From contig JAHBVJ010000016.1 of assembly GCA_019637615.1 (NCBI GenBank), positions 1-64,000 on the forward strand: a stretch of DNA of 64,000 nucleotides, given 5' to 3'. A program made the translations under genes and the position numbers. Shown piece after piece: positions 1 through 64,000 of this stretch. Below the pieces are notes generated by a model, which was given only the letters and a program-made list of their open reading frames with translations, was not told where the DNA came from and ran no database searches. Positions within the stretch are counted from its first letter, which is position 1; every line of letters begins with the position of its first letter. This DNA is from Anaerolineae bacterium. GTDB taxonomy: Bacteria > Chloroflexota > Anaerolineae > Aggregatilineales > UBA2796.

Positions 1-32
1 CCTTGTAAGACGTCCGTACGGAAATGTCTGGA

Positions 33-1565
<1,533 letters not shown>

Positions 1566-2019
1566 CGTTCACACATGCCTTCAAACAAAATCCCGGTGGG
1601 AATGGTGAGGAAAATCATAAGGACAATCACAGCCCGATGTTGACAATGTTTAAAATTTGGCCTCCACCCCCGACAATGAGTTGTCAGGCTCACCCTACGA
1701 AGTCCCTGCGGGACTCAAAAGGCATAAGTTGGCCTATTTCGTGTAAACACATAAACGGGTCGATTTTGATCGACCTCTAGCGTTAGGTTGTGATCGCTTA
1801 AATTCCCGCAAAACCGTCCGCACCGGATAAAAACCAGTATGGTAATGCTGCTAGATGAGAATAACCCCAATGCACCAACATATTCTCGAATTTAAGGCGT
1901 CGGGCTGATCCCATACTGTCCCTCGATCTTGTTGGTGATGATGATTAAACCACATTTAGCAGCATTGAATTTTGTTTATCGACTATAGCACAAGTCGCGA
2001 TGGCGCTCCATGTTAGAGA
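1566..2019. other. intergenic region between accC and etfA
   Basis: No convincing gene in 454 bases. Two small hairpins are visible: AGTCCC-TGC-GGGACT at 1701-1715 and GGTCGAT-TTTG-ATCGACC at 1758-1775. Neither is followed by a clear T tract on either strand, so I do not call a terminator. The accC promoter is expected in the right-to-left direction here but I cannot place its boxes. Confidence 0.5.
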
Positions 2020-3003
2020 TTATTTGCCCAGTTTTTGCTTGAAAACCTGCGTCAGGGCGGGCAGCACCTTGAACATATCGCCCACGATGCCGTAATGCGC
2101 CAGTTTGAAGATCGGCGCGTCGGGGTCTTTGTTGACGGCGACGATGATCTTCGAGGTGCGCATACCGGCTTGATGCTGGATCGAGCCGGACAGCCCGCAC
2201 GCGATGTAAAGGGCGGGGCTAACGACTTTACCCGTTTGCCCGACCTGATGCTCGTAGGGAATCCAGCCCGCATCGACCGCCGCACGACTGGCACCAACCG
2301 CGCCACCGAGCACTTCCGCTAGTTCGCGGACAGGAATGAAGCCATCGGGGCCACCAGCGGCACGCCCGCCGGAAACGATGATGCTGGCGTCGGTGAGGTT
2401 GACCTTGCCCTTGACTTCTTCGGTGCCCTGTACCTTGGTAGCGATGCTGTCTTCGCTGAGGGTTGGCGAGGCGGTGATCACTTCGCCAGTGCGGGACATA
2501 TCCGGCGCAGGGGCAGCGAAGGCACGACTGCGCAATGTCGCTAGTTTGATACCTGATCCTGCGGTGACAATGGTGCTGAGGACTTTGCCCGCGAAAACAG
2601 GGTGCGTCGCCTTCAGATTATCCCCTTCGACACTGAGTTCGGTGACATCGGCTAATAAGGCGGCGTTGAGATCCGCCGAAGCCGCCGCCAACAGTTCGCG
2701 CCCGCGCGTGGATGCGCCCGCCAGTACGACCTGCGCGGCCTGATCGGTGACGAGTTTGGTGAGGACGGCAACATAAGGTTCCAGACGGAATTCGGCTAAG
2801 GTGGCATCATCGACTTTGACGGCTTTGTCCGCGCCGTAGTGGAAGCTCTGCGCGACGACTTCGTCCACGCCTTGACCGAAGATTAGGGCGATCAGCGGTA
2901 CATTGAGCGCGTTGGCGACTGCGCGACCGACGCCGAGCGCTTCCCACGAGATGGGCAGCGCCTTACCATGAAATTGATCGATCCAAACGAGTACGCCGCT
3001 CAT
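2020..3003 (-). CDS. etfA: electron transfer flavoprotein, alpha subunit
   Basis: Alpha subunit of the FAD-carrying ETF heterodimer, which takes electrons from acyl-CoA and related dehydrogenases and passes them to ETF-quinone oxidoreductase or another acceptor. At 327 residues it is typical. The N-terminal domain is followed by the C-terminal FAD domain: SGGRAAGGPDGFIPVRELAEVLGGAVGASRAAVDAGW, then QVGQTGKVVSPALYIACGLSGSIQHQAGM and VAVNKDPDAPIF, all hallmark ETF-alpha segments (paraphrased from positions roughly 215-310). The ATG at 3003 overlaps the etfB stop by four bases (ATGA), so the subunits are translationally coupled. No dehydrogenase partner gene is visible nearby. Confidence 0.95.
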   Translation of the reverse strand: MSGVLVWIDQFHGKALPISWEALGVGRAVANALNVPLIALIFGQGVDEVVAQSFHYGADKAVKVDDATLAEFRLEPYVAVLTKLVTDQAAQVVLAGASTRGRELLAAASADLNAALLADVTELSVEGDNLKATHPVFAGKVLSTIVTAGSGIKLATLRSRAFAAPAPDMSRTGEVITASPTLSEDSIATKVQGTEEVKGKVNLTDASIIVSGGRAAGGPDGFIPVRELAEVLGGAVGASRAAVDAGWIPYEHQVGQTGKVVSPALYIACGLSGSIQHQAGMRTSKIIVAVNKDPDAPIFKLAHYGIVGDMFKVLPALTQVFKQKLGK

Positions 3004-3794
3004 ATGACCTTCTCCTGTAACAGCTTGGTCGCTAACTTCTCGGCTTTTTCCGCTTCCGTCGCGCCTTCCATGATCTGGACGGTGCCTTGGCGGGTAGGCA
3101 GATTACGATAGTCCGCTGTGTGCACCGAAGCTGCACTGCCAGCCGACGCCGTGCCGAGTCCGAGATCGGCGCTGCTCCACACGGGGATCGCGGCTTTGGA
3201 GGCTTTGCGAATGCCGATGAAGGAGGGCGATTTTGGCTCGTTGATGTCTTTTACGACGCTGATCACGGCAGGTAATTGGCTGGTGACGGTTTGCTTGCCT
3301 TCTTCCAGCAACCGTTCGACCGTGATGGTCTTGGCGCTGAAATCGATACTCTTGATCTTGAAGACGGAACCAAGCACCGTCCAGCCGAGTTTGCGGGCAG
3401 TCTGGAAGATATGCGCGTCACTCGCCACGTCTACGAGTTCTTTGCCGAAAATGACGAGCGAGACATCACCGAGCTTTTTGACCGCGCCCGCGACGGCATT
3501 GGCATAACCGAGGCTGTCTTGCCCCGCCATGTCGGCATCCCACACGCGCACGGCTTCATCGACGCCCACCGCGAGGCTCCACTTGAGCGCTTCGTTGTGA
3601 ACTTCTTCACCGACGGTGAGGACGGTGGTCTTGACCTTGTGTGCGTCTTTGAGCAGCACGGCCTCCGTCACCGCATATTCGTCCCACGGGTTGACGACGA
3701 GCTGTGCGTTGCCCCACGTCACCGCCCCTTGCGCGTTGACTTCTACCTTCGCCGCCGTGTCCGGCGTACTTTTAGTTACCACAACCACATGCAT
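3000..3794 (-). CDS. etfB: electron transfer flavoprotein, beta subunit
   Basis: Beta subunit of ETF, binding AMP and contacting partner dehydrogenases. The chain begins MHVVVVTKSTPDTAAKVEV and contains NPWDEYAVTEAVLLKD, the DSLGYANAVAGAV segment and LPAVISVVKDINEPKSPSF, all typical of EtfB. I prefer the ATG at 3794 to an in-frame GTG at 3803, because AGGTG lies about seven bases before the ATG and includes the GTG itself. It is the first gene of etfB-etfA and sits 36 bases downstream of a CAAAC-N4-GTTTG palindrome that may be the regulator site. Length, about 264 residues, is normal. Confidence 0.94.
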   Translation of the reverse strand: MHVVVVTKSTPDTAAKVEVNAQGAVTWGNAQLVVNPWDEYAVTEAVLLKDAHKVKTTVLTVGEEVHNEALKWSLAVGVDEAVRVWDADMAGQDSLGYANAVAGAVKKLGDVSLVIFGKELVDVASDAHIFQTARKLGWTVLGSVFKIKSIDFSAKTITVERLLEEGKQTVTSQLPAVISVVKDINEPKSPSFIGIRKASKAAIPVWSSADLGLGTASAGSAASVHTADYRNLPTRQGTVQIMEGATEAEKAEKLATKLLQEKVI

Positions 3795-3829
3795 AAATAA
3801 CACCTACCCTTGCTTGCTTTTGCGCTAAT

Positions 3830-3843
3830 CAAACTAACGTTTG
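3830..3843. promoter_or_regulatory. palindromic operator candidate upstream of etfBA
   Basis: CAAAC-TAAC-GTTTG is a perfect 5+5 inverted repeat lying 36 bases before the etfB ATG. It matches the form (G/C)AAAC-N2-4-GTTT(G/C) recalled for PsrA-type TetR regulators of fatty-acid oxidation genes. That a TetR regulator binds here is inference from form and position; no regulator gene is in the window. Confidence 0.45.
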
Positions 3844-4089
3844 TTTTGACGTTCACTATAACTTAGGCATAGCAGAGGCGCAATACTATGCGAGATTCGG
3901 CAAGGCGGTGGACAATCATGCTATGCTTCGGTGGCGATATAGATCCAAAAGGAACGTTATACAAGACGATTTGTATGATGGTAGGCTTGGGCGTCTAGTC
4001 GGTTAATGGACTGATCCTCAAAACTAACGGTATACCAAATGGCGGCACGATATGTACTTATCAATGTCCATAACCCGTAGCAAAATGCA
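3844..4089. other. intergenic region, no gene seen
   Basis: About 246 bases between etfB and the next minus-strand gene. I see no coding pattern and no clear terminator. It should contain the etfB promoter, but I could not recognise convincing -35 and -10 boxes. Confidence 0.4.
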
Positions 4090-4749
4090 TTAGAAATTTG
4101 TTACATGGATGCGCCCCAGCAATGTATCGAGGTCGATCTCTTTGAGCAGATAAGCACGCATATCGTCCATCTGGACAGTTAACAGACTTACTGCTGTATC
4201 TGGTGGTAATCCAACGAGCAAGCTGATCTCATCAATATCGTAGCCATTCCTATCAATGGTTGCGGCAGTAGTAACAAGAATTAAGACCCACTCTCGAAGG
4301 AAAGATGCCTCGTCATTACTGGTCGTAATATAACCAATCAGTATGCCTCGCACACCACCATTGGGGCGTCCGTCTGTCGCCCGCACAGACCTTATATCCA
4401 AGCCCGTGATCTTTAGCGCATCCGAGATGACCCTATTTATAGTGAGTGCATAGAAGGGAGCTTGCGTAGGTGTCGCTGTGTTTGTCGGTGTACGCGTAAC
4501 AGTAGATGTACGTGTTGAGGTTGGCGTGCGAGTTAGCGTCGAAGTTCTAGTTAGTGTGGGCGTCCGCGTCATAGTCGGAGTACGGGTGGGACGTGGTGTA
4601 CGCGACGGGATAGGCGTCCGAGTAGGGCGAATAGTGCGAGTTGGCACTGGCGTGTTGTTAAACGCTTGACCGAAGGCTACTATCGGATATGATGACGAGT
4701 AGGTGACCAGTAACAGCAATAAACATCCACAAATAATTGTGAGCTTCAT
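4090..4749 (-). CDS. secreted protein with Thr-Pro-Arg repeats, unknown function
   Basis: A 219-residue exported protein of unknown role. Residues 1-29 are a clear signal sequence (basic start, then a leucine-rich core). Residues about 35-92 are a degenerate repeat built on TRTPT/TRTST units, a low-complexity Thr-Pro linker common in Chloroflexota surface proteins. Residues 95-219 form a small globular domain with no motif I recognise (NRVISDALKITGLDIRSV, VQMDDMRAYLLKEIDLDTLLGRIHV). The repeat also makes a hexamer-like DNA periodicity at 4478-4670, which is coding, not a DNA element. A 10-base palindrome TGTTATAACA at 4815-4824, about 66 bases before the start, could be an operator. Confidence 0.72.
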   Translation of the reverse strand: MKLTIICGCLLLLLVTYSSSYPIVAFGQAFNNTPVPTRTIRPTRTPIPSRTPRPTRTPTMTRTPTLTRTSTLTRTPTSTRTSTVTRTPTNTATPTQAPFYALTINRVISDALKITGLDIRSVRATDGRPNGGVRGILIGYITTSNDEASFLREWVLILVTTAATIDRNGYDIDEISLLVGLPPDTAVSLLTVQMDDMRAYLLKEIDLDTLLGRIHVTNF

Positions 4750-4854
4750 GTGTAGTCTCCTTTAGTTTTCGTAATAATAACTTGTTCTTAAGCTGTGGCA
4801 AGCGAAAACCGAGTTGTTATAACAGTTTTACGAAAGAAAGATATGTATGAGTTT

Positions 4855-6144
4855 TCAGCCGACACCATCGTCGGTCTGGCGTTTGGCGTAGCTGGCGAGT
4901 GGTAGATGTGTATCGGCCTCAATCGCTAGTAGACGATTGTATTTGGCAAGACGCTCGGACTGCGTGATCGAGCCGATCTTGATGTGATCGCCGCCCCAGC
5001 CGACGGCAAGATCCGCCAGCCAGTTATCCTCGGTTTCGCCGCTGCGGGCGCTGACGGTGATGTGCCAACCCGCCTGCCGCGCGAGAGAAGCGGCTTCGTT
5101 AGCTTCGGTCAACGTACCGATCTGGTTGACCTTGAGCAGCAGCGCGTTGGCGGCTTCGGACGCGATAGCACGGCGGATGCGGGTCGGGTTGGTACACAGA
5201 AAATCGTCGCCCATGATCAGGGTTTTATCAGTGAGGCGCGTGCGCAGTGCCGACCAATTCGCCCAATCTTCCTCCGCGAGGCCATCTTCGAGGCTGATCA
5301 CGGGATAGCGCTGCGTCCAGTCCATTAACTGCGCGATCATCTCGGCACTGGTGAGATGACGCCCATCCAATTGATAGCGCCCGTCGGCGTAAAATTGACT
5401 GGAAGCGACATCGACGGCTAGAGCAATCTGCTGACCGGGGACGTAGCCCGCCGCTTGAATCGAGTCGACGGCATCTTGCAGCATGGCTTCGGTGGAAGGG
5501 AAATCGGGAGCCAGTCCGCCTTCATCCGCACGCAGCAGGCGCATGTTGTACTTTTGCAGGATCAGGGCAGCGGCGGTTTGGTACACAGCATAGGTCATGG
5601 CGAGGGCTTCGTCCATGGTGGCGGCGATGGGGACGATCAGGACGTCCTGAATCGCGGTTTGGCCGCCCGCGTGTTTGCCCCCACTGAAGAGGTTGATGGT
5701 GGGATGCGGAATATGGCGCAGTGGCAAATTCGCCATGTCCGCGAAGTGCTGGTAGAGCGGCAAGCCCCGTTCGGCGGCGACAGCGCGCGCAGTGCTGATC
5801 GAGACGGCAAGCAGGGCATTCGCGCCCAGACGTGATTTGTTGGGTGTAGCATCGAGCGCCACCAGCCAGCCATCGAGATCATGCTGATGATTGAAAGGGC
5901 GATCTTTCAGCGCGTCGTTGATCGTCGTGTTGATGTTTTCGACGGCACGACGGCAGCCCAAGCCGCGATAACGTGCCGGATTGCCATCGCGCAGTTCCCA
6001 CGCTTCCGCCGCGCCCGTCGATGCGCCAGAGGGGACGGAGGCGGTCGCCATGTAGCCGCTGTGCAAGACGCAGGTGGCCTGTACCGTCGGACGCCCGCGA
6101 CTGTCGAGGATTTCTAGCGCACGCAACTGCTTGATCATGGACAT
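4855..6144 (-). CDS. enolase-superfamily protein, divergent (enolase-like)
   Basis: Enolase fold throughout its 429 residues, but not a standard enolase. Kept: the SGASTG loop, the proton-donor Glu in ADEGGLAP, metal ligands in ALDVASSQF, SLEDGLAEEDW and GDDFLCTN, the catalytic Lys in LLKVNQIGTLTE and the late Lys in HIKIGS. Changed: the usual SHRSGETED reads SARSGETED (His to Ala, His373 in yeast numbering); IQEF reads IQDV (Glu168 to Asp); NGGSHA reads SGGKHA; ILDSRGNPTVE reads ILDSRGRPTVQ. The abstraction machinery is intact while phospho-substrate contacts are altered, so a related dehydration on another phosphorylated acid is plausible. Its ATG overlaps the upstream kinase stop (TGATG). 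A housekeeping enolase elsewhere in the genome is expected. Catalysing 2-phosphoglycerate dehydration remains possible. Confidence 0.8.
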   Translation of the reverse strand: MSMIKQLRALEILDSRGRPTVQATCVLHSGYMATASVPSGASTGAAEAWELRDGNPARYRGLGCRRAVENINTTINDALKDRPFNHQHDLDGWLVALDATPNKSRLGANALLAVSISTARAVAAERGLPLYQHFADMANLPLRHIPHPTINLFSGGKHAGGQTAIQDVLIVPIAATMDEALAMTYAVYQTAAALILQKYNMRLLRADEGGLAPDFPSTEAMLQDAVDSIQAAGYVPGQQIALAVDVASSQFYADGRYQLDGRHLTSAEMIAQLMDWTQRYPVISLEDGLAEEDWANWSALRTRLTDKTLIMGDDFLCTNPTRIRRAIASEAANALLLKVNQIGTLTEANEAASLARQAGWHITVSARSGETEDNWLADLAVGWGGDHIKIGSITQSERLAKYNRLLAIEADTHLPLASYAKRQTDDGVG

Positions 6145-7181
6145 CAGGTTGATAGCCTCGCGAGGAAATGGTCGATCAGATCAGGGATGGTGGTCGGCGG
6201 CGCGTGCATGAGCTGGCAAACGACGGATATTTGGCGCTGTTTGGCGTCGGCAGAGAGATATTCAACCTGCGAACGTCCAGCCGCACGCGCCATCAGACAG
6301 CCGAGTGTGTGATGCACGGCGCGCGGTTCAAGCGAAGCATGCCAATCGAGATCGCCTAGTTCGTGGAGGTAGCTGTGCCAATACAGCTTGGAGGCCGCGC
6401 CGAAATCGGAGCGCTGCGCCGCGAGATGATGGGCTTTGCAGAGCAGATGCGTGAGCGAGAAGCCGATGTCGAAAGCCGGATCGCCCCAATGCGCGACTTC
6501 GTGATCGAGCAGGATGGGCTGATCCTGATAGATGAGCACGTTTTTGGGGCTGAAATCACCGTGTACAAGCGTCAAAGGATGCGCTAACGTATCCGTGATG
6601 AGGGCGGTCAGGAAATCGGCGGCGTCCGCGATCTGCGTGCTGGTGTAGCGGTAGTAAGGTTCGAGGCGGAGCGACTCGAAAAAGTTGCAGGCGGCGAAAC
6701 TGGGCTGCACCTCGGTGCGATGGTCATAGGTGAGGCGGTGAAGTTGGCCTAGGAGCGATCCGAAACTGGCTGCATGTGCTTGCGACAGGCCACCCGTCAA
6801 CAGCCGTTTCTTCCAATTTTCGTGCGGCTGCGGGACGGCTTGCATAGCGACGACATGCGCGTCGTGATCCTCGAAGATCAGGGTGGGAACGCGTCCGGAC
6901 GGGAGTAAGCGGTTGAACCAGCGCATCGCCAAGGCTTCGCAGTGGATGCGCTGCGGATCGCTGAACCAGTCCGTGGCTACGCGCAGTTTATCTAACGACT
7001 GTTTGAGCACCCATGCCTCGCCGCTGGCACGTTCGACCAGCACAGTACGGCTGGAGATGCCGCCCGCCAAGACCTCGATTCGCGGCGTTTCGTCGGAGGC
7101 GATATGCTGGTGAGCGCGTAGATAGGCAAGCAAGGCAGACGATTGTTCAATGTCAAGCGATGGTGTTGGTTGCGCAGCCAT
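6144..7181 (-). CDS. aminoglycoside-phosphotransferase-family small-molecule kinase
   Basis: A 345-residue protein-kinase-like phosphotransferase (APH/choline-kinase fold). Ser/Thr-rich loop GGISSRTVLVE near residue 42, the ATP-contacting Lys in EAWVLKQS, the catalytic Brenner motif LVHGDFSPKNVL at about 215-226 and the metal Asp in ILLDHEVAHWGDPAFDIGF are all present, so it should be active. The KQ.L..LRV.TDW start and HGDFSPKN loop recall 5-methylthioribose kinase and homoserine-kinase relatives, but I cannot name the substrate. It is the first gene of a two-gene unit: its TGA shares a base with the ATG of the enolase-like gene, so the two proteins are made together and probably act in one pathway. 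Confidence 0.85.
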   Translation of the reverse strand: MAAQPTPSLDIEQSSALLAYLRAHQHIASDETPRIEVLAGGISSRTVLVERASGEAWVLKQSLDKLRVATDWFSDPQRIHCEALAMRWFNRLLPSGRVPTLIFEDHDAHVVAMQAVPQPHENWKKRLLTGGLSQAHAASFGSLLGQLHRLTYDHRTEVQPSFAACNFFESLRLEPYYRYTSTQIADAADFLTALITDTLAHPLTLVHGDFSPKNVLIYQDQPILLDHEVAHWGDPAFDIGFSLTHLLCKAHHLAAQRSDFGAASKLYWHSYLHELGDLDWHASLEPRAVHHTLGCLMARAAGRSQVEYLSADAKQRQISVVCQLMHAPPTTIPDLIDHFLARLST

Positions 7182-7271
7182 AAGTAAGATTCTATCGGCG
7201 CTTGGTATCTAACAAAGTGGGTATATAGTACCGTAAAACTGCGCTCCGCTTTGAGCCACCAGAATTGGGAC

Positions 7272-7300
7272 TCTACAGCGACACAGGTGTATGGTATACT
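7272..7300 (+). promoter_or_regulatory. sigma-70-like promoter candidate for the DEAD-box gene
   Basis: TCTACA at 7272-7277, a 17-base spacer and TATACT at 7295-7300, about 120 bases before the helicase ATG. The -10 is strong, the -35 weak. The implied 5' leader holds a small GTGGA-TGAT-TCCAC hairpin at 7382-7395. Confidence 0.4.
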
Positions 7301-7425
7301 GCATCCCGAAACAGGAATTTTCGACACAAATGCGAACACCGCGTCCTTCTGCTCTTAACCTTTAGGTCGATACCCTCGCGTGTGGATGATTCCACCCAAA
7401 TCCAATTATACGGAAGAACAATCGA

Positions 7426-8766
7426 ATGCAATTTCACGAACTCGACCTCATTGAGCCGTTGTTACGCGCTGTGCGTGCCGAAGGCTATACGGAACCGACA
7501 CCCATCCAAGCGCAAGCGATCCCGCACCTGTTAGAAGGGCGCGATTTGCTTGGTTGCGCGCAGACTGGCACGGGCAAAACCGCCGCCTTTGCGCTACCGA
7601 TCTTGCAGCGGCTGGCGACGACACCCGCTCCACAAGGCAACCCGATCCGCGTGCTGGTGCTGTCACCAACGCGCGAACTGGCCTCGCAGATTGGCGAGAG
7701 CTTCCAGAATTACGGTAGATATATCCGAATGCGGCAACTGACCATCTTCGGCGGCGTCAACCAGAACCCGCAGGTTGATCGGCTGCGGCGCGGCACCGAT
7801 ATTCTCGTCGCGACGCCGGGACGCCTGCTCGACTTGATGGGACAAGGTTTCATCCGTCTGGACAAAGTCGAAGTGCTGGTGCTGGACGAAGCCGACCGGA
7901 TGCTGGACATGGGATTCATCAACGATGTCCGTAAAATCATTGACCGGATGCCCACCAAGCGCCAAACGCTGCTGTTTTCCGCCACCATGCCCACCGAGAT
8001 CGCATCACTGGCGAACAGCATCCTGACCAATCCCGTTGAAGTCGCGGTGACACCCGTCGCTTCGACGGTAGAGACGATTGACCAGACCGTGTTCTTCGTG
8101 GAAAAGGTCGATAAGCCTAATCTGCTGGAACACCTGCTGCGCGATCCGTCGATCAAGCGGGTGCTGGTGTTTACGCGCACCAAGCATGGCGCGGATAAAG
8201 TGGTCACGCGGCTGCGTCACGCGTCGATTTACGCGGAGGCGATTCACGGCAACAAGTCGCAAAATGCCCGCACACTGGCCTTGAGCAATTTCAAAGATGG
8301 CAGGACGCGCGTATTGGTGGCAACGGATATTGCCGAGCGCGGCATTGACGTAGAAGAGATCACACACGTGATCAACTACGATCTGCCGAATGAGCCGGAA
8401 AGCTACGTACACCGTATTGGTCGGACGGGGCGGGCTGGCGCGTCTGGCAGCGCCTACTCATTCTGCGAGGAGACGGAGCGCCCGTATCTGGTCGATATTG
8501 AGCGCTTGATCCAACTGCACATCCCGCGCGCTGAGGGGTATCCCTACGCGTCGCATCTGGGAATGCCCGCGATCACGGATTTGTCGCCGCGCACCAGACA
8601 GCGGAATCAGCAGCAAAACCGTCCGGCGGGGCGTCCGCAGCAGCAGAATCATCGCCGCCCATTCGGCAGCGGTGGTCAGCGGCGCAACGACGGCTTCCGG
8701 GGCGACCGTCGCGGGAATGGGGATCGCCGTCAGCGCGATGCGTCCAACAGCGGCAACTATCGGTAA
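7426..8766 (+). CDS. DEAD-box ATP-dependent RNA helicase, RhlE/CshA-like
   Basis: ATP-driven RNA remodelling in ribosome assembly or mRNA decay; cytoplasmic. All core motifs are in order: an F...[11 protein letters not shown]-motif, AQTGTGKT (Walker A), PTRELA, GG, TPGR, DEAD, SAT, then in RecA2 [18 protein letters not shown] and [10 protein letters not shown]. Residues 1-365 hold the helicase core. The tail from about 375 is rich in Arg, Gln, Asn and Gly ([19 protein letters not shown]), an RNA-binding low-complexity end found on RhlE-type enzymes. It is monocistronic, with GGAAG before the ATG and a terminator hairpin just after the stop. Confidence 0.95.
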
Positions 8767-8779
8767 TCACGGCTAGTAC

Positions 8780-8814
8780 GTTCTCTCTCTGTGGCAACGC
8801 GGGGAGAGAACTTT
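8780..8814 (+). terminator. terminator of the helicase gene
   Basis: GTTCTCTC at 8780-8787 pairs with GAGAGAAC at 8804-8811 and is followed by TTT. It lies 14 bases after the helicase stop. The T tract is short. Confidence 0.55.
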
Positions 8815-9050
8815 CCTCTCCATCTATTCTGCAAGCTGCTCTAGAAACACATGATCAGCCCTATCGCAGCATGTCAATGAGCTAGATCGCCTCAGTTTTG
8901 TATAGCCTCCCCAGTATCATCGACAGCGCCTCCAACCTCAAGTGATCGCCCACAAGACGTTGAGCACTTTGTACTACTCCCCTTACTATTCATGCTGCCT
9001 CACCGTCTCGTCTGTATGAGAAGGTTTCGAATCACTATGAGAAGATATGT
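8815..9050. other. intergenic region downstream of the RT gene
   Basis: No gene seen. The region separates the plus-strand helicase from the minus-strand reverse transcriptase, whose 3' end faces it. No clear terminator for the RT transcript was found. Confidence 0.4.
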
Positions 9051-10124
9051 TTATCTCAAGCGTGGCGATTTGATCGGCGCTTTGCCGAGGCCAGCAGAGG
9101 CTTTCTCTGGTCGTGGTTCGCGCGTGATCATGCGTTGATAGCCTTGGTAGCCTTGCAAACGGGTATCGTCGGCGGCTGTGCCATGCTGCTGCAAGGTGCG
9201 CATGATGCGCTTCATCGAGTCGGGGATGTCTACGGAGCCGTGTTTGGTGATCACGACGCCCGTGATCGTTGGTTCCTCATCGCGATCCCAGACCTGCCAA
9301 CCTTTATCTGGATGCAGCGCGTAGCCGTATTCGTGTAACACCGAGCGCACTGCAAATTCGAAATCGGCAGGCGGCGCGTAGCCCTCAGGCCAGCTAAAAC
9401 AGAGATCGTCAGCATAGCGCGTGTAGATGCCTCCACTGGCTTGGATGTGCCGTTCGAGCGCGGTATCCATTTGTGCGTTGACAAGATTACTCAGCGGCGG
9501 GCTGGTGGGCGCGCCCTGTGGCAGCGATCCGTGCAGCGTAGTGAGCGCGGTCAGCAAGCGAACTTCGGGCGTAGAAAAGCCCTGTTCGTGCCACCACTGC
9601 TTGACGTGCTGACGCGTCGTATTCGGGAAGAAGTCCTGAATATCGGCGGTGATGATGATGCGGCTGTTGGCGTGTGCCCATGCGTGATCGGCAATGGATT
9701 TTTTGCGACGGAAGCCATAGGCGGCATGATGCGGTTGGGCTTTGCGCAGCAACATGGTCAGGATGCGGCGCTGCACCTGCTTGAGCTTGGGGCCGGGTTC
9801 AAGGAGCTGGCGCGGGGAGCCATCGCGTTTGGGGATGGTGAACTCGCGATAACGAAAACCTGATGGAAACGCCGCTGAGTCCATGATCTGGTGAGCATCT
9901 TCGACCTTCAAACCGAGCCGATAGCACAGCGTGACCATGCTCCATTCACCCTCGTTGCGCGCAGGTGAGGTGTAGCGGTAGGCGGGCGGCAGCCCAACCA
10001 GACGGCGGAGCGTATTCGGCAAGTCGTTCAGCATGATAGCCATCCGATCAAAGTGCTGTCGTGTAAGAGAGAGCGATCCGCCACGCCACGCTCGTGGAAG
10101 GCGGTACTTACGGTTCACGGACAC
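9051..10124 (-). CDS. reverse transcriptase, retron-like
   Basis: RNA-directed DNA polymerase, 357 residues from a GTG start (a shorter start at the Met near 10043 is possible). Palm motifs are in order: YREFTIPKRDGSPRQL (RT1), LLRKAQPHHAAYGFRRKKSI (RT2), IITADIQDFFPN with the first catalytic Asp (RT3), LPQGAPTSPPLSNLVN (RT4), IYTRYADDLCFSW with the catalytic YADD (RT5), and GYALHPDK followed by PTITGVVIT, close to the VTG element typical of retron RTs. There is no maturase or HNH domain and I see no group II intron RNA around it. A slipin gene lies 107 bases upstream on the same strand, behind a structured leader. That arrangement (RNA, accessory protein, RT) is what retrons show. Assignment to the retron clade is inference from motifs. 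Confidence 0.88.
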   Translation of the reverse strand: MSVNRKYRLPRAWRGGSLSLTRQHFDRMAIMLNDLPNTLRRLVGLPPAYRYTSPARNEGEWSMVTLCYRLGLKVEDAHQIMDSAAFPSGFRYREFTIPKRDGSPRQLLEPGPKLKQVQRRILTMLLRKAQPHHAAYGFRRKKSIADHAWAHANSRIIITADIQDFFPNTTRQHVKQWWHEQGFSTPEVRLLTALTTLHGSLPQGAPTSPPLSNLVNAQMDTALERHIQASGGIYTRYADDLCFSWPEGYAPPADFEFAVRSVLHEYGYALHPDKGWQVWDRDEEPTITGVVITKHGSVDIPDSMKRIMRTLQQHGTAADDTRLQGYQGYQRMITREPRPEKASAGLGKAPIKSPRLR

Positions 10125-10231
10125 AGCGACCCACCCGCAGTAGGGCGCTTACGGTAGGTTAGATCAGGCTTGACTCATGACGCAGCCAGATCGCCCTCTC
10201 CTACACGACAGCACGATCCCGATAACAAGGG
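10125..10231 (-). other. spacer between slipin and RT genes
   Basis: A 107-base spacer with no ORF. It reads through on the minus strand and ends in GGGTGGGTCGCT before the RT GTG, a possible ribosome binding site. It could also carry part of an RT template RNA, but I see no strong inverted repeat in it. Confidence 0.35.
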
Positions 10232-11002
10232 TTAGCCATTTGTCGTCTCGTTCGTATTGGTCGTAGAAATGTTGGTCGGACGCGGGACGAACATGTCCGC
10301 GATATTGGGCAGCATCACGACGTTGCCGCTTTTGCCAGCCAGCTTGACCAGTGCATCGATCTCTTGCATCCGCGCCACGTTGGGATTTTCCGCTAGAATC
10401 TTCGCGGTGTTAGCACGGGCGCGCGCGGCGGCGACTTCATGACGTGCGCGGACGAGTTCGGCACGGCCTTCACGGTCAGCTTCGACTTCCTTGAGGAAGA
10501 CGTTGCGCACTGTGCCGGGGAGCACCACATCGCGCAGCCCGACGCGCTTTAACGTCACGCCGTATTCTTTTGCCAACGGCGCAACTTGTTCAAGTAGGCG
10601 ATTTGCCAACGATTCGCGGGCTTCCAGCAGCGCATCGAGGGTCAGGCTGGTGACGGCTTCGCGCAGGGAAAGCTGCAAATCCTGATAAAGCTGATCGACG
10701 TAGTTCTCGACGGCATTGATGGCGGCAACCGGATCAGTGACGCTGTACTGCGCGATCAGGCTGACTCGCACCTCAACTTTATCGGCGGTGAGAATTTCTT
10801 GTCCGGTGATAACCTGACTCATCTGGCGGACACTGAGCTTAGTCAGACGCATCTGCTGCCAGCGCCAGAATTCGTAGCGTCCGGGCATGAGTACGCGGAC
10901 GAATTTGCCGTCACGGTACAGCAGTCCACGCTCGTGTTCCCATACGATGGCCTGCTGCTTGAGCCAGAGACGATTCTTGATAAAGCCAGTCATGTTAGTC
11001 AT
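10232..11002 (-). CDS. slipin (SPFH/stomatin-family) protein without membrane anchor
   Basis: A 256-residue SPFH-domain protein. It contains VWEHERGLLYRDGKFVRVL and PGRYEFW early on, then ILTADKVEVRVSLIAQYSVTDP, an ALLEARESLANRLLEQVAP helix and YGVTLKRVGLRDVVLP, the classic slipin/stomatin core (about residues 15-165). A charged helix, REGRAELVRARHEVAAARARANTAK (spanning roughly 170-200), would make a coiled coil for oligomerisation. Typical slipins carry an N-terminal hydrophobic hairpin; this one starts directly with a basic amphipathic stretch, so it is either peripheral or soluble. It is the first gene after a structured leader and precedes the reverse transcriptase. A role as the effector or scaffold of an RT system is inference. 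Confidence 0.85.
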   Translation of the reverse strand: MTNMTGFIKNRLWLKQQAIVWEHERGLLYRDGKFVRVLMPGRYEFWRWQQMRLTKLSVRQMSQVITGQEILTADKVEVRVSLIAQYSVTDPVAAINAVENYVDQLYQDLQLSLREAVTSLTLDALLEARESLANRLLEQVAPLAKEYGVTLKRVGLRDVVLPGTVRNVFLKEVEADREGRAELVRARHEVAAARARANTAKILAENPNVARMQEIDALVKLAGKSGNVVMLPNIADMFVPRPTNISTTNTNETTNG

Positions 11003-11120
11003 ACTTGTTTATCTCCACCAACTTGTGGCGTTTGATGATTCAGATGATAGTTAGTCGAGTCAGCTCTCCAATGCCGAGCCACACGGTTGCCGCGTCCTAG
11101 TGTGGGGGAAAGCGTGTTGA

Positions 11121-11162
11121 CATCTCGTAACGGATCGGCGTACCGATTCGTTAGAGGAGATG
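11121..11162. repeat. long imperfect hairpin in slipin leader
   Basis: Outer CATCTC/GAGATG and inner TAACGGATCGG/CCGATTCGTTA (one mismatch) with loop CGTA. It lies about 120 bases before the slipin ATG in transcript order. Confidence 0.7.
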
Positions 11163-11261
11163 GGTATCCCTCGCCTTGCAAACCCAGTTCGGGCGCTGCC
11201 ACTCGAAGGAGGGCGAACCTGCACTTCTGTGGCGGCGGGGTGCAGCCCGGCGTGGAGCCGT

Positions 11262-11290
11262 AGGGAATTAGACCGCAGGTCTAATTCCCT
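11262..11290. repeat. perfect 13-bp inverted repeat, 3-base loop
   Basis: AGGGAATTAGACC, loop GCA, then its exact complement. It is the strongest hairpin in the slipin leader and shape-wise resembles an msd stem. No T tract follows on either strand. Confidence 0.8.
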
Positions 11291-11349
11291 GCACCGTACC
11301 TATTCGCGGAACGTATTAACTGATTAGGATACGCCGCAGGTCTGTTACA

Positions 11350-11377
11350 TCTATAGGATACGGCTGGCTTGTGACAA
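11350..11377 (-). promoter_or_regulatory. promoter of the slipin-RT operon
   Basis: On the minus strand, TTGTCA (11377-11372), a 16-base spacer and TATAGA (11355-11350). This predicts a start near 11343. It is the only good promoter match I found between the NYN and slipin genes on this strand. Confidence 0.5.
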
Positions 11378-11397
11378 CTAATGTCACAACGAAGCCG
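11361..11397. promoter_or_regulatory. palindromic operator over the slipin-RT promoter
   Basis: TTGTGAC-N7-GTCACAA (11369-11389) is a perfect 7+7 palindrome, extended by CGGCT/AGCCG at the flanks. It covers the -35 box of the slipin-RT promoter, the usual position for a repressor. It can also fold as a hairpin, but the predicted transcript starts downstream of it. Confidence 0.5.
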
Positions 11398-11810
11398 AGA
11401 AAAGTAAATTCTGGCGGATGATGGGTGCATAAGATGTCGTTTTGGGGATTCGAGGCTGGTCTTCATCGTGAATTCACATAACAGGTGTATAACATTGGTC
11501 GTACAGCAGTTTTTCGAAAAACGGTCAGATCATCTCGATATGGCTCAAAAATCATACAGTTTGCACAAAAGCGTTAACCGCTTAACTAAACTTTGTTACA
11601 CTTTGTCCATTGATATTAAGACCATCGATTGTTACAATATCCACAAATCAATCAGTTATCATCCCACTCTGGGAACGCTCCCAGAGTAATGACATAAAAC
11701 CTTTGACATGACGCTGGGAGCATCCGAACCAAGCCCATGAATTAAATCGTTAGCTATAAATTGGCAAATCCCACCAAGAGAGCGTACTTAAAGGTTTTTA
11801 GGGGGAGAGC
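11398..11810. other. AT-rich spacer before the NYN gene with a 9-bp hairpin
   Basis: No credible gene; a 73-codon open frame at 11468-11689 lacks a ribosome binding site and protein-like composition. A perfect hairpin ACTCTGGGA-ACGC-TCCCAGAGT lies at 11666-11687, without a T tract. The NYN promoter should lie between it and 11800. Confidence 0.45.
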
Positions 11811-13955
11811 ATGTCGGCTTATCTTATCGTTGATGTAGAAGATTTACTGGGTAGTCTTCAAAGTCGTTCATTCGCAGTTGACCTGCATGATTTAGCTAAT
11901 CGTCTGCGTGGCACCGCTGCGCTTGCTTCAGGTCTCGCTAACCCTGACTTACTCAAGGCCGTCGCGTTTGCCGACTGGTCAAAATACAACAACTCCACCG
12001 TTCAACAAATCTTCGAAGGCGTGGGGTTTGAGACGTTTAACCTGACTGACCGTAAGCACATGGTCGAGTCATTGGTGATTCAGTTCTTCAGCGTTGGCTC
12101 TGGCCCTATCGATGAATTGATCCTTGTCTCCACCAGCCCGGACATCCTGCTGCTGCTCAAAAAGGTCAAGATCAAGCGCAGCGCGCGCGTGCGTATGTGG
12201 GGTGACCGTGAGCCGGAGTCGGAAGACATCATTTACCAGCCGTTGGAAGCGATCCTCGGTATTCAATCGAAGACGGTGTCGCTGTACATCGACTTCGAGA
12301 ACATCGCCATCAGCCTGAATGAGAATGGCTATGCGGTGAATATTGATCGGCTGATCGAGGGCTTGAGCGGACACGCGTCGGCACACGGGCAGATCAAGCG
12401 GATGGCGGCCTACGCACCGTGGGGTCAGCGCGGGAGTCTGCCGCCGTTGGTGGATGATATGGGGCGCGAGGTGTCCGATGACGCTCCGAGTCGCTTGGCG
12501 TTATCGAACATCGATCCGGTGTATAACCTCCCCGGCAAGAACAGCGCAGATATGCGCATCGCCAAAGATGTGCTGGCGGACAGCGTGCAACCGAGCACTG
12601 CCGATATTTTCATCATCGCCAGCGGCGACCGCGACTTCAACGAAGTGTTCGGGGCACTGCGTAACCGCAACAAGCAGGTGATCGTGTGGGGCGTGCGCGG
12701 CAGCACGAGCCGCATGGTGGAAAGCAATCCGTCGCTCCAGATCGAGTATCTGGATGACTTCCTCGCCTTGCAGCGGCATGAAGCCGTCGGGCAGATGTAC
12801 AGCACATCGCAGTCCACACCAGCGGGCGCTGCCAACGCGTTCACGCCATCGCAGTGGTCAACGGTGGTGCTCCAATACGACCGCCTATCGAAGAACTTCA
12901 ACAACGAAGGCGTGACGATTGAGGCGCTGCAAGAGCAGTTGCGACGTGTCAGCGCGGTGATCTCGCCTGCACGCGGGCGTGATCTGGTGTTGCAAGCCAT
13001 CGCGATGGGCATTTTGCGCACTACGCGCGCGGCGGGCATGGAATTTGTGACGCCTGCTGCTGATCACAGCATCGTGGAGCGCACACGTTTGGTGCGAGAT
13101 CGCGTCGTGATCCGTGTGGCGAACACGCTGGACGTGCGTGGCTGGGAATACGTCAATTATGGCTTCCTGCTCAAGGGCATCGCGATGGATCGCGACCTTG
13201 ACCGCCCCGGCCTGAACATCGATGATACGTGGCGCTCGATCTGGGTCGATTGTCTGGTGCGCGAAGGGCTGTTGCAGCGCGAAATGGTGCCGCATCGCCA
13301 TAATCCTGACGATCTGGTGCCCGTGATCAAGCTGCCAACCGATGATCCACGCAGCCAGATCAAGATCGACGATCCCGCCGTTGGTGAGGCATCCTACGAC
13401 GACCTCGACTTCTCCGGTGGCGTCCATTCGCCGCGCGATGCCGAGACGGATATGATGATGAAGCGGATCATCGTCAGCGTCGATCAATTCACCAGCTATC
13501 GCGGGTTTACGTGGTGCCCACTTGGCAGTTTGCACCGCCGTCTGCGTGCGTATGACTCTGGCGTCGTGTTCCAACGCAGCGTCGAATGGCTGCTGGAACT
13601 CAAGGCAGTAGTGGTAGACGCTTACGACAACCCGCAGAGCAACTATCGCACCAAGGGCATTTCGCTGATCCGCGACTCTGACCTTGCGAAGGAAGTGCTC
13701 GATGAGCGCGACGAGTTCATCCGGTCGCTGTTGAACCTGTACGAGCAACGGCTACCGATTAACTTCATGACGCTGTCCGGCGAGACGAATCTGAACGACT
13801 CCGCGCTGGAATTGTGGCTGTCGATCATGCAGGCAGAAAATGTGCTGAATCCGGTGCCGGGTAAGCCGGGGCTGTTCAGTCTGTTCCGCACGCACCACAC
13901 TGTGAATCAGGTGGCGGAAAGCCGCGACGAGAAGAACAGCGACAAGACTGCGTAA
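11811..13955 (+). CDS. NYN-domain (DUF88-like) putative ribonuclease, tandem domain
   Basis: A 714-residue PIN-like nuclease family protein. Residues about 1-140 look like a degenerate NYN domain (AYLIVDVEDLLGSL, FADWSKYNN, LILVSTSPD). Residues about 155-325 are a full NYN domain: SLYIDFENIAISL, NSADMRIAKDVL and FIIASGDRDFNEVF supply the expected acidic metal ligands. The remaining 380 residues contain several winged-helix-like segments (VTIEALQEQLRRVSAVISPARGRD; RGWEYVNYGFLL), reminiscent of OST-HTH/LOTUS arrangements, but I could not confirm the family. GGGGGAG precedes the ATG. It diverges from the slipin-RT operon across a 0.8 kb spacer; whether it belongs to that system is unknown. It ends at a strong terminator. 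Confidence 0.78.
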   Translation: MSAYLIVDVEDLLGSLQSRSFAVDLHDLANRLRGTAALASGLANPDLLKAVAFADWSKYNNSTVQQIFEGVGFETFNLTDRKHMVESLVIQFFSVGSGPIDELILVSTSPDILLLLKKVKIKRSARVRMWGDREPESEDIIYQPLEAILGIQSKTVSLYIDFENIAISLNENGYAVNIDRLIEGLSGHASAHGQIKRMAAYAPWGQRGSLPPLVDDMGREVSDDAPSRLALSNIDPVYNLPGKNSADMRIAKDVLADSVQPSTADIFIIASGDRDFNEVFGALRNRNKQVIVWGVRGSTSRMVESNPSLQIEYLDDFLALQRHEAVGQMYSTSQSTPAGAANAFTPSQWSTVVLQYDRLSKNFNNEGVTIEALQEQLRRVSAVISPARGRDLVLQAIAMGILRTTRAAGMEFVTPAADHSIVERTRLVRDRVVIRVANTLDVRGWEYVNYGFLLKGIAMDRDLDRPGLNIDDTWRSIWVDCLVREGLLQREMVPHRHNPDDLVPVIKLPTDDPRSQIKIDDPAVGEASYDDLDFSGGVHSPRDAETDMMMKRIIVSVDQFTSYRGFTWCPLGSLHRRLRAYDSGVVFQRSVEWLLELKAVVVDAYDNPQSNYRTKGISLIRDSDLAKEVLDERDEFIRSLLNLYEQRLPINFMTLSGETNLNDSALELWLSIMQAENVLNPVPGKPGLFSLFRTHHTVNQVAESRDEKNSDKTA

Positions 13956-13995
13956 TAACCACGCGGCGCGGTTCCACACAATTGCCACTCAATAT

Positions 13996-14027
13996 AAGGC
14001 TCCGAGATGTAAGTCCCGGAGCCTTTT
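13996..14027 (+). terminator. Rho-independent terminator of the NYN gene
   Basis: AAGGCTCCG (13996-14004) pairs with CGGAGCCTT (14017-14025), 9 bp perfect, followed by TTGATTT. It lies 40 bases after the stop. Confidence 0.8.
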
Positions 14028-14078
14028 GATTTATCCACTTTGCCCTTACTTCGATTCAAGTTGCTGACAGATCCATAA

Positions 14079-14119
14079 TTTGTAAGGTGGCGGTAGCCGC
14101 TGATAGGAAACCTTACAAA
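14079..14119. repeat. nested inverted repeat in the sugar-transferase leader
   Basis: TTTGTAAGGT (14079-14088) pairs perfectly with ACCTTACAAA (14110-14119), and between them GCGG-TAG-CCGC forms a second hairpin. No T tract follows. It lies 166 bases before the downstream ATG and could be a structured leader element or a small repeat remnant. Confidence 0.55.
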
Positions 14120-14284
14120 GTTCGTCTATCCCGCTTAAACATAGGCATTGATCCTTACAGTTTTGATGAAAACTGAGACGTTAGCCGCTTGTTAGGCTGC
14201 AAGGCTAAGGTATAGGACATCAACACATCATACAAATGCACTTATTGATACGGGTTGTAGGGACGAGACAGGGGAGAGACGACG

Positions 14285-15145
14285 ATGAACAAGACCATGA
14301 AGCGCACCAGCCAAATCGCACTACTCGCAGGATCGATCACCGCCATCGGTATGTTGGCAACCGCGCTCGTCGTCAGCCGTCACCCCGCCGAACTCGCACC
14401 GCTCACACTCGTCAAGCCCGCTGTAGAAGCCAAGCCCAAGCAGCGCAGCCTCAGCATCAGCTTCCGCGCCTATCTCGTCGCCAAGCGTTGGTTCGACTTC
14501 ACCGTCGCGGCCATGGCGCTGGTCGCGCTGTCCCCGCTGATGGCAGCCATCGCCGTGTTGATCAAGCTCGACTCCCCCGGCCCCGTCTTCTTCACACAGG
14601 AACGCGTCGGCAGCAAGGTGCGCGGCAAGAATGGCAAACGGTCGTGGGAAGCCAAAGCCTTCAACGTTTACAAGTTCCGCACCATGACGGTCAACAACGA
14701 TGCCAGCGAACATCAGAAGTTCGTGCAGGCGATGATCAAGGGCGACAATGCCACGCTGGAACAGATCAACGGCAAGATCGAAGGCGCGGACAAGTTCAAG
14801 ATCAAGAACGACAAGCGTGTGACCAAGATCGGCAAGTTCCTGCGCAAGACCAGCCTCGATGAACTGCCGCAGTTGTTCAATGTGATCAAGGGCGAAATGA
14901 GCATCGTCGGCCCGCGTCCTGCCATCGCCTACGAAGTCGATGTCTACGCACCGCACCACTTCCGCCGTCTGGAAGCGCAACAGGGTATCACCGGTTGGTG
15001 GCAAGCGACAGCCCGCAGCAATGTCGATTTCGAGACCATGGTTGATCTCGACGCATGGTATGTTGATAACCAGTCGTTCTGGCTCGACCTGAAGATCATG
15101 GTCATGACCCCACTGTCCGTACTCAAGGGCAAGGGTGCCGCCTAA
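14285..15145 (+). CDS. bacterial sugar transferase (phosphoglycosyl transferase)
   Basis: Transfers a sugar 1-phosphate from a nucleotide sugar to undecaprenyl phosphate, starting a polysaccharide repeat unit at the inner membrane. The 286-residue protein has a first membrane segment at about 9-32, then the monotopic PGT core: [19 protein letters not shown] re-entrant helix (about 60-80), [37 protein letters not shown] with the catalytic Asp-Glu, [10 protein letters not shown] and GITGWWQ. It lacks the N-terminal four-TM/CoA-binding-like region of WbaP types. GGGGAGAG precedes the ATG. Neighbouring flippase and glycosyltransferase genes suggest an exopolysaccharide locus, though they are on the other strand. 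Confidence 0.93.
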
Positions 15146-15233
15146 CAAGACAAGTCCTGAGTGCTTAGTCCTTAGTGCTAAGTAAAATTCAAAATACATA
15201 TTCCGGCGATCAGTCTATCTCCTTCCACAACAG

Positions 15234-15256
15234 CGCTCCAGCTAGTCACTGGAGCG
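15234..15256. terminator. hairpin after the sugar-transferase gene
   Basis: CGCTCCAG-N7-CTGGAGCG, extended by CACAA/TTGTG around a bulge. It lies 89 bases after the stop. The T tract is poor, so terminator function is uncertain. The rest of 15146-15479 shows only short repeats of CTTAGTGCTAAG type and no gene. Confidence 0.4.
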
Positions 15257-15479
15257 TTGTGATTCTGGTCTCAATTCAAGTCCGATCAGACCTCCTGCTT
15301 CTCTATATCAGCACTCAGACTAAACATTACAGCTCATCATTCGACAGTTCCGATTGCACCCATTGAATGCGTAAATGTATATTGCGGATATATGGCGGAA
15401 AGTTGGCGGGTTCCATTTGGATTTGAGTTCCCTATGCTGCACTATGCATATAGTAGACGGTGTCGTTTAGGAGAGTGAG

Positions 15480-16214
15480 ATGGTAGAGGCTGTGAGCACG
15501 AAGCGGTGTCGAGTCTGCGGGGGAGAAAAGCCGCTGACGGAAATGTCACGACGCAGCAGTCGTAAAGATGGTTGTGATACGATTTGCTTGGCCTGTAATC
15601 GACTTAGAGTCATTAAGTGGAACAAGGATAACCCCGAGAAGAAGAATGCCAAACAGAGACGTTGGGAAGCTGCACATCCGGAATATGGACGTGAAAAACG
15701 TCAGCGCAACCCTCAAAAGCATCGCGACGCCGTGCGGCAATGGCGGCTAAAACACCAAGAGAAGGCACGGGAAAAAGATAGAAAATGGCGGCTGAAAAAT
15801 ACCGAAAAGGAGCGCGAACGCAAACTTCGATGGTATAGCGAGCATCGCGAGGAAATGCTGAAACGTCAATTCCAGTGGCGGAATACACACCGAGAGCAAG
15901 TACGTGCCAGCAGGCAGCGCAGCGAACAAGGAAATCTGGAAGCAGGGCGCATTCGCAAACATCGACGCCGTGCCCAAAAGAAGGGCAACGGCGGCACGTT
16001 CTCCGTGCAAGAATGGCAAGCGCTCAAAGCAAAATATGATCACCGTTGTCTTGCCTGTCACAGATCGGAACCAGAAATTCAACTCCATCAAGATCACATC
16101 ATTCCTATCGATAAGGGTGGCATGAATACCATTGATAATATTCAACCGTTGTGCCGAGAATGTAACAGCCGCAAAGGCACCAAGATTATTGACTATCGCC
16201 CAATCAAAGATTAA
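15480..16214 (+). CDS. HNH endonuclease with zinc ribbon and charged helical repeats
   Basis: Putative DNA endonuclease, 244 residues. An N-terminal CRVCGGEKPL...CLACNR zinc knuckle (about residues 9-40) is followed by a very basic region (about 45-165) of repeating W-x-basic units with N/H-x-E-K, likely a long charged helix for nucleic-acid binding. The C-terminal HNH fold has CLACHRSEP, the active HQDHIIPIDKGG, N in TIDNIQPLC and the second zinc pair CRECNSRKG. AGGAG precedes the ATG. The gene ends 43 bases before tRNA-Pro. HNH proteins of this kind occur as free-standing homing or phage endonucleases; no intron or integrase is visible here, so its origin is open. Confidence 0.85.
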   Translation: MVEAVSTKRCRVCGGEKPLTEMSRRSSRKDGCDTICLACNRLRVIKWNKDNPEKKNAKQRRWEAAHPEYGREKRQRNPQKHRDAVRQWRLKHQEKAREKDRKWRLKNTEKERERKLRWYSEHREEMLKRQFQWRNTHREQVRASRQRSEQGNLEAGRIRKHRRRAQKKGNGGTFSVQEWQALKAKYDHRCLACHRSEPEIQLHQDHIIPIDKGGMNTIDNIQPLCRECNSRKGTKIIDYRPIKD

Positions 16215-16217
16215 CCC

Positions 16218-16246
16218 TTGTCAGTGGGTGGCAAACAGGCTATACT
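16218..16246 (+). promoter_or_regulatory. promoter of tRNA-Pro
   Basis: TTGTCA (16218-16223), 17-base spacer, TATACT (16241-16246). The tRNA begins 11 bases later. Spacing and box quality are near ideal. Confidence 0.8.
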
Positions 16247-16257
16247 GCTTCCTATAT

Positions 16258-16334
16258 CGGGGTGTGGCCCAGCCTGGTAGGGCGCTGCGTTCGGGACGCA
16301 GAGGTCGCCGGTTCAAATCCGGCCACCCCGACCA
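16258..16334 (+). tRNA. tRNA-Pro (anticodon CGG)
   Basis: Cloverleaf with acceptor stem CGGGGTG/CACCCCG, anticodon stem CTGCG/CGCAG with loop TTCGGGA (anticodon CGG, reading CCG), T-loop TTCAAAT, discriminator A and an encoded CCA at 16332-16334. It has its own promoter and terminator. Confidence 0.97.
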
Positions 16335-16337
16335 ACG

Positions 16338-16371
16338 AAAAAGACCTTGCAGTTGACTGTGAGGTCTTTTT
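16338..16371 (+). terminator. terminator of tRNA-Pro
   Basis: AAAAAGACCT (16338-16347) pairs with AGGTCTTTTT (16362-16371), giving a 10-bp stem whose 3' arm is the T tract. Confidence 0.85.
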
Positions 16372-16406
16372 GTTTGCCTATGCGAAGTAAGCATCAGCGG
16401 GATAAC

Positions 16407-16430
16407 AAAAAAGGCCACATTACTGTGACC
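16407..16430 (-). terminator. terminator of tRNA-Tyr
   Basis: On the minus strand GGTCACA-GTAA-TGTGGCC followed by TTTTTT, starting eight bases after the encoded CCA of the tRNA. Confidence 0.85.
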
Positions 16431-16437
16431 TATTCTG

Positions 16438-16512
16438 TGGTCCCGAGGGAGAGATTTGAACTCCCGATGGGGGAGTTACAGTCCCCTGCCTTAACCACTT
16501 GGCGACCTCGGG
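16438..16512 (-). tRNA. tRNA-Tyr (anticodon GTA), short variable loop
   Basis: Minus-strand cloverleaf: acceptor CCCGAGG/CCTCGGG, D-arm GCC...GGC, anticodon stem GGGGA/TCCCC with loop CTGTAAC (anticodon GTA), variable loop of only four bases (CATC), T-stem GGGAG/CTCTC with loop TTCAAAT, discriminator A and encoded CCA (16440-16438). Bacterial tRNA-Tyr normally has a long variable arm and a G1-C72 pair. This one has a short loop and C1-G72, as in archaeal and eukaryotic tRNA-Tyr. The stems are sound and it has a promoter and terminator, so it looks functional. Confidence 0.9.
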
Positions 16513-16524
16513 TAATTGCTGCAT

Positions 16525-16553
16525 ATGCTACCACACGGAATCAGGCTCGTCAA
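16525..16553 (-). promoter_or_regulatory. promoter of tRNA-Tyr
   Basis: Minus strand TTGACG (16553-16548), 17-base spacer, TAGCAT (16530-16525), ending 12 bases before the tRNA 5' end. Confidence 0.6.
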
Positions 16554-16566
16554 CGGTAAAATTCGC

Positions 16567-17838
16567 TCAAGCTTCGACAGGTTGTCCACGCAGCCGCAAG
16601 ATCATGATCATAAATAGTATCTGTGCAAGGGTAGCCGCCGCGAGGAAGGCCACCGCCGCGCCAACCATGCCGTAACTCGGCACCAGCACAAGGCCAAGGA
16701 TAACAGCGGCGGTGACGCCGACAAAGCGACAGAAGGTAGACTCAGCCGTTTTTCCACGCCCCATCAAGATTGCCTCGCTGATCGATTGTGCGCCCTGCAT
16801 GATCACGCCTAACGCTACCACTGCATAGACTTCCGGCCCGACCGCGTACTCGGCACTCCCAACCAGCCGCGCCGCGATGTTGTACAACAGCACGAACGGG
16901 ACAAATACCGCTAATGACAATCCGGCGTACCCGGTGAAGGCATTGATGACCATCTGGCGCTGTTTTTCGCGCGGGGATCGGGCGATGCGCGGCATTAAAA
17001 CGGTGCTGATCCCCATCGAATTAAGGATGAAAATCATGCTCAATTGTTTGGCTAACGAGTAAACACCGACATCATTTTGGGATGCGTACTGTTCTAGCAG
17101 CAGCAGATCGAGCGTGGTAAACAGCAGATAGAAAAGCTGCCCGATCCAGACAGGCGCGGAAAACTTCAGCAACGCGATGATTTCAGCGCGGGTAGGCAAT
17201 TCGATCTTGAAGTGGATAGGCAAAGGCCATGCCAATGTCACGCCGATGAGCATCGGAAAGTACGATAGGCCATAGATGAGCAAAGCGGGCAATGTGCTTG
17301 TTGTCCCGATCATGAGATACACAATGATGGTCACGACGATCTGGATCACATTGCTGCCGAGGAACGTGGCGACCAAGCGCTCATTCGACATGAAGCCCCG
17401 CGCGAGGCCGTAGTAGGTATAAAACGCGCTAATGCCGATGAAAACGACGATATACCCGATATCCAATCGATTGGCAACGCTCAAGATAGGCACTGACACA
17501 AACAGGGTCAGCAGGAACAAGGCGATCTGCATGATGAACATGATATTGAGATAACGCGCCACAACTGGCTTGTTATCTATGTGGGTGGCGATGTATTTAG
17601 CCATCACATGCTGACCAAAAGGAATCGTGACAATCGCCATGATATTGGCGAGAGCGATGCCATACTGAACGTATCCATAGCCTTCCGGCTTCAACCCGTG
17701 CGCCAACACCAGCCCGTAGGCTAGTCCGAGCGCACGTGCCACCATCAAGCCGCCAGAGACGACGACGCTGCCGCGCAGAAAACTCCAGTCACCGTTGATT
17801 AAGCGCTGCTGCAATGCACGAATATTCAATACAAGCAT
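16567..17838 (-). CDS. polysaccharide flippase, MOP/Wzx-like
   Basis: A 423-residue polytopic inner-membrane protein with about 12 hydrophobic segments, of the oligosaccharide flippase type that moves undecaprenyl-linked units outward. It starts with a basic amphipathic stretch (LQQRLINGDW), then SFLRGSVVVSGGLMVARALGLAYG, a typical first-helix pattern. PEGYGYVQYGIALANIMAIVTIPFGQ (about residues 50-75) and the later YGMVGAAVAFLAAATLAQ near the end are characteristic. It lies upstream of tRNA-Tyr on the same strand and downstream of a glycosyltransferase gene, with which it may form an operon across a 67-base gap. Substrate not known. Confidence 0.88.
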   Translation of the reverse strand: MLVLNIRALQQRLINGDWSFLRGSVVVSGGLMVARALGLAYGLVLAHGLKPEGYGYVQYGIALANIMAIVTIPFGQHVMAKYIATHIDNKPVVARYLNIMFIMQIALFLLTLFVSVPILSVANRLDIGYIVVFIGISAFYTYYGLARGFMSNERLVATFLGSNVIQIVVTIIVYLMIGTTSTLPALLIYGLSYFPMLIGVTLAWPLPIHFKIELPTRAEIIALLKFSAPVWIGQLFYLLFTTLDLLLLEQYASQNDVGVYSLAKQLSMIFILNSMGISTVLMPRIARSPREKQRQMVINAFTGYAGLSLAVFVPFVLLYNIAARLVGSAEYAVGPEVYAVVALGVIMQGAQSISEAILMGRGKTAESTFCRFVGVTAAVILGLVLVPSYGMVGAAVAFLAAATLAQILFMIMILRLRGQPVEA

Positions 17839-17905
17839 TCCTCATCTCATGCATCGCTGCATGATCATACATGACCTGTGGATATATGTTACCATAGCGT
17901 AAATA

Positions 17906-18892
17906 TTAGCACTGCACAAGTGCTTCGAGTTCTCTGAAGGTCGAATTCCATTGCGCGGCGTGTTCATCGCGCAACACGTACATTTCTTGACTCAGGCGAG
18001 CCTTGTTCTTTTGCGCGATCTTGACGGCTTCCGCAATGCTTGGGCCAGCGTGACCGACGAACAGTGTTCCTTGATAGAAATATTCACGCAGGGCAGGCTG
18101 ATCCGAAACCAGCACAGGTTTACCAAGCGCCATGCCATCTTGCGCGCCGCCAAGCAGCGAATATGGAAACGTGGTTAGCGCCAACACCATGTCACAATTG
18201 TGCAGCAGCGCCCAATACTGTTCACCGTGAAGATAATCCGTCCATTTGCAGTTGGCGGGTGCGTTTGAAACGGTCTCCTGAGAAACGCGCTTCAAATCCC
18301 CTGTAATGTAGAATTCCACCGTAGGCAGCAGTTTTGCTGCGTCCAGAATGCATTCTAGCGGTTCATCTTCAGCGAAGGTATTAACCACTGCCACTTTGGT
18401 GGCGCTCTCTTGGGCAGGCAATATATCCACGATTGGGACGACTTTCGGTGGACGTTCAAGCACGATGGCCTTACTCCCCCATGATTCAAACATACGCTTG
18501 AAGCGTATCTGATCGGTCACGTTTAGCGTGGCTTTGGTAGCCACCCAACGCTGAAGAAACAGTGACCATCCCCATTTTCTGGAGAAGAGGGCAGGAGAAT
18601 GCGTATCCATGATGAATTTGGTGCCGGAAAAAAGGCAGAAGAAATAGACACATAAGCCAGCAAACACGGGTGGGTTGGTGACGTAGACGTAGGCCGGACG
18701 TGCCTTACTCAGGAGCAGCCATGTTTGGAGCCATTGGAGTGGATATTTGAACGGTGCATAAAAAGGACGCTTGTATTTTAGAAAGTGAACGTGATGCATC
18801 TGTGCATTTAGACGTCTAGCGAACATTTCTGTGCGAGCCTCTTCCGGTGCCCAGACCACAGCCACAATATTCTCTTTGACGTGATTCATCAA
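17906..18892 (-). CDS. glycosyltransferase, GT-B type (group 1-like)
   Basis: A 328-residue GT-B fold protein, probably adding a sugar to a lipid-linked or surface glycan on the cytoplasmic face. The N-terminal half has an amphipathic/hydrophobic stretch (YAPFKYPLQWLQTWLLL, ARPAYVYVTNPPVFAGL) that may hold it at the membrane. The C-terminal half carries the nucleotide-sugar region: PLECILDAAKLLPTVEFYITGD, then DMVLALTTFPYSLLGGAQDGMALGKPVLVSDQPALREYF (about residues 235-275), the usual site of the EX7E-like motif; the first Glu is not obvious here. It is shorter than the typical 370-400 residues. Donor and acceptor are unknown. Confidence 0.8.
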   Translation of the reverse strand: MMNHVKENIVAVVWAPEEARTEMFARRLNAQMHHVHFLKYKRPFYAPFKYPLQWLQTWLLLSKARPAYVYVTNPPVFAGLCVYFFCLFSGTKFIMDTHSPALFSRKWGWSLFLQRWVATKATLNVTDQIRFKRMFESWGSKAIVLERPPKVVPIVDILPAQESATKVAVVNTFAEDEPLECILDAAKLLPTVEFYITGDLKRVSQETVSNAPANCKWTDYLHGEQYWALLHNCDMVLALTTFPYSLLGGAQDGMALGKPVLVSDQPALREYFYQGTLFVGHAGPSIAEAVKIAQKNKARLSQEMYVLRDEHAAQWNSTFRELEALVQC

Positions 18893-19241
18893 CCAGACCT
18901 CCCAGTTATGCTTACGGTAAAAGATCGCGCTCTGTCTAGTAGTACAGTGATCTGTAAGATTGTTTCAACTAGCTTTGAACCACACGTTCATTAGATTACG
19001 ATTAACCCAATACCTAAAAATAGTCGAATTGCCTAAAATTAGCAATCTCAGGAGAGGGGCGCTTTTCTCAGAAGGGACGTGACTATGACTACCTTAGATG
19101 AGGGAGGTTGTAGGATGGCACGTTTTTAACCATTCGTCTAGGCGAATCTCCAATACAATTCTGATGTGAAGTCAGGTAAGCTGAACCCAACTTTCCTGCT
19201 CTAAACTTGCAGTTCAAGTCAATCTGCTGTGACGAGGTGTT
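18893..19241. other. divergent spacer, no gene seen
   Basis: About 350 bases between the minus-strand glycosyltransferase and a plus-strand membrane protein. It should carry promoters in both directions. I could not identify a strong matched pair of boxes or a structured element. Confidence 0.4.
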
Positions 19242-20414
19242 GTGGATACCTTATCTAGCTCGATCCCACTAGCAATCTTGACAATCGTCTTCAAATTTGC
19301 AGTTTTCGTCTTTGGCGCTTTGATGGTCGGACTGGTGCTGGCCTCGGCAACCCGTACCTTTCTGTTGCCCCGCAGTGCGCGCGATAAGATCACGCGCCAA
19401 GTGTTCGTTGCCGTGCGCATGGTGTTCAATCTGAAACTGCGCAAAGTGACCACTTACGAAGAGCGCGACAGCATTATGGCTGTTTATGCGCCAGTAGCGC
19501 TCTTAATGCTGCCCGTTGTTTGGATGGCAACAGTACTGCTTGGCTACATGTTGATGTACTGGGCAACAGGCGTTGAACCGATGATCAATGCCTTCCGTCT
19601 CAGCGGCTCGTCGCTGTTGACGCTCGGTTTCCAAACCTCTGACAGCGTCGGCGAGATGATCCTGATGTTTTCGGAAGCGGTGTTAGGGTTGACCTTGATC
19701 GCGCTGTTGATTGCCTATCTGCCTACTATTTATTCGTCGTTTTCCAAGCGCGAACAAACCGTATCGATGCTAGAAGTCCGCGCTGGTTCGCCTCCGTCGC
19801 CAGCGGAAATGTTCAAGCGCATGAAACGCATCGACCGCTTCGATGAATTGCCCGTGCTGTGGGATGTGTGGGAGGTATGGTTCACCGAGTTGGACGAAAC
19901 ACATACGTCCCTAGCCGTCTTGCCCTTCTTCCGCTCCCCACAGGCACACCGATCATGGATCACGGCAGCGGGGGCAGTACTCGACTCGGCGGCGTTGTAT
20001 CTAGCTGCGCTTGATCTACCGAAAGACTCACACGCGCCGCTCACTATCCGCGCGGGGTATATCGCGCTGCGGCATATCGCGGACTACTTTGGCATCCCGT
20101 ATAATGCCAACCCCAAGCCCGACGATCCGATCAGTGTATCGCGGGTGGAATTTGACGCCGTGCTGGATGATCTGATCGCGGCTGGCATTCCTGTACACAC
20201 GAATCGCGATCAAGTGTGGAAGGATTTCGTCGGTTGGCGAGTCAATTACGACACGGTGCTGCTGGCTCTGGCAGCGTTGTTTATGGCTCCGTACGCGCCT
20301 TGGTCGTCTGACCGCTCGTTGAGGATAGACCCAAGGATGAAGCGGCGCGTCCGCCGGATTTTTCAGACGCCCAACGCAGCGACGGTGATCGCCCCGACCT
20401 CAGAAAACTCATAA
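19242..20414 (+). CDS. membrane protein with ion-channel-like pore segment
   Basis: A 390-residue integral membrane protein starting at GTG after GACGAGG. Hydrophobic segments lie near residues 7-33, 78-106 and 140-170. Between the second and third, SGSSLLTLGFQT resembles the pore loop and TxGF-type filter of tetrameric cation channels. A soluble tail of about 220 residues follows (KREQTVSMLEVRAGSPPSPAEMFKRM, HRSWITAAGAVLDSAALYLAALDLP), with a conserved-looking HRSWITAAGAVLDSAAL helix. I take it as a channel-like or channel-derived protein of the small bacterial family annotated as potassium-channel-like, but cannot assign an ion. It stands alone, with no cofactor gene beside it. Confidence 0.65.
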   Translation: MDTLSSSIPLAILTIVFKFAVFVFGALMVGLVLASATRTFLLPRSARDKITRQVFVAVRMVFNLKLRKVTTYEERDSIMAVYAPVALLMLPVVWMATVLLGYMLMYWATGVEPMINAFRLSGSSLLTLGFQTSDSVGEMILMFSEAVLGLTLIALLIAYLPTIYSSFSKREQTVSMLEVRAGSPPSPAEMFKRMKRIDRFDELPVLWDVWEVWFTELDETHTSLAVLPFFRSPQAHRSWITAAGAVLDSAALYLAALDLPKDSHAPLTIRAGYIALRHIADYFGIPYNANPKPDDPISVSRVEFDAVLDDLIAAGIPVHTNRDQVWKDFVGWRVNYDTVLLALAALFMAPYAPWSSDRSLRIDPRMKRRVRRIFQTPNAATVIAPTSENS

Positions 20415-20511
20415 CAAATCACTCTCATTGGCGACAAGGGTTGCTGATACAGGTTATAGTTCTGTACATTTCATGTAAGTACATAACCTGAACAGAAACA
20501 AAGGCTTCGTC

Positions 20512-21702
20512 ATGTCGAATATCGACAGATTGAAATCCATGTTGGCGTCGGTGGAGGGGACGACCCCCGTCCGTGTATCGGTTGGGGCTGACGGGCAGCC
20601 GACTACACAGCAAGTGCAGCTCACTGCCGCCGAACTGATGACAGCACTGGGCATTAAGCCGAGCAAACCTATACGGCGTGTAACCATTGCCTCGACTGCG
20701 AAGCCGTCGCTGCGGGTGCGCAAGCTCCCCACCACCAGCGCTGCGATTGTGGCTAATCTGCTGCCGGGGCAAGTAGTCGAAGTCATCGATCAGGCAGCCG
20801 TTACCGCCGATAACTATCGCTGGCTGCAATTAGCTGATGGACGCGGCTGGATCGCGGAACAATTCACGATTCCAGTCGATGAGAGCGTTCAATCGCCTTG
20901 GACATTGCCATTCACCGCGACGCAACGTGGCGTTCATGCCAGCGCAGGGGGCTGGTCACCCGCGCCGCAAGATCGTCAACTCGACCTTGTACGCAGCAAC
21001 AAAGTAGAAGTGGTGTTGATCGTGGCGTATGAGCCTTTGCAAGCGCAGCAAGCTATCCCGCGTTTCAAAGGCGCGGGCGTCAAGCAGTTCGTTTTCCGTG
21101 CCGCCGCCCACCTGATGCCAACTTCCAATCCGGGGGAGTTCGTGGAAAAGACCAAGCCGATTTTGAACGAGTATGCCAGCACGCTCGGCACCACGCGCGA
21201 TATGATGATCGCTGTGCATAATGAGCCGAACCTAATTCCCGAAGGATGGGTCACGGCATGGCATAACGGCGGTGAATTTGCGGCGTGGTTCAAGGCGGTG
21301 GCGGCGGCTTACCGCACCTTGTTCGCCGGAGCCAAGATCGGGTTCCCCGCGCTCTCCCCCGGCGGCAGCGTTTTGAACCTACGTACCGACGAAGCACAGT
21401 TCATCCGCGAAGCTGCTAGTGCCATCAATGACGCAGATTGGATCGGCGTGCATTATTACTGGCAGAAGCAAGACGGAAGCGACATCGCGCCACCCATCAA
21501 CAATTGGAAATCGTGGTTCGGCTCCAAGCCCCTCGTCGCCACTGAAGTCGGGCCGACTGATCAGAATATCATCACCGCGCCCGCCATGCGCTTGGCCTAT
21601 CAGCGCTTCGCCGCTATCAACGTGCCTGTCATGGGCTACATTCTGAATGGCGCGGGCGGGTGGGAAAATGCCGCATGGGACGTACACAACATTATCTGCT
21701 GA
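20512..21702 (+). CDS. SH3-like domain plus TIM-barrel glycosidase-like protein
   Basis: A 396-residue two-domain protein. Residues about 60-125 are a bacterial SH3 (SH3b) module: LRVRKLPTTSAAIVANLLPGQVVEV and RWLQLADGRGWIAEQF. Residues 140-396 look like a glycoside-hydrolase-type barrel, with GVHASAGGW on strand 1, AVHNEPNLIP supplying an Asn-Glu-Pro acid/base and LVATEVGPT a likely nucleophile Glu, the clan GH-A pattern. There is no signal peptide, so it may be released by lysis or be phage-derived; I see no phage genes nearby. Substrate, perhaps peptidoglycan, is a guess from the SH3b module. The ATG has AAAGG eight bases before it. Confidence 0.72.
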   Translation: MSNIDRLKSMLASVEGTTPVRVSVGADGQPTTQQVQLTAAELMTALGIKPSKPIRRVTIASTAKPSLRVRKLPTTSAAIVANLLPGQVVEVIDQAAVTADNYRWLQLADGRGWIAEQFTIPVDESVQSPWTLPFTATQRGVHASAGGWSPAPQDRQLDLVRSNKVEVVLIVAYEPLQAQQAIPRFKGAGVKQFVFRAAAHLMPTSNPGEFVEKTKPILNEYASTLGTTRDMMIAVHNEPNLIPEGWVTAWHNGGEFAAWFKAVAAAYRTLFAGAKIGFPALSPGGSVLNLRTDEAQFIREAASAINDADWIGVHYYWQKQDGSDIAPPINNWKSWFGSKPLVATEVGPTDQNIITAPAMRLAYQRFAAINVPVMGYILNGAGGWENAAWDVHNIIC

Positions 21703-21722
21703 TGACGTAAACCAAATTACGC

Positions 21723-22148
21723 CTAGAAGGGTGTGTTGCCGCGTGTGCTGTTGCCCTCATCATCACGCACCAAGAAGTTCTCTAAGTCTTCGACAAGTTC
21801 CGGCTCCGGGCGGATCGGATCGACGCGTAGCCATGTGCGACCAGCCCGAAACAACTGCCCACGTTGGAGCGGCGTGCGTCCCGTCAGCTTTTCCGACCCG
21901 ATAAACGTTCCGTTGCGGCTGTTGGTATCTTCCACAAAAAATTGCTTGCTGGTGATCTCGTAAATGACGCGGGCATGTTGACGCGAGACCTGTGAGTCGT
22001 AATCCAACATGATGTCACAGCCATCGCGACGCCCGATGGTAATCAGCAATTCCGTGCCCACGTCTGGCACGCTCCACGACATCGTTTTGCCGTCCAGTGG
22101 GCCGCTCATAAAGGTTATCGACACGCGTTCTTGGGCGCGATCTACCAT
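21723..22148 (-). CDS. FHA-domain phosphothreonine-binding protein
   Basis: A single forkhead-associated domain, about 141 residues. Key residues are visible: IGRRDGCDIML, QVSRQHARV and DTNSRNGTFIG, the surface that reads phosphothreonine. I prefer the ATG at 22148 to an upstream in-frame start at 22220, because GGGAGG sits nine bases before it and the longer version would run well into the kinase gene. Only four bases separate it from the stop of the upstream Ser/Thr kinase gene, with the ribosome binding site inside the kinase's last codons. A regulatory partnership with that kinase is the natural inference. Confidence 0.88.
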   Translation of the reverse strand: MVDRAQERVSITFMSGPLDGKTMSWSVPDVGTELLITIGRRDGCDIMLDYDSQVSRQHARVIYEITSKQFFVEDTNSRNGTFIGSEKLTGRTPLQRGQLFRAGRTWLRVDPIRPEPELVEDLENFLVRDDEGNSTRGNTPF

Positions 22149-22152
22149 CTTC

Positions 22153-25100
22153 TCATCCTCCCGCCAATTGCTTCTTCGCTTCGTCACGACGACGTTGGGC
22201 AAGCGTATTGCCCGGATCAAGCAGCAGCGCTTGATTGAACGCCGCTAATGCATCGCGCGCTTGTTCATGTTCCAGCAGCAAATCACCATACCATACCCAG
22301 ACCGACGCATTACCGGGGTAGTAAGCCGTTAAGCGTGCCAAGCTCGCCAGTGCTTCGGTTGACCGATTGAGCGCGGACAGAGCGCGGGCTTTGCCGTACC
22401 AGCCACCATACTCTTTCGGGTTAAGTGCCAGCGCCCGTTCGTAGACCGCTAAGGCTTCTTCATGCCGATCCATCAGGCGCAAAACCGCCCCCTGACGAAT
22501 CAACGGCACGGTCGAGGCGGGCTGCAAACTGGCGGCGGTTTCAGCCACCGCGAGGGCTTCTTCACGCCGTCCCAAGGCCAACAGTGGATCGACCTGATTC
22601 AGGTGAAACCATACGTTGCTGGCGTCCAACTTGACTGCTTGCGCATAACTTGCCAGCGCATCCGCGTGACGTCCGCTATCTGCCAAGACCAGACCGCGCT
22701 GATTCCATGCCCAACCGTGATTCGGTGCGATCTCAATCGCTTCGTTTAACGCATCCAAGGCTTCTTTGAAGCGGCCTAATTTGCGCAGCGCTTGTCCACG
22801 TTTGAGCCAGCCATCTAAGAATCGTTCATTGAGCGTGAAAGCCCCTTCTAAGGCTTCCAGACACTCAAGGTAACGATCTAAGGCATACAGCGTATTGGCC
22901 TTATTGTACCAGTACCACGGCTTGTTGTGATCGAGTTGAAGGGCACTCTCGAAGCAAGTGAGGGCTTCCTCCGCTCGCTTGGCAGACACCAACAACAAAC
23001 CCAGATCGTTCCACAAGGGCGCGGCGTCCGGCATTAGGTCGAGCGCCCGTCGTAGGGCAGTTTCAGCTTGTGCAGGCTGCTTGAGGCGGCGGCGGGCTTT
23101 GCCTAACATGCCCCAATAGGTGCCTTCAGTCGGATTCAAGGTCGTCAGCTTATCCAGCACTAAGGCCGCTTCGAGGTCTTGCCCCAGCACCAGCAAGGAC
23201 TCCAATTTGCGGCGCAGCAGCGGTTCCGATTCTGGCGCGGCACTGAGCGATTGATCGAGCGCGGCAAGGGCATCTTGATGGCGTTGCAGCTTTTGCAGCA
23301 CGCGCAGTTTCGCTTCGACTGCGCCTATATTGGTGGGTTGCAGTTGTAGCGCGAGATTGAAGGCTGCCAAGGCATCGTCAGGCCGGTTCACCGCATCCAG
23401 CAGCAGCCCTTGTTTACGCCAGCCGTCTGCAAACTCTGGATCAAGATGCGTGACGTGTGTAATCGCCTCCAGCCCGTCCTCGAAGTGTTTCATCTGCATT
23501 TCTAGATCAGCCAGCAGCAGCCAACTCCATTTGCTGTTTGGCAAGCGTTCGGTGGCGGTTCGTACGGCGGCGACGGCCTCGTCAGGGCGTTTCAGACGGC
23601 GCAGTACTTTGGCCTTGCCATACCATGACCAACCATCCGACGGGCGCAGTTCCAAGGCGCGTTCATAGGCGGCAAGCGCTTCGTCATGGCGGGTCAGCCG
23701 CGCGAGGATCATGGCGCGTTCGGCGTAAGCCTCTGCCAGCGTCGGCGCAACGGCGAGCACCTCATCTAGTTTCCCTAACGCAGCCTCGAATTGTCCGGCG
23801 GCATTCAGTTGGCGGGCGACACTCAACAAGAAGCGTTGGTCGGTAGGGCGGAGCACGAGTGCTTTCTGGTATGACTCCAGTGCTTCGGCGGGTTTTCCCA
23901 TGCGCTCCAGCAAGACCCCCTGCGCGTGCCACAACCATGCCTGCGCAGGATCGAGATTCAAGGCTTGTTCAAAGGCAGCATGAGCGGCTTCAAAATCGCC
24001 ACTGAAGCGCAGTGTATTCGCCTTCCGTCCCCAGATCCACGCATAATCGCTGGCTGGCGCAAGTTCTAGCGCGCGGTCATAGGTGCTGACGGCTTCCTCG
24101 TGATAACCGAGTTCGGAAAGGCCATACGCCTTATCCATCAATTCTTCGATTTCGAGTTCGGCCTCATTGATCGCTGGCACGGGTCGCGCCAGCTCCTGCT
24201 CGTAGATGGCGCTCAGTTCACGCATGACGGCTGACCACGTAGGCGGGCGTGAATTGGGCTGCTTGTCCAGACAATCCATGATCAAACGGCGTAACGGAAT
24301 CGGCGCACGCATCGGGAGCGACTCTGGAAAGCGCGGGATTTCAGTTCGGTGTGCTTGCAGCCATTCGTCAAATGTTCGCGCTTTAAAGACCTGTGTCCGC
24401 GTGACCATTTCGTACAGGATCGCGCCGAACGAATAGATGTCGGAACGCACATCAGTGGGCTGCGCACGGGTTTGTTCCGGCGACATGTACGCCGCCGTCC
24501 CGACGATGGCTCCGGCACGGGTCAAGCGATCATCAGGTGACTCGTCTAGCGCCTGTTCGCCGCTGTCCCGATCTAACGTGCGCACAAGGCCAAAATCCGT
24601 CACCTTGGCGACGCCATCATAGCTCACCAAGATATTGCCCGGTTTGAGATCGCGGTGAACTAAGCCGGGAATCATGCTCGTCGCGTGCAGCATCCCCCGG
24701 CACACATCCAGCGCGATCCGTAAGGTGGTTTCCAAGGACAGCGCGCCCGCTTCGATCCAGCTCTTAAGATCGGCGGTGAGATTTTCCGCAGGGGAAATGT
24801 ATTCCAAAATGATGTGCGGACGTTCCGCTACATGCTCATCGCCAAAGCGTTGAACTTTACGTGCCTGCACGATATTTGGATGCTTTTCCAGTCGCATCCA
24901 CGCCAAGGCTTCTTGCTCAAAGCGTGCCGCCGCACGATCATTGCTCAGGAAGCGCCCCTGAAAGGTCTTGATAGCAACCGCATCCCTCGAATGATGATCG
25001 CGGCAGATATAGATGATGCCCATCCCACCGCGCAGAATCCGCCGAATTTCATAGCGCTTGCCCTGAATCCGGGGATCGTGGTCAACCAGCCAATCATAAA

Positions 25101-26037
25101 CCTTGTAATCGCCGGTCTCATCATCCATCGGGCGGACGATAACCTTAGGCGGCTTGCGGCTGCTCGGCGCACTGGGCGGCGGCATCAAATCCGAGGTGGG
25201 ATCGTTGGCGGAGGGCAGCTGGAACGGCGTGGTCGGCAGCATGTCGCGATCATCTGGTGGCAACATATCGCTATCGACTGGATCGTCGGGGGATGCCTGA
25301 TAATCCACGTTGGGGTCAGCAGCCAGATTCGAGAGCGGTTGCAACAGACTGTGTGGCAGATCGTCGTCATCATCGACATGAGCCGAGGCTTCATATTGAT
25401 TGAGCAATGACTCCGCCGGATCAACGAATGGAGGTGCCTCGTTGGGGACGATGGGCGATTCAACTGTCCCTCGCAAATTCACTGCGGGCGCTTCCACCGT
25501 CTCGCGGTCGGCAGGGCGCGGCGGCAAGCTGGTGGAATATGAATCAGCTAACTTAACGACGGCTTTGCGCAACCATTCGGGCTGATCATCCACAGTCAGG
25601 TCGGCGGCTGCCCACAACGCTACGGCGATGTTGCGCGGCGTGTGCAGGATGTTGGCGGTTTGTACCGTCCATTCGATGTAGGCTTCAACGCTGCGCGCCG
25701 CCAGTTCGCGGTCAGCTTGGCGTGGCGACTGTTTGCCTGCCCGTCGATAAGCGATGAGCGCTTTGCCGACGTAGGTGATTAGCAGTGTATCATCCCGCAG
25801 CGACAGCTTGGCGCATAAATCACCGAGTACGAACGCGTCTGACGCTTCGGGCACGGGACGCCGCAGCGCCAACCGCCCCAAGCGCCGCACATTCTCGTCG
25901 GGATCACTGGCGAAGGGATCGGTGCGGTCGTGTTCATGGCGCTGCGAGAGCATCTGCTCTTCATGCTTGATCGGCATTAAAATGATACGGCGTCCAGTTT
26001 GTGGCACTGGTGGGATCGTTGGGTTGGGAGTTGGCAT
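22153..26037 (-). CDS. eukaryotic-like Ser/Thr protein kinase with TPR array
   Basis: A 1294-residue cytoplasmic signalling protein. Residues 1-325 are mostly disordered and acidic, with a helical patch. The Hanks-type kinase domain spans about 328-600: RILRGGMGIIYIC (glycine loop), VAIKTFQ (Lys), HRDLKPGNIL (catalytic loop), TDFGLVRT (metal Asp) and YMSPEQTR. All catalytic residues are kept, so it should be active. From about 640 to the end there are roughly 18 TPR units of the W-Y/G-A-x-A form (for example EALAAYERALELRPSDG). No transmembrane segment is seen, unlike PknB-type receptors. It is co-transcribed with the FHA gene 4 bases downstream, which may read its phosphorylated targets. Confidence 0.93.
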   Translation of the reverse strand: MPTPNPTIPPVPQTGRRIILMPIKHEEQMLSQRHEHDRTDPFASDPDENVRRLGRLALRRPVPEASDAFVLGDLCAKLSLRDDTLLITYVGKALIAYRRAGKQSPRQADRELAARSVEAYIEWTVQTANILHTPRNIAVALWAAADLTVDDQPEWLRKAVVKLADSYSTSLPPRPADRETVEAPAVNLRGTVESPIVPNEAPPFVDPAESLLNQYEASAHVDDDDDLPHSLLQPLSNLAADPNVDYQASPDDPVDSDMLPPDDRDMLPTTPFQLPSANDPTSDLMPPPSAPSSRKPPKVIVRPMDDETGDYKVYDWLVDHDPRIQGKRYEIRRILRGGMGIIYICRDHHSRDAVAIKTFQGRFLSNDRAAARFEQEALAWMRLEKHPNIVQARKVQRFGDEHVAERPHIILEYISPAENLTADLKSWIEAGALSLETTLRIALDVCRGMLHATSMIPGLVHRDLKPGNILVSYDGVAKVTDFGLVRTLDRDSGEQALDESPDDRLTRAGAIVGTAAYMSPEQTRAQPTDVRSDIYSFGAILYEMVTRTQVFKARTFDEWLQAHRTEIPRFPESLPMRAPIPLRRLIMDCLDKQPNSRPPTWSAVMRELSAIYEQELARPVPAINEAELEIEELMDKAYGLSELGYHEEAVSTYDRALELAPASDYAWIWGRKANTLRFSGDFEAAHAAFEQALNLDPAQAWLWHAQGVLLERMGKPAEALESYQKALVLRPTDQRFLLSVARQLNAAGQFEAALGKLDEVLAVAPTLAEAYAERAMILARLTRHDEALAAYERALELRPSDGWSWYGKAKVLRRLKRPDEAVAAVRTATERLPNSKWSWLLLADLEMQMKHFEDGLEAITHVTHLDPEFADGWRKQGLLLDAVNRPDDALAAFNLALQLQPTNIGAVEAKLRVLQKLQRHQDALAALDQSLSAAPESEPLLRRKLESLLVLGQDLEAALVLDKLTTLNPTEGTYWGMLGKARRRLKQPAQAETALRRALDLMPDAAPLWNDLGLLLVSAKRAEEALTCFESALQLDHNKPWYWYNKANTLYALDRYLECLEALEGAFTLNERFLDGWLKRGQALRKLGRFKEALDALNEAIEIAPNHGWAWNQRGLVLADSGRHADALASYAQAVKLDASNVWFHLNQVDPLLALGRREEALAVAETAASLQPASTVPLIRQGAVLRLMDRHEEALAVYERALALNPKEYGGWYGKARALSALNRSTEALASLARLTAYYPGNASVWVWYGDLLLEHEQARDALAAFNQALLLDPGNTLAQRRRDEAKKQLAGG

Positions 26038-26159
26038 TCTTATCCGTAACGATACATTGATACGCTTCGACTTATCTCTATTTTACTCGATGTCATCCGT
26101 TGTGTGATGTACAGCCTACATCCGATTTTGTGCCGTTCACGCATGTTACCGTTTCCCTA

Positions 26160-26188
26160 TTGACCTCCCTACCTGCCCATGTTATGGT
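26160..26188 (+). promoter_or_regulatory. promoter candidate for aspS
   Basis: TTGACC (26160-26165), 17-base spacer, TATGGT (26183-26188), 59 bases before the ATG. The -35 is good, the -10 moderate. Confidence 0.45.
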
Positions 26189-26247
26189 AGCCCGCGTTTC
26201 AGACCAAGATATTCGCGCTTGAACGCTACTGAGGCGGTTCTATATAC

Positions 26248-27555
26248 ATGACACTTGCACGCATTTTGACATCCGAGATTGGGAAATACATCGGTCAGCA
26301 GGTGCGCCTGTTAGGGTGGATGCATCGACTGCGGGCGATGGGCGGAGTGAATTTTATGGTGCTGCGTGACCGTGCTGGCTTGGCACAGGCGGTGCTCACC
26401 AAGGAAGAAGTCAGCCCGCTGGAAGGCTTGCTGCCAGAAACGGTGATCGAGGTGGTTGGCACGGTGGTTAGCTCCGAGCAAGCCCCCGGCGGTGTCGAGC
26501 TGAATCACTGCCAGATCACGGTGATCTCGCCCGTACACGAGCCAACCCCGTTTGAATTGAACAAAAGGAAGGTAAAGGCATCGCTGCCAGTCTTCCTTGA
26601 CCATGCGGTCGTCGGTCAGCGCGCTGTCGAGCGGCGCGCCATCATGCGCTTGTCGTCGGGGACGATGGCGGGTTTCCGTGAAGTATTGCGCAACAAAGAC
26701 TTCACCGAGATTCAGACGCCTAAATTGGTCGGATCGGCTACAGAAAGCGGCGCGAATGTGTTCCCGGTCGAATATTTCGGGCGGACGGCTTATCTTGCGC
26801 AAAGTCCACAATTCTATAAGCAGATCATGGTCGGCGTGTTCGAGCGTGTCTTTGAAGTTGGCCCCGTGTTCCGCGCTGAACCGCACTCCACCACGCGCCA
26901 CATCAATCAATACGTCAGCTTGGACGTGGAATTCGGCTTCATCAAAGATCATTTCGACGTGATGACGCTGCTGACCGAAGTGCTACGCGGCATCCTGAAC
27001 CATTTGCAAGCGCATTATCAGACCGAATTGGCGCTGCTGGAAGTGGAGATGCCCGCTATTCCAGAATCCATTCCTTGGATTTATTTCCCGGATGCACAGC
27101 AAATGCTGCATGACCAATTTAAGGTGATGGACGCGCTCGGTGAACCGGACTTAGCGCCAGAACATGAACGCATCTTGGGTGAATGGGCGAAGAAGGAATA
27201 CAACAGCGATTTCCTGTTCGTCACGGGCTACCCGATGCGTAAGCGCCCCTTCTACACACATCCGAATCCCGATGATCCTGAGCACGCCAACGGCTTCGAC
27301 CTGTTATTCAGAGGCTTGGAATTGGTCACGGGCGGTCAGCGGTTGCATCGCTACGAAGATTATGTGGCGGCTGCACAGCGCCACAAATACAGCCTCGAAC
27401 CGTTTAACGAATATTTTGAGACGTTCAAATTCGGGATGCCGCCGCATGGTGGATTCGCCATCGGGTTGGAGCGTTTCTTGACCCAATTATTGCAGTTAGA
27501 CAATATCCGCCACGCCACCTTATTCCCACGTGACATTCATCGTCTAACACCCTAA
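26248..27555 (+). CDS. aspS: aspartyl-tRNA synthetase, archaeal-type
   Basis: Charges tRNA with aspartate. At 435 residues it lacks the GAD insertion that makes bacterial AspRS about 590 residues, and its motifs are archaeal-like: an OB-fold anticodon domain (VRLLGWMHRLRAMGGVNFMVLRDR), motif 1 near GFREVLRNKDFTEIQTPKL, motif 2 VFRAEPHSTTRHINQYVSLDVEFGFI with the ATP-binding Arg, and motif 3 GGFAIGLERFLTQLL. Enzymes of this type in bacteria are often non-discriminating and also make Asp-tRNA-Asn for the GatCAB route; that cannot be decided from the sequence alone. A housekeeping role or a second AspRS in the genome are both possible. It has its own promoter candidate. Confidence 0.92.
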   Translation: MTLARILTSEIGKYIGQQVRLLGWMHRLRAMGGVNFMVLRDRAGLAQAVLTKEEVSPLEGLLPETVIEVVGTVVSSEQAPGGVELNHCQITVISPVHEPTPFELNKRKVKASLPVFLDHAVVGQRAVERRAIMRLSSGTMAGFREVLRNKDFTEIQTPKLVGSATESGANVFPVEYFGRTAYLAQSPQFYKQIMVGVFERVFEVGPVFRAEPHSTTRHINQYVSLDVEFGFIKDHFDVMTLLTEVLRGILNHLQAHYQTELALLEVEMPAIPESIPWIYFPDAQQMLHDQFKVMDALGEPDLAPEHERILGEWAKKEYNSDFLFVTGYPMRKRPFYTHPNPDDPEHANGFDLLFRGLELVTGGQRLHRYEDYVAAAQRHKYSLEPFNEYFETFKFGMPPHGGFAIGLERFLTQLLQLDNIRHATLFPRDIHRLTP

Positions 27556-27573
27556 AATTATCTCATTTGTGCG

Positions 27574-27626
27574 CCCTTGACGATGACGGATCGCATACAC
27601 GTTGTGTAGTGTTACATCGTCAAGGG
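27574..27626. repeat. nested inverted repeat between aspS and the CHAD gene
   Basis: CCCTTGACGATG (27574-27585) pairs perfectly with CATCGTCAAGGG (27615-27626). Inside it TACAC-GTT-GTGTA (27596-27608) makes a second hairpin. No T tract follows on the plus strand, so it reads as a structured leader or 3' element rather than a terminator. It sits 32 bases before the CHAD start codon. Confidence 0.65.
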
Positions 27627-27657
27627 GTAAGAGAGTTTGCGTTTTTGGAGGCTGATT

Positions 27658-28635
27658 GTGACCACCCTAACAAATGAAGACCGTTTAGCCCTTATCGCCG
27701 CTGTCGAACGACCGGGCATCACGCCCGATGATCAGATGAGTGAGGCTGGTCGCAAAATATTGGCATTCCATCTAGCGCGGCTGTTGAAGCGTGAGGCGGG
27801 CGTACGCGAAGGGTCTGATCCGAAGGATGTCCACGAGATGCGGGTAGCGACGCGCCGGATGCGCAGTGCCATCCCAATTTTCGAAGATTATTACACAGAC
27901 GACGCGCTCAAAACGCCGCGCAAAATGCTGCGCCGCTTGGCACATGCCTTGGGCGGGATACGCGATATCGATGTGCTGCGCATCAAGACCGAGCAATACG
28001 CAACGCGTTATGATGACAACGTGCGCGCTGGCCTTGTCCCGCTGTACGAGGCGTGGGAAAATCAGCAGGCAGCCGCGCGCAGCGAACTAAACGATCTGCT
28101 CGATAGCGACGCCTTTGAGCATTTTCTCGTACACTTCGCGCAGTTTTTAAACACGCCGAATGCGCAGGTAGCGACTAACAACGCTGACACCTCCTCACCC
28201 AAAGCGATGTTGGTGCGGCATGTTGCGCCGACCATTCTCTACAAACGCTTTGAGGCGTTACGTGCCTTCGATTCGATCTTGGACAGCGCAACCTTCGACG
28301 CTTTGCATCAGATGCGCATCCGTGCCAAGGAATTCCGGTACGCGCTCGAAACTTTTGAAGAAGCGCTTGGCGACCAAGCCGACAGCGTGATCGAAGCTGC
28401 TAAAGCGCTGCAAGATCATCTCGGCGCGCTGCAAGATGCGCGTGTGGCAGCAGGGATGTTGCACGATTACATGGCGCAAGCCGACGAAAACCAGCCGATG
28501 ACGGTAATCCTGCATTATCTGGCGACACGCCAAGCGGAAAAACAGAAACTGCGCGGTGAAGTCAATGCAAATTGGGCAACCTTCAATCGTCCTCAAGTGC
28601 GTCAATCCCTAGCGGCGTCGGTAGCGGCGTTATAA
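27658..28635 (+). CDS. CHAD-domain protein (polyphosphate-binding type)
   Basis: About 325 residues of CHAD domain, an alpha-helical domain with conserved His known to bind polyphosphate. The signature HEMRVATRRMRSAIPIFEDYY and later LHQMRIRAKEFRYALETFEEALG are its two conserved HxxR..R[K/R] helices, and DHLGALQDARVA completes the repeat. I choose the GTG at 27658, with TTGGAGG eight bases before, over an in-frame TTG at 27637 that precedes that ribosome binding site. It stands alone, with no CYTH or polyphosphate kinase gene nearby. It may decorate polyphosphate granules, but its role here is inferred from the family. Confidence 0.9.
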   Translation: MTTLTNEDRLALIAAVERPGITPDDQMSEAGRKILAFHLARLLKREAGVREGSDPKDVHEMRVATRRMRSAIPIFEDYYTDDALKTPRKMLRRLAHALGGIRDIDVLRIKTEQYATRYDDNVRAGLVPLYEAWENQQAAARSELNDLLDSDAFEHFLVHFAQFLNTPNAQVATNNADTSSPKAMLVRHVAPTILYKRFEALRAFDSILDSATFDALHQMRIRAKEFRYALETFEEALGDQADSVIEAAKALQDHLGALQDARVAAGMLHDYMAQADENQPMTVILHYLATRQAEKQKLRGEVNANWATFNRPQVRQSLAASVAAL

Positions 28636-28718
28636 TCGCAATGATTGGCAAGCGCGGCAGTCATTTTGTACACCAGCCTGATCAGGACATGCTCACTCGC
28701 TCATCGGGAAGGATTCTT

Positions 28719-29993
28719 GTGCCACGACGAACCGCACTCAAACGAACCTTGACGCTGTTATCCGCACGCCGAGTAGGACGTTGGACAGCATTGGTTGCTG
28801 TCGGCCTGCTGGTGCTGGCGTTGAGCGCTTGTAATCCCGAAGAGAACACTTACCGCACGCGCACCCCCCGTCCGGTTGGCACACGGGGGCCGTTCCCGAC
28901 GCTGGAAACGGTGCCGTGGCGCAAGGCTGGGGCGGTCATCACGGGCGATAACGGCGGCAAAATCGAGTTGCTCGGTACTCTGGTTTCGCACACGCTGACG
29001 GTGTTCCGGCTCGAATTTTCCCCCGACAGCAGCACGATGATCTCGATTGATGGCGGTGGTACGGCTGTAGTCTGGGATCTGGACACGGGCACCACCAAAT
29101 TTAACGTCGGTGTCCGCGATGCGATCTATGCGTTTTTCAATGCAGATGCCAGCCAGATCGTGACCGTCAACGCCGATGAAAAGTTGTACTTCATCAACGC
29201 CGTCAATGGCACCATTCTCAGTTCGGTGCCCGCGAATTCGGGCGGTGTGCGGGCGGCGGCGATTTCAGCGGATCGTACCTTGCTGGCGACGGGCGGCTTC
29301 AAGGGCGATGTCTCAGTGTGGAATATCCAGACGCGTTCGCTCGTCCGCCGTAACACCATCGGACGCGACATCGGCATTCTCGCTGTCGCCTTCTCACCGG
29401 ATGGCAAAACGGTAGCAGCGACGACCAGCGACAAATCGCTGTACGTGTGGGATGCGCAATCAGGGGCGCAATTGCAAGCCGTCACCGATCTGCCCAACTT
29501 CGCGCCGCACCTGCTATATGCCAATGATGGGACGTTCCTCGTCGTAGCGACGATTGACACGGTATACATTTATGACATGGTGCCGTTCCGCCTGCGGCAG
29601 ACATTGACCTCCCCGAATCAATTCACTGACGGCGGTTTGGCGCTTTCGCCCGACTCGAAATTATTGGCGGTGGCGACCAAGGGGGATAACGCCAATGTAT
29701 GGTCGGTGGCGACAGGGCAGATCGCGGTGTCGGTGCTCCAGCAACAGCAAGCCGCCACCTCGTTTGCCTTCGCGCCGAACGGTTCATTCTTGCTCAATAC
29801 GATCTTCAATGAAAACAGCGGCTCGTTCATCTGGTTGGTATCTTCCTTCACGGACGACGATCCGAATGTTTCCGGCAAGAATTTCAACGTACTTAGCAAC
29901 GGTATCGGTCTTGGCGCGTGGACGCCGGATAGCAAGCGCATCATCTTAGCAGATGGATCGGGTGGATTGTTTGTATACGGCTTGCCTGAATAA
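28719..29993 (+). CDS. lipoprotein with WD40-type beta-propeller
   Basis: Predicted lipoprotein of about 424 residues on the outside of the cell membrane. The GTG at 28719 follows GGGAAGG at a good spacing and opens a basic n-region, a hydrophobic core (WTALVAVGLLVLALSAC) and the lipobox Cys. An in-frame start 49 codons earlier would overlap the CHAD gene and place the signal internally, so I reject it. After a Thr-Arg-Pro linker come about seven WD40-like blades (LEFSPDSSTMISIDGGGTAVVWDLDTGTT, VAFSPDGKTVAATTSDKSLYVWDAQSGAQ and similar). Such propellers bind proteins or peptides. No partner is evident, and no catalytic residues are seen. Confidence 0.85.
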   Translation: MPRRTALKRTLTLLSARRVGRWTALVAVGLLVLALSACNPEENTYRTRTPRPVGTRGPFPTLETVPWRKAGAVITGDNGGKIELLGTLVSHTLTVFRLEFSPDSSTMISIDGGGTAVVWDLDTGTTKFNVGVRDAIYAFFNADASQIVTVNADEKLYFINAVNGTILSSVPANSGGVRAAAISADRTLLATGGFKGDVSVWNIQTRSLVRRNTIGRDIGILAVAFSPDGKTVAATTSDKSLYVWDAQSGAQLQAVTDLPNFAPHLLYANDGTFLVVATIDTVYIYDMVPFRLRQTLTSPNQFTDGGLALSPDSKLLAVATKGDNANVWSVATGQIAVSVLQQQQAATSFAFAPNGSFLLNTIFNENSGSFIWLVSSFTDDDPNVSGKNFNVLSNGIGLGAWTPDSKRIILADGSGGLFVYGLPE

Positions 29994-30053
29994 TTCAACG
30001 TACCTAGCACGAATGCTGTATTCGCTGCATTTCAACAAAGGACGCGGCCTGTT

Positions 30054-31064
30054 ATGCCCCCAATTCGTCTCGCCATCGTAGGCAGCGGCATCTTCGCCCG
30101 CGATGCGCACTTGCCCGCGTTGAAGGCGTTGGGCGACACTTATGAAATCGTGGCGATCTACAGTCGGAACGCGGAAACGGTGGCAGCCTTAGCAGCGACT
30201 CTACCGGGTAGCGTGCAGACCTACACGACGTTGGAACCACTGTTAGCGCGGACGGACATCGACGCTGTGGACATCATTTTGCCCATCGCTGTGCAACCGC
30301 CGATGATCGAAGCCGCCTTGAAAGCGGGCAAACATGTGATCAGTGAGAAGCCCGGCGCGCCGGATGTGGAGTCAGGGCGTCAGTTGCTGGCGACCGCGCA
30401 TGAACTCACCAGCCGCGCCGGAATTGTGTGGATGATCGCGGAGAATATCCGGTTTGAGCCTGCCTATCAGCAAGCGGGCGAAATCATCCGACGCGGCGAA
30501 ATCGGCAAACCGATCCAGCTTGGTTGGCAGACTGCCTCGGTCGTGAACCCGCAGAACAAGTACTATCACACGGCATGGCGGCGGGATAAGAGCTTCCCCG
30601 GCGGGTTCATTCTGGATGGTGGCGTCCACAATATCGCGGCGATGCGGATGGTCATGGGCGAAATTGAAGCGGTATCGGCTTTTGTCACGCAGGTGCGCCC
30701 CGATCTGCCGCCCGCCGATACGCTGTGCGTGACCTTTCGTTTTGCCAATGGGGCGCTTGGCAGTTGGACTCATACCTATGTCGCCACTTCGCCTTGGCTG
30801 AATGGAGCGATGCAGGTGATAGGCGAACGCGGCGCGATGCAGATCAGCCCTCAGCAGCTTGATGTCAGCATCGATGGCAAGATCACGGCACAGGCGTTTC
30901 AGGTCAACGGTGTACAGGAGGAACTTGCTGCGTTCGCCCGCGCGATTGGTGGCGAACCGTCACGTAGCACGCCGCCCCACGCGCTGCAAGATGTCGCCGT
31001 GATTCAAGCGATCCTAGAATCGGCGCGCACTGGGCAAGCTGTCCAGCCCGTACGCGTTGTATAG
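30054..31064 (+). CDS. Gfo/Idh/MocA-family NAD(P)-dependent oxidoreductase
   Basis: A 336-residue oxidoreductase acting on a sugar, inositol or related polyol. The Rossmann start IRLAIVGSGIFARDAHLPALK binds NAD(P); EKPGAP at about 100-105 carries the conserved catalytic-region Lys in the family's EKP motif; WRRDKSFPGGFILDGGVHNI at about 178-197 includes the Asp/His pair typical of the C-terminal substrate domain. It is followed by an APH-fold kinase-like gene after 18 bases, so the two probably form one operon and may act on the same compound. Direction and substrate cannot be told from sequence. Confidence 0.9.
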   Translation: MPPIRLAIVGSGIFARDAHLPALKALGDTYEIVAIYSRNAETVAALAATLPGSVQTYTTLEPLLARTDIDAVDIILPIAVQPPMIEAALKAGKHVISEKPGAPDVESGRQLLATAHELTSRAGIVWMIAENIRFEPAYQQAGEIIRRGEIGKPIQLGWQTASVVNPQNKYYHTAWRRDKSFPGGFILDGGVHNIAAMRMVMGEIEAVSAFVTQVRPDLPPADTLCVTFRFANGALGSWTHTYVATSPWLNGAMQVIGERGAMQISPQQLDVSIDGKITAQAFQVNGVQEELAAFARAIGGEPSRSTPPHALQDVAVIQAILESARTGQAVQPVRVV

Positions 31065-31082
31065 GCGGATAGCGAGAGAATC

Positions 31083-32057
31083 GTGAGTGATCTACAGTCC
31101 TACGCGCAGTGGATTCACCAGCAAGCAACTACCGCTGATATACAACTGACCGCTGCCATCGAACCTGTCAAACTCAGCGCGTCCGCGACGATCCTGCGCG
31201 TACCAAGTGATCGAGGAAGCCTGTTCTTCAAAGCGCCGATGGCTTCTTTCGCGTTTGAGGGGAAGTTGACCGCTGCCCTCGCGCGTTGGTTTCCGGCGGC
31301 ACTCCCCCGCGTGATTGCCGTCGAGGAGTCATTCGGATGGCTGCTGATGGAGGATGCGGGCACGACCTTAAAACAGCGCAGTCAGGAGCACTTCGAGGTT
31401 GAACAATGGGTGACGATGCTGCGCGAGTTTGCGCGGTTGCAGCAAGCCGCCATCCAGCATATGGCGGCACTGGCGGAGATCGGCGTGCCAGATCGGCGCT
31501 TGAACAAGTTGCCAGCCTTATATCAAGAACTACTGACCGCCGACGATAGAGGCGCGGTGCTGCTGCTTGATCAGCCGGACGGCATTACATCGGCTGATCT
31601 GAACGAACTGCACGCGGCGGTGGCTCAGGTGAAAGCGTTGTGTACGCAATTGACGAGTTTCAACATTCCCGAAACGCTCCATCATGACGATTTTCATGTC
31701 GGTAATGTGACGGTACGGGATGACCGGATCATGTTCATCGATTGGGGCGAAAGCTGCCTCGCGCACCCGTTTTTTTCGTTGATGCTGGCCTTACGCTACG
31801 CCAAATTAGTGTTTAATTGTGATGATGCACGCCTTGATGAACTGCGTGACGCTTACTTGGAAGGCTGGATAGACTACGCGTCGTTGACTGAACTGCGCCA
31901 AGCCTTCACGGTGGCGGCGCAGCTTGGCGCGTTGTGCCGAACGCTGACGTGGGTGCAAGTCGCGCGTGGTGTCGGGGCGGAAGACCGCGCCGAATATGCC
32001 GACGCCGCGCCTTACTGGCTGCTGACATTTTTGCGCAATACGCCGTTTCAGGCATGA
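31083..32057 (+). CDS. phosphotransferase (APH/choline-kinase fold)
   Basis: A 324-residue kinase-like protein of the same fold as the gene at 6144-7181 but a different branch. The catalytic loop reads LHHDDFHVGNV, the metal-site Asp is in MFIDWGESCLAHPFF, and an early RGSLFFKAP Lys holds ATP. HDDFHVGN replaces the usual HGDxxxxN but keeps the key Asp and Asn, so activity is likely. The start is a GTG with a weak ribosome binding site. It sits 18 bases downstream of the Gfo/Idh/MocA oxidoreductase, suggesting phosphorylation of the product or substrate of that enzyme. Confidence 0.82.
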   Translation: MSDLQSYAQWIHQQATTADIQLTAAIEPVKLSASATILRVPSDRGSLFFKAPMASFAFEGKLTAALARWFPAALPRVIAVEESFGWLLMEDAGTTLKQRSQEHFEVEQWVTMLREFARLQQAAIQHMAALAEIGVPDRRLNKLPALYQELLTADDRGAVLLLDQPDGITSADLNELHAAVAQVKALCTQLTSFNIPETLHHDDFHVGNVTVRDDRIMFIDWGESCLAHPFFSLMLALRYAKLVFNCDDARLDELRDAYLEGWIDYASLTELRQAFTVAAQLGALCRTLTWVQVARGVGAEDRAEYADAAPYWLLTFLRNTPFQA

Positions 32058-32168
32058 CGAAATGCGCTAAACGTAATACATAACTAATTACCAATTTCTA
32101 CAAGATGTGTTTTAACATAAATGGCACACAATTGAATCCTCAACGGATTTCATGAGAGGCAGTAGATT

Positions 32169-33140
32169 ATGGTTCATAAGATCGCGGTGCTCACCAGTGG
32201 TGGTGATGCACCGGGCATGAATGCAGCGATCCGCGCCGTTACACGGGCAGCCGTCGATGTGGGCTGGGACGTGGTCGGTGTTCGGCATGGTTATGCAGGT
32301 TTGATGGCGGGCGAATTCGTCCCGTTTAGCATCCGTTCTGTCGGCGGCATCATCCAATTGGGCGGCACGATATTAGGCAGCGCCCGCAGTCTAGAATTCA
32401 AGACGGACGAGGGACGCAAGAAAGCCATCCGCAACATGTCCGCGGCGGGCATCGATGGCTTAGTAGTGATCGGCGGCAATGGCTCGCAAACGGGCGCGTA
32501 TATGCTCTCGCAAATGGGCTTCCCCGTGAATGGGGTGGCGTCTACCATCGATAACGACTTGGTTGGCTCGGATATTACACTTGGCGTTGATACCGCGCTC
32601 AATATCGCGTTGGAAGCGATTGATCGGCTCAAAACGACGGCCTCTTCCCATACACGCGCCTTTTTGATCGAGGTGATGGGACGTGGCTGCGGCTATCTGG
32701 CGCTGATGGCGGCGATTGCGGGTGGCGCAGAAGCCGCCGTGATTCCGGAGATCGAGACGACGCCAGAACAGGTAGCGGAGATCATCAAGAAGTCCTACGA
32801 GCGCGGCAAAGCACACGCCATCATTGTGGTCGCAGAAGGCGCGAAGTACGAACTCAATGCCTTGATGACCTACTTCAAGGACAAGAAGGACGAACTCGGC
32901 TTTGAATTGCGCGGTACCGAACTGGGGCACATTCAACGTGGTGGCGCACCCGGCGCGTTTGACCGCGTGCTCGGCACCCGACTCGGGGCAGGCGCGGTCG
33001 AGGCGATGGCGCGCGGCGAGTACGGCGTACTAACGGGACTCAAGGGCAACGAACTGGCATGGACACCGTTGGCGGAATGCGTCGGCAAGACCAAAGGCAT
33101 CAGCGACAAACTGTTCAAACTCGCCAGCATCATGGCGTAA
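32169..33140 (+). CDS. pfkA: 6-phosphofructokinase, ATP-type with GGNGS motif
   Basis: Phosphorylates fructose 6-phosphate in glycolysis; cytoplasmic tetramer in the family. The 323-residue protein has LTSGGDAPGMNAAIRA (ATP site), STIDNDLVGSDITLG with the catalytic Asp, VEVMGRGCGYLAL (substrate Arg) and LGHIQRGGAPGAFDRVL (effector/substrate site), as in E. coli PfkA. One oddity: the usual ATP-type GGDGS reads GGNGS (AAT codon). In E. coli that Asp103 coordinates Mg-ATP. Gly rather than Asp at the next position argues for ATP over pyrophosphate as donor, but the Asn makes donor and activity less certain. The gene appears monocistronic. Confidence 0.9.
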   Translation: MVHKIAVLTSGGDAPGMNAAIRAVTRAAVDVGWDVVGVRHGYAGLMAGEFVPFSIRSVGGIIQLGGTILGSARSLEFKTDEGRKKAIRNMSAAGIDGLVVIGGNGSQTGAYMLSQMGFPVNGVASTIDNDLVGSDITLGVDTALNIALEAIDRLKTTASSHTRAFLIEVMGRGCGYLALMAAIAGGAEAAVIPEIETTPEQVAEIIKKSYERGKAHAIIVVAEGAKYELNALMTYFKDKKDELGFELRGTELGHIQRGGAPGAFDRVLGTRLGAGAVEAMARGEYGVLTGLKGNELAWTPLAECVGKTKGISDKLFKLASIMA

Positions 33141-33269
33141 TAGCTGAACCACCTCTGCGTGGACAGCGACAGTCTTGTTAGCCTCCGTTCCTCATTTTTG
33201 CGTTATAGTTGTTGGTTATGGGCGGTCATGGAACCGCCCCAACTATGTCTATCGCTATAGGAACAAACC

Positions 33270-34043
33270 GTGGCGGAAACCGAAATTATCTACGGGCGCT
33301 GGGCGGTGCTAGAAACACTGCGCGCTGAACGCCGAGAGGTGACTCAGATCATCTTCGCGGAAGGCGTCGAGGAAAAAGGCGCGATTACCGAGATCGTCAA
33401 CGCAGCCAAGAAGCGCAACATCCCGATCAAACGTGCGCCGCGCCGAATGCTCGACGATCTTTCACGCGGGGCGAATAATCAAGGCGTGGCGATGCGTGCT
33501 GGCCCGTATCCGTATCTAGAACTTGAAACGCTGATGGGGGTGTCCGAAGGTCGCAAAGAAAAGCCCTTTTTCTTGATCCTCGATCTGCTGCAAGACCCTC
33601 AGAATGTAGGCACCGTAATCCGCGTCGCTGACTCGGTTGGTGTGCATGGCATCGTATTGCAAGACAGGCGCGGCGTGGGTGTGACGGCGGCAGTGACGAA
33701 CGCTTCGTCCGGCGCGGTGGAGCATCTCAACGTTGTGCAAGTGACCAATCTCGTCAATGCGATGAAGCGGCTCAAGGAATTTGGCGTGTGGCTGGTTGGC
33801 TTGGACATCGGGCCGAATATCCAGCCAATGGATAAGGCCGATCTGAACATCCCGTTGGGGTTAGTACTCGGCAGTGAAGGTGAAGGGATGCGGCGCTTGG
33901 TACGGGATACCTGCGACTTAATGATCACCCTGCCGATGCGCGGTCATGTCGAAAGCCTGAATGTCGCTACCGTCGGCGCAGTTGCGCTGTATGCCGCGTG
34001 GCAAGCCCGTCAATGGGAAGGCTGGATCCCGCCGCATCAATAG
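33270..34043 (+). CDS. rlmB: 23S rRNA 2'-O-methyltransferase, RlmB/SpoU family
   Basis: SAM-dependent ribose methyltransferase with the SPOUT trefoil knot, probably methylating G2251 of 23S rRNA. The N-terminal L30e-like substrate domain (residues 1-75) starts TEIIYGRWAVLETLRA, a variant of the family's GxxxV.EAL start. The knot carries ILDLLQDPQNVGTVIRVADSVGVHGI (motif 1), GLVLGSEGEGMRRLV (motif 2) and LPMRGHVESLNVATVGAVALY (motif 3), which together bind SAM. The start is GTG at 33270. Length, 257 residues, is normal. Another TrmH-family target is possible. Confidence 0.88.
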   Translation: MAETEIIYGRWAVLETLRAERREVTQIIFAEGVEEKGAITEIVNAAKKRNIPIKRAPRRMLDDLSRGANNQGVAMRAGPYPYLELETLMGVSEGRKEKPFFLILDLLQDPQNVGTVIRVADSVGVHGIVLQDRRGVGVTAAVTNASSGAVEHLNVVQVTNLVNAMKRLKEFGVWLVGLDIGPNIQPMDKADLNIPLGLVLGSEGEGMRRLVRDTCDLMITLPMRGHVESLNVATVGAVALYAAWQARQWEGWIPPHQ

Positions 34044-34198
34044 CGTGTCTATTCAATCGTCATAATCGCCTTACACATGGTGTAAGCCTGCGCTTCGATC
34101 TCACAACAACGTACAGCAGGGTATTGGCACGAGAAGTTATTGCTCATTAGAATGTTGTCGCGTTCAACCTTAGACAAGGATCGCTCAGGGGATAGCCC

Positions 34199-36361
34199 AT
34201 GACTGATACAAATAACGACGAGCTGCAACCTTTGCCGGGAGCAGCAGACGCCGAGGAAGCGCAGCACGACTCTACCACAGACATCGCCGATACCATCACC
34301 GCCGACAGCGCCCCGCCTGATGCCGAAGTAGTCGCGGTTAGCGAGGACGATGACGGCGAGGATGAATATACTGATCTGCCCCCGTGGCAGCGTGCTATCA
34401 TTGCCATCGGGTCGTTAGGCATGGCCTATTACGCGCAGATTAACTTGTTCCGCGACCCGCCCGACGCGGTCTACAGCGGCAACATCCTGATTCTGCTTGG
34501 CGGTATCGCCGTCTTCTTCGTCATGATCTTCAACTTGCTGCGCACCACGATCCTGCAACTGGGCGGCAAGCTGGACGCGTTCCCCGCCAAGCAGGTGCAG
34601 CGCTTCCGCTTGAGCCTGATCTGGGTTGGCATTTCGCTGGCGATTATGGCTTATGTCGCATGGCGCACGGTGGAACGCCCACCAATGGCCTTCTTATGGG
34701 AACACCTGATTCTTTCGATTGTGGCGATGGTGTCGCTGTATATCGCCCTGCGCATCAGCAAAAAGTCGCCTAAGATTCCCGATAATATGCCTTTCCTACG
34801 TTGGGAATATATCGCCATGATCGGGTTGGTGGTGGCGGCGCTGCTCATTCGTGGCATCAACCTTGAGAACCTGCCGTATATGCTGGATCAAGACGAGGGT
34901 GCCTTCGCGCGCGAAGGGGCAGTGCTGGCGCTGCGTGAGAATTACCGCACCTCGCCCTACGAGATCGGCACCTATTCGTACACGCGCTGGCATCAGTTGA
35001 TGATCGGGCTTGCGACTAATATTCTCGGCGTGGATAAGACCGCCGCCCGTTTGCCGTCCGTGATCATGGGCAGTTTCGCCGTCCTCGCGATCTATCTGCT
35101 CGGTCGTGAATTGTATAACCGCCAGATGGGGTTGGTGGCAGCACTGTTCGCGCTTGGATGGACGTATCACATCCATTTCAGTCGGTTGGCGCTCAACCAA
35201 CCGGGCGATCCGTTGTTTTCGACGTTGGCACTATATTTCTTACTGCGCGGGCTGCGGCGGCGCACGGTGATCAACTACTACTACAGCGGCCTGTTCCTCG
35301 GTATCGCGCAGTTCTTCTATCTTGGCGCGCGCCTTGTGCCGATTGTGATGGTCGCCTATCTGATCTGGCTGTACATCCGTCAGCGCGAAGTGATCGCCCC
35401 GCAGTGGAAACTACTGCTTGTCGTGCCACTGACCGCCTTTGTGATGACGATGCCGCAGAACTATTTCATCTACTACTTCAAAGAGCCGTTCACCACGCGC
35501 TTCGACAAGAGCATCTTCAATGATTCGTTCCCAGCGGCGGTGGAAAACGGCACGGTTGGCGAATTCATCCGCAATCAGATCGTATTTTCGTTCACAGGCT
35601 TCATCGCCAGCAGTGACCGTGGCGGCTGGTACGGCGTCGGTTCCAATATGATGGATCCGTTCGGTGGCCCGCTGTTGATTCTGGGGGCGTTGGTGACGTT
35701 GGTCTTGTTCTGGGCACGTCCCAAATGGGTGCTGCCGCTTGGTTGGGGGCTTGGGGTGGTCATCGGCGGCTCGGTCATCAACAACACACCGCCCGCCTAT
35801 GAGCGTTATCACCCCGGTGTAGCGGCGTTCTCGCTGCTGTGTGCGGTGGGCATCTGGGTGATTGTTGAGGGGCTTGTCTATCTACTGAACCGTCCACGCT
35901 TGGCGGAACGTGCCTTGATTGCGGCGGGGGGCGTTGTATTCGTGCTGAATTTGGGCTTCTATGTCTTCGATTTTGTGCCCGCCAAGAATTACTTCAACAA
36001 CCGCCCGAACTGGCAGACCAACGCTGTCAGCGATTTCGCTGTGAAGGCGTATAATGCCGGACATCAGGTCGTGCTGTTGGGTGGCTTCGAGTCGGGGGTA
36101 GACGAAACCAACGTGCTCCGCTACTTCATGGCAAACAAAGACTACATTTATCTTGATGAGCCTTTCCCGCCTCAAAGTTCCAAGGCGCAGGAAATCCACT
36201 ATGACGAACCGCTCACCTTCATCATTGCACCGAGGCGAGCGACTGACGATTTGGAGACCTTGAAAAACATGTTCAAGGACGGTGTGCAGCGTGAAGTTAC
36301 GCTCACACAAGATGGTTCTACGGCCTTTTGGGTGTATGAAACGGGGACGCCTACCAATTGA
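34199..36361 (+). CDS. GT39-family membrane glycosyltransferase
   Basis: A 720-residue GT-C membrane glycosyltransferase of the dolichyl/undecaprenyl-phosphate mannosyltransferase or ArnT type. The first 60 residues are strongly acidic and cytoplasmic. About 12 hydrophobic segments follow. The hallmark first loop carries the acidic pair LPYMLDQDEGAFAREG (about residues 225-240), then HFSRLALNQPGDPLFSTLALYFLLRG. A soluble domain of about 120 residues closes the protein (VLLGGFESGVDE, NKDYIYLDEPF). A polyprenyl-phosphate sugar donor is expected; the acceptor may be a protein, lipid or surface glycan. It is the first of three large membrane proteins at 34.2-41.9 kb. Confidence 0.85.
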   Translation: MTDTNNDELQPLPGAADAEEAQHDSTTDIADTITADSAPPDAEVVAVSEDDDGEDEYTDLPPWQRAIIAIGSLGMAYYAQINLFRDPPDAVYSGNILILLGGIAVFFVMIFNLLRTTILQLGGKLDAFPAKQVQRFRLSLIWVGISLAIMAYVAWRTVERPPMAFLWEHLILSIVAMVSLYIALRISKKSPKIPDNMPFLRWEYIAMIGLVVAALLIRGINLENLPYMLDQDEGAFAREGAVLALRENYRTSPYEIGTYSYTRWHQLMIGLATNILGVDKTAARLPSVIMGSFAVLAIYLLGRELYNRQMGLVAALFALGWTYHIHFSRLALNQPGDPLFSTLALYFLLRGLRRRTVINYYYSGLFLGIAQFFYLGARLVPIVMVAYLIWLYIRQREVIAPQWKLLLVVPLTAFVMTMPQNYFIYYFKEPFTTRFDKSIFNDSFPAAVENGTVGEFIRNQIVFSFTGFIASSDRGGWYGVGSNMMDPFGGPLLILGALVTLVLFWARPKWVLPLGWGLGVVIGGSVINNTPPAYERYHPGVAAFSLLCAVGIWVIVEGLVYLLNRPRLAERALIAAGGVVFVLNLGFYVFDFVPAKNYFNNRPNWQTNAVSDFAVKAYNAGHQVVLLGGFESGVDETNVLRYFMANKDYIYLDEPFPPQSSKAQEIHYDEPLTFIIAPRRATDDLETLKNMFKDGVQREVTLTQDGSTAFWVYETGTPTN

Positions 36362-36476
36362 TGCCATGATTGGATAGGCACTACGCTGGCGGAAACGATC
36401 TTCAAGCCCTGATCTGCCACACACGAAGATGGGCTGAGGCCGATTGCTACGACTGAAAGGCATGGTAGTGGGATGG

Positions 36477-38723
36477 ATGATGGAGACACAAGTACAACTG
36501 GAACAAGCAGATCAGCCACCAGTCGCAAAGACCTCAAGTTACAAGTTGCCACCGCTGTCGCTGCTGATGGTGATCGTCGAATTCGCGGTCATCTTGGGCG
36601 TGTGCTGGTTCTCCCTGACGCACTTCGAAGATTGGAACCCGCGCACCAAGATCAGCGGTGATGAATTCTCGTATCTGATCAACAGCGGAGCCATCGCCTC
36701 TAGCCTATACCACAAGACCGGCGCGATTCCGTTATGGAATCCGTTCGTCAAAACGGGCGAACCACTGCTGGAAAATCCCTTTTCGTATGTTCTGAACCCC
36801 CTTATGACCTTGCCTCTCATCGCGTGGGGCACCTATACCGGCAGCAAGATCGCCCTCCTGATCCACATCATGGGGCTAGGCTTGGCGGGTTGGACGCTCG
36901 GACGTGCGTTGCGGCTGCGCAGTGCCGGACGCATGTTTTTAGGGGTGGCGTTGGCGGGTAACGGCAGTTTAGCGGGTGCCATCTCCGGCGGCTTCTATCA
37001 GATGATGCTGACGCAGACGTACATTCCGTGGATCATGGCGGGCATGATCGGGACGCTGTATTTGAAACGGCGCTGGCCCGTCGCGCTGCTCGTCATCGCG
37101 ACGGTGTTGCAGATGTTCGGCGGGACATTCTGGTACGTGCTGCCTGCCGCCATCACGTGCGGTTTGTTGGCGCTGTTTTCGCTCCGCCTCAGCTTCAAAC
37201 GCCCCGTGCTGACCATCGATGGCACGGTATTCCAGCGCCTGCTGCTGGCGGGCGTCTTCATCGTGCTGTTAAGCATGGTGCGCTTACTGCCACAGATCGC
37301 ACACAGCGATTATGTCGTGCATCCCGAAGCCACCTTGGGACGTACCGATCCGCTGGAGACGATTTTCCGCCTGTATTTCACGTCCGACCTACCTACACCG
37401 CCCTATCAAGCGCTGTTCATCTTCTACCATTACGCCATGCCGTTCTGGTTCTTGGCGGCAGTGGTCGTGCTGAGGTTGGTGATCTACAAGCCGTTTTATT
37501 CGATCATCACAAGCCGTTGGCGGATCATCCTCCCGCTGCTCATCAGCATCCTGTTTTATTCGCTCTGGGCGCAAGAAGATACGCCCTTCATGCAATGGCT
37601 GTATAACACCTTCACCTTTTTCAAAGAGTGGCGCTTTCTTGCCCGCATGATGGCAGCCGCCACGCCGATGCTGATCACGCTTACGGCAATCTGGTTTGAT
37701 GACATCGTGTATGTTGCCAAACCCGTCGTCAATGCGGGACGGTCATGGGTGGTCAATCATCTCAAGGTGCAGCGGCTTCCCTTTTTGCGCATGCTGCCCA
37801 CACTGGGGCAGATCGTCGCCTTCGCCATGATCGTAGCGGCAACGGTCGCCGCGCTTGATCTGCAAAACAACTGGCAGCGCCTGAGCGGGTTGAATAATCT
37901 CGCGGAATTCGACATTCCGGGCGTCGAATGGCTGCGTGAGACGCATCCGACCGAATTCTTGGCAGTGCAAACATCGGGCTTTTTCAACTACTTTACCCAT
38001 TGGGAAACATTGACGCGGGCTACTTTCGGCAACCCTGACTATCGTCCACGTGGTGATTATTCGACGCTTGGCTTCTGGTCGATGATGCCGACCTTTCCCG
38101 AATGGGCAGTCGGGATCGAAACACCCTACGCGGATGGTCTCGCGGGCAATGGCTATCAACGGGTGGCAGGTTCGCCCGCCATCTATGGGCAACTCAGTGT
38201 GTGGAATAAGCCCGATGCCATGCCGTATGCATTTCTCGTCAACCGCCAGCGCCTAGATAACACCGCGCTGATGCTGAACCGTTCTGAAGCCACGCCTGTC
38301 AGTTACTATCATCGGATCGACAGCGTTCTGCTGCCCATCAGCAGCTATCCGGCGAATTCGGTGCTGGTCGTGCAAGAAACTGCCTTCCCCGGTTGGGAAG
38401 TGACCATTAATGGTCAGCCCGCCAAATTTGAATCCGTCATGGAATTTCTCGGCGTCGTGCTGCCAGATGCGCCCGCTGATGGCTCACCAGTGATGGTCGA
38501 GTTCAGCTATCATCCGCGCGAGTTGTTCCTAGGTGGTTATATCACGCTGTTGGGAGCGCTGTTATTATCACTTTATTTGCTGCGTGCGGATCGTCCTTTG
38601 CGCAAGTTGCTGCCCGCCGACATCGACAGCCGCGTTTCGAAAGGACTAACAGGCGTCAGGCAGCGCGCCGTCCATATTCTGACTGATGAAAAGCTGTTGA
38701 ATTCCGACACAGACGATGATTAA
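36477..38723 (+). CDS. large membrane protein, YfhO/GT-C-like
   Basis: About 748 residues with roughly 12 membrane segments and a C-terminal soluble domain. The pattern matches YfhO-family membrane proteins: SLLMVIVEFAVILG first helix, a large outer loop with FNPF-like VKTGEPLLENPFSYVLNP, ALAGNGSLAGAISGGFYQM, and a C-terminal beta-sandwich (VLVVQETAFPGWEVTINGQPAKF, VMVEFSYHPRELFLGGYI) that is diagnostic of YfhO proteins. These are thought to glycosylate surface polymers. The start is uncertain: a TTG at 36444 and ATGs at 36462, 36477 and 36480 are in frame, and none has a strong ribosome binding site. It follows the GT39 gene closely and likely shares its transcript. Confidence 0.78.
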   Translation: MMETQVQLEQADQPPVAKTSSYKLPPLSLLMVIVEFAVILGVCWFSLTHFEDWNPRTKISGDEFSYLINSGAIASSLYHKTGAIPLWNPFVKTGEPLLENPFSYVLNPLMTLPLIAWGTYTGSKIALLIHIMGLGLAGWTLGRALRLRSAGRMFLGVALAGNGSLAGAISGGFYQMMLTQTYIPWIMAGMIGTLYLKRRWPVALLVIATVLQMFGGTFWYVLPAAITCGLLALFSLRLSFKRPVLTIDGTVFQRLLLAGVFIVLLSMVRLLPQIAHSDYVVHPEATLGRTDPLETIFRLYFTSDLPTPPYQALFIFYHYAMPFWFLAAVVVLRLVIYKPFYSIITSRWRIILPLLISILFYSLWAQEDTPFMQWLYNTFTFFKEWRFLARMMAAATPMLITLTAIWFDDIVYVAKPVVNAGRSWVVNHLKVQRLPFLRMLPTLGQIVAFAMIVAATVAALDLQNNWQRLSGLNNLAEFDIPGVEWLRETHPTEFLAVQTSGFFNYFTHWETLTRATFGNPDYRPRGDYSTLGFWSMMPTFPEWAVGIETPYADGLAGNGYQRVAGSPAIYGQLSVWNKPDAMPYAFLVNRQRLDNTALMLNRSEATPVSYYHRIDSVLLPISSYPANSVLVVQETAFPGWEVTINGQPAKFESVMEFLGVVLPDAPADGSPVMVEFSYHPRELFLGGYITLLGALLLSLYLLRADRPLRKLLPADIDSRVSKGLTGVRQRAVHILTDEKLLNSDTDDD

Positions 38724-38747
38724 CCCCATATCCGTTGAGGTACTATT

Positions 38748-39992
38748 GTGACTACGCCAACCGACAACTCCACCGAACTCCACGCGACTGACTGGCCCGC
38801 GCATTTTGCGGAATCCACCCGCCAGAATCGCGGCAACGCTATCCGTGATCTGCTGTCCGTGATCAACAGCCAAGAGACGATCTCGTTCGCGGGGGGACTG
38901 CCCGCGCCGGAAACCTTCGCCGTCGAAGAATGCGCTGTCGCAACCGATGAAATTCTCGCCCGCGAAGGCCGCGTCGCGCTTCAATACGGCCCCACTGAAG
39001 GCCATCGCGCGCTGCGCGAAGTGATCGCCAGTCAATATCGGGCGCTTGGGGTGCAGGTGCAGACCGAAAATGTGCTGATCACTAGCGGCGCGCAGCAAGG
39101 ACTCGATCTTATCGGGCGGATTATGCTCGAACATGGTGATTTGATCATGGTCGAAGCGCCAACTTACGTGGGTGCGCTGACCGCATGGTTCGGCAGTCAT
39201 CCGCGCTACGTCACTGTGCCGATGGATGACAACGGTATGATCGTGGATAGCATCGACGCTCTCATCGCCGCGCAGGGCAAGCCAAAATTTGCCTATTCGG
39301 TGGTCAATTTCCAGAATCCGACCGGTGTCACTCTGTCGCGTGAACGTCGCGAACAACTGCTAGATAAATTGCAGCAGTACGATATGGTCATGCTCGAAGA
39401 TGATCCCTATCGCCGTTTGCGCTACAGCGGCGAAGACATCCCGTCGCTGCTCGAACTGGAAGGGGCACGCCTCGGCGCGGATTGGAACAACAGAGGCAAG
39501 GTCGTCCATCTCGGCACCTTTTCCAAAACACTGATGCCCGGTCTGCGCGTCGGCTACACCATCGCACCCGCCCCTGTCATCCGCGCGATGGTCATCGCCA
39601 AACAGGGCTTCGATCTCCACACCTCGACGCTCAATCAGATGATCGTGACAAATCTGGTGGAAAATCACACCATCGAGCGCAATCTACCTAATCTGATCGC
39701 GCTCTACCGCCAGCGCCGTGACACGATGCTGGCTTGCTTGGACGAGCATTTCACGGGGCACGCGCAGTGGACGCATCCAGACGGCGGCTTATTTGTGTGG
39801 CTGAAGCTGCCGGAAGGCTACAACACCGAATCATTGCTGCCCAAAGCGCTAGAGCGGAATGTAGCGTTCGTGCCCGGTTCAGGCTTCTTCGCCAACGAGA
39901 AGCAGATGAACACGTTCCGCCTGAATTTCTCGAACATGCCTCAAGATCGCATCGTCGAGGGGTTGCGGCGTTTGGCAGGAATTCTGCGTTGA
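38748..39992 (+). CDS. PLP-dependent aminotransferase, LysN/class I type
   Basis: A 414-residue fold-type I aminotransferase, cytoplasmic dimer. It has ISFAGGLPAPETF and LQYGPTEGHRALREVIA (substrate-binding N-terminal region), VNFQNPTGVTLS (Asn contacting PLP), MLEDDPYRRLRY and TFSKTLMPGLRVGY with the PLP Lys, and LNFSNM near the C-terminus with the carboxylate-binding region. The set matches 2-aminoadipate/aromatic aminotransferases (LysN, AroAT). Start GTG. It sits among membrane glycosyltransferase genes, which may be chance or may indicate amino-sugar supply; a sugar aminotransferase would be of the DegT type, so I favour an amino-acid substrate. Confidence 0.9.
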   Translation: MTTPTDNSTELHATDWPAHFAESTRQNRGNAIRDLLSVINSQETISFAGGLPAPETFAVEECAVATDEILAREGRVALQYGPTEGHRALREVIASQYRALGVQVQTENVLITSGAQQGLDLIGRIMLEHGDLIMVEAPTYVGALTAWFGSHPRYVTVPMDDNGMIVDSIDALIAAQGKPKFAYSVVNFQNPTGVTLSRERREQLLDKLQQYDMVMLEDDPYRRLRYSGEDIPSLLELEGARLGADWNNRGKVVHLGTFSKTLMPGLRVGYTIAPAPVIRAMVIAKQGFDLHTSTLNQMIVTNLVENHTIERNLPNLIALYRQRRDTMLACLDEHFTGHAQWTHPDGGLFVWLKLPEGYNTESLLPKALERNVAFVPGSGFFANEKQMNTFRLNFSNMPQDRIVEGLRRLAGILR

Positions 39993-40030
39993 AATCACTG
40001 CTAGATCATCGGGCGCATTGACGGCTGATC

Positions 40031-41920
40031 ATGCGCCTGAAACCCGTTCATTTTGCACTGCTGATCGTGATCCTCGGTGCCGTTCTGCGCTTCCAGCATC
40101 TCGGCGCGATTGAACACAACGTCGATCACGCGTATCCGATCTGGCAGGCGATGATGACCTTGCAGCGCGGCTATTTCCCGCTCACCGCGCAGGGGACATC
40201 AGTATTGTTCGCCAACCCCGCGCTGACGGGCTACCTATTCATCCCCTTCGTCGCCGCCACACAATCGCCCGTCGGCGCGTATGTCTTCGTGATCCTCTTG
40301 AATACACTGGCGATCTGGCTGACGTATCGTGCCGCCGCGCTGTTACTCGATGAACCCCGCGCCGTGATCGCCGCGCTGCTGATCGCGATCAATCCGTGGG
40401 TGATCGAATACAGCCGCACCACATGGGTACAAGCGCTGCTGCCCTTTTTTGCCACCTTGATATTCTGGCTGCTGGTGCCTGTGCTGCTCGGCAAATCCCG
40501 TCATCCACAGCGGCGCACTATCCTTGCCTTGGTCGCCATGACTGCCATGACTCAGACGTATCTGCTCGGCTTCGCCATCCTCGCGCCGATCAGCGTATTA
40601 CTGCTGGTGTTCCGGCGGCGCGTATCGTGGAAAGCGGTAGGCATCGGAATCGTCATCTTCGGTGCAGCGACGGCGCTTTACGCGGGCGGCTTATGGACGC
40701 AGCGCGACGAGACCTTGGATCGCATCACCTCGTTCAGCAGCGGAGTGTCTCATCTCAGCGCCGAGGCATGGACTCACGCGGTGAGGCTAGTCAGCGGGCA
40801 AAACTACGCCGTCGCGCGCGGCGTCAACGCGCCGATCAACGATTGGGTGCTGCGTGAACATGCCTCCGAAGTTGTGCATTACGCGCTTATGCTGTGCCTC
40901 ATCGCTGGCATCGCGATCACGTTGTACGGGCTTGTGCGCCGCGATCCCTCCGCCAATCGTGATCTGATCGCGGTTATCTGGTTCGCCGTGCCCGTGCTGC
41001 TGATGAGTTACGTCTCGCGTCCCGTGCATCCGTTTTATTTGCTGCTGACGCTCCCCGCTGGCTATATCCTCGCCGCACGCGGAATCGGCTGGCTGTTCCG
41101 CTGGCGAATGAGCATCCCTGTATTGGGCATTGCCGCCCTTGCCATGATCATATTGTTCAGCGCCAACACGGTGCGCTATGCCGAAGAAACGCTTGCTACT
41201 CCCGGTGTGGATGGTCTGAGCGCCTTGCCATTGAGTGCGGGCATGGACATGGCGCACACGTTAATCCCCGATAAGCTGATCGATGACGGCGGCATCGTGT
41301 TTGCGGACGTAGAAAACTGGATTCTAAACAGTCTACGTGGGCGGCTCTTCACCGTTGATCGTGATGTTTCGCCAGAAACGAGTGCCTATTTCGTGGACAT
41401 CCCCAAACATGGTGGCCTGTATTTGTACTTCAACCAGCCGAACTTCACCTACACGTTTGCGGATGGGACGGGCATCAGTACTTTGCCGACGGATCAGAGC
41501 AACGTACACATTGAGGAATCCGCTGTCATCCGCAGCGATGTCGGCATCAGCTACCTAAAAGGCGGTATTTTTGCCAATCCCGTGACTGGCAAAGATACTA
41601 ATCCACGCCAGCCCCTCATTTTCACGTATTGGCGCATCGATGAACTGCCACCCAACCGTGATGGTTGGCTGTTTGGCGCGTTCGTCCATGTCTACGATGC
41701 GACGGGCAAACGGGTTGCCATTGCCAGTGGGCATGTCGTCGCGGGGACGAATTGGCGCTTGGGAGACATCTACGTTGTCATGATCACGCCTGACATCCCC
41801 GCTGATGCTGCCGAGCCGTTCACCTATCAGGTCGGTCAATATGACGGTGTGCATAACCTCAACGCTATCTTCAAGCTGCCCGATGGCACTTTTTCCCCCA
41901 CGATTTCGCTCTCGCCATGA
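40031..41920 (+). CDS. GT39/PMT-like membrane glycosyltransferase
   Basis: A 629-residue GT-C membrane protein. About 10 hydrophobic segments run over residues 5-390. The first loop has GAIEHNVDHAYPIWQAM with an acidic residue in the catalytic loop position, and the YPIWQ..TLQRGYFPL pattern. A C-terminal soluble domain of about 220 residues follows (GGLYLYFNQPNFTYTFADGTG, LIFTYWRIDELPPNRDGWLFGAFVHVYD), of a beta-sandwich type. It is 38 bases after the aminotransferase gene and may be co-transcribed. The donor is probably a polyprenyl-phosphate sugar. The first acidic pair is less clear than in the 34.2 kb gene, so catalysis is less certain. Confidence 0.78.
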   Translation: MRLKPVHFALLIVILGAVLRFQHLGAIEHNVDHAYPIWQAMMTLQRGYFPLTAQGTSVLFANPALTGYLFIPFVAATQSPVGAYVFVILLNTLAIWLTYRAAALLLDEPRAVIAALLIAINPWVIEYSRTTWVQALLPFFATLIFWLLVPVLLGKSRHPQRRTILALVAMTAMTQTYLLGFAILAPISVLLLVFRRRVSWKAVGIGIVIFGAATALYAGGLWTQRDETLDRITSFSSGVSHLSAEAWTHAVRLVSGQNYAVARGVNAPINDWVLREHASEVVHYALMLCLIAGIAITLYGLVRRDPSANRDLIAVIWFAVPVLLMSYVSRPVHPFYLLLTLPAGYILAARGIGWLFRWRMSIPVLGIAALAMIILFSANTVRYAEETLATPGVDGLSALPLSAGMDMAHTLIPDKLIDDGGIVFADVENWILNSLRGRLFTVDRDVSPETSAYFVDIPKHGGLYLYFNQPNFTYTFADGTGISTLPTDQSNVHIEESAVIRSDVGISYLKGGIFANPVTGKDTNPRQPLIFTYWRIDELPPNRDGWLFGAFVHVYDATGKRVAIASGHVVAGTNWRLGDIYVVMITPDIPADAAEPFTYQVGQYDGVHNLNAIFKLPDGTFSPTISLSP

Positions 41921-41984
41921 CTCTAGCGACGGGTGGTGCTAAACTCCCTGCGGTTCAAACTGATACACACAAGGAGTGCGTTGT

Positions 41985-42860
41985 ATGCCACCTTTAAGCG
42001 TTTCTCAAATTGCTGGCGGGAAGCACGTCGATATTGGAGATACACGCCTGTTTGTGCAAGATCGCGGCACGGGCTATCCGCTCATTGTGCTGCACGGCGG
42101 GCCGGGGCTGGATCACCGTGTGTGGGGCGACTATCTCGATCCGCTGCTGGATTCGTTCCGCCTGATCCTTGTCGATCAGCGCGCACAGGGCCGCTCCGAT
42201 GACTGCCCGCCGGAAACATGGACTCTGGAACAGATGGCGAAAGATGTCATGCTGCTGGCGGATGCGTTGCAGCTTGGACGTTATGCCGTGCTAGGGCATT
42301 CCTACGGCGCGTTCGTGGCGCTGCAAAACGCCGTCGATTTCCCCGGCAAAGCGGCGCAAACCATTGTCTCTAGCGGGTTGCCCTCCGCCCGCTATCTCGC
42401 CCATGTACAAGATAACCTTGCCAAGTTTGAACCCGCTCACCTCCGCGAACAGGTCACACAGTCGTGGGCGCGAGAAGCGCACGTACAAACGCAAGATGAA
42501 TTTGAAGCGTTGATGCATGATCAAATGCCGTTCCACTTTGGCGACCCGCTTGACCCGCGTCTTGCAGAATTCGAACGACGGACGGCAGGCGGGATCGGCG
42601 CGACGACCCTGTTACGGCATTTTGCCACCCAAGATTACGGCGGGATCGAGGTCGAAGATCGGCTTGGCGTGATAACGCAGCCTGTATTGGTACTAGCGGG
42701 ACGTGCCGATCGGACATGTGTGGTGGAAGGCGCGGCGGCGATGGCGGCGGGCATCCTCGACGCGCAATTCGTAATCTTCGAGCATAGCGGCCATATGACC
42801 TACGTCGAGGAAACGGAACGTTTCTTACAGGTTGTTAGAGATTTTTTGAGCCTTCATTGA
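41985..42860 (+). CDS. alpha/beta hydrolase, prolyl-iminopeptidase-like
   Basis: Cytoplasmic alpha/beta hydrolase of about 291 residues. LIVLHGGPGLDHRVW (oxyanion HGGPG), LVDQRAQGRSD and the nucleophile elbow LGHSYGAFVAL (Ser) are followed by VLAGRADRTC with the acid Asp and EHSGHMTYVEE with the catalytic His. This is the pattern of proline iminopeptidases and related esterases. I choose the ATG at 41985, with AAGGAG eight bases before, over a GTG at 41976 inside that site. The natural substrate is not clear. Confidence 0.9.
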   Translation: MPPLSVSQIAGGKHVDIGDTRLFVQDRGTGYPLIVLHGGPGLDHRVWGDYLDPLLDSFRLILVDQRAQGRSDDCPPETWTLEQMAKDVMLLADALQLGRYAVLGHSYGAFVALQNAVDFPGKAAQTIVSSGLPSARYLAHVQDNLAKFEPAHLREQVTQSWAREAHVQTQDEFEALMHDQMPFHFGDPLDPRLAEFERRTAGGIGATTLLRHFATQDYGGIEVEDRLGVITQPVLVLAGRADRTCVVEGAAAMAAGILDAQFVIFEHSGHMTYVEETERFLQVVRDFLSLH

Positions 42861-42945
42861 GAATGAGCATCGTTGTGCGATTGTTAGAAGGGTCATACGT
42901 CGTAGGTGAAGAATTCACGCTACTATTGAGGCGTGGAGAGTGAAT

Positions 42946-44391
42946 ATGTTGCGATCTTTTCTTGCTCTGTTGCTCCTGTTACTCGTCGCTGGCTGCAATT
43001 TAGGCTCGTCCGGCGCTCCGGTGCCGACGACCACTCCCGTAAACGGCGTCGTCCAATCGACTACGCTCAGCAGTCCACGGGTGATTGCTTGGAATCCGAA
43101 TACGAATACGCTTGGCTGGGTTTTACAAGACAACAATATCCCCTTGGAAAACGGGGTTCCACAGCGCGCGGTCGTGCAGTACTGCGGCGCAGCCCCTGAT
43201 GGCGCGCACGTGATCGTGGCGATTGGCGGTGATACGGCACAGCCCGCCCTCTATCCGGTCAACGGCGGCGAACGCGTGATGCTCGGTCAGACCAGTGGAC
43301 TGGCCTGTACCCTTCAGAAGCGCATCTACTACAGCCCCGATGGTAAGCGCTTGGGACTGCTTCAATATACACCCGGCGCGACAAACGGCAATTATGTGGT
43401 TGGTACGCTGCGTATCCTCACTGCCGAGGATAATAAGAACGTTTACATGGTCAACGAAGTGACCTCATTTGAGATGTACGATGATGGCGTGCTATACACG
43501 CAGCTCTACTCAAATGGGCAGGGGCAAGCCAAAACCGCCGCGCTGCGCTGGTGGAACGGCACCACCGAGCAAACGCTAGAAGACCCCATCCAATCGCTGG
43601 AAAACTGCCAGATTGTATCGGCGCGGGCGGTGCGCATGGGCGAAAAAGTCTATTCACTGCTTGGGGAGAAATGCCAGAATAAAGGCTCCAGTTGGCGCTT
43701 GATGCGGACGGACTTTAGCGGCGGCAACAGCAGCAACATCGAGACTGGTCAAACGGGGGGCGCGTACTTTACCAACGCGGGCACCAACGACCTGTGGCCT
43801 CTCGCTGCCACCAGCGAAATGTTAGTTGCCTATCCCAACGGGTTGGCGGCGGATGTGGTCAACTTGATCCGTGTGTCGCTGGCAGATGGCACGGTGAAGA
43901 ACGTGATCAACAGCGTGACCATTGATCAATATCCTCCGTCGATGTCGCGTCGCTTCCTAGCCAGCCCCGATAAGCAGCGCTTGATCTTCGTCACGCGCGA
44001 TGGGAACGGCGGCGAGGCACTGTATATGTATAGTCTGCTCTCGCCTGATGAAGCCCCGACCTTGATCGCAGGCGGCAACCGCAGTGATCGCATCAACGGA
44101 GTAGCATGGTCGGCGGATAGTCAGCGCGTCTATTATGTGCTGGCGAGCGATATCAATGCGCTGTCCGTGTTCACCCTCGCGGGCGAATCAAAGCTGATCG
44201 TGCGCGGCATCTTCCAAGGGTTAGCGCTGAGTCCCGATGGCACGCTCGCCGCGACTTCGGAACAAGTGCGCGTAGACACCAACGACGTGCGCAACAATCT
44301 CGTCGTGATTGATACGACCTCACAGCAGAAAACCGTCTTGGTCGAGGGTGGTCGTGGGGAATCCGCGTTGACACCGCTAGTGGTGCGTTGA
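42946..44391 (+). CDS. lipoprotein with TolB/propeller-like repeats
   Basis: Predicted lipoprotein of 481 residues with a signal peptide (MLRSFLALLLLLLVAGC) whose lipobox Cys is residue 17, followed by a short Thr-Pro linker. The rest is repeated beta-propeller-like blades (TLGWVLQDNNIPL, GVAWSADSQRVYYVLASD, LALSPDGTLAATSEQV), similar in style to the lipoprotein at 28719-29993 but not closely alike. The ATG at 42946 is chosen over a GTG at 42940, with GGAGAG in front. Its last 15 bases overlap the end of the convergent STAS-like gene. It may sense or organise a protein at the cell surface; no catalytic residues are seen. Confidence 0.82.
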   Translation: MLRSFLALLLLLLVAGCNLGSSGAPVPTTTPVNGVVQSTTLSSPRVIAWNPNTNTLGWVLQDNNIPLENGVPQRAVVQYCGAAPDGAHVIVAIGGDTAQPALYPVNGGERVMLGQTSGLACTLQKRIYYSPDGKRLGLLQYTPGATNGNYVVGTLRILTAEDNKNVYMVNEVTSFEMYDDGVLYTQLYSNGQGQAKTAALRWWNGTTEQTLEDPIQSLENCQIVSARAVRMGEKVYSLLGEKCQNKGSSWRLMRTDFSGGNSSNIETGQTGGAYFTNAGTNDLWPLAATSEMLVAYPNGLAADVVNLIRVSLADGTVKNVINSVTIDQYPPSMSRRFLASPDKQRLIFVTRDGNGGEALYMYSLLSPDEAPTLIAGGNRSDRINGVAWSADSQRVYYVLASDINALSVFTLAGESKLIVRGIFQGLALSPDGTLAATSEQVRVDTNDVRNNLVVIDTTSQQKTVLVEGGRGESALTPLVVR

Positions 44392-44805
44392 GCTTACCTC
44401 GGCGTCGATGGGCGGCTGCGCATGAGCGGCTGCCCACGCGTCGATCAATGGATAGGCGTCACCTATCGCGGTCACTTGCTTAAGGCGTCCCGAAACTTTC
44501 GGGAACATGCCCGCCAATTGAATGAAGAACGCGGTGGTGAAGTAGCCTGATCCACACAAGATCACCAACCCTGCGTTATCGGGCAACATTCGCAGCGCGC
44601 GACTGAGCGACTTCCACGCTGGCCCGCGCGTTTGCGGCGCAGTATATCGGAGATCGACGAGGATATGAACAGGGTAAGACAGTTGCCGTAAGGTGACGTA
44701 TAAATTGGTGATGGTATTGTCAAACTCTTCCCATGTCCAACCACCAACTAACGATAGGCAAATCGCTGTCTGTGCTGGATCGTTCCAATACAAACTCACG
44801 CCCAT
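44377..44805 (-). CDS. STAS-like/SpoIIAA-like small protein
   Basis: A 142-residue protein on the minus strand, convergent with the lipoprotein gene and overlapping it by 15 bases. The chain WNDPAQTAICLSLVGGWTWEEFDNTITNLYVTL (residues 8-40) and VHILVDLRYTAPQTRG (about 46-61) resemble the strand-helix start and PxxVLVDL core of SpoIIAA/STAS-type proteins. There is no clear phosphorylatable Ser in the D-x-S position. No anti-sigma gene is adjacent. Function unknown; a STAS-like fold is a guess. Confidence 0.62.
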   Translation of the reverse strand: MGVSLYWNDPAQTAICLSLVGGWTWEEFDNTITNLYVTLRQLSYPVHILVDLRYTAPQTRGPAWKSLSRALRMLPDNAGLVILCGSGYFTTAFFIQLAGMFPKVSGRLKQVTAIGDAYPLIDAWAAAHAQPPIDAEVSSTHH

Positions 44806-45156
44806 GAGTCCTGTACCCTCAAATATCCACTGCCGAGTTCTCAGCCGCTAACAATCATCGCGGATGATCCTACAAGCAAATCGAATTTATAACTTATTTT
44901 CAGGTTATTTTCATACAGTTTCGTTATGACTATACAAAATTGGTACTACTATCATGAAGTATAGGAGATTCATGAACGTCTATGGTTGCCTACAACTTTT
45001 TACACTGTTGAAATAGGTTGGGAGGTGACGGAATGCACAAATTGTGATAGACTATTTTTGTGCAATATAACCAAAGAGTGTTTTTTGAGGGTTTTGAAGC
45101 TGCCGGGAGAGGCACTCAACTAAAGTTTTTTTCTGATATAGGAGTATCCCCAACAT
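44806..45156. other. AT-rich spacer before gdhA
   Basis: No gene seen. It contains the gdhA promoter and inverted repeat listed separately. Confidence 0.5.
45034..45071 (+). promoter_or_regulatory. gdhA promoter with overlapping inverted repeat
   Basis: TTGTGA (45042-45047), 18-base spacer and TATAAC (45066-45071), 86 bases before the ATG. TGCACAAA (45034-45041) and TTTGTGCA (45057-45064) form a perfect 8+8 inverted repeat that frames the -35 box, the expected position for a regulator. Confidence 0.5.
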
Positions 45157-46446
45157 ATGGTTGCCCATGTTGTCCCATCGATCCACACGACATCAGACCC
45201 CACTTATCAAACCGCGCTTCATCAATATGATCGCGCTGTCTCATATCTGAACTTGCCTGATGGCTTGGTCGAATTTATGAAGTGGCCTCGGCGCGAACTG
45301 ACGGTCAACTTCCCGGTTCGGTTAGATAGTGGTGAGACGCAAATTTTTACGGGATTCCGCGTTCACCATAACACAGTGCTCGGCCCCTCAAAGGGCGGCA
45401 TCCGCTATAGCACCCACGTCAACCTTGACGAAGTTCGCGCGCTGGCGATGTGGATGTCTTGGAAGTGCGCTTTAGTCAATTTGCCTTACGGTGGTGCCAA
45501 GGGCGGCGTGATCGTTGACCCTCGTGCCCACAGCCTGATGGAGCTTTCCAACCTCACGCGTCGGTTCACCTCTGAATTGATCATCCTGATTGGCCCCAAG
45601 ATCGACATCCCCGCTCCGGATATGGGCACCAATGCGCAAACGATGGCATGGATGATGGATACCTATAGCATGACGGTCGGTTATTCAGTGCCAGCCGTTG
45701 TCACCGGTAAGCCGATCAACATCGGCGGCTCGGCGGGGCGCGAAGAGGCCACCGGACGCGGAGTGATCGTGTGCATGTTAGAGGCGCTGCGCCAACAAAA
45801 CGTGATCAAAAGCCCCAAAGATATTAGCGTGATCGTGCAAGGCTTCGGCAACGTCGGCTCGAACGCCGCCCAGCGTGCCTACGATCTCGGCTTCAAAGTG
45901 GTCGCCGTCAGCGACATCAGCGGTGGTTACTACAACAAGAACGGCCTGAATATCCGCGATATGCGTGATTATCTGACCAAGAGTCCCACCAAGTCTTTGG
46001 AAGGCTATCGCGGTGCGGAAAAAGTCACCAACGCCGAACTGCTCGAACTGCCTTGCGATGTCTTAATTCCCGCCGCCTTGGAAGGCCAACTGACGGGCGA
46101 AAACGCGTCTCGCGTGCGCGCCAAATTGATCGTTGAAGGCGCGAACGGCCCGACGATGCCCGAAGCGGACGACATTTTCCGTGATCGCGGCATTATGGTT
46201 GTCCCGGACATCCTCGCCAATGCGGGCGGCGTGACCGTTTCGTATTTCGAGTGGGTGCAAGGGTTGCAAGAATTCTTCTGGGACGAGGACGAAGTCTATC
46301 GTCGCTTAGAGCGCATCCTGATCCGTGCCTTTGACGATGTGACGGCAACCGCCGAGCGCTATAATGTCGATCTACGCACAGCGGCTCAAATCACCGCCAT
46401 CAACCGCGTAGCTCAAGCGACTCTCACGCGCGGCTTCTACCCCTAA
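45157..46446 (+). CDS. gdhA: Glu/Leu/Phe/Val dehydrogenase (glutamate dehydrogenase)
   Basis: Reversible oxidative deamination of glutamate to 2-oxoglutarate with NAD(P). The 429-residue chain has the substrate region VHHNTVLGPSKGGIRY and the catalytic Lys in NLPYGGAKGGVIVDP, then the Rossmann loop VIVQGFGNVGSNAAQRA and ANAGGVTVSYFEWVQG near the C-terminus. Length and motifs fit the 420-residue bacterial/archaeal hexameric class. The cofactor specificity was not determined. It has its own promoter with an operator-like repeat and a hairpin after the stop. Confidence 0.94.
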   Translation: MVAHVVPSIHTTSDPTYQTALHQYDRAVSYLNLPDGLVEFMKWPRRELTVNFPVRLDSGETQIFTGFRVHHNTVLGPSKGGIRYSTHVNLDEVRALAMWMSWKCALVNLPYGGAKGGVIVDPRAHSLMELSNLTRRFTSELIILIGPKIDIPAPDMGTNAQTMAWMMDTYSMTVGYSVPAVVTGKPINIGGSAGREEATGRGVIVCMLEALRQQNVIKSPKDISVIVQGFGNVGSNAAQRAYDLGFKVVAVSDISGGYYNKNGLNIRDMRDYLTKSPTKSLEGYRGAEKVTNAELLELPCDVLIPAALEGQLTGENASRVRAKLIVEGANGPTMPEADDIFRDRGIMVVPDILANAGGVTVSYFEWVQGLQEFFWDEDEVYRRLERILIRAFDDVTATAERYNVDLRTAAQITAINRVAQATLTRGFYP

Positions 46447-46465
46447 TCGATTGTGAATGACCTGC

Positions 46466-46492
46466 ACTGCCCACCGTTCAACGATGGGCAGT
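46466..46492 (+). terminator. hairpin after gdhA
   Basis: ACTGCCCA (46466-46473) pairs with TGGGCAGT (46485-46492), 8 bp perfect, 20 bases after the stop. The T tract is weak (GCGGTTT). Confidence 0.5.
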
Positions 46493-46763
46493 TGCGGTTT
46501 CAAGCGCTGAATCCCATCAAAATTTAGATGCATATTTATAACAATCTCGTTCGGCACGCGGCTGCGTGCGGGACAAAATTTTGCTGATTCCCCCTTAATG
46601 AACCTAAGATCTCCGTCAAGTGCTATCTGACCCTATATTTTCGTGTAGTTTATCAAAACTGATCCTACAATTTAACTTAAGATTTTTGCCTTATAATTAA
46701 AATGTATCGTCGTCAGATTTAACACATTCTGCAAGAGTCTCGGTGAAATAAGGTTGCAACTAA
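46493..46763. other. spacer before the histidine kinase gene
   Basis: No gene. TATAAT at 46692-46697 is an ideal -10 box about 66 bases before the kinase start, but no matching -35 is seen. An activator-dependent promoter would look like this. Confidence 0.4.
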
Positions 46764-49700
46764 ATGTCCGACAATAGGCGCGCCTTGACGGAAGAACTCG
46801 AACGCGCACGCCGAGAACTTCAGACAACGCAGAGACACATCACAGAGCTAGAGAATCAACTGGATACTACGACCAACACCACAGCCAACGTGGGGTCCCT
46901 TCAAGACGACCTCAACTATGCCGCGCTCGACAATCTGCTTGAGGGGTTTCAGCTCATTGGCTACGATTGGCGCTATCTATTCGTCAATCAAGCAGCAGCG
47001 CGTCATAACAATTGTACGCCAGCCGATCTGATCGGGCGTACGATGATGGAATGTTTCCCCGATGTAGAGCACACTCCTGTATTCGCTGTGCTACAGCAGT
47101 GCATGGCAGACCGTCGTGTCGTGGAGACAGAGACGGAAATTCTTTATAGTGATGGCAGCAAGCGTTGGTTTGAACTCCATATTCAACCTCAACAAACTGG
47201 TCTTTTCATCCTCACGCTGGACATTACCGAACGAAAAGCGCAAGAAAAAATGCTCCATCGTTATGCGCAACGCATGGAAATCTTGCATCAACTTGACCTC
47301 GGCATCGTCGGATCAAAGTCCATTGATGAGGTTGTCAACCACGCGCTCAAGCATATGCTCGGTTTGTTTAACTGCCAGCAAATCGGCGTCAGCCTGTTTG
47401 ATTTTGCCACCAACACTAGTCTGCTGTATGCTGCGAACAGCTTGGCTCCATCCGAACTAGTCGTGGGCGAACGCTATCCGATTTATCCTCAATTTCTCAC
47501 TAACTTTGGCGCGGATTCCCTCATCATCATTGATGATCTGCTTCAGCATCCCGCCGCCACTTCAGCCTACAAACGCATTACTTCTGATGGGATGCGCTCC
47601 AGCTTGCAATCGTTGATCAAGGCGCAGGATCGTCCGCTTGGTGTGCTTTACCTCAATGCCGATACGCCAACCTATTTTACTGATGAACACCGACAGCTTG
47701 CCGTTGAAATAACCAAACAGCTTGCCGTTGCCATTCAGCAGCGCCATCTTTCCGAAGCGCTCCGCGAAAGTGAGCATCGCTATCGGACAGTGGTGGAAGA
47801 TCAGTCAGATTTCATTTGTCGCTATCGTCCCGACCTCACCGTCACGTTTGTCAATCGGGCGTTCAGCGCGGCACACCAGACCACTCCGGAAGCAATGGTT
47901 GGAAGAAATTTAAAAGAGATCATCCCAGCACCCTATTTTGCCTCGTTCCTTGCCCATGTGGAGAAACTGGCAGCGTCCACTTCAATTGTCACCTTCGAAT
48001 CTCCTTTCAGATTACCCGATGGGAGCCTGCGCTGGATTCAGTGGCAGGATCGGGTGCTGAGAGACGACACCGGACGGCTAATCGAGTATCAGGGCGTCGG
48101 GCGTGACATCACCGAGCGGCGTCAAATGGAGGAAGAGCTAAAAGCGCTCTATAACGCGACTTCTTACCTCTTCAAAGCCGATAATTTGCCCACGCTCGGA
48201 CAGCAGATCGTTGAGGCGGTAGTCAAAGAATTTGCGCAGGTGGATTGTGGCCTGCTGTTGGTAGATGAGCCGCAGAACAGCATCCTCCGCTTGAGTCGGG
48301 GCGGCAGCTACGACATTCAGCCAGCCACGCCGTTGAGGTTGGATAGTCAAGGGCTGGTGCCATTGGCGATTCGCATGGGTGAGACAGTATACGTGCCCGA
48401 CGTTACCCATGATGAACACTATATCCCTAGCGTAAAGTCAACCCGCTCTGAACTCGTCATCCCATTGAAAACCTCGCGCGGGGTCTTAGGCGTGCTGGAT
48501 TTGCAACACACCAAAGTAGACGCGTTCAGCCCGCGCGATCAACGTATCCTTACGGCCTATGCAGAACGTGCGGCGGCAGCGGTAGAGTCGATGCAGCTTT
48601 ATGAAACGCTCGATCAGCACGCGGTTGAACTTGAACAGCATGTCTCCGAACGCACTGCCGAACTGCAATCCACCAAGGATCGTGTCGAAGCCATTTTGCA
48701 TAACAGCCCTAACGCAATCCTGTTGGTGAAGCGCGATTTAAGCATTCAACAAGCCAACCTTTCCTTCAATTATCTATTTAAAACGAGTGACAGCCTACAA
48801 ATAAAAGTGACCGATCTTGTCCACACTGATGATGTCGCCCTCGTTGAGCGGACGATACAGGAAGGTCAGCTCGAAGGACACAACAGGACGATTGAAGTCT
48901 GCGCGCGTCGCAGCGATGCCACGACCTTTGAGGCCGAACTTAGCATTGGCATCATCCGGGGCGATGGTTTTGTCTGCACTTTCCGCGACATTACCGAACG
49001 CAAACGTGCAGATGCTGCGTTGCGTGATAGCGAAGAGCGGTTCCGCCAGTATTTTGAACTGCCTCTTATCGGCATCGCGATCACGTCGCCGGACAAAGGC
49101 TGGCTTCAAGTCAACGACAAGTTGTGCGATATGCTGGGTTATACGCGTGAGGAGTTGATTTACACCACATGGGCAGAAATAACCCACCCCGACGACCTGA
49201 TCATTGATGTTACGCAATTTGATCGCGTCTTGGCTGGGGAAAGCGAAGGCTACTCCATCGATAAGCGCTACGTTCGCAAAAATGGCAGTGTTCTCCAGAC
49301 GACCATTACCGCGCGCGCGGTGCGTAACCCAAATGGGCAAATCAACTATTTTATGGCCCTCGTGCAAGACATTACTGAGCGGAAACAAGCCGAAACAGCC
49401 CTGCGTGAAAGCGAAGAGCGTTATCGTCTGCTGGCGGACAATGCCACCGATATGGTAATCCGCCTTAGTATGCAGGGCGAATGCCTCTACATTTCTCCAT
49501 CTATCAAAGCCATTTTAGGCTATGAACCCGATGAGCTAGTGGGACAATCTGTGCTGAATTTCGTCCACGCGGATGATTTTGCTCCGCTTGCAAACCTGCT
49601 TATGTTTGGAGAACAACCCGCGAATCCAAAGGTCCTCTATCGTGGGCTTCACAAACAAGGACACTATATTTGGCTAGAAGCCGTTGGGCAAATCATCTCC

Positions 49701-50885
49701 TCCACAGAAACCGGGACGCCAATCGAGATCATTTCCTCCTCGCGCAATGTGAGTGACCGTCTTCATGCTGAAGAGGCTCTCCGTGAGAGCGAAGAACGCT
49801 TCCGCTCGATCGTGAACGGCATCTTAGATTATTCAATTTGTATGCTCAATCCTGATGGCAATATCCTGAGCTGGAATACTGGCGCGGAACGCATCAAGGG
49901 CTATTCCGCGTTGGAAAGTCTCGGACAAAATTTCAGCCGTTCGTTTACACCGGAAGATCAAGCGGATGGACTGCCACAACAGATATTGGAAACAGCCCGC
50001 TCCGGCAATCATTATATGGGTGAGAGCTGGCAGCTGCGCAAAGATGGATCACGGTTCTGGGCAAGCATCATACTTTCTGCGCTGCGTGATAAAGATGGTA
50101 AGCTGATCGGATTCACCAAGGTTATTAGCGACGTCACCGAACGCAAGAAAACCGAAGAAACGCTTCAACTCGCGCTTTCTAAAGAGAAGGAACTCAGCGA
50201 ACTAAAAACCCGTTTTGTGTCGATGGCCTCGCATGAATTCCGAACGCCGCTCGCGACCATCCTCACGATTACCGAATCCTTGACCTACTATTGGCAAAAG
50301 ATGAAAGAGGATCAGATTCAGCAGCGCTTGGGACGCATCCAAGAACAAATTAGTTATCTCACCGAGATTATGGATGATGTCTTGCAGCTTGCCCGCTTGC
50401 AGGCACGCCGCGCTGAATACAACCCCGTACTGCTAGATTTAACCACCCTCTGCCAGCACGTGATCGATGAGTTCACTGGTCGGCAGGATATTACGAATCA
50501 GATCGCCTTCGTTTATGAAGATTCCTTGCCACAGCTCAAGCTGGATCGAAAACTGATGCGGCAAATCCTCAACAATCTGATTTCAAACGCCATTAAGTAT
50601 TCACCCCAAGCATCAACCGTGACCATCAAATTGACACATGTAGACTCGACAATCGTCCTAAAGGTTAGCGATCGCGGCATCGGGATTCCTCAGTCCGATC
50701 TAGACTATCTATTTGAACCTTTCCACCGCGCGAGCAACGTTGGCACCATCGCAGGGACAGGGCTAGGGTTAACCATCATGAAAGAATCGGTTGAACTGCA
50801 TGGTGGCACAATTAGGGTTGAGAGTCAGGTTGACGTTGGCACTACCTTTACGATCACGTTACCAGTACACTTTGGAAACACATAA
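46764..50885 (+). CDS. multi-PAS/GAF sensor histidine kinase
   Basis: A 1373-residue cytoplasmic sensor kinase with no clear membrane segment. An N-terminal coiled coil (1-45) leads to PAS1 (about 50-160), GAF1 (165-320), PAS2 (338-460), GAF2 (470-620), a short coiled coil, PAS3 (about 640-750), PAS4 (755-880), PAS5 (885-1005) and PAS6 (1012-1135). Then come the HisKA dimerisation domain with SMASHEFRTPLATI (His near 1155) and an HATPase with NLISNAIKYSP (N box), DRGIGIP (G1) and GTGLGL (G2). All catalytic boxes are present. The receiver gene 2 bases downstream is the obvious partner. PAS domains may bind haem, flavin or small ligands; no cofactor can be assigned. Confidence 0.95.
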   Translation: MSDNRRALTEELERARRELQTTQRHITELENQLDTTTNTTANVGSLQDDLNYAALDNLLEGFQLIGYDWRYLFVNQAAARHNNCTPADLIGRTMMECFPDVEHTPVFAVLQQCMADRRVVETETEILYSDGSKRWFELHIQPQQTGLFILTLDITERKAQEKMLHRYAQRMEILHQLDLGIVGSKSIDEVVNHALKHMLGLFNCQQIGVSLFDFATNTSLLYAANSLAPSELVVGERYPIYPQFLTNFGADSLIIIDDLLQHPAATSAYKRITSDGMRSSLQSLIKAQDRPLGVLYLNADTPTYFTDEHRQLAVEITKQLAVAIQQRHLSEALRESEHRYRTVVEDQSDFICRYRPDLTVTFVNRAFSAAHQTTPEAMVGRNLKEIIPAPYFASFLAHVEKLAASTSIVTFESPFRLPDGSLRWIQWQDRVLRDDTGRLIEYQGVGRDITERRQMEEELKALYNATSYLFKADNLPTLGQQIVEAVVKEFAQVDCGLLLVDEPQNSILRLSRGGSYDIQPATPLRLDSQGLVPLAIRMGETVYVPDVTHDEHYIPSVKSTRSELVIPLKTSRGVLGVLDLQHTKVDAFSPRDQRILTAYAERAAAAVESMQLYETLDQHAVELEQHVSERTAELQSTKDRVEAILHNSPNAILLVKRDLSIQQANLSFNYLFKTSDSLQIKVTDLVHTDDVALVERTIQEGQLEGHNRTIEVCARRSDATTFEAELSIGIIRGDGFVCTFRDITERKRADAALRDSEERFRQYFELPLIGIAITSPDKGWLQVNDKLCDMLGYTREELIYTTWAEITHPDDLIIDVTQFDRVLAGESEGYSIDKRYVRKNGSVLQTTITARAVRNPNGQINYFMALVQDITERKQAETALRESEERYRLLADNATDMVIRLSMQGECLYISPSIKAILGYEPDELVGQSVLNFVHADDFAPLANLLMFGEQPANPKVLYRGLHKQGHYIWLEAVGQIISSTETGTPIEIISSSRNVSDRLHAEEALRESEERFRSIVNGILDYSICMLNPDGNILSWNTGAERIKGYSALESLGQNFSRSFTPEDQADGLPQQILETARSGNHYMGESWQLRKDGSRFWASIILSALRDKDGKLIGFTKVISDVTERKKTEETLQLALSKEKELSELKTRFVSMASHEFRTPLATILTITESLTYYWQKMKEDQIQQRLGRIQEQISYLTEIMDDVLQLARLQARRAEYNPVLLDLTTLCQHVIDEFTGRQDITNQIAFVYEDSLPQLKLDRKLMRQILNNLISNAIKYSPQASTVTIKLTHVDSTIVLKVSDRGIGIPQSDLDYLFEPFHRASNVGTIAGTGLGLTIMKESVELHGGTIRVESQVDVGTTFTITLPVHFGNT

Positions 50886-50887
50886 CT

Positions 50888-51253
50888 ATGACAAAAATTC
50901 TTGTAATCGACGACGAAGCCACCCTGCGAGAAGAATTAGTAGACCTGCTCATCTTTGCAGGGTATGATGCAGTGGGGGTTGAAAATGGCATAGTGGGGAT
51001 CACGTATGCGCTCCAGAATCATCCAGATATCATTCTCTGCGATGTGACGATGCCCCAGATAGATGGTCATAAGGTATTGACTGAACTACGCGCTAACGTA
51101 GCCACCGCCGACATCCCCTTTATCTTCATGACGGCCCGTGCTGCCGAAGACGATATACGGCATGGTCTAGATTTGGGCGCGGCTCAATATATCACCAAAC
51201 CATTCCGCCATAAGGAACTGATCGCGGCGATTGAGGCGCACCTGCATAAATAG
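50888..51253 (+). CDS. single-domain response regulator
   Basis: A 121-residue receiver-only protein. It carries VIDDEATLREE (acidic pocket), the phospho-acceptor Asp52 in ILCDVTMPQIDG, the Thr in FMTARA and the Lys in YITKPF. With no output domain it is of the CheY/Spo0F type, acting by protein contact or in a relay. It starts 2 bases after the stop of the histidine kinase gene, so the pair is co-translated. Confidence 0.95.
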   Translation: MTKILVIDDEATLREELVDLLIFAGYDAVGVENGIVGITYALQNHPDIILCDVTMPQIDGHKVLTELRANVATADIPFIFMTARAAEDDIRHGLDLGAAQYITKPFRHKELIAAIEAHLHK

Positions 51254-51503
51254 GCCAAGCTTGATGACATTTCGCTGGTTTGCACTCAACGAGACGGGGT
51301 GTGCCTTGCCGTGGGATGTCATTATTTTCTACGCAAATGATCACATTCTGGTCATCGACATACGCCGTCAAGCCGCACAAAGACTATGATCTATACATAT
51401 GCGAGATGTCTAGGTTATAGGATTGGGCAACCCACATGTAGCGCACTGTTAATCTCAGCCTTTACCCCGCTGAGAAACATCACTACGGAGAGATGGTCTG
51501 CCT

Positions 51504-52187
51504 ATGGCGGTTAAACAGCTTATGAACATCGACTCAAATGTCCCCTTCAGTGATTGGATCTATTGGAAACTCCACGAATCACAAGTCAACAACCTGCTAG
51601 ACTTCATTCACAGCAGTTGTTTTTATCAATATCGTTACCTCGCTTGGGAAGAAGTACGCATCGGGCGTAATCCATACTTCGATCAAGGTACTGGCTTCGA
51701 AGGCTATTTTGTGGGTCGCTGCATTGGTGCAGAAGAAGCCTTGTTGAGGGTTATCAAGGTAGGCGGCGATATGCTGAATAACCTTGTCCGCTTACACCGT
51801 CACGAGTATCGTTATCAAGCTCGGATGCTCAAGACGCTGACAGGTGAACAATCGGATCTGCAAACGATCGCGGAATGGGCAGCGGAATTAGGCGCAGAGT
51901 TGGCACGGCTGCGCTGCAACCTGATTCGTAATCCCGAAGCCGCCGATTTTCAAGCGGAAACCTATGAACTGGTACGCACCCTGCCATCGATTGAGTATCA
52001 ACAAGATGCGCACGCCATTCATCAGCATTATTCGCTGGTACGGCGGTTGGTGGAAAATCCGACCAACATTGTCAATCCGTCGTTGCTGCTCAAACCATCG
52101 CAGCAAGAGGCGTGGTTGGTCGCACAATCGGTTGGGAAGTTCGGTCATCCGCTTATCCGGGAAGCCTTGCGCGTTTCTCCCAACTAG
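51504..52187 (+). CDS. uncharacterised protein, 227 residues
   Basis: I do not recognise this family. The protein is soluble with no signal peptide, mixed alpha-helical in pattern, with a helix-rich middle (QTIAEWAAELGAELARLRCNLIRNPEAADFQAETYELVR) and no metal or nucleotide motif. GGAGAG lies about 10 bases before the ATG. It follows the kinase/receiver operon after 250 bases that hold only a TCTCAGC/GCTGAGA hairpin (51453-51475). It lies upstream of the repeat cluster at 52305-52475. Coding composition resembles its neighbours. Confidence 0.6.
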   Translation: MAVKQLMNIDSNVPFSDWIYWKLHESQVNNLLDFIHSSCFYQYRYLAWEEVRIGRNPYFDQGTGFEGYFVGRCIGAEEALLRVIKVGGDMLNNLVRLHRHEYRYQARMLKTLTGEQSDLQTIAEWAAELGAELARLRCNLIRNPEAADFQAETYELVRTLPSIEYQQDAHAIHQHYSLVRRLVENPTNIVNPSLLLKPSQQEAWLVAQSVGKFGHPLIREALRVSPN

Positions 52188-52304
52188 CAGCTTACCACTC
52201 CCCGCATCAAATTGAGACTTGACTCGGCTCATGCGTTCGATTATACTTCTATGTACTAAGCATGTGCCGAGTCGTGTCATGCTAAATTCTGGTGATGTCT
52301 CACC

Positions 52305-52475
52305 AAATGATCCGAATCGGAATTTCTCTCGGAATCGTAGCAAAAATGATCTGAATTAAGCAGAAAAATCAGATCATTTTCAGATCATTTGACCCTTCCC
52401 GACCCGATTCAAATGATCTGAATCCCACGCTCAATCAGATCATTGAATGATCGATTCGATCATTTTCAGATCATT
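52305..52475. repeat. cluster of nine GATCAT-centred repeats
   Basis: Nine copies of a motif close to AATGATCTGA, in both orientations, lie in 171 bases: forward at 52305, 52344, 52411 and 52446; reverse at 52369, 52379, 52435, 52458 and 52466 (approximate first bases). The longest is a symmetric GATTCAAATGATCTGAATC at 52406-52424. Spacing is irregular, so this is not a CRISPR array. The block is non-coding and ends 121 bases before the phosphatase gene. It reads as a multi-site protein binding region, perhaps an operator or an iteron-like cluster. The remaining bases of 52188-52595 show no gene. Confidence 0.85.
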
Positions 52476-52595
52476 GCCTTACCGAGCGTGCGTTCTGTGC
52501 CTTCCTTCGCTATTGCAGAGTCCGCTTTTTGTGTAGACTAGCCTTCGTGCCCTATAAGCGGCTGTGCTAGGGTTGGGCACGTTAGGAGCCTACAA

Positions 52596-53216
52596 TTGAC
52601 GCATCTCTATTTAATCCGCCACGCGGACTATATCTATGATTTGGTCGATGGACAGTATCCCCGTCGTGATCAAGGGCTGTCTCCCGAAGGCGTGTTGCAA
52701 GCCGAACGTCTGCGGGATCGCTTCGCACGCAGCGGAGAACTCAAGCCTGACGTGTTCATCTCCAGCCCGGAACGCGGTGCGCACGAGACGGCGCAGATCA
52801 TCGCCCCCGTGCTAGGGCAGCCGATCATTCTAGATAAGGAGGTGGAGGAGTGGCGCAGCGAAGACGGCAGCTTGAACGATGAAGAGTTCTTCACGCGTTG
52901 GGAAGCCGTGCCCGACGCGCAAAAGCCTTATTATCGTTGGGTCGAAGGCTGCGAAAACCTCCGTGAATTTTCGCTCCGCGTGCATCTGGGTCTCAACCGC
53001 ATCCTCCAAGATTACGACGGCAAGACCATCGTCATTCTCACGCATGGAGCCTACATCCAAGTGACCTTCAGCTATTTCTTTGGCTATGGAGAAGCGAGCA
53101 GTCAGTGGGCTACGGCGGAGATCAGACGCACCTCGATCACACATTGGTACAAGAACACAGGCCAGAAGCGGTGGACGCTGGAGCGCTCGAACGATTGCCA
53201 GCATTGCGCACCCTAA
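52596..53216 (+). CDS. histidine phosphatase-family protein
   Basis: A 206-residue phosphatase of the phosphoglycerate mutase superfamily. The catalytic LYLIRHADYIYD (RHG-type, here RHA) opens the protein, with the second Arg in SSPERGAHETAQI and the His in ILTHGAYI. RHA in place of RHG occurs in several family members. Substrate is unknown; sugar-phosphate or phosphoprotein are usual. The start is TTG at 52596 with AGGAG eight bases before. The repeat cluster lies immediately upstream and could control this gene. Confidence 0.88.
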   Translation: MTHLYLIRHADYIYDLVDGQYPRRDQGLSPEGVLQAERLRDRFARSGELKPDVFISSPERGAHETAQIIAPVLGQPIILDKEVEEWRSEDGSLNDEEFFTRWEAVPDAQKPYYRWVEGCENLREFSLRVHLGLNRILQDYDGKTIVILTHGAYIQVTFSYFFGYGEASSQWATAEIRRTSITHWYKNTGQKRWTLERSNDCQHCAP

Positions 53217-53310
53217 GCCAGCCTGATCGATTCGCAACTTGAGTGCGAGAGCATCTATGATCATCGCGTTGGTTTGATCTGCTATGTTCTCATGCAACGA
53301 AGTTAAGGGA

Positions 53311-55752
53311 ATGATGACAACCTCCGACACCGATTTGAAGCTGTGGTATACAACGCCTGCGCAAGCATGGACGAATGCCTTACCGATTGGCAATGGACGC
53401 TTGGGAGCGATGGTTTTCGGCGGCGTCACTCAGGAGCGCCTACAACTGAACGAAGATACGCTGTGGTCTGGCGTGCCTAGACAGTGGAATAACGCGAAGG
53501 CACTGGACGCGCTGCCGGAAGTGCGCCGCCTTGTCTTGGCGGGACGCTATGCGGAGGCGAATGAACTTACTAAGCAGATGCAGGGACTATACACGGAATC
53601 CTACCAGCCGATGGCGGATTTGCTCTTGGACTTTCCTGCGGTCAGTCGTGAGCATATCACTGACTACTATCGTGACCTCGATCTTGACCGTGCCATCGCC
53701 ACTACGCGTTATCGCAAGGAGGGGGCAACCTACACGCGCGAGGTATTTTCGAGCTTCCCCGATCAGGTGATCGTGATGCGCATCACATGTGATCAATCTG
53801 GCAAACTAACCTTCACGGCACGCTTGGATTGTCTGCATCCATATACTATGCATACTGACGCTACTACGTTAATCTTGCGAGGACGAGCGCCGAGTCATGT
53901 CGTACCTAGTTATCTACAAGCCGAAAATCCGATCACGTATGATGAGCACGAAGGGATCGGCTTTGAAGTGCAGGTGCGCTGCGTGGTGAACGGTGGCACG
54001 TTGAGCGCCGATAGCGACAAACTCAACATCACAGGCGCAGATTCTGTCCTCCTCCTGCTATCGGCTGGCACCAGTTTTGCGGGCTACGACAAACATCCTG
54101 TACGGGACGGCAAAGATCAAGCAGTAGCGGCGTCTCAAGCTCTGCAAGCAGCACTAATGCAACCCTACGAGGTGTTGCAGCAGCGCCACCTCGAAGATCA
54201 TCAGCGGTTGTTCCGACGTGTCACCCTCGATTTAGGCTCCAGCGCCTACGCCGCGCTGCCTACCGACGAACGCCTGATGCAATGCCGTCTTGATCAATCG
54301 CTGTCCTTAGACGCGTATCTAGTTGCGGCGCGAATCAAGCATGACCCACAGATGGAGATGCTGCTATTCCAGTACGGACGCTACTTGCTGATCGCCAGTT
54401 CACGCCCCGGCACGCAGCCTGCCAACCTTCAGGGCATCTGGAACGATATGATCCGCCCGCCGTGGAGCGCCAACTACACGCTGAACATCAACGCCGAGAT
54501 GAATTATTGGATGGCTGAATCCGCCAATCTCGCGGAATGTCATTCGCCGCTGTTCGACTTCATCGCGGGTCTGAGCCTGACGGGCAGCAAGACCGCGCAT
54601 CTGCATTATGGGGCGCGTGGTTGGGTTGCTCATCACAACAGCGATGTGTGGCGTCATTCCGCGCCAGTGGGCGAGACGAAAGGCAGCCCGACGTGGGCAA
54701 ACTGGCAAATGGGCGGCGCGTGGTTGTGCCAGCATCTATGGGAACACTATTTGTTCAGCGAAGACATCGACTTCTTACGCGACGAGGCGTATCCGTTGAT
54801 GAAGGGCGCGGCGGAATTCCTGTTGGATACCTTAGTGGAAGATGGCGCGGGGCATCTGGTTACGCTGCCGTCCACCTCGCCCGAACTGGAATTCTGGGAT
54901 GCGGAACACCAACCCGTTGCGGTCAGTATGGCGTCTACCATGGACAATGCGATCACATGGGAGCTGTTCACGGCATGCATCGAGGCATGTCACCTATTGG
55001 ATACCGACGCCGTATTCGCACAGCAGCTTGCCAATGCCCGCAATCAGCTTTACCCATATCAGATCGGCGCACGCGGACAGCTTCAGGAATGGTTCAAGGA
55101 TTTTGACGAAGTCGAGCCACACCATCGGCATATGTCACACTTATTTGGGCTGCATCCGGGTCGGCAAATCCTGTTCGATGATGCGCCTGAGCTGATACGG
55201 GCGATCCGCACGACGCTGGATATTCGCGGCGATCTAAGCACAGGTTGGTCGCTGGCATGGAAGATCAACCACTGGGCACGACTGCGGAACGGCGACCGTG
55301 CATATGCGCTGGTACGCTATCTGCTGACGATCATCGATACCAGCCAGATGAACTACAGCGAGGGTGGCGGCGTGTATTCGAACCTGTTTGACGCGCATCC
55401 GCCCTTTCAGATCGATGGTAACTTCGGCGCGACCGCCGGCATGACCGAGATGTTGATGCAAAGTCATGGCGGCTTCATCCATCTACTGCCCGCGCTACCG
55501 GACACGTGGGCGGCGGGTTCAGTGACAGGACTGCGGGCGCGGGGCGGCTTCGAAGTTGACTTGACGTGGGCGCAGCAGCGCGTGACTCGCGCCGTGATCA
55601 GGTCGAGTAAGGGCAATATGTGCCGCGTGCGTGTGGAAGGGGCGTTAACGGTTCAGCGCGATGGTCAAGAAACTATCGAGACGACGCAGACCGGCAACGT
55701 GATTGCGTTCAACACTGAGGCGGGAGCTGCCTATACACTGGTGACTAGTTAA
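53311..55752 (+). CDS. GH95-family alpha-L-fucosidase or related hydrolase
   Basis: Removes alpha-1,2-fucose (or alpha-galactose, in some members) from glycans by inversion. About 813 residues, typical of GH95. The N-terminal sandwich has the signature [19 protein letters not shown] and [11 protein letters not shown]. The (alpha/alpha)6 barrel carries [10 protein letters not shown], the [13 protein letters not shown] segment with the two catalytic-region Asn residues, LPSTSPE with the acid Glu, and [13 protein letters not shown] with an Asp. No signal peptide is visible, so it is probably cytoplasmic, acting on imported oligosaccharides. The ATG at 53311 or 53314 is likely the start. The sugar ABC permeases at 60.3-63.2 kb could serve it. 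Confidence 0.9.
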
Positions 55753-55766
55753 ACGGCACTCGATTG

Positions 55767-55799
55767 AACGCATAGGGGGAACATCCACCCCTATGCGTT
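55767..55799. terminator. bidirectional terminator between convergent genes
   Basis: AACGCATAGGGG (55767-55778) pairs with CCCCTATGCGTT (55788-55799), 12 bp perfect with a 9-base loop, between two converging stops (55752 and 55821). No strong T tract, but the position fits both genes. Confidence 0.65.
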
Positions 55800-55820
55800 G
55801 CATGGCAATGTCCACACAGC

Positions 55821-58800
55821 TTACGCTTCCCTGAGCACCTCCCGGATGATCTGCTCTGTTGGTGTCGAGAGGCCGAGTTGCCAGAACTTAGCCCATTGTG
55901 GCTCGTACACTTGTAAGGCGGCGTGAACACGGTCATATTCCGTCTGATCGGCTTCAGTCAATTGTCCATCTGCGTCTAGCGCCTCTAGGATCGCGCGCGA
56001 TGCTCCCAACGTCTTGGTCGCTAGGTCGAACTGCTGTCGGTTCATGAATACCCCTGCGACGCCGATCAAGCACGCGGCAATCGCGTCTAGTTCGTCCAAT
56101 GGCTGTAGCAGTTTAAGCGATGCCTGAAAATTCTGGAATGCGGAAACGTGATCACCTTGTGCCTGCCGCGTGAAGCCTAAGTTATACAGCATCGTCGCCA
56201 CGCCCACGCTGAGGTCTAATTCTTGCATCAACGTGAGACTCTCGCGGTAGAAAGGTTCGGCTTCCGCATTTTTCGCCTGAGCACGCAAGACGCCGCCGAG
56301 TTCGTACAAGGCGAGGGCAACTGCTTCTGAGCTTCCATGCGTGCGCGCTAAGGTTAAGCTCTCATGCAGCACTGCTTCTGCTCTGGCGAAGTCACCTTTT
56401 TTCAGAATTATCTGCCCCATGAGGTTGAGACAGCGCCCGATTCCAGCTTCATTAGCTAACGCGCGGTTCAGATTCAGGCCTGCTTCCAGATAAGGTTCAG
56501 CTTCCGCGTCGCTGCCCAACAAGAGTTCTGTTTCGCCCAGACTCTGGAGAATCACCGCTTCACCAACTTGATCGTGAACGGATCGGAAAAGGCTAAGGCT
56601 GGTTTTTAGAAACGTGGTGGCGCGCTCGTAATTGGAACGCAGCATCGCCAGCCGACCAGCGCCCTGTGCGGCTTTGGCGTGGACGTGCGTGGATAGTTGA
56701 TCGGCATGGGTGAATACGCGGTCAATCCATGCCGCGCCTTCGCTAAGTAGGCTTTGTGTCGCCCAATAGCGCCACAGGATGCCAACCATGCGTCCGGCAT
56801 CTTCAACCATATTTTGCTGCAAAAGCCTTGCTAGTGCAGCTTCCAAATTATAGCGTTCGACCTTCATATATCCGAACCACGCGATCTGGTCACGACCATT
56901 TAGGTGGGGTTCGGCTTTTTCGAGCCACTGGCAGTAGTACCGTGTGTGTTTTTGTTGGGTTGGCTCTGTTTCGCCAATGCTATCGAGTTTTTCGTGGGCA
57001 TATTCGCGTAAGACGGTTAACATCGAGAACACGTCTTTAGCGGGCTGTTGAAGTAGGCTCTTATTCTTGAGCGATTCCAGATCAGAGGTAGCCGTAATCG
57101 CTATCGCTGCCTCAGCCAGAAACTGATTTTCAAAAATAGCTAACTGGGCAAATGACCGTTGTTCTTCGGCGTTCAGGAGGTGATAACTCCAGTCTATCGC
57201 CCCGCGCATAGTTTGTTGCCGCAATGGCAGGTCGCGCGGGCCTTTGCTCAACAACGCCAGCCGCTTCGTGAGCTGATCCGCAATCTCTGATAAAGCGAGG
57301 TCGCGGACGCGTGCCGAGGCCAATTCCAGCGCGAGCGGCAGCCCGTCAAGCTGACGACAGATTTGCGTCACATTCGGGGCATTCCCCGCTGTAAGCGCGA
57401 ATTCAGGTTGAACCGCCTGCACGCGATCCACGAATAACGCGACGGCGGGCGAACGGCGCAGTTCATCAAGATCGGCGTGTGGGTCGGGCAGCGCGAGCGG
57501 AGAAACGACATAATTCCGTTCTCCATAGATAAACAGTGGCTCACGGCTCGTCGCCAGCACCTTTACCCGTGCCGCTGCGGTGAGCAGTTCATTGACGACC
57601 GGCGCAGCATCCAGCATATGCTCGAAGTTGTCAAATATCAGCAGCAGTTGGCGCGATTGTAGATATGCTTTGATCAAGTCGAGCAGCGGTTTCTTGCCAT
57701 CTTCTACGATGTCGAGCGCTTGCACCAGATTTTTGAGGATGGCATCCATGTGGTTGAGTGGAGCAAGCGGGATGAAGTATATCCCATCTTCATATTCATC
57801 GAGCAGGGACGCCCCAACCTCGATAGATAAACGGGTCTTGCCAATACCACCGGGGCCTAATAGAGACAGGAGACGCACATTCGGTTGACGCATCAAGCGG
57901 CCGATTTCCGCCACATGTTGTTCACGCCCGATCAGCGACGTGATCTGCGCGGGCAGGTTTGTCGGACGTGGCGTGAGCGAATGAACGGGAGCCGCGTTCA
58001 GAGGGAATTTTTCTGAAACAGCCTGAAAAATATGCACAGTCTCGTTTATTTCGCGCAGACGGTGCCTCCCAAGATCGCGCAGTTCCAGTGCATCTGGCAG
58101 CAGTTTCTTGGTAGCCTCAGAGATGAGGATTTGCCCACCGCGCGCAGCTTTCATGAAACGTGCGGCGCGGTTAAGGGCAATCCCGAAGAATTCATTTCCG
58201 CGTTTTTCAGCCTCGCCGGAATAGATGCCCATCTGTACGCTCAGGGCAAGGAGAGGCATTTCAGGTCGGGTAGACGCATTGTACAAGGCACGTTGTATCG
58301 CCAGCGCGGCCTCTAGCGCATTCTCGGCTGTATCAAAGACAGCATACATGCTTTCGGCTCCGGTGATAAATATCTTGCCCTGATAAATTTCAACGGTGTC
58401 CGATACCACGACTTCATAATGATCGAGTGCAATCGTCATCGCCTCAGGTTGCTGTTCCCAGAGTTGACCGCTGTCTTCAATATCTGCGAAGAGAAAGGTA
58501 TAAACCTTCGATCCGCGTGTGGCAAAGGTAGGCGGATCGGGGAACACACGGGTCGATTCAGAAGGGACAAATTGTAATGTGATTGGCGTCTCTGACGGTT
58601 TACTATCTATGTCCTTCGCAATGGCGGAAAGCTCAGAATCAGGCAGCTCACTGCGGTTAGCACGCATGAATGCATCGCTAAACTCCAGCGCGCTCTGGAA
58701 TCGGTGTTTTGGCTCTTTTGCCAGCACGCGATCCATCACCGCATTCAGCGCGGGGGGCAAATCGGATCGCGCTTTTGTGATATTCGGAATCGCACGCGTG

Positions 58801-59474
58801 GCATGTTGAAAGATGATATTCAGGGGGGTATCTGAAATAAAGGGTGGCTGCCCTGTCAAAAGCTCATAGATGACGACGCCGAGTGAATAGATGTCGGCGC
58901 GTGAGTCAACTGCCTTTCCCTTGCCTTGTTCAGGCGACATATAGGTGGGCGTGCCGATGACATGTCCGGTCTTGGTCGCCGTCGCGTTAGCCTCTTGCAG
59001 TTTGGCAATACCAAAATCAGCAAGGAAGGTGTCACCCTCGCCGTTCAGCAAAACATTGGCGGGCTTTATATCACGGTGAATGACACCTTTGCTATGGGCA
59101 TAGTCTAACGCGGCGGCAAGTTGACCAAGGAGTTGTGCGACTCTGAATATCGGAAGGGTGCCCTGATGAATGAGATCAGCCAGCGAACCACCCTCAACAT
59201 AAGGCGTCACGAGATAAAAAATGTCATCCTCGCTGCCGGAATCGTAGAGGGCGAGGATATGGGGGTGCTGCAAGCGCGCGATGGCGAGTGCCTCTCGGCG
59301 GAATCGTCGGATGTAGATCGGATCGCGGTCTGGCTGTGGTGGCAGCACTTTGATAGCGCAGTGTCGATCTAATTCTCGATCATATCCTTTGTAGACGGTC
59401 GCCATGCCGCCCCGACCAATAAGTTGGACAATTTCATACTTACCCAGCCTGCGTCCAATCAGCGATGAAACCAT
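55821..59474 (-). CDS. Ser/Thr kinase - cyclase-like - STAND ATPase - TPR fusion
   Basis: A 1217-residue signalling protein with four modules. Residues about 10-270: Hanks kinase (LIGRGGMATVYKG, CAIKVLPP, HRDIKPANVL, ADFGIAK), all catalytic residues present. About 323-505: class III adenylate/guanylate cyclase homology (TFLFADIEDSG with the first metal Asp; NRAARFMKAARGGQILIS). The second metal position, usually IGDG, reads TGAE, so this cyclase is probably inactive and may act as a sensor. About 530-830: STAND/NB-ARC-type P-loop ATPase (LGPGGIGKTRLS, LLIFDNFEHM, TSREPL). About 880-1210: TPR-like repeats. This is like the AfsR/SARP-type signalling STANDs but with a kinase at the front. Monocistronic. 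Confidence 0.92.
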   Translation of the reverse strand: MVSSLIGRRLGKYEIVQLIGRGGMATVYKGYDRELDRHCAIKVLPPQPDRDPIYIRRFRREALAIARLQHPHILALYDSGSEDDIFYLVTPYVEGGSLADLIHQGTLPIFRVAQLLGQLAAALDYAHSKGVIHRDIKPANVLLNGEGDTFLADFGIAKLQEANATATKTGHVIGTPTYMSPEQGKGKAVDSRADIYSLGVVIYELLTGQPPFISDTPLNIIFQHATRAIPNITKARSDLPPALNAVMDRVLAKEPKHRFQSALEFSDAFMRANRSELPDSELSAIAKDIDSKPSETPITLQFVPSESTRVFPDPPTFATRGSKVYTFLFADIEDSGQLWEQQPEAMTIALDHYEVVVSDTVEIYQGKIFITGAESMYAVFDTAENALEAALAIQRALYNASTRPEMPLLALSVQMGIYSGEAEKRGNEFFGIALNRAARFMKAARGGQILISEATKKLLPDALELRDLGRHRLREINETVHIFQAVSEKFPLNAAPVHSLTPRPTNLPAQITSLIGREQHVAEIGRLMRQPNVRLLSLLGPGGIGKTRLSIEVGASLLDEYEDGIYFIPLAPLNHMDAILKNLVQALDIVEDGKKPLLDLIKAYLQSRQLLLIFDNFEHMLDAAPVVNELLTAAARVKVLATSREPLFIYGERNYVVSPLALPDPHADLDELRRSPAVALFVDRVQAVQPEFALTAGNAPNVTQICRQLDGLPLALELASARVRDLALSEIADQLTKRLALLSKGPRDLPLRQQTMRGAIDWSYHLLNAEEQRSFAQLAIFENQFLAEAAIAITATSDLESLKNKSLLQQPAKDVFSMLTVLREYAHEKLDSIGETEPTQQKHTRYYCQWLEKAEPHLNGRDQIAWFGYMKVERYNLEAALARLLQQNMVEDAGRMVGILWRYWATQSLLSEGAAWIDRVFTHADQLSTHVHAKAAQGAGRLAMLRSNYERATTFLKTSLSLFRSVHDQVGEAVILQSLGETELLLGSDAEAEPYLEAGLNLNRALANEAGIGRCLNLMGQIILKKGDFARAEAVLHESLTLARTHGSSEAVALALYELGGVLRAQAKNAEAEPFYRESLTLMQELDLSVGVATMLYNLGFTRQAQGDHVSAFQNFQASLKLLQPLDELDAIAACLIGVAGVFMNRQQFDLATKTLGASRAILEALDADGQLTEADQTEYDRVHAALQVYEPQWAKFWQLGLSTPTEQIIREVLREA

Positions 59475-59539
59475 ATCTCAAACGAGCTTTCCAAGATACA
59501 GGATTCTCAACTTATGCATGGCCTTGTCTAGGCTATTGA

Positions 59540-59567
59540 AAATAAAATTCCAATCTTCCGATTGGAA
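59540..59567 (-). terminator. terminator of the secreted-protein gene
   Basis: Minus strand TTCCAATC-GGAA-GATTGGAA followed by TTTTATTTTC. It lies about 82 bases after the stop at 59649 and before the kinase-fusion gene, so the two minus-strand genes are separate units. Confidence 0.75.
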
Positions 59568-59648
59568 CTTAATTTCAATGATGAAGAACTGTCACTTCAC
59601 ATGAAACACAAAGCTACTACGAAAGAGCAGCTTCGTTTGGCCCGGATT

Positions 59649-60104
59649 TTACTGTGTGCTTTGGAAAGCCACCCACAAAACCGTGTTTTCCATCCCGGAA
59701 ACACTGTGAAGTCCCAACTTAACGTTTGTGGCAGACACCAGCGTCGAATCCGCAGTCACGCTAGCATTGCCGCTGAACGTGGTCACGATTGTCGCGACTT
59801 TGTATTGGTTAGGAGCCTGATCCGCGTAAACCGTGAAGGTCTCCTGCGAAGTCAGCCATGTTGGGGTATGAATTGCCAGAACCATCGATATTCCCTCAGG
59901 GATATGTAGTTCATAATGAACTTCTTTCACATCCCAAGGCAGCGTCGAAACAGTGGCACCAATATCCAGAATATCCCCGCTAGAAAGAATGACTGCGGGG
60001 TCAGAGCGGCATGCCAGTTTTGCCTCAGCAACGCTTGGGAGCATGAGGATGACCACAAGCGCAATTAAAAGTGATACTCGCTTAACGTGGTTGATTTTCG
60101 ACAT
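59649..60104 (-). CDS. small secreted protein, unknown function
   Basis: A 151-residue exported protein. Residues 1-28 are a signal peptide with basic start, hydrophobic core and a VAEAK cleavage region. The remaining 123 residues contain two Cys-poor beta-rich stretches (VHYELHIPEGISMVLAIHTP, TVYADQAPNQYKVATIVTT, ASVTADSTLVSATNVKLG), with the look of an immunoglobulin-like or fibronectin-like beta sandwich. I cannot name the family. Only one Cys is left after cleavage. It has its own terminator. Confidence 0.72.
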   Translation of the reverse strand: MSKINHVKRVSLLIALVVILMLPSVAEAKLACRSDPAVILSSGDILDIGATVSTLPWDVKEVHYELHIPEGISMVLAIHTPTWLTSQETFTVYADQAPNQYKVATIVTTFSGNASVTADSTLVSATNVKLGLHSVSGMENTVLWVAFQSTQ

Positions 60105-60271
60105 TATGTTTTCCTTACTGGCTCACAATGTCTTACGGTATGGAAAAACATTATATACTAATTTTGCGCACAAATGACCCGAAATGTGTAAAAAGTTTCT
60201 GAATTATCTTCCTAGCTTCGAAGCTATTTCACAACGCGAAGAAGGGGTATTCAGCCGGATTCTAGGCAGCA

Positions 60272-60296
60272 AAACCCCTGTTTTCGACAGGGGTTT
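60272..60296 (-). terminator. terminator of the ABC permease operon
   Basis: AAACCCCTGT (60272-60281) pairs with ACAGGGGTTT (60287-60296), a 10-bp perfect stem with a 5-base loop. On the minus strand TTTTG follows. It lies 42 bases after the permease stop. Confidence 0.8.
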
Positions 60297-60337
60297 ACAA
60301 TTTGCCGAACGGGTTAATCTACGTATCACAAATTCGA

Positions 60338-61246
60338 TCAGCCCTTCAAGCCGGTCGTGGCGATGCCCTCGGTGAACTGCTTCTGTGTAAGGAAGTACAG
60401 CAGCAAAATCGGCAACATCGCGATCATCGCCGCCGCCATTTTGAGGTTGGTATACTCACCGCCTTCGGTGCTAAAGGCTTGCAGTGCTACCGAGATCGGA
60501 CGCCAGTTATCGCTCGCGGTGACGAGAATAGGCCACTCCAACGCACCCCACACACCGATGAAAGCCAGCAGTATGGTGGTGAAGATCGCCGCGCGTGAGA
60601 TCGGCACTACGATCTGAAACAAAAAGCGCAGATGACTTGCGCCGTCCAAACGAGCGGCCTCCCATAATTCGTCAGGGATCTGCTTGAAGAACTGGCGCAG
60701 CAAGAAGATGCTAAACGTATTTGAGAGGAAGGGAATAACCAGCGCAGGCCAGTTATCCATCCACTTGAGCGAGAACGGCAAATTAAGCTGCTTGCCGAAT
60801 GCCTCAAACGCTTGACTAATACGCGTCACGATGATCAGATTTGGCACCAGCAAGATGATACTCGGTACGAAGATGGTCATCAGGAAGATGCCAAACAACA
60901 GATCGCGCCCCGGAAATTTCATTCGGGCGAAGGCATAGGCGGCTAGAACTGCGATGATGGTTTGCCCGGACACGCTCAAGATTTCCAACATCACCGTGTT
61001 GAACAGGTAACGCCCGTAATTGCGCTGCGCACCCGCCGTCGGCCCGATTCCCAGCGCGTCCAGATAATTTTCAGGATGCAACTCGCTAGGGATGATGTTG
61101 GGCGTGTTGTTGGCTTCGAAACTGTTCATGAACGATTTACCGATCATGAAGAAAAACGGCATGATGTATAGAAGCGCAGCCAACGTCAGCACAGTATAGG
61201 TAAAGACGCGGAACGGCGTCAATCCGCGATTCGCAGCATTAGCCAT
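60338..61246 (-). CDS. sugar ABC transporter permease, MalG-type
   Basis: A 302-residue inner-membrane permease of a carbohydrate-uptake (CUT1) ABC transporter. Six hydrophobic segments; the EAA loop reads EAARLDGASHLRFLFQIVVPISRAA (about residues 200-225), where the ATPase docks. IPFLSNTFSIFLLRQFFKQIP in front is typical of MalG-family proteins. Its start overlaps the stop of the larger permease by eight bases. The solute-binding and ATPase subunits are not in the window, so they lie elsewhere. The neighbouring GH95 hydrolase suggests glycan-derived sugars, which is inference. Confidence 0.93.
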   Translation of the reverse strand: MANAANRGLTPFRVFTYTVLTLAALLYIMPFFFMIGKSFMNSFEANNTPNIIPSELHPENYLDALGIGPTAGAQRNYGRYLFNTVMLEILSVSGQTIIAVLAAYAFARMKFPGRDLLFGIFLMTIFVPSIILLVPNLIIVTRISQAFEAFGKQLNLPFSLKWMDNWPALVIPFLSNTFSIFLLRQFFKQIPDELWEAARLDGASHLRFLFQIVVPISRAAIFTTILLAFIGVWGALEWPILVTASDNWRPISVALQAFSTEGGEYTNLKMAAAMIAMLPILLLYFLTQKQFTEGIATTGLKG

Positions 61247-63182
61247 AAAACACCTGATCTCTCGACAAGCGATTCTGAACGGCGGTCAGGATGAGGATGA
61301 TGCCAAACAGGATGAACGACAGCGCCGCCGCATAAGCCACCGAAGGCGAGGCGTCGCGAATGATCTGGAAGATGTAGACTGTCGCTACGTCCAATGCGCC
61401 GCGTTGATCGTTGGTGCGCAATACGTAAATGTGCGTGAAGGCACGAAACGTCCCAATAATCGAGAGCAACGTCAGGAAGAAGGTCGTGGGCGAAATCAGC
61501 GGGATGGTGATGTTGCGGAAAGCGCTCCAACGCCCCGCCCCATCTACCTGCGCCGCTTCGTACATTTCCTTCGGCACGGCCCCCAGACCAGACATGAAGA
61601 TCACTGCGTTATAACCGCTGAAAACCCAAATGCTGTAGAGGATCGCTACGATCAGCGGGAGTGACGGCCCGACGAGGAACGGCGGAATGCCCGTCGTACC
61701 GCTGAAGCCTGATCTGCCGCCCGCCGCGATGATCTCGACAACTCCACGCGGGTCACGCAGCCACTGCTGGATTGGAATACCCATCGCCTTGAATAGTTGG
61801 TTGACCGCGCCGTTCTGATCGCCGCCAAAGATGATGGCGAACACTGCCGCTGTTGCAACCGTTGGCGCGATATAGGGGATGAAGAAGATGATGCGGTACA
61901 GGCTCTTGCCCCATGTGACCTCATGGAATAGCAGATACGCCAGCAGCAACCCGATGACTAGCTGGACGGGCACAGTAAAGGCAGCGTAAAGGACGGTGCG
62001 GTAAAGCGAGTCATAAAATTTTGGATCGCCGCCTGCCGCCGCGCTAGGCAGTTCACCGACGAACAGCCAACCCGCAACGAGTAAGACAATGGCAATCAGG
62101 TAGGTGCCAAACATGCCTGCATTGGTATCTTTGGCTGAAGCCGTCCGCCACATCACATAAGCCAGCCCGATCATCCCCATTCCGAACAGCATCGTGGAGA
62201 CCTGAGGCCAGAGCACGAGGATGGCGACGAAATCTTTGAGTGCGAGACCGCTAAGTTCTTGGATACGGGCAGGGTCAACTTTAGACAGCGCGACAATCGC
62301 GTTATTCAACAAATCAATCGCAGACAGGTTGTATAGTGCTAACCCGATCACCATCAGCACCAGTACAACGCGCAGCAAGCCTAGCAGCGTCTTGCGCGTC
62401 GCCTGTTCGTAGCTATCTAGACCAGCTCTGATGCGCGACACAACGATGACGAGAAACCCACTCACAAAGATACCCACCCACGCAGCGAATTGATTGGTCA
62501 GTGGCGCGAGCAGCAGCACGCGTTTGTCGCGCGGGCTGGTCAGCACTTCGGTCAGCGCGTTGATCAGGTGTTGGATTTGCGGGTTCACCGTTGAATACAA
62601 CTCGGCTAGGACGTAGATCATGAAGCCTAGCCCGCTGAGGAACAACACCAAGGCACCCCACGAATCAACGAGCAGCATCAGGCTTGCTTTGTTGCGGGCG
62701 TTGAGCAGGAAATAACCCACGATGCCAATTGCCAAGCCAACCACAGGCCAGAGCACCTGTGAGTAATCGCCAAAAAAGATCATGATTACCAAAGCGATAA
62801 TGGCTGGCGCAGCGGGGATGGTGGGCAGCAAGTAAGGCCAGAAGTCTACTTTGGCTTTCTGCGCTTCTGCCTGACCACGCTGGATCAGCATCATCCCCCC
62901 GATGCTCAACACCAACGCCAGCGCAAACCCGATCATGTAAGCGAGGCTGCCGAGCGCTTTCCCAAACTGGGCTAACCCAACAAACCGCGTTGGGAGAGGC
63001 GTGCCATCCTGCATACTCAGGAAGAAGCCGTATAAGACGGGGAAAAGTTGGAAGACAAAAGCGATGATGGCGGCTGGCGCAACAAAAAGCAGCCCGGTCA
63101 GTGCTTCGCTCCACTGCTTGTTGCTGGATGCAGTGGATGCGCCCTCACGAACCTGAGCTATTGTGGTCGTCGTGGTAGCCAT
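61239..63182 (-). CDS. sugar ABC permease, MalF-type, with a large membrane insertion
   Basis: Partner permease to the gene at 60338-61246; about 647 residues, twice the usual 300. The normal MalF-type start is present (GLLFVAPAAIIAFVFQLFPVLYGFFLSMQDG, with FVGLAQFGKAL ending at residue 77) and resumes at DPKFYDSLYRTVLYAAFTVPVQL (about residue 384). The normal sequence is therefore split by about 305 residues holding roughly eight hydrophobic segments. EAAQVDGAGRWSAFRNITIPLISPT is the ATPase-docking EAA loop. E. coli MalF has only a soluble P2 insert. I start at the ATG at 63182; an upstream in-frame start (63392) would add 70 residues with no coding look. The insertion's role is unknown. Confidence 0.85.
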   Translation of the reverse strand: MATTTTTIAQVREGASTASSNKQWSEALTGLLFVAPAAIIAFVFQLFPVLYGFFLSMQDGTPLPTRFVGLAQFGKALGSLAYMIGFALALVLSIGGMMLIQRGQAEAQKAKVDFWPYLLPTIPAAPAIIALVIMIFFGDYSQVLWPVVGLAIGIVGYFLLNARNKASLMLLVDSWGALVLFLSGLGFMIYVLAELYSTVNPQIQHLINALTEVLTSPRDKRVLLLAPLTNQFAAWVGIFVSGFLVIVVSRIRAGLDSYEQATRKTLLGLLRVVLVLMVIGLALYNLSAIDLLNNAIVALSKVDPARIQELSGLALKDFVAILVLWPQVSTMLFGMGMIGLAYVMWRTASAKDTNAGMFGTYLIAIVLLVAGWLFVGELPSAAAGGDPKFYDSLYRTVLYAAFTVPVQLVIGLLLAYLLFHEVTWGKSLYRIIFFIPYIAPTVATAAVFAIIFGGDQNGAVNQLFKAMGIPIQQWLRDPRGVVEIIAAGGRSGFSGTTGIPPFLVGPSLPLIVAILYSIWVFSGYNAVIFMSGLGAVPKEMYEAAQVDGAGRWSAFRNITIPLISPTTFFLTLLSIIGTFRAFTHIYVLRTNDQRGALDVATVYIFQIIRDASPSVAYAAALSFILFGIILILTAVQNRLSRDQVFYG

Positions 63183-63473
63183 AAAAACTTGGGTCCTTGT
63201 TTCACGTACACTGACGTTGAGACCATCATTTTGATTATAACGAGTGTCAATGCTACATGCTTTTAGCTGGCTTTGATTAAGATCATCAGTAGTGCATGTT
63301 AACAGACTGTTAAATCGTTCTGTGCAGCATCCCCCCTCTGACAATTGCGATGAGCCGCATGACAATACGACATATACACAAACTTCACGCAAAATTCATA
63401 GGGGAGGGGTTCAAACCGAAAATAAACCATTTATAGTATTAGTATCTAGTCATTATCTTTCGAAAGTACTGTC
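63183..63473. other. divergent spacer between the ABC operon and the FHA gene
   Basis: About 290 bases carrying promoters for both directions. I see no gene and no clear binding site. No solute-binding protein gene sits here, where it would often be found. Confidence 0.45.
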
Positions 63474-64000
63474 ATGGTGAATATGGGTACCGCTAGTGAT
63501 GTAAAAGTCTGTCCACGCTGTTCAAATACCCTTGCGGTGACCGATCGTCATTGTCGAAACTGCGGTTATGCGCCACCTGATGGAACCCAAACCGTTACTC
63601 TGAAAGTGGAACCGTTAGCCCTCCGTGCCCGTCGGAAAGAATGGACGGTAGATTCTGCGTCAGGATCGTTGACGCTGCATATTCGCGGCATGAATCAGCG
63701 CATCCCACTGGAACGTGTTAAGCAGTTGGTGGTCGGTCGTGTCGATGTCGAGAGCGGATTTACCCCTGACCTCGACTTGTCGCCGTTCGGAGCCGTAGAT
63801 CGAGGCGTTTCGCGCACACATTTGATATTGCACTATCAAAACAATCGGTTGTTTGCGACCGACCTTGGTAGCGCCAATGGCACCTTTATCAATGGTCAGC
63901 GCCTGATTCCCGATCAGAGTTACGAAGTGCATGACCGTGATGAACTGATTTTGGGTCGTTTGGGCGTGAACGTGCGTATCAGCCTGAACGATGATGGGTC
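63474..64000 (+). CDS. zinc-ribbon and FHA-domain protein (3' truncated by window)
   Basis: Open frame from an ATG at 63474 (a second Met at 63483) to the window edge, with no stop. The first 35 residues hold a zinc ribbon (CPRCSN...HCRNCGY). A basic linker leads to an FHA domain (LVVGRVDVESG, GVSRTHLILHYQNNR, LGSANGTFINGQ), with the expected Arg, Ser and Asn that read phosphothreonine. The ATG has a weak GAAAG box. It could be a target or reader for the Ser/Thr kinases in this region. At least 175 residues are seen, and what follows is unknown. Confidence 0.85.
   Translation, partial: MVNMGTASDVKVCPRCSNTLAVTDRHCRNCGYAPPDGTQTVTLKVEPLALRARRKEWTVDSASGSLTLHIRGMNQRIPLERVKQLVVGRVDVESGFTPDLDLSPFGAVDRGVSRTHLILHYQNNRLFATDLGSANGTFINGQRLIPDQSYEVHDRDELILGRLGVNVRISLNDDG

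Follow-up and report, generated by a model that had tools for sequence, protein, structure and literature searches.

A linked APH-fold kinase and altered enolase form a candidate catabolic module for 2,3-dihydroxy acids in bacteria and haloarchaea

Introduction

Enolase is a textbook glycolytic enzyme and is thought to have one job. One relative, carboxyphosphonoenolpyruvate synthase, belongs to phosphonate biosynthesis, and such paralogues can take new substrates. The gene pair described here joins an enolase paralogue to a small-molecule kinase of the APH fold, and several known systems offer partial parallels to this arrangement.

ACAD10 and ACAD11, which combine a kinase domain with an acyl-CoA dehydrogenase, do process a hydroxy acid derivative by means of an APH-type kinase and a subsequent elimination (PMC11342911). 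The pair would resemble these proteins in that its kinase phosphorylates such a derivative and its partner eliminates a group. In ACAD10/ACAD11, however, a CoA ester loses the phosphate, whereas in the pair, if the enolase mechanism holds, phosphate would stay and the group on C3 would leave. The class V lanthipeptide dehydratase LxmK/LxmY also unites an APH-fold kinase with an elimination partner, and LxmK is related to the pair kinase in fold (Z ~25) with a weak profile match; unlike the pair, it acts on peptide Ser/Thr and its partner is not an enolase. The serine cycle ends in hydroxypyruvate reductase, glycerate 2-kinase, enolase and PEP carboxylase, and rhizobial plasmids that carry the pair have a functionally equal set. 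The pair differs from this tail in a kinase of unrelated fold, an altered enolase and a catabolic rather than methylotrophic setting. Three classes of glycerate kinase have been described, with no mention of aminoglycoside kinases (PMC2063504).

Literature searches with thin coverage of subscription papers found no published description of the kinase-enolase pair; since most such papers lay outside that coverage, this absence is weak evidence of novelty.

Results and Discussion

The gene pair in the window

The window analysed is the whole 64,000-nucleotide stretch of contig JAHBVJ010000016.1 from an Anaerolineae bacterium. Both open reading frames were found where the initial annotation had placed them, and the stop/start overlap that it claimed was seen (Table 1). 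This overlap is consistent with translational coupling of kinase and enolase. Homologous pairs of adjacent genes are also tightly packed, with a gap between aligned ends of at most 60 bp in 56 of 68 cases (median 11 bp). Pfam assigned the APH family to the kinase and the N- and C-terminal enolase domains to its partner.

Table 1. Coordinates of the kinase-enolase pair and of two altered active-site codons in the window
Feature	Position	Strand	Remarks
APH-fold (methylthioribose-kinase-like) small-molecule kinase	6144..7181	-	345 aa; PF01636 APH, 65 bits; AlphaFold model
Enolase paralogue, kinase-linked subfamily	4855..6144	-	429 aa; PF03952 and PF00113; D at yeast E168, A at H373
TGATG stop/start overlap of kinase and enolase genes	6142..6146	-	one base common to TGA and ATG
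Codon of enolase D167 (yeast Glu168, substrate-contacting residue)	5644..5646	-	active-site alignment
Codon of enolase A366 (yeast His373)	5047..5049	-	active-site alignment

The pair stands alone in the window, with no sugar-acid genes beside it. Directly downstream of the enolase gene, positions 4090-4749 of the same strand encode an exported protein with a low-complexity stretch rich in Pro, Thr and Arg. Upstream of the pair, separated from it by a few genes and also on the minus strand, lies a reverse transcriptase ORF (9051-10124, RVT_1, 357 aa) of retron or other type. A viral homologue that might indicate a phage origin of the pair was looked for and not found.

Kinase and altered enolase are inherited together

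The initial annotation had staked its proposal on linkage of homologues to the kinase. Among 151 relatives, the altered enolase was present in 51 genomes, every one of which also had the kinase; the kinase was alone in 2, and 98 had neither. The two genes were adjacent in 45 of the 51 pair-bearing genomes (co-occurrence and adjacency, like the glycerate kinase percentages below, were tallied by hand from search tables). The altered enolases of these relatives showed 56-67% identity, and canonical copies fell in a separate band of 44-49%. An independent scan of public genomes recovered 337 kinase relatives, the best 80 of which came, according to record names, from Chloroflexota, Planctomycetota, Acidobacteriota, Verrucomicrobiota, Deinococcota, Actinomycetota and SAR324. 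An enolase lay within 1 kb of the kinase in 68 of the 76 testable loci of that scan, and on the same strand in 67. These figures confirmed the linkage and ruled out chance adjacency. The genes are also co-inherited: kinase and enolase distance matrices correlated with r=0.92 (89 pairs; the highest value in permutations was 0.26), and with r=0.63 inside the main clade.

Distant kinase homologues on plasmids behaved in the same manner. Every plasmid kinase homologue whose flanks were read had an enolase homologue within ~7 kb, usually adjacent, the separation reaching ~7 kb on Cupriavidus and Rhizobium plasmids. These plasmid pairs span alpha-, beta- and gammaproteobacteria, Actinomycetota, Bacteroidota and haloarchaea (hosts: Haladaptatus, Halomarina, Azospirillum, Rhizobium, Sinorhizobium, Paracoccus, Roseibium, Sphingobium, Methylobacterium, Caballeronia, Paraburkholderia, Cupriavidus, Rhodococcus, Embleya, Persicobacter and even Enterobacter). 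The pair is a two-gene unit across many bacterial phyla and salt-loving archaea.

The kinase-linked enolases form a clade with a fixed active-site signature

In fold and two-metal site the window enolase is like the canonical enzyme (EC 4.2.1.11). Active-site alignment bore out the initial reading that metal ligands, the general base Lys and the acid Glu are kept, with His373 replaced by Ala and Glu168 by Asp: equivalents of S39, H159, E211, D246, E295, D320, K345, R374, S375 and K396 (yeast numbering throughout, except where noted) are all in place. The best match among solved enolases was 4yws, a Chloroflexus enzyme, and the site is complete except for Glu168->Asp and His373->Ala. In the Chloroflexus structure Glu165, the equivalent of yeast Glu168, contacts 2-PGA directly (PMC4450660).

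The substitutions set the kinase-linked enolases apart from canonical ones. Position 168 was Asp in 90/90 kinase-linked sequences and Glu in 11/11 canonical; position 373 was mostly Ala (80 of the 90), otherwise Val (9) or Gly (1), and His in all 11. Two further sites, numbered as in the window protein, follow the same division: 206, which adjoins the E211 equivalent, was Ala in 89/90 as opposed to Gly in the canonical set, and 154 was Ser or Gly in 90/90 as opposed to Asn. Conversely, the metal ligands (D246, E295, D320), Lys345, Lys396, Arg374, Ser375, His159 and Ser39 were invariant in 101/101 sequences, and Glu211 was kept in all but one (89/90 of the kinase-linked). A maximum-likelihood tree of 70 rows parted the two groups by a single branch (support 100/99), the canonical comparison being 11 enolases, none archaeal, and the Enterobacter sequence a very long branch.

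Conservation of this signature is far beyond chance. A decayed pseudo-enolase is ruled out by the invariance of the metal ligands and most catalytic residues. It is likewise very improbable that the homologue has no catalytic activity, or a regulatory role, and simply travels with the kinase, even with two leaving-group-side residues replaced, because a dead enzyme would not keep its metal ligands, base Lys, both phosphate ligands and Lys396 in all 90 sequences. The Glu168->Asp and His373->Ala/Val changes lie on the C3 leaving-group side and probably tune the enzyme away from the 2-phosphoglycerate of ordinary glycolysis.

Databases label the altered enolase as an ordinary one. The window protein scored 439 bits against the TIGR01060 'eno' profile (cut-off 300), and its NCBIfam name would be 'phosphopyruvate hydratase'. 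With a kinase-linked clade scoring above this cut-off, many genomes would carry a mis-assigned step. Four residues could serve as a signature for re-annotation: D at 168, A/V at 373, and A at 206 and S/G at 154 of the window protein.

Hosts already possess canonical enolase and glycerate kinase

The window enolase could have been the sole enolase of its genome, an outcome that the initial annotation, joining it to rescue of an eno mutant, regarded as fatal to its idea. This was ruled out by a separate eno with canonical residues on contig C12 of the host genome (8.2 Mb, 85% complete; G000:C12:326486-327712), to which the window enolase is 45-46% identical. Most pair-bearing genomes also hold a canonical enolase. 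Class I glycerate kinase was present in 43 of the 51 pair-bearing relatives, class II in one further, and the genome of the window has class I as well, so simple D-glycerate salvage is already covered. Nor is there support for the module as a stand-in for a missing glycerate kinase: a recognised one is present in ~86% of the genomes with the pair and in ~88% of the rest. Because ordinary forms of both enzymes are present in most hosts, the active-site change that the altered enolases conserve is left unexplained, and this counts against plain 2-phosphoglycerate as the substrate.

The kinase has an intact APH-type active site

In a 22-sequence alignment, the residues H207, G208, D209, S211, P212, K213 and N214 of the HGDxSPKN loop (207-214) were invariant, as were K60 (nucleotide Lys), E82 and D226 (metal Asp). 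So too were the basic residues R78, K124, R172, K249 and R299, which would suit an acidic substrate. The AlphaFold model (pLDDT 94) found its closest solved fold in methylthioribose kinase (MTRK; Z ~36 over 327 residues, 17% identity), followed by PsiK and LxmK. Profile scores fell below cut-off both for MTRK (TIGR01767, 48.4 bits, cut-off 275) and for LxmK (NF038156, 51 bits, cut-off 315). A role as the methylthioribose kinase of methionine salvage was rejected on this score; no salvage genes were noticed nearby, and the kinase goes with an enolase instead. A Pfam scan matched only APH and other protein-kinase-like families; neither of the two glycerate kinase families scored, class I (PF02595) and class II (PF13660), was among them. 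If it acts on glycerate, the kinase would represent an unrelated, fourth class of glycerate kinase.

Pairs lie among genes of acid catabolism

Within 6 kb of the kinase at 129 loci we counted 51 SDR genes (0 expected from control regions), 33 MR/MLE dehydratase genes (3.5 expected), 20 FAH genes (0 expected) and 20 D-2-hydroxyacid dehydrogenase genes (0 expected), ratios that are rough because the query proteins were taken from pair loci and the control set was small (21 loci, regions of Chloroflexota genomes). Sugar ABC permeases were not clearly enriched (23 against 14 expected, 1.6x control). An association with sulfatases was discarded, their density being equal to that of controls (15 genes, 14 expected). 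Away from the pair, clear MR/MLE genes in the genome of the window number 13 (the two enolases not counted), FAH matches 4 and strong 2-hydroxyacid dehydrogenase matches ten.

Individual rows were catabolic in appearance. Dictyobacter has GntR-FAH-ZnADH-MR-kinase-enolase, a row that resembles a non-phosphorylative 2,4-diketo-acid route; the nearest model of its FAH protein is 2,4-didehydro-3-deoxy-L-rhamnonate hydrolase (231 bits, cut-off 500). By established family chemistry, a 2,4-diketo hexonate cleaved by an FAH enzyme would give pyruvate and glycerate. Rhodococcus has FAH-CtBP-enolase-kinase-FAH, while in Paracoccus and Roseibium LacI precedes kinase-enolase-FAH-SDR-sugar ABC transporters. 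On four Rhizobium and Pararhizobium plasmids, PEP carboxylase, CtBP and kinase form one row, and the altered enolase lies 4-5 kb away beside an extradiol dioxygenase. A true D-galactonate dehydratase (635.8 bits, cut-off 311) adjoins the pair at locus L099.

Proposed function and alternatives

The neighbourhoods support a role in acid catabolism, in line with the phospho-acid pathway of the initial annotation; the chemistry of such a pathway may be new, or it may be a dedicated glycerate-to-PEP tail. We consider it fairly probable, judging from sequence comparison, that the pair is a catabolic two-enzyme module which phosphorylates the 2-hydroxyl of a 2,3-dihydroxy acid and then dehydrates the product, giving PEP or a homologue of it. 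We infer the reaction order, substrate class and product as follows. The acid would come either from non-phosphorylative sugar-acid breakdown, with MR dehydratase, dehydrogenase and FAH hydrolase as its enzymes, or from a 2-keto acid reduced by D-2-hydroxyacid dehydrogenase. The kinase would transfer phosphate from ATP to the 2-hydroxyl of this 2,3-dihydroxy carboxylic acid. In the altered enolase, two metals, Arg374, Ser375 and Lys396 would hold the 2-phospho-acid while Lys345 takes the C2 proton and the C3 group is expelled, and the resulting phosphoenolpyruvate or close homologue would enter central metabolism.

The acid is most likely glycerate or a C3/C4 relative. PEP is favoured as the product because PEP carboxylase occurs in the rhizobial rows and a phosphoglycerate mutase gene stands beside one lone kinase (G105), and the D configuration because of the D-2-hydroxyacid dehydrogenases and the D-galactonate dehydratase beside one pair. 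The substrate may be D-glycerate, a different stereoisomer, or an acid that is larger or carries other substituents, and the proposed mechanism takes in the first two alternatives below as sub-cases. The pair would then lead from sugar acids, and from some aromatics, towards PEP by a route that has gone unrecognised. More tentatively, with the balance tipping slightly against it, the altered enolase may be a subfamily with a new 2-phospho-acid specificity (in stereochemistry, chain length or leaving group), nearly always accompanied by an APH-fold hydroxy-acid 2-kinase, both undescribed. They would make up an ATP-dependent dehydration module that occurs widely, has spread between bacteria and archaea, and is mistaken in annotations for glycolytic enolase. 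In either form the pair is a specific, testable two-enzyme set.

A substrate of other stereochemistry or with a bulkier C3 is a reasonable possibility, if not the one to bet on: 2-phospho-L-glycerate, a C4 or longer 2-phospho-aldonate, or a 3-O-substituted 2-phosphoglycerate with a leaving group other than water. Smaller residues at 168 and 373 would give room or alter the acid/base side, and the changes at 168, 373 and G206A are all at the leaving-group side while carboxylate, phosphate and metal ligands are kept. Redundancy with glycerate kinase and the varied contexts, sugar-acid and aromatic, also favour such a substrate, but the rhizobial PEP carboxylase points to PEP itself, and the D-2-hydroxyacid dehydrogenases and D-galactonate dehydratase suggest the D configuration.

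Ordinary D-glycerate salvage seems rather unlikely. The kinase would here be an APH-fold D-glycerate 2-kinase and the enolase an isozyme converting D-2-phosphoglycerate to PEP, its substitutions altering only kinetics or regulation. The likeness of the rhizobial PEP carboxylase, D-2-hydroxyacid dehydrogenase and kinase to a serine-cycle tail argues for it, together with the D-galactonate dehydratase at L099, the mutase beside the G105 kinase and the glycerate expected from FAH cleavage. Most hosts, however, already have class I glycerate kinase and canonical eno, and isozyme drift fits poorly with replacement in 90/90 of a residue, Glu168, that contacts 2-PGA.

Action on a special phospho-acid in secondary metabolism, in the manner of carboxyphosphonoenolpyruvate synthase, is improbable: phosphonate biosynthesis offers a precedent for such paralogues and the Enterobacter chuandaensis plasmid version sits in a biosynthetic-looking row, but nearly all other contexts are catabolic, and that copy, at only 34% identity, no longer has the SxRSG motif. 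We also considered and set aside sulfolactate or sulfite elimination, for which no supporting genes were seen beyond one Ldh_2 protein far under the sulfolactate dehydrogenase cut-off.

Several loci showed features of their own. The lone G105 kinase (L101 8187-10183) belongs to a genome in which the altered enolase was not found, and the adjoining phosphoglycerate mutase gene was identified by its sequence start. A conserved catabolic set including the kinase-enolase pair, with extradiol dioxygenase, Zn alcohol dehydrogenase, cupin and CtBP-like dehydrogenase, occurs at L204 (1803-16200) and its relatives L207, L210 and L214, and at L201, L203, L213 and L215, in rhizobia, Cupriavidus, Paraburkholderia and Sphingobium. 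On Enterobacter chuandaensis plasmid pE20191216 (L218 7211-18834), the far-diverged enolase homologue is annotated as hypothetical and adjoins the kinase homologue in a row with an aminotransferase, an M14 peptidase (metallopeptidase), an iron-containing redox enzyme and a nucleotidyltransferase. On two haloarchaeal plasmids (L196 12699-13727 and L197 11074-12069), an ilvC-like gene lies beside the pair in a sugar-acid-type cluster, an odd setting for branched-chain amino acid synthesis.
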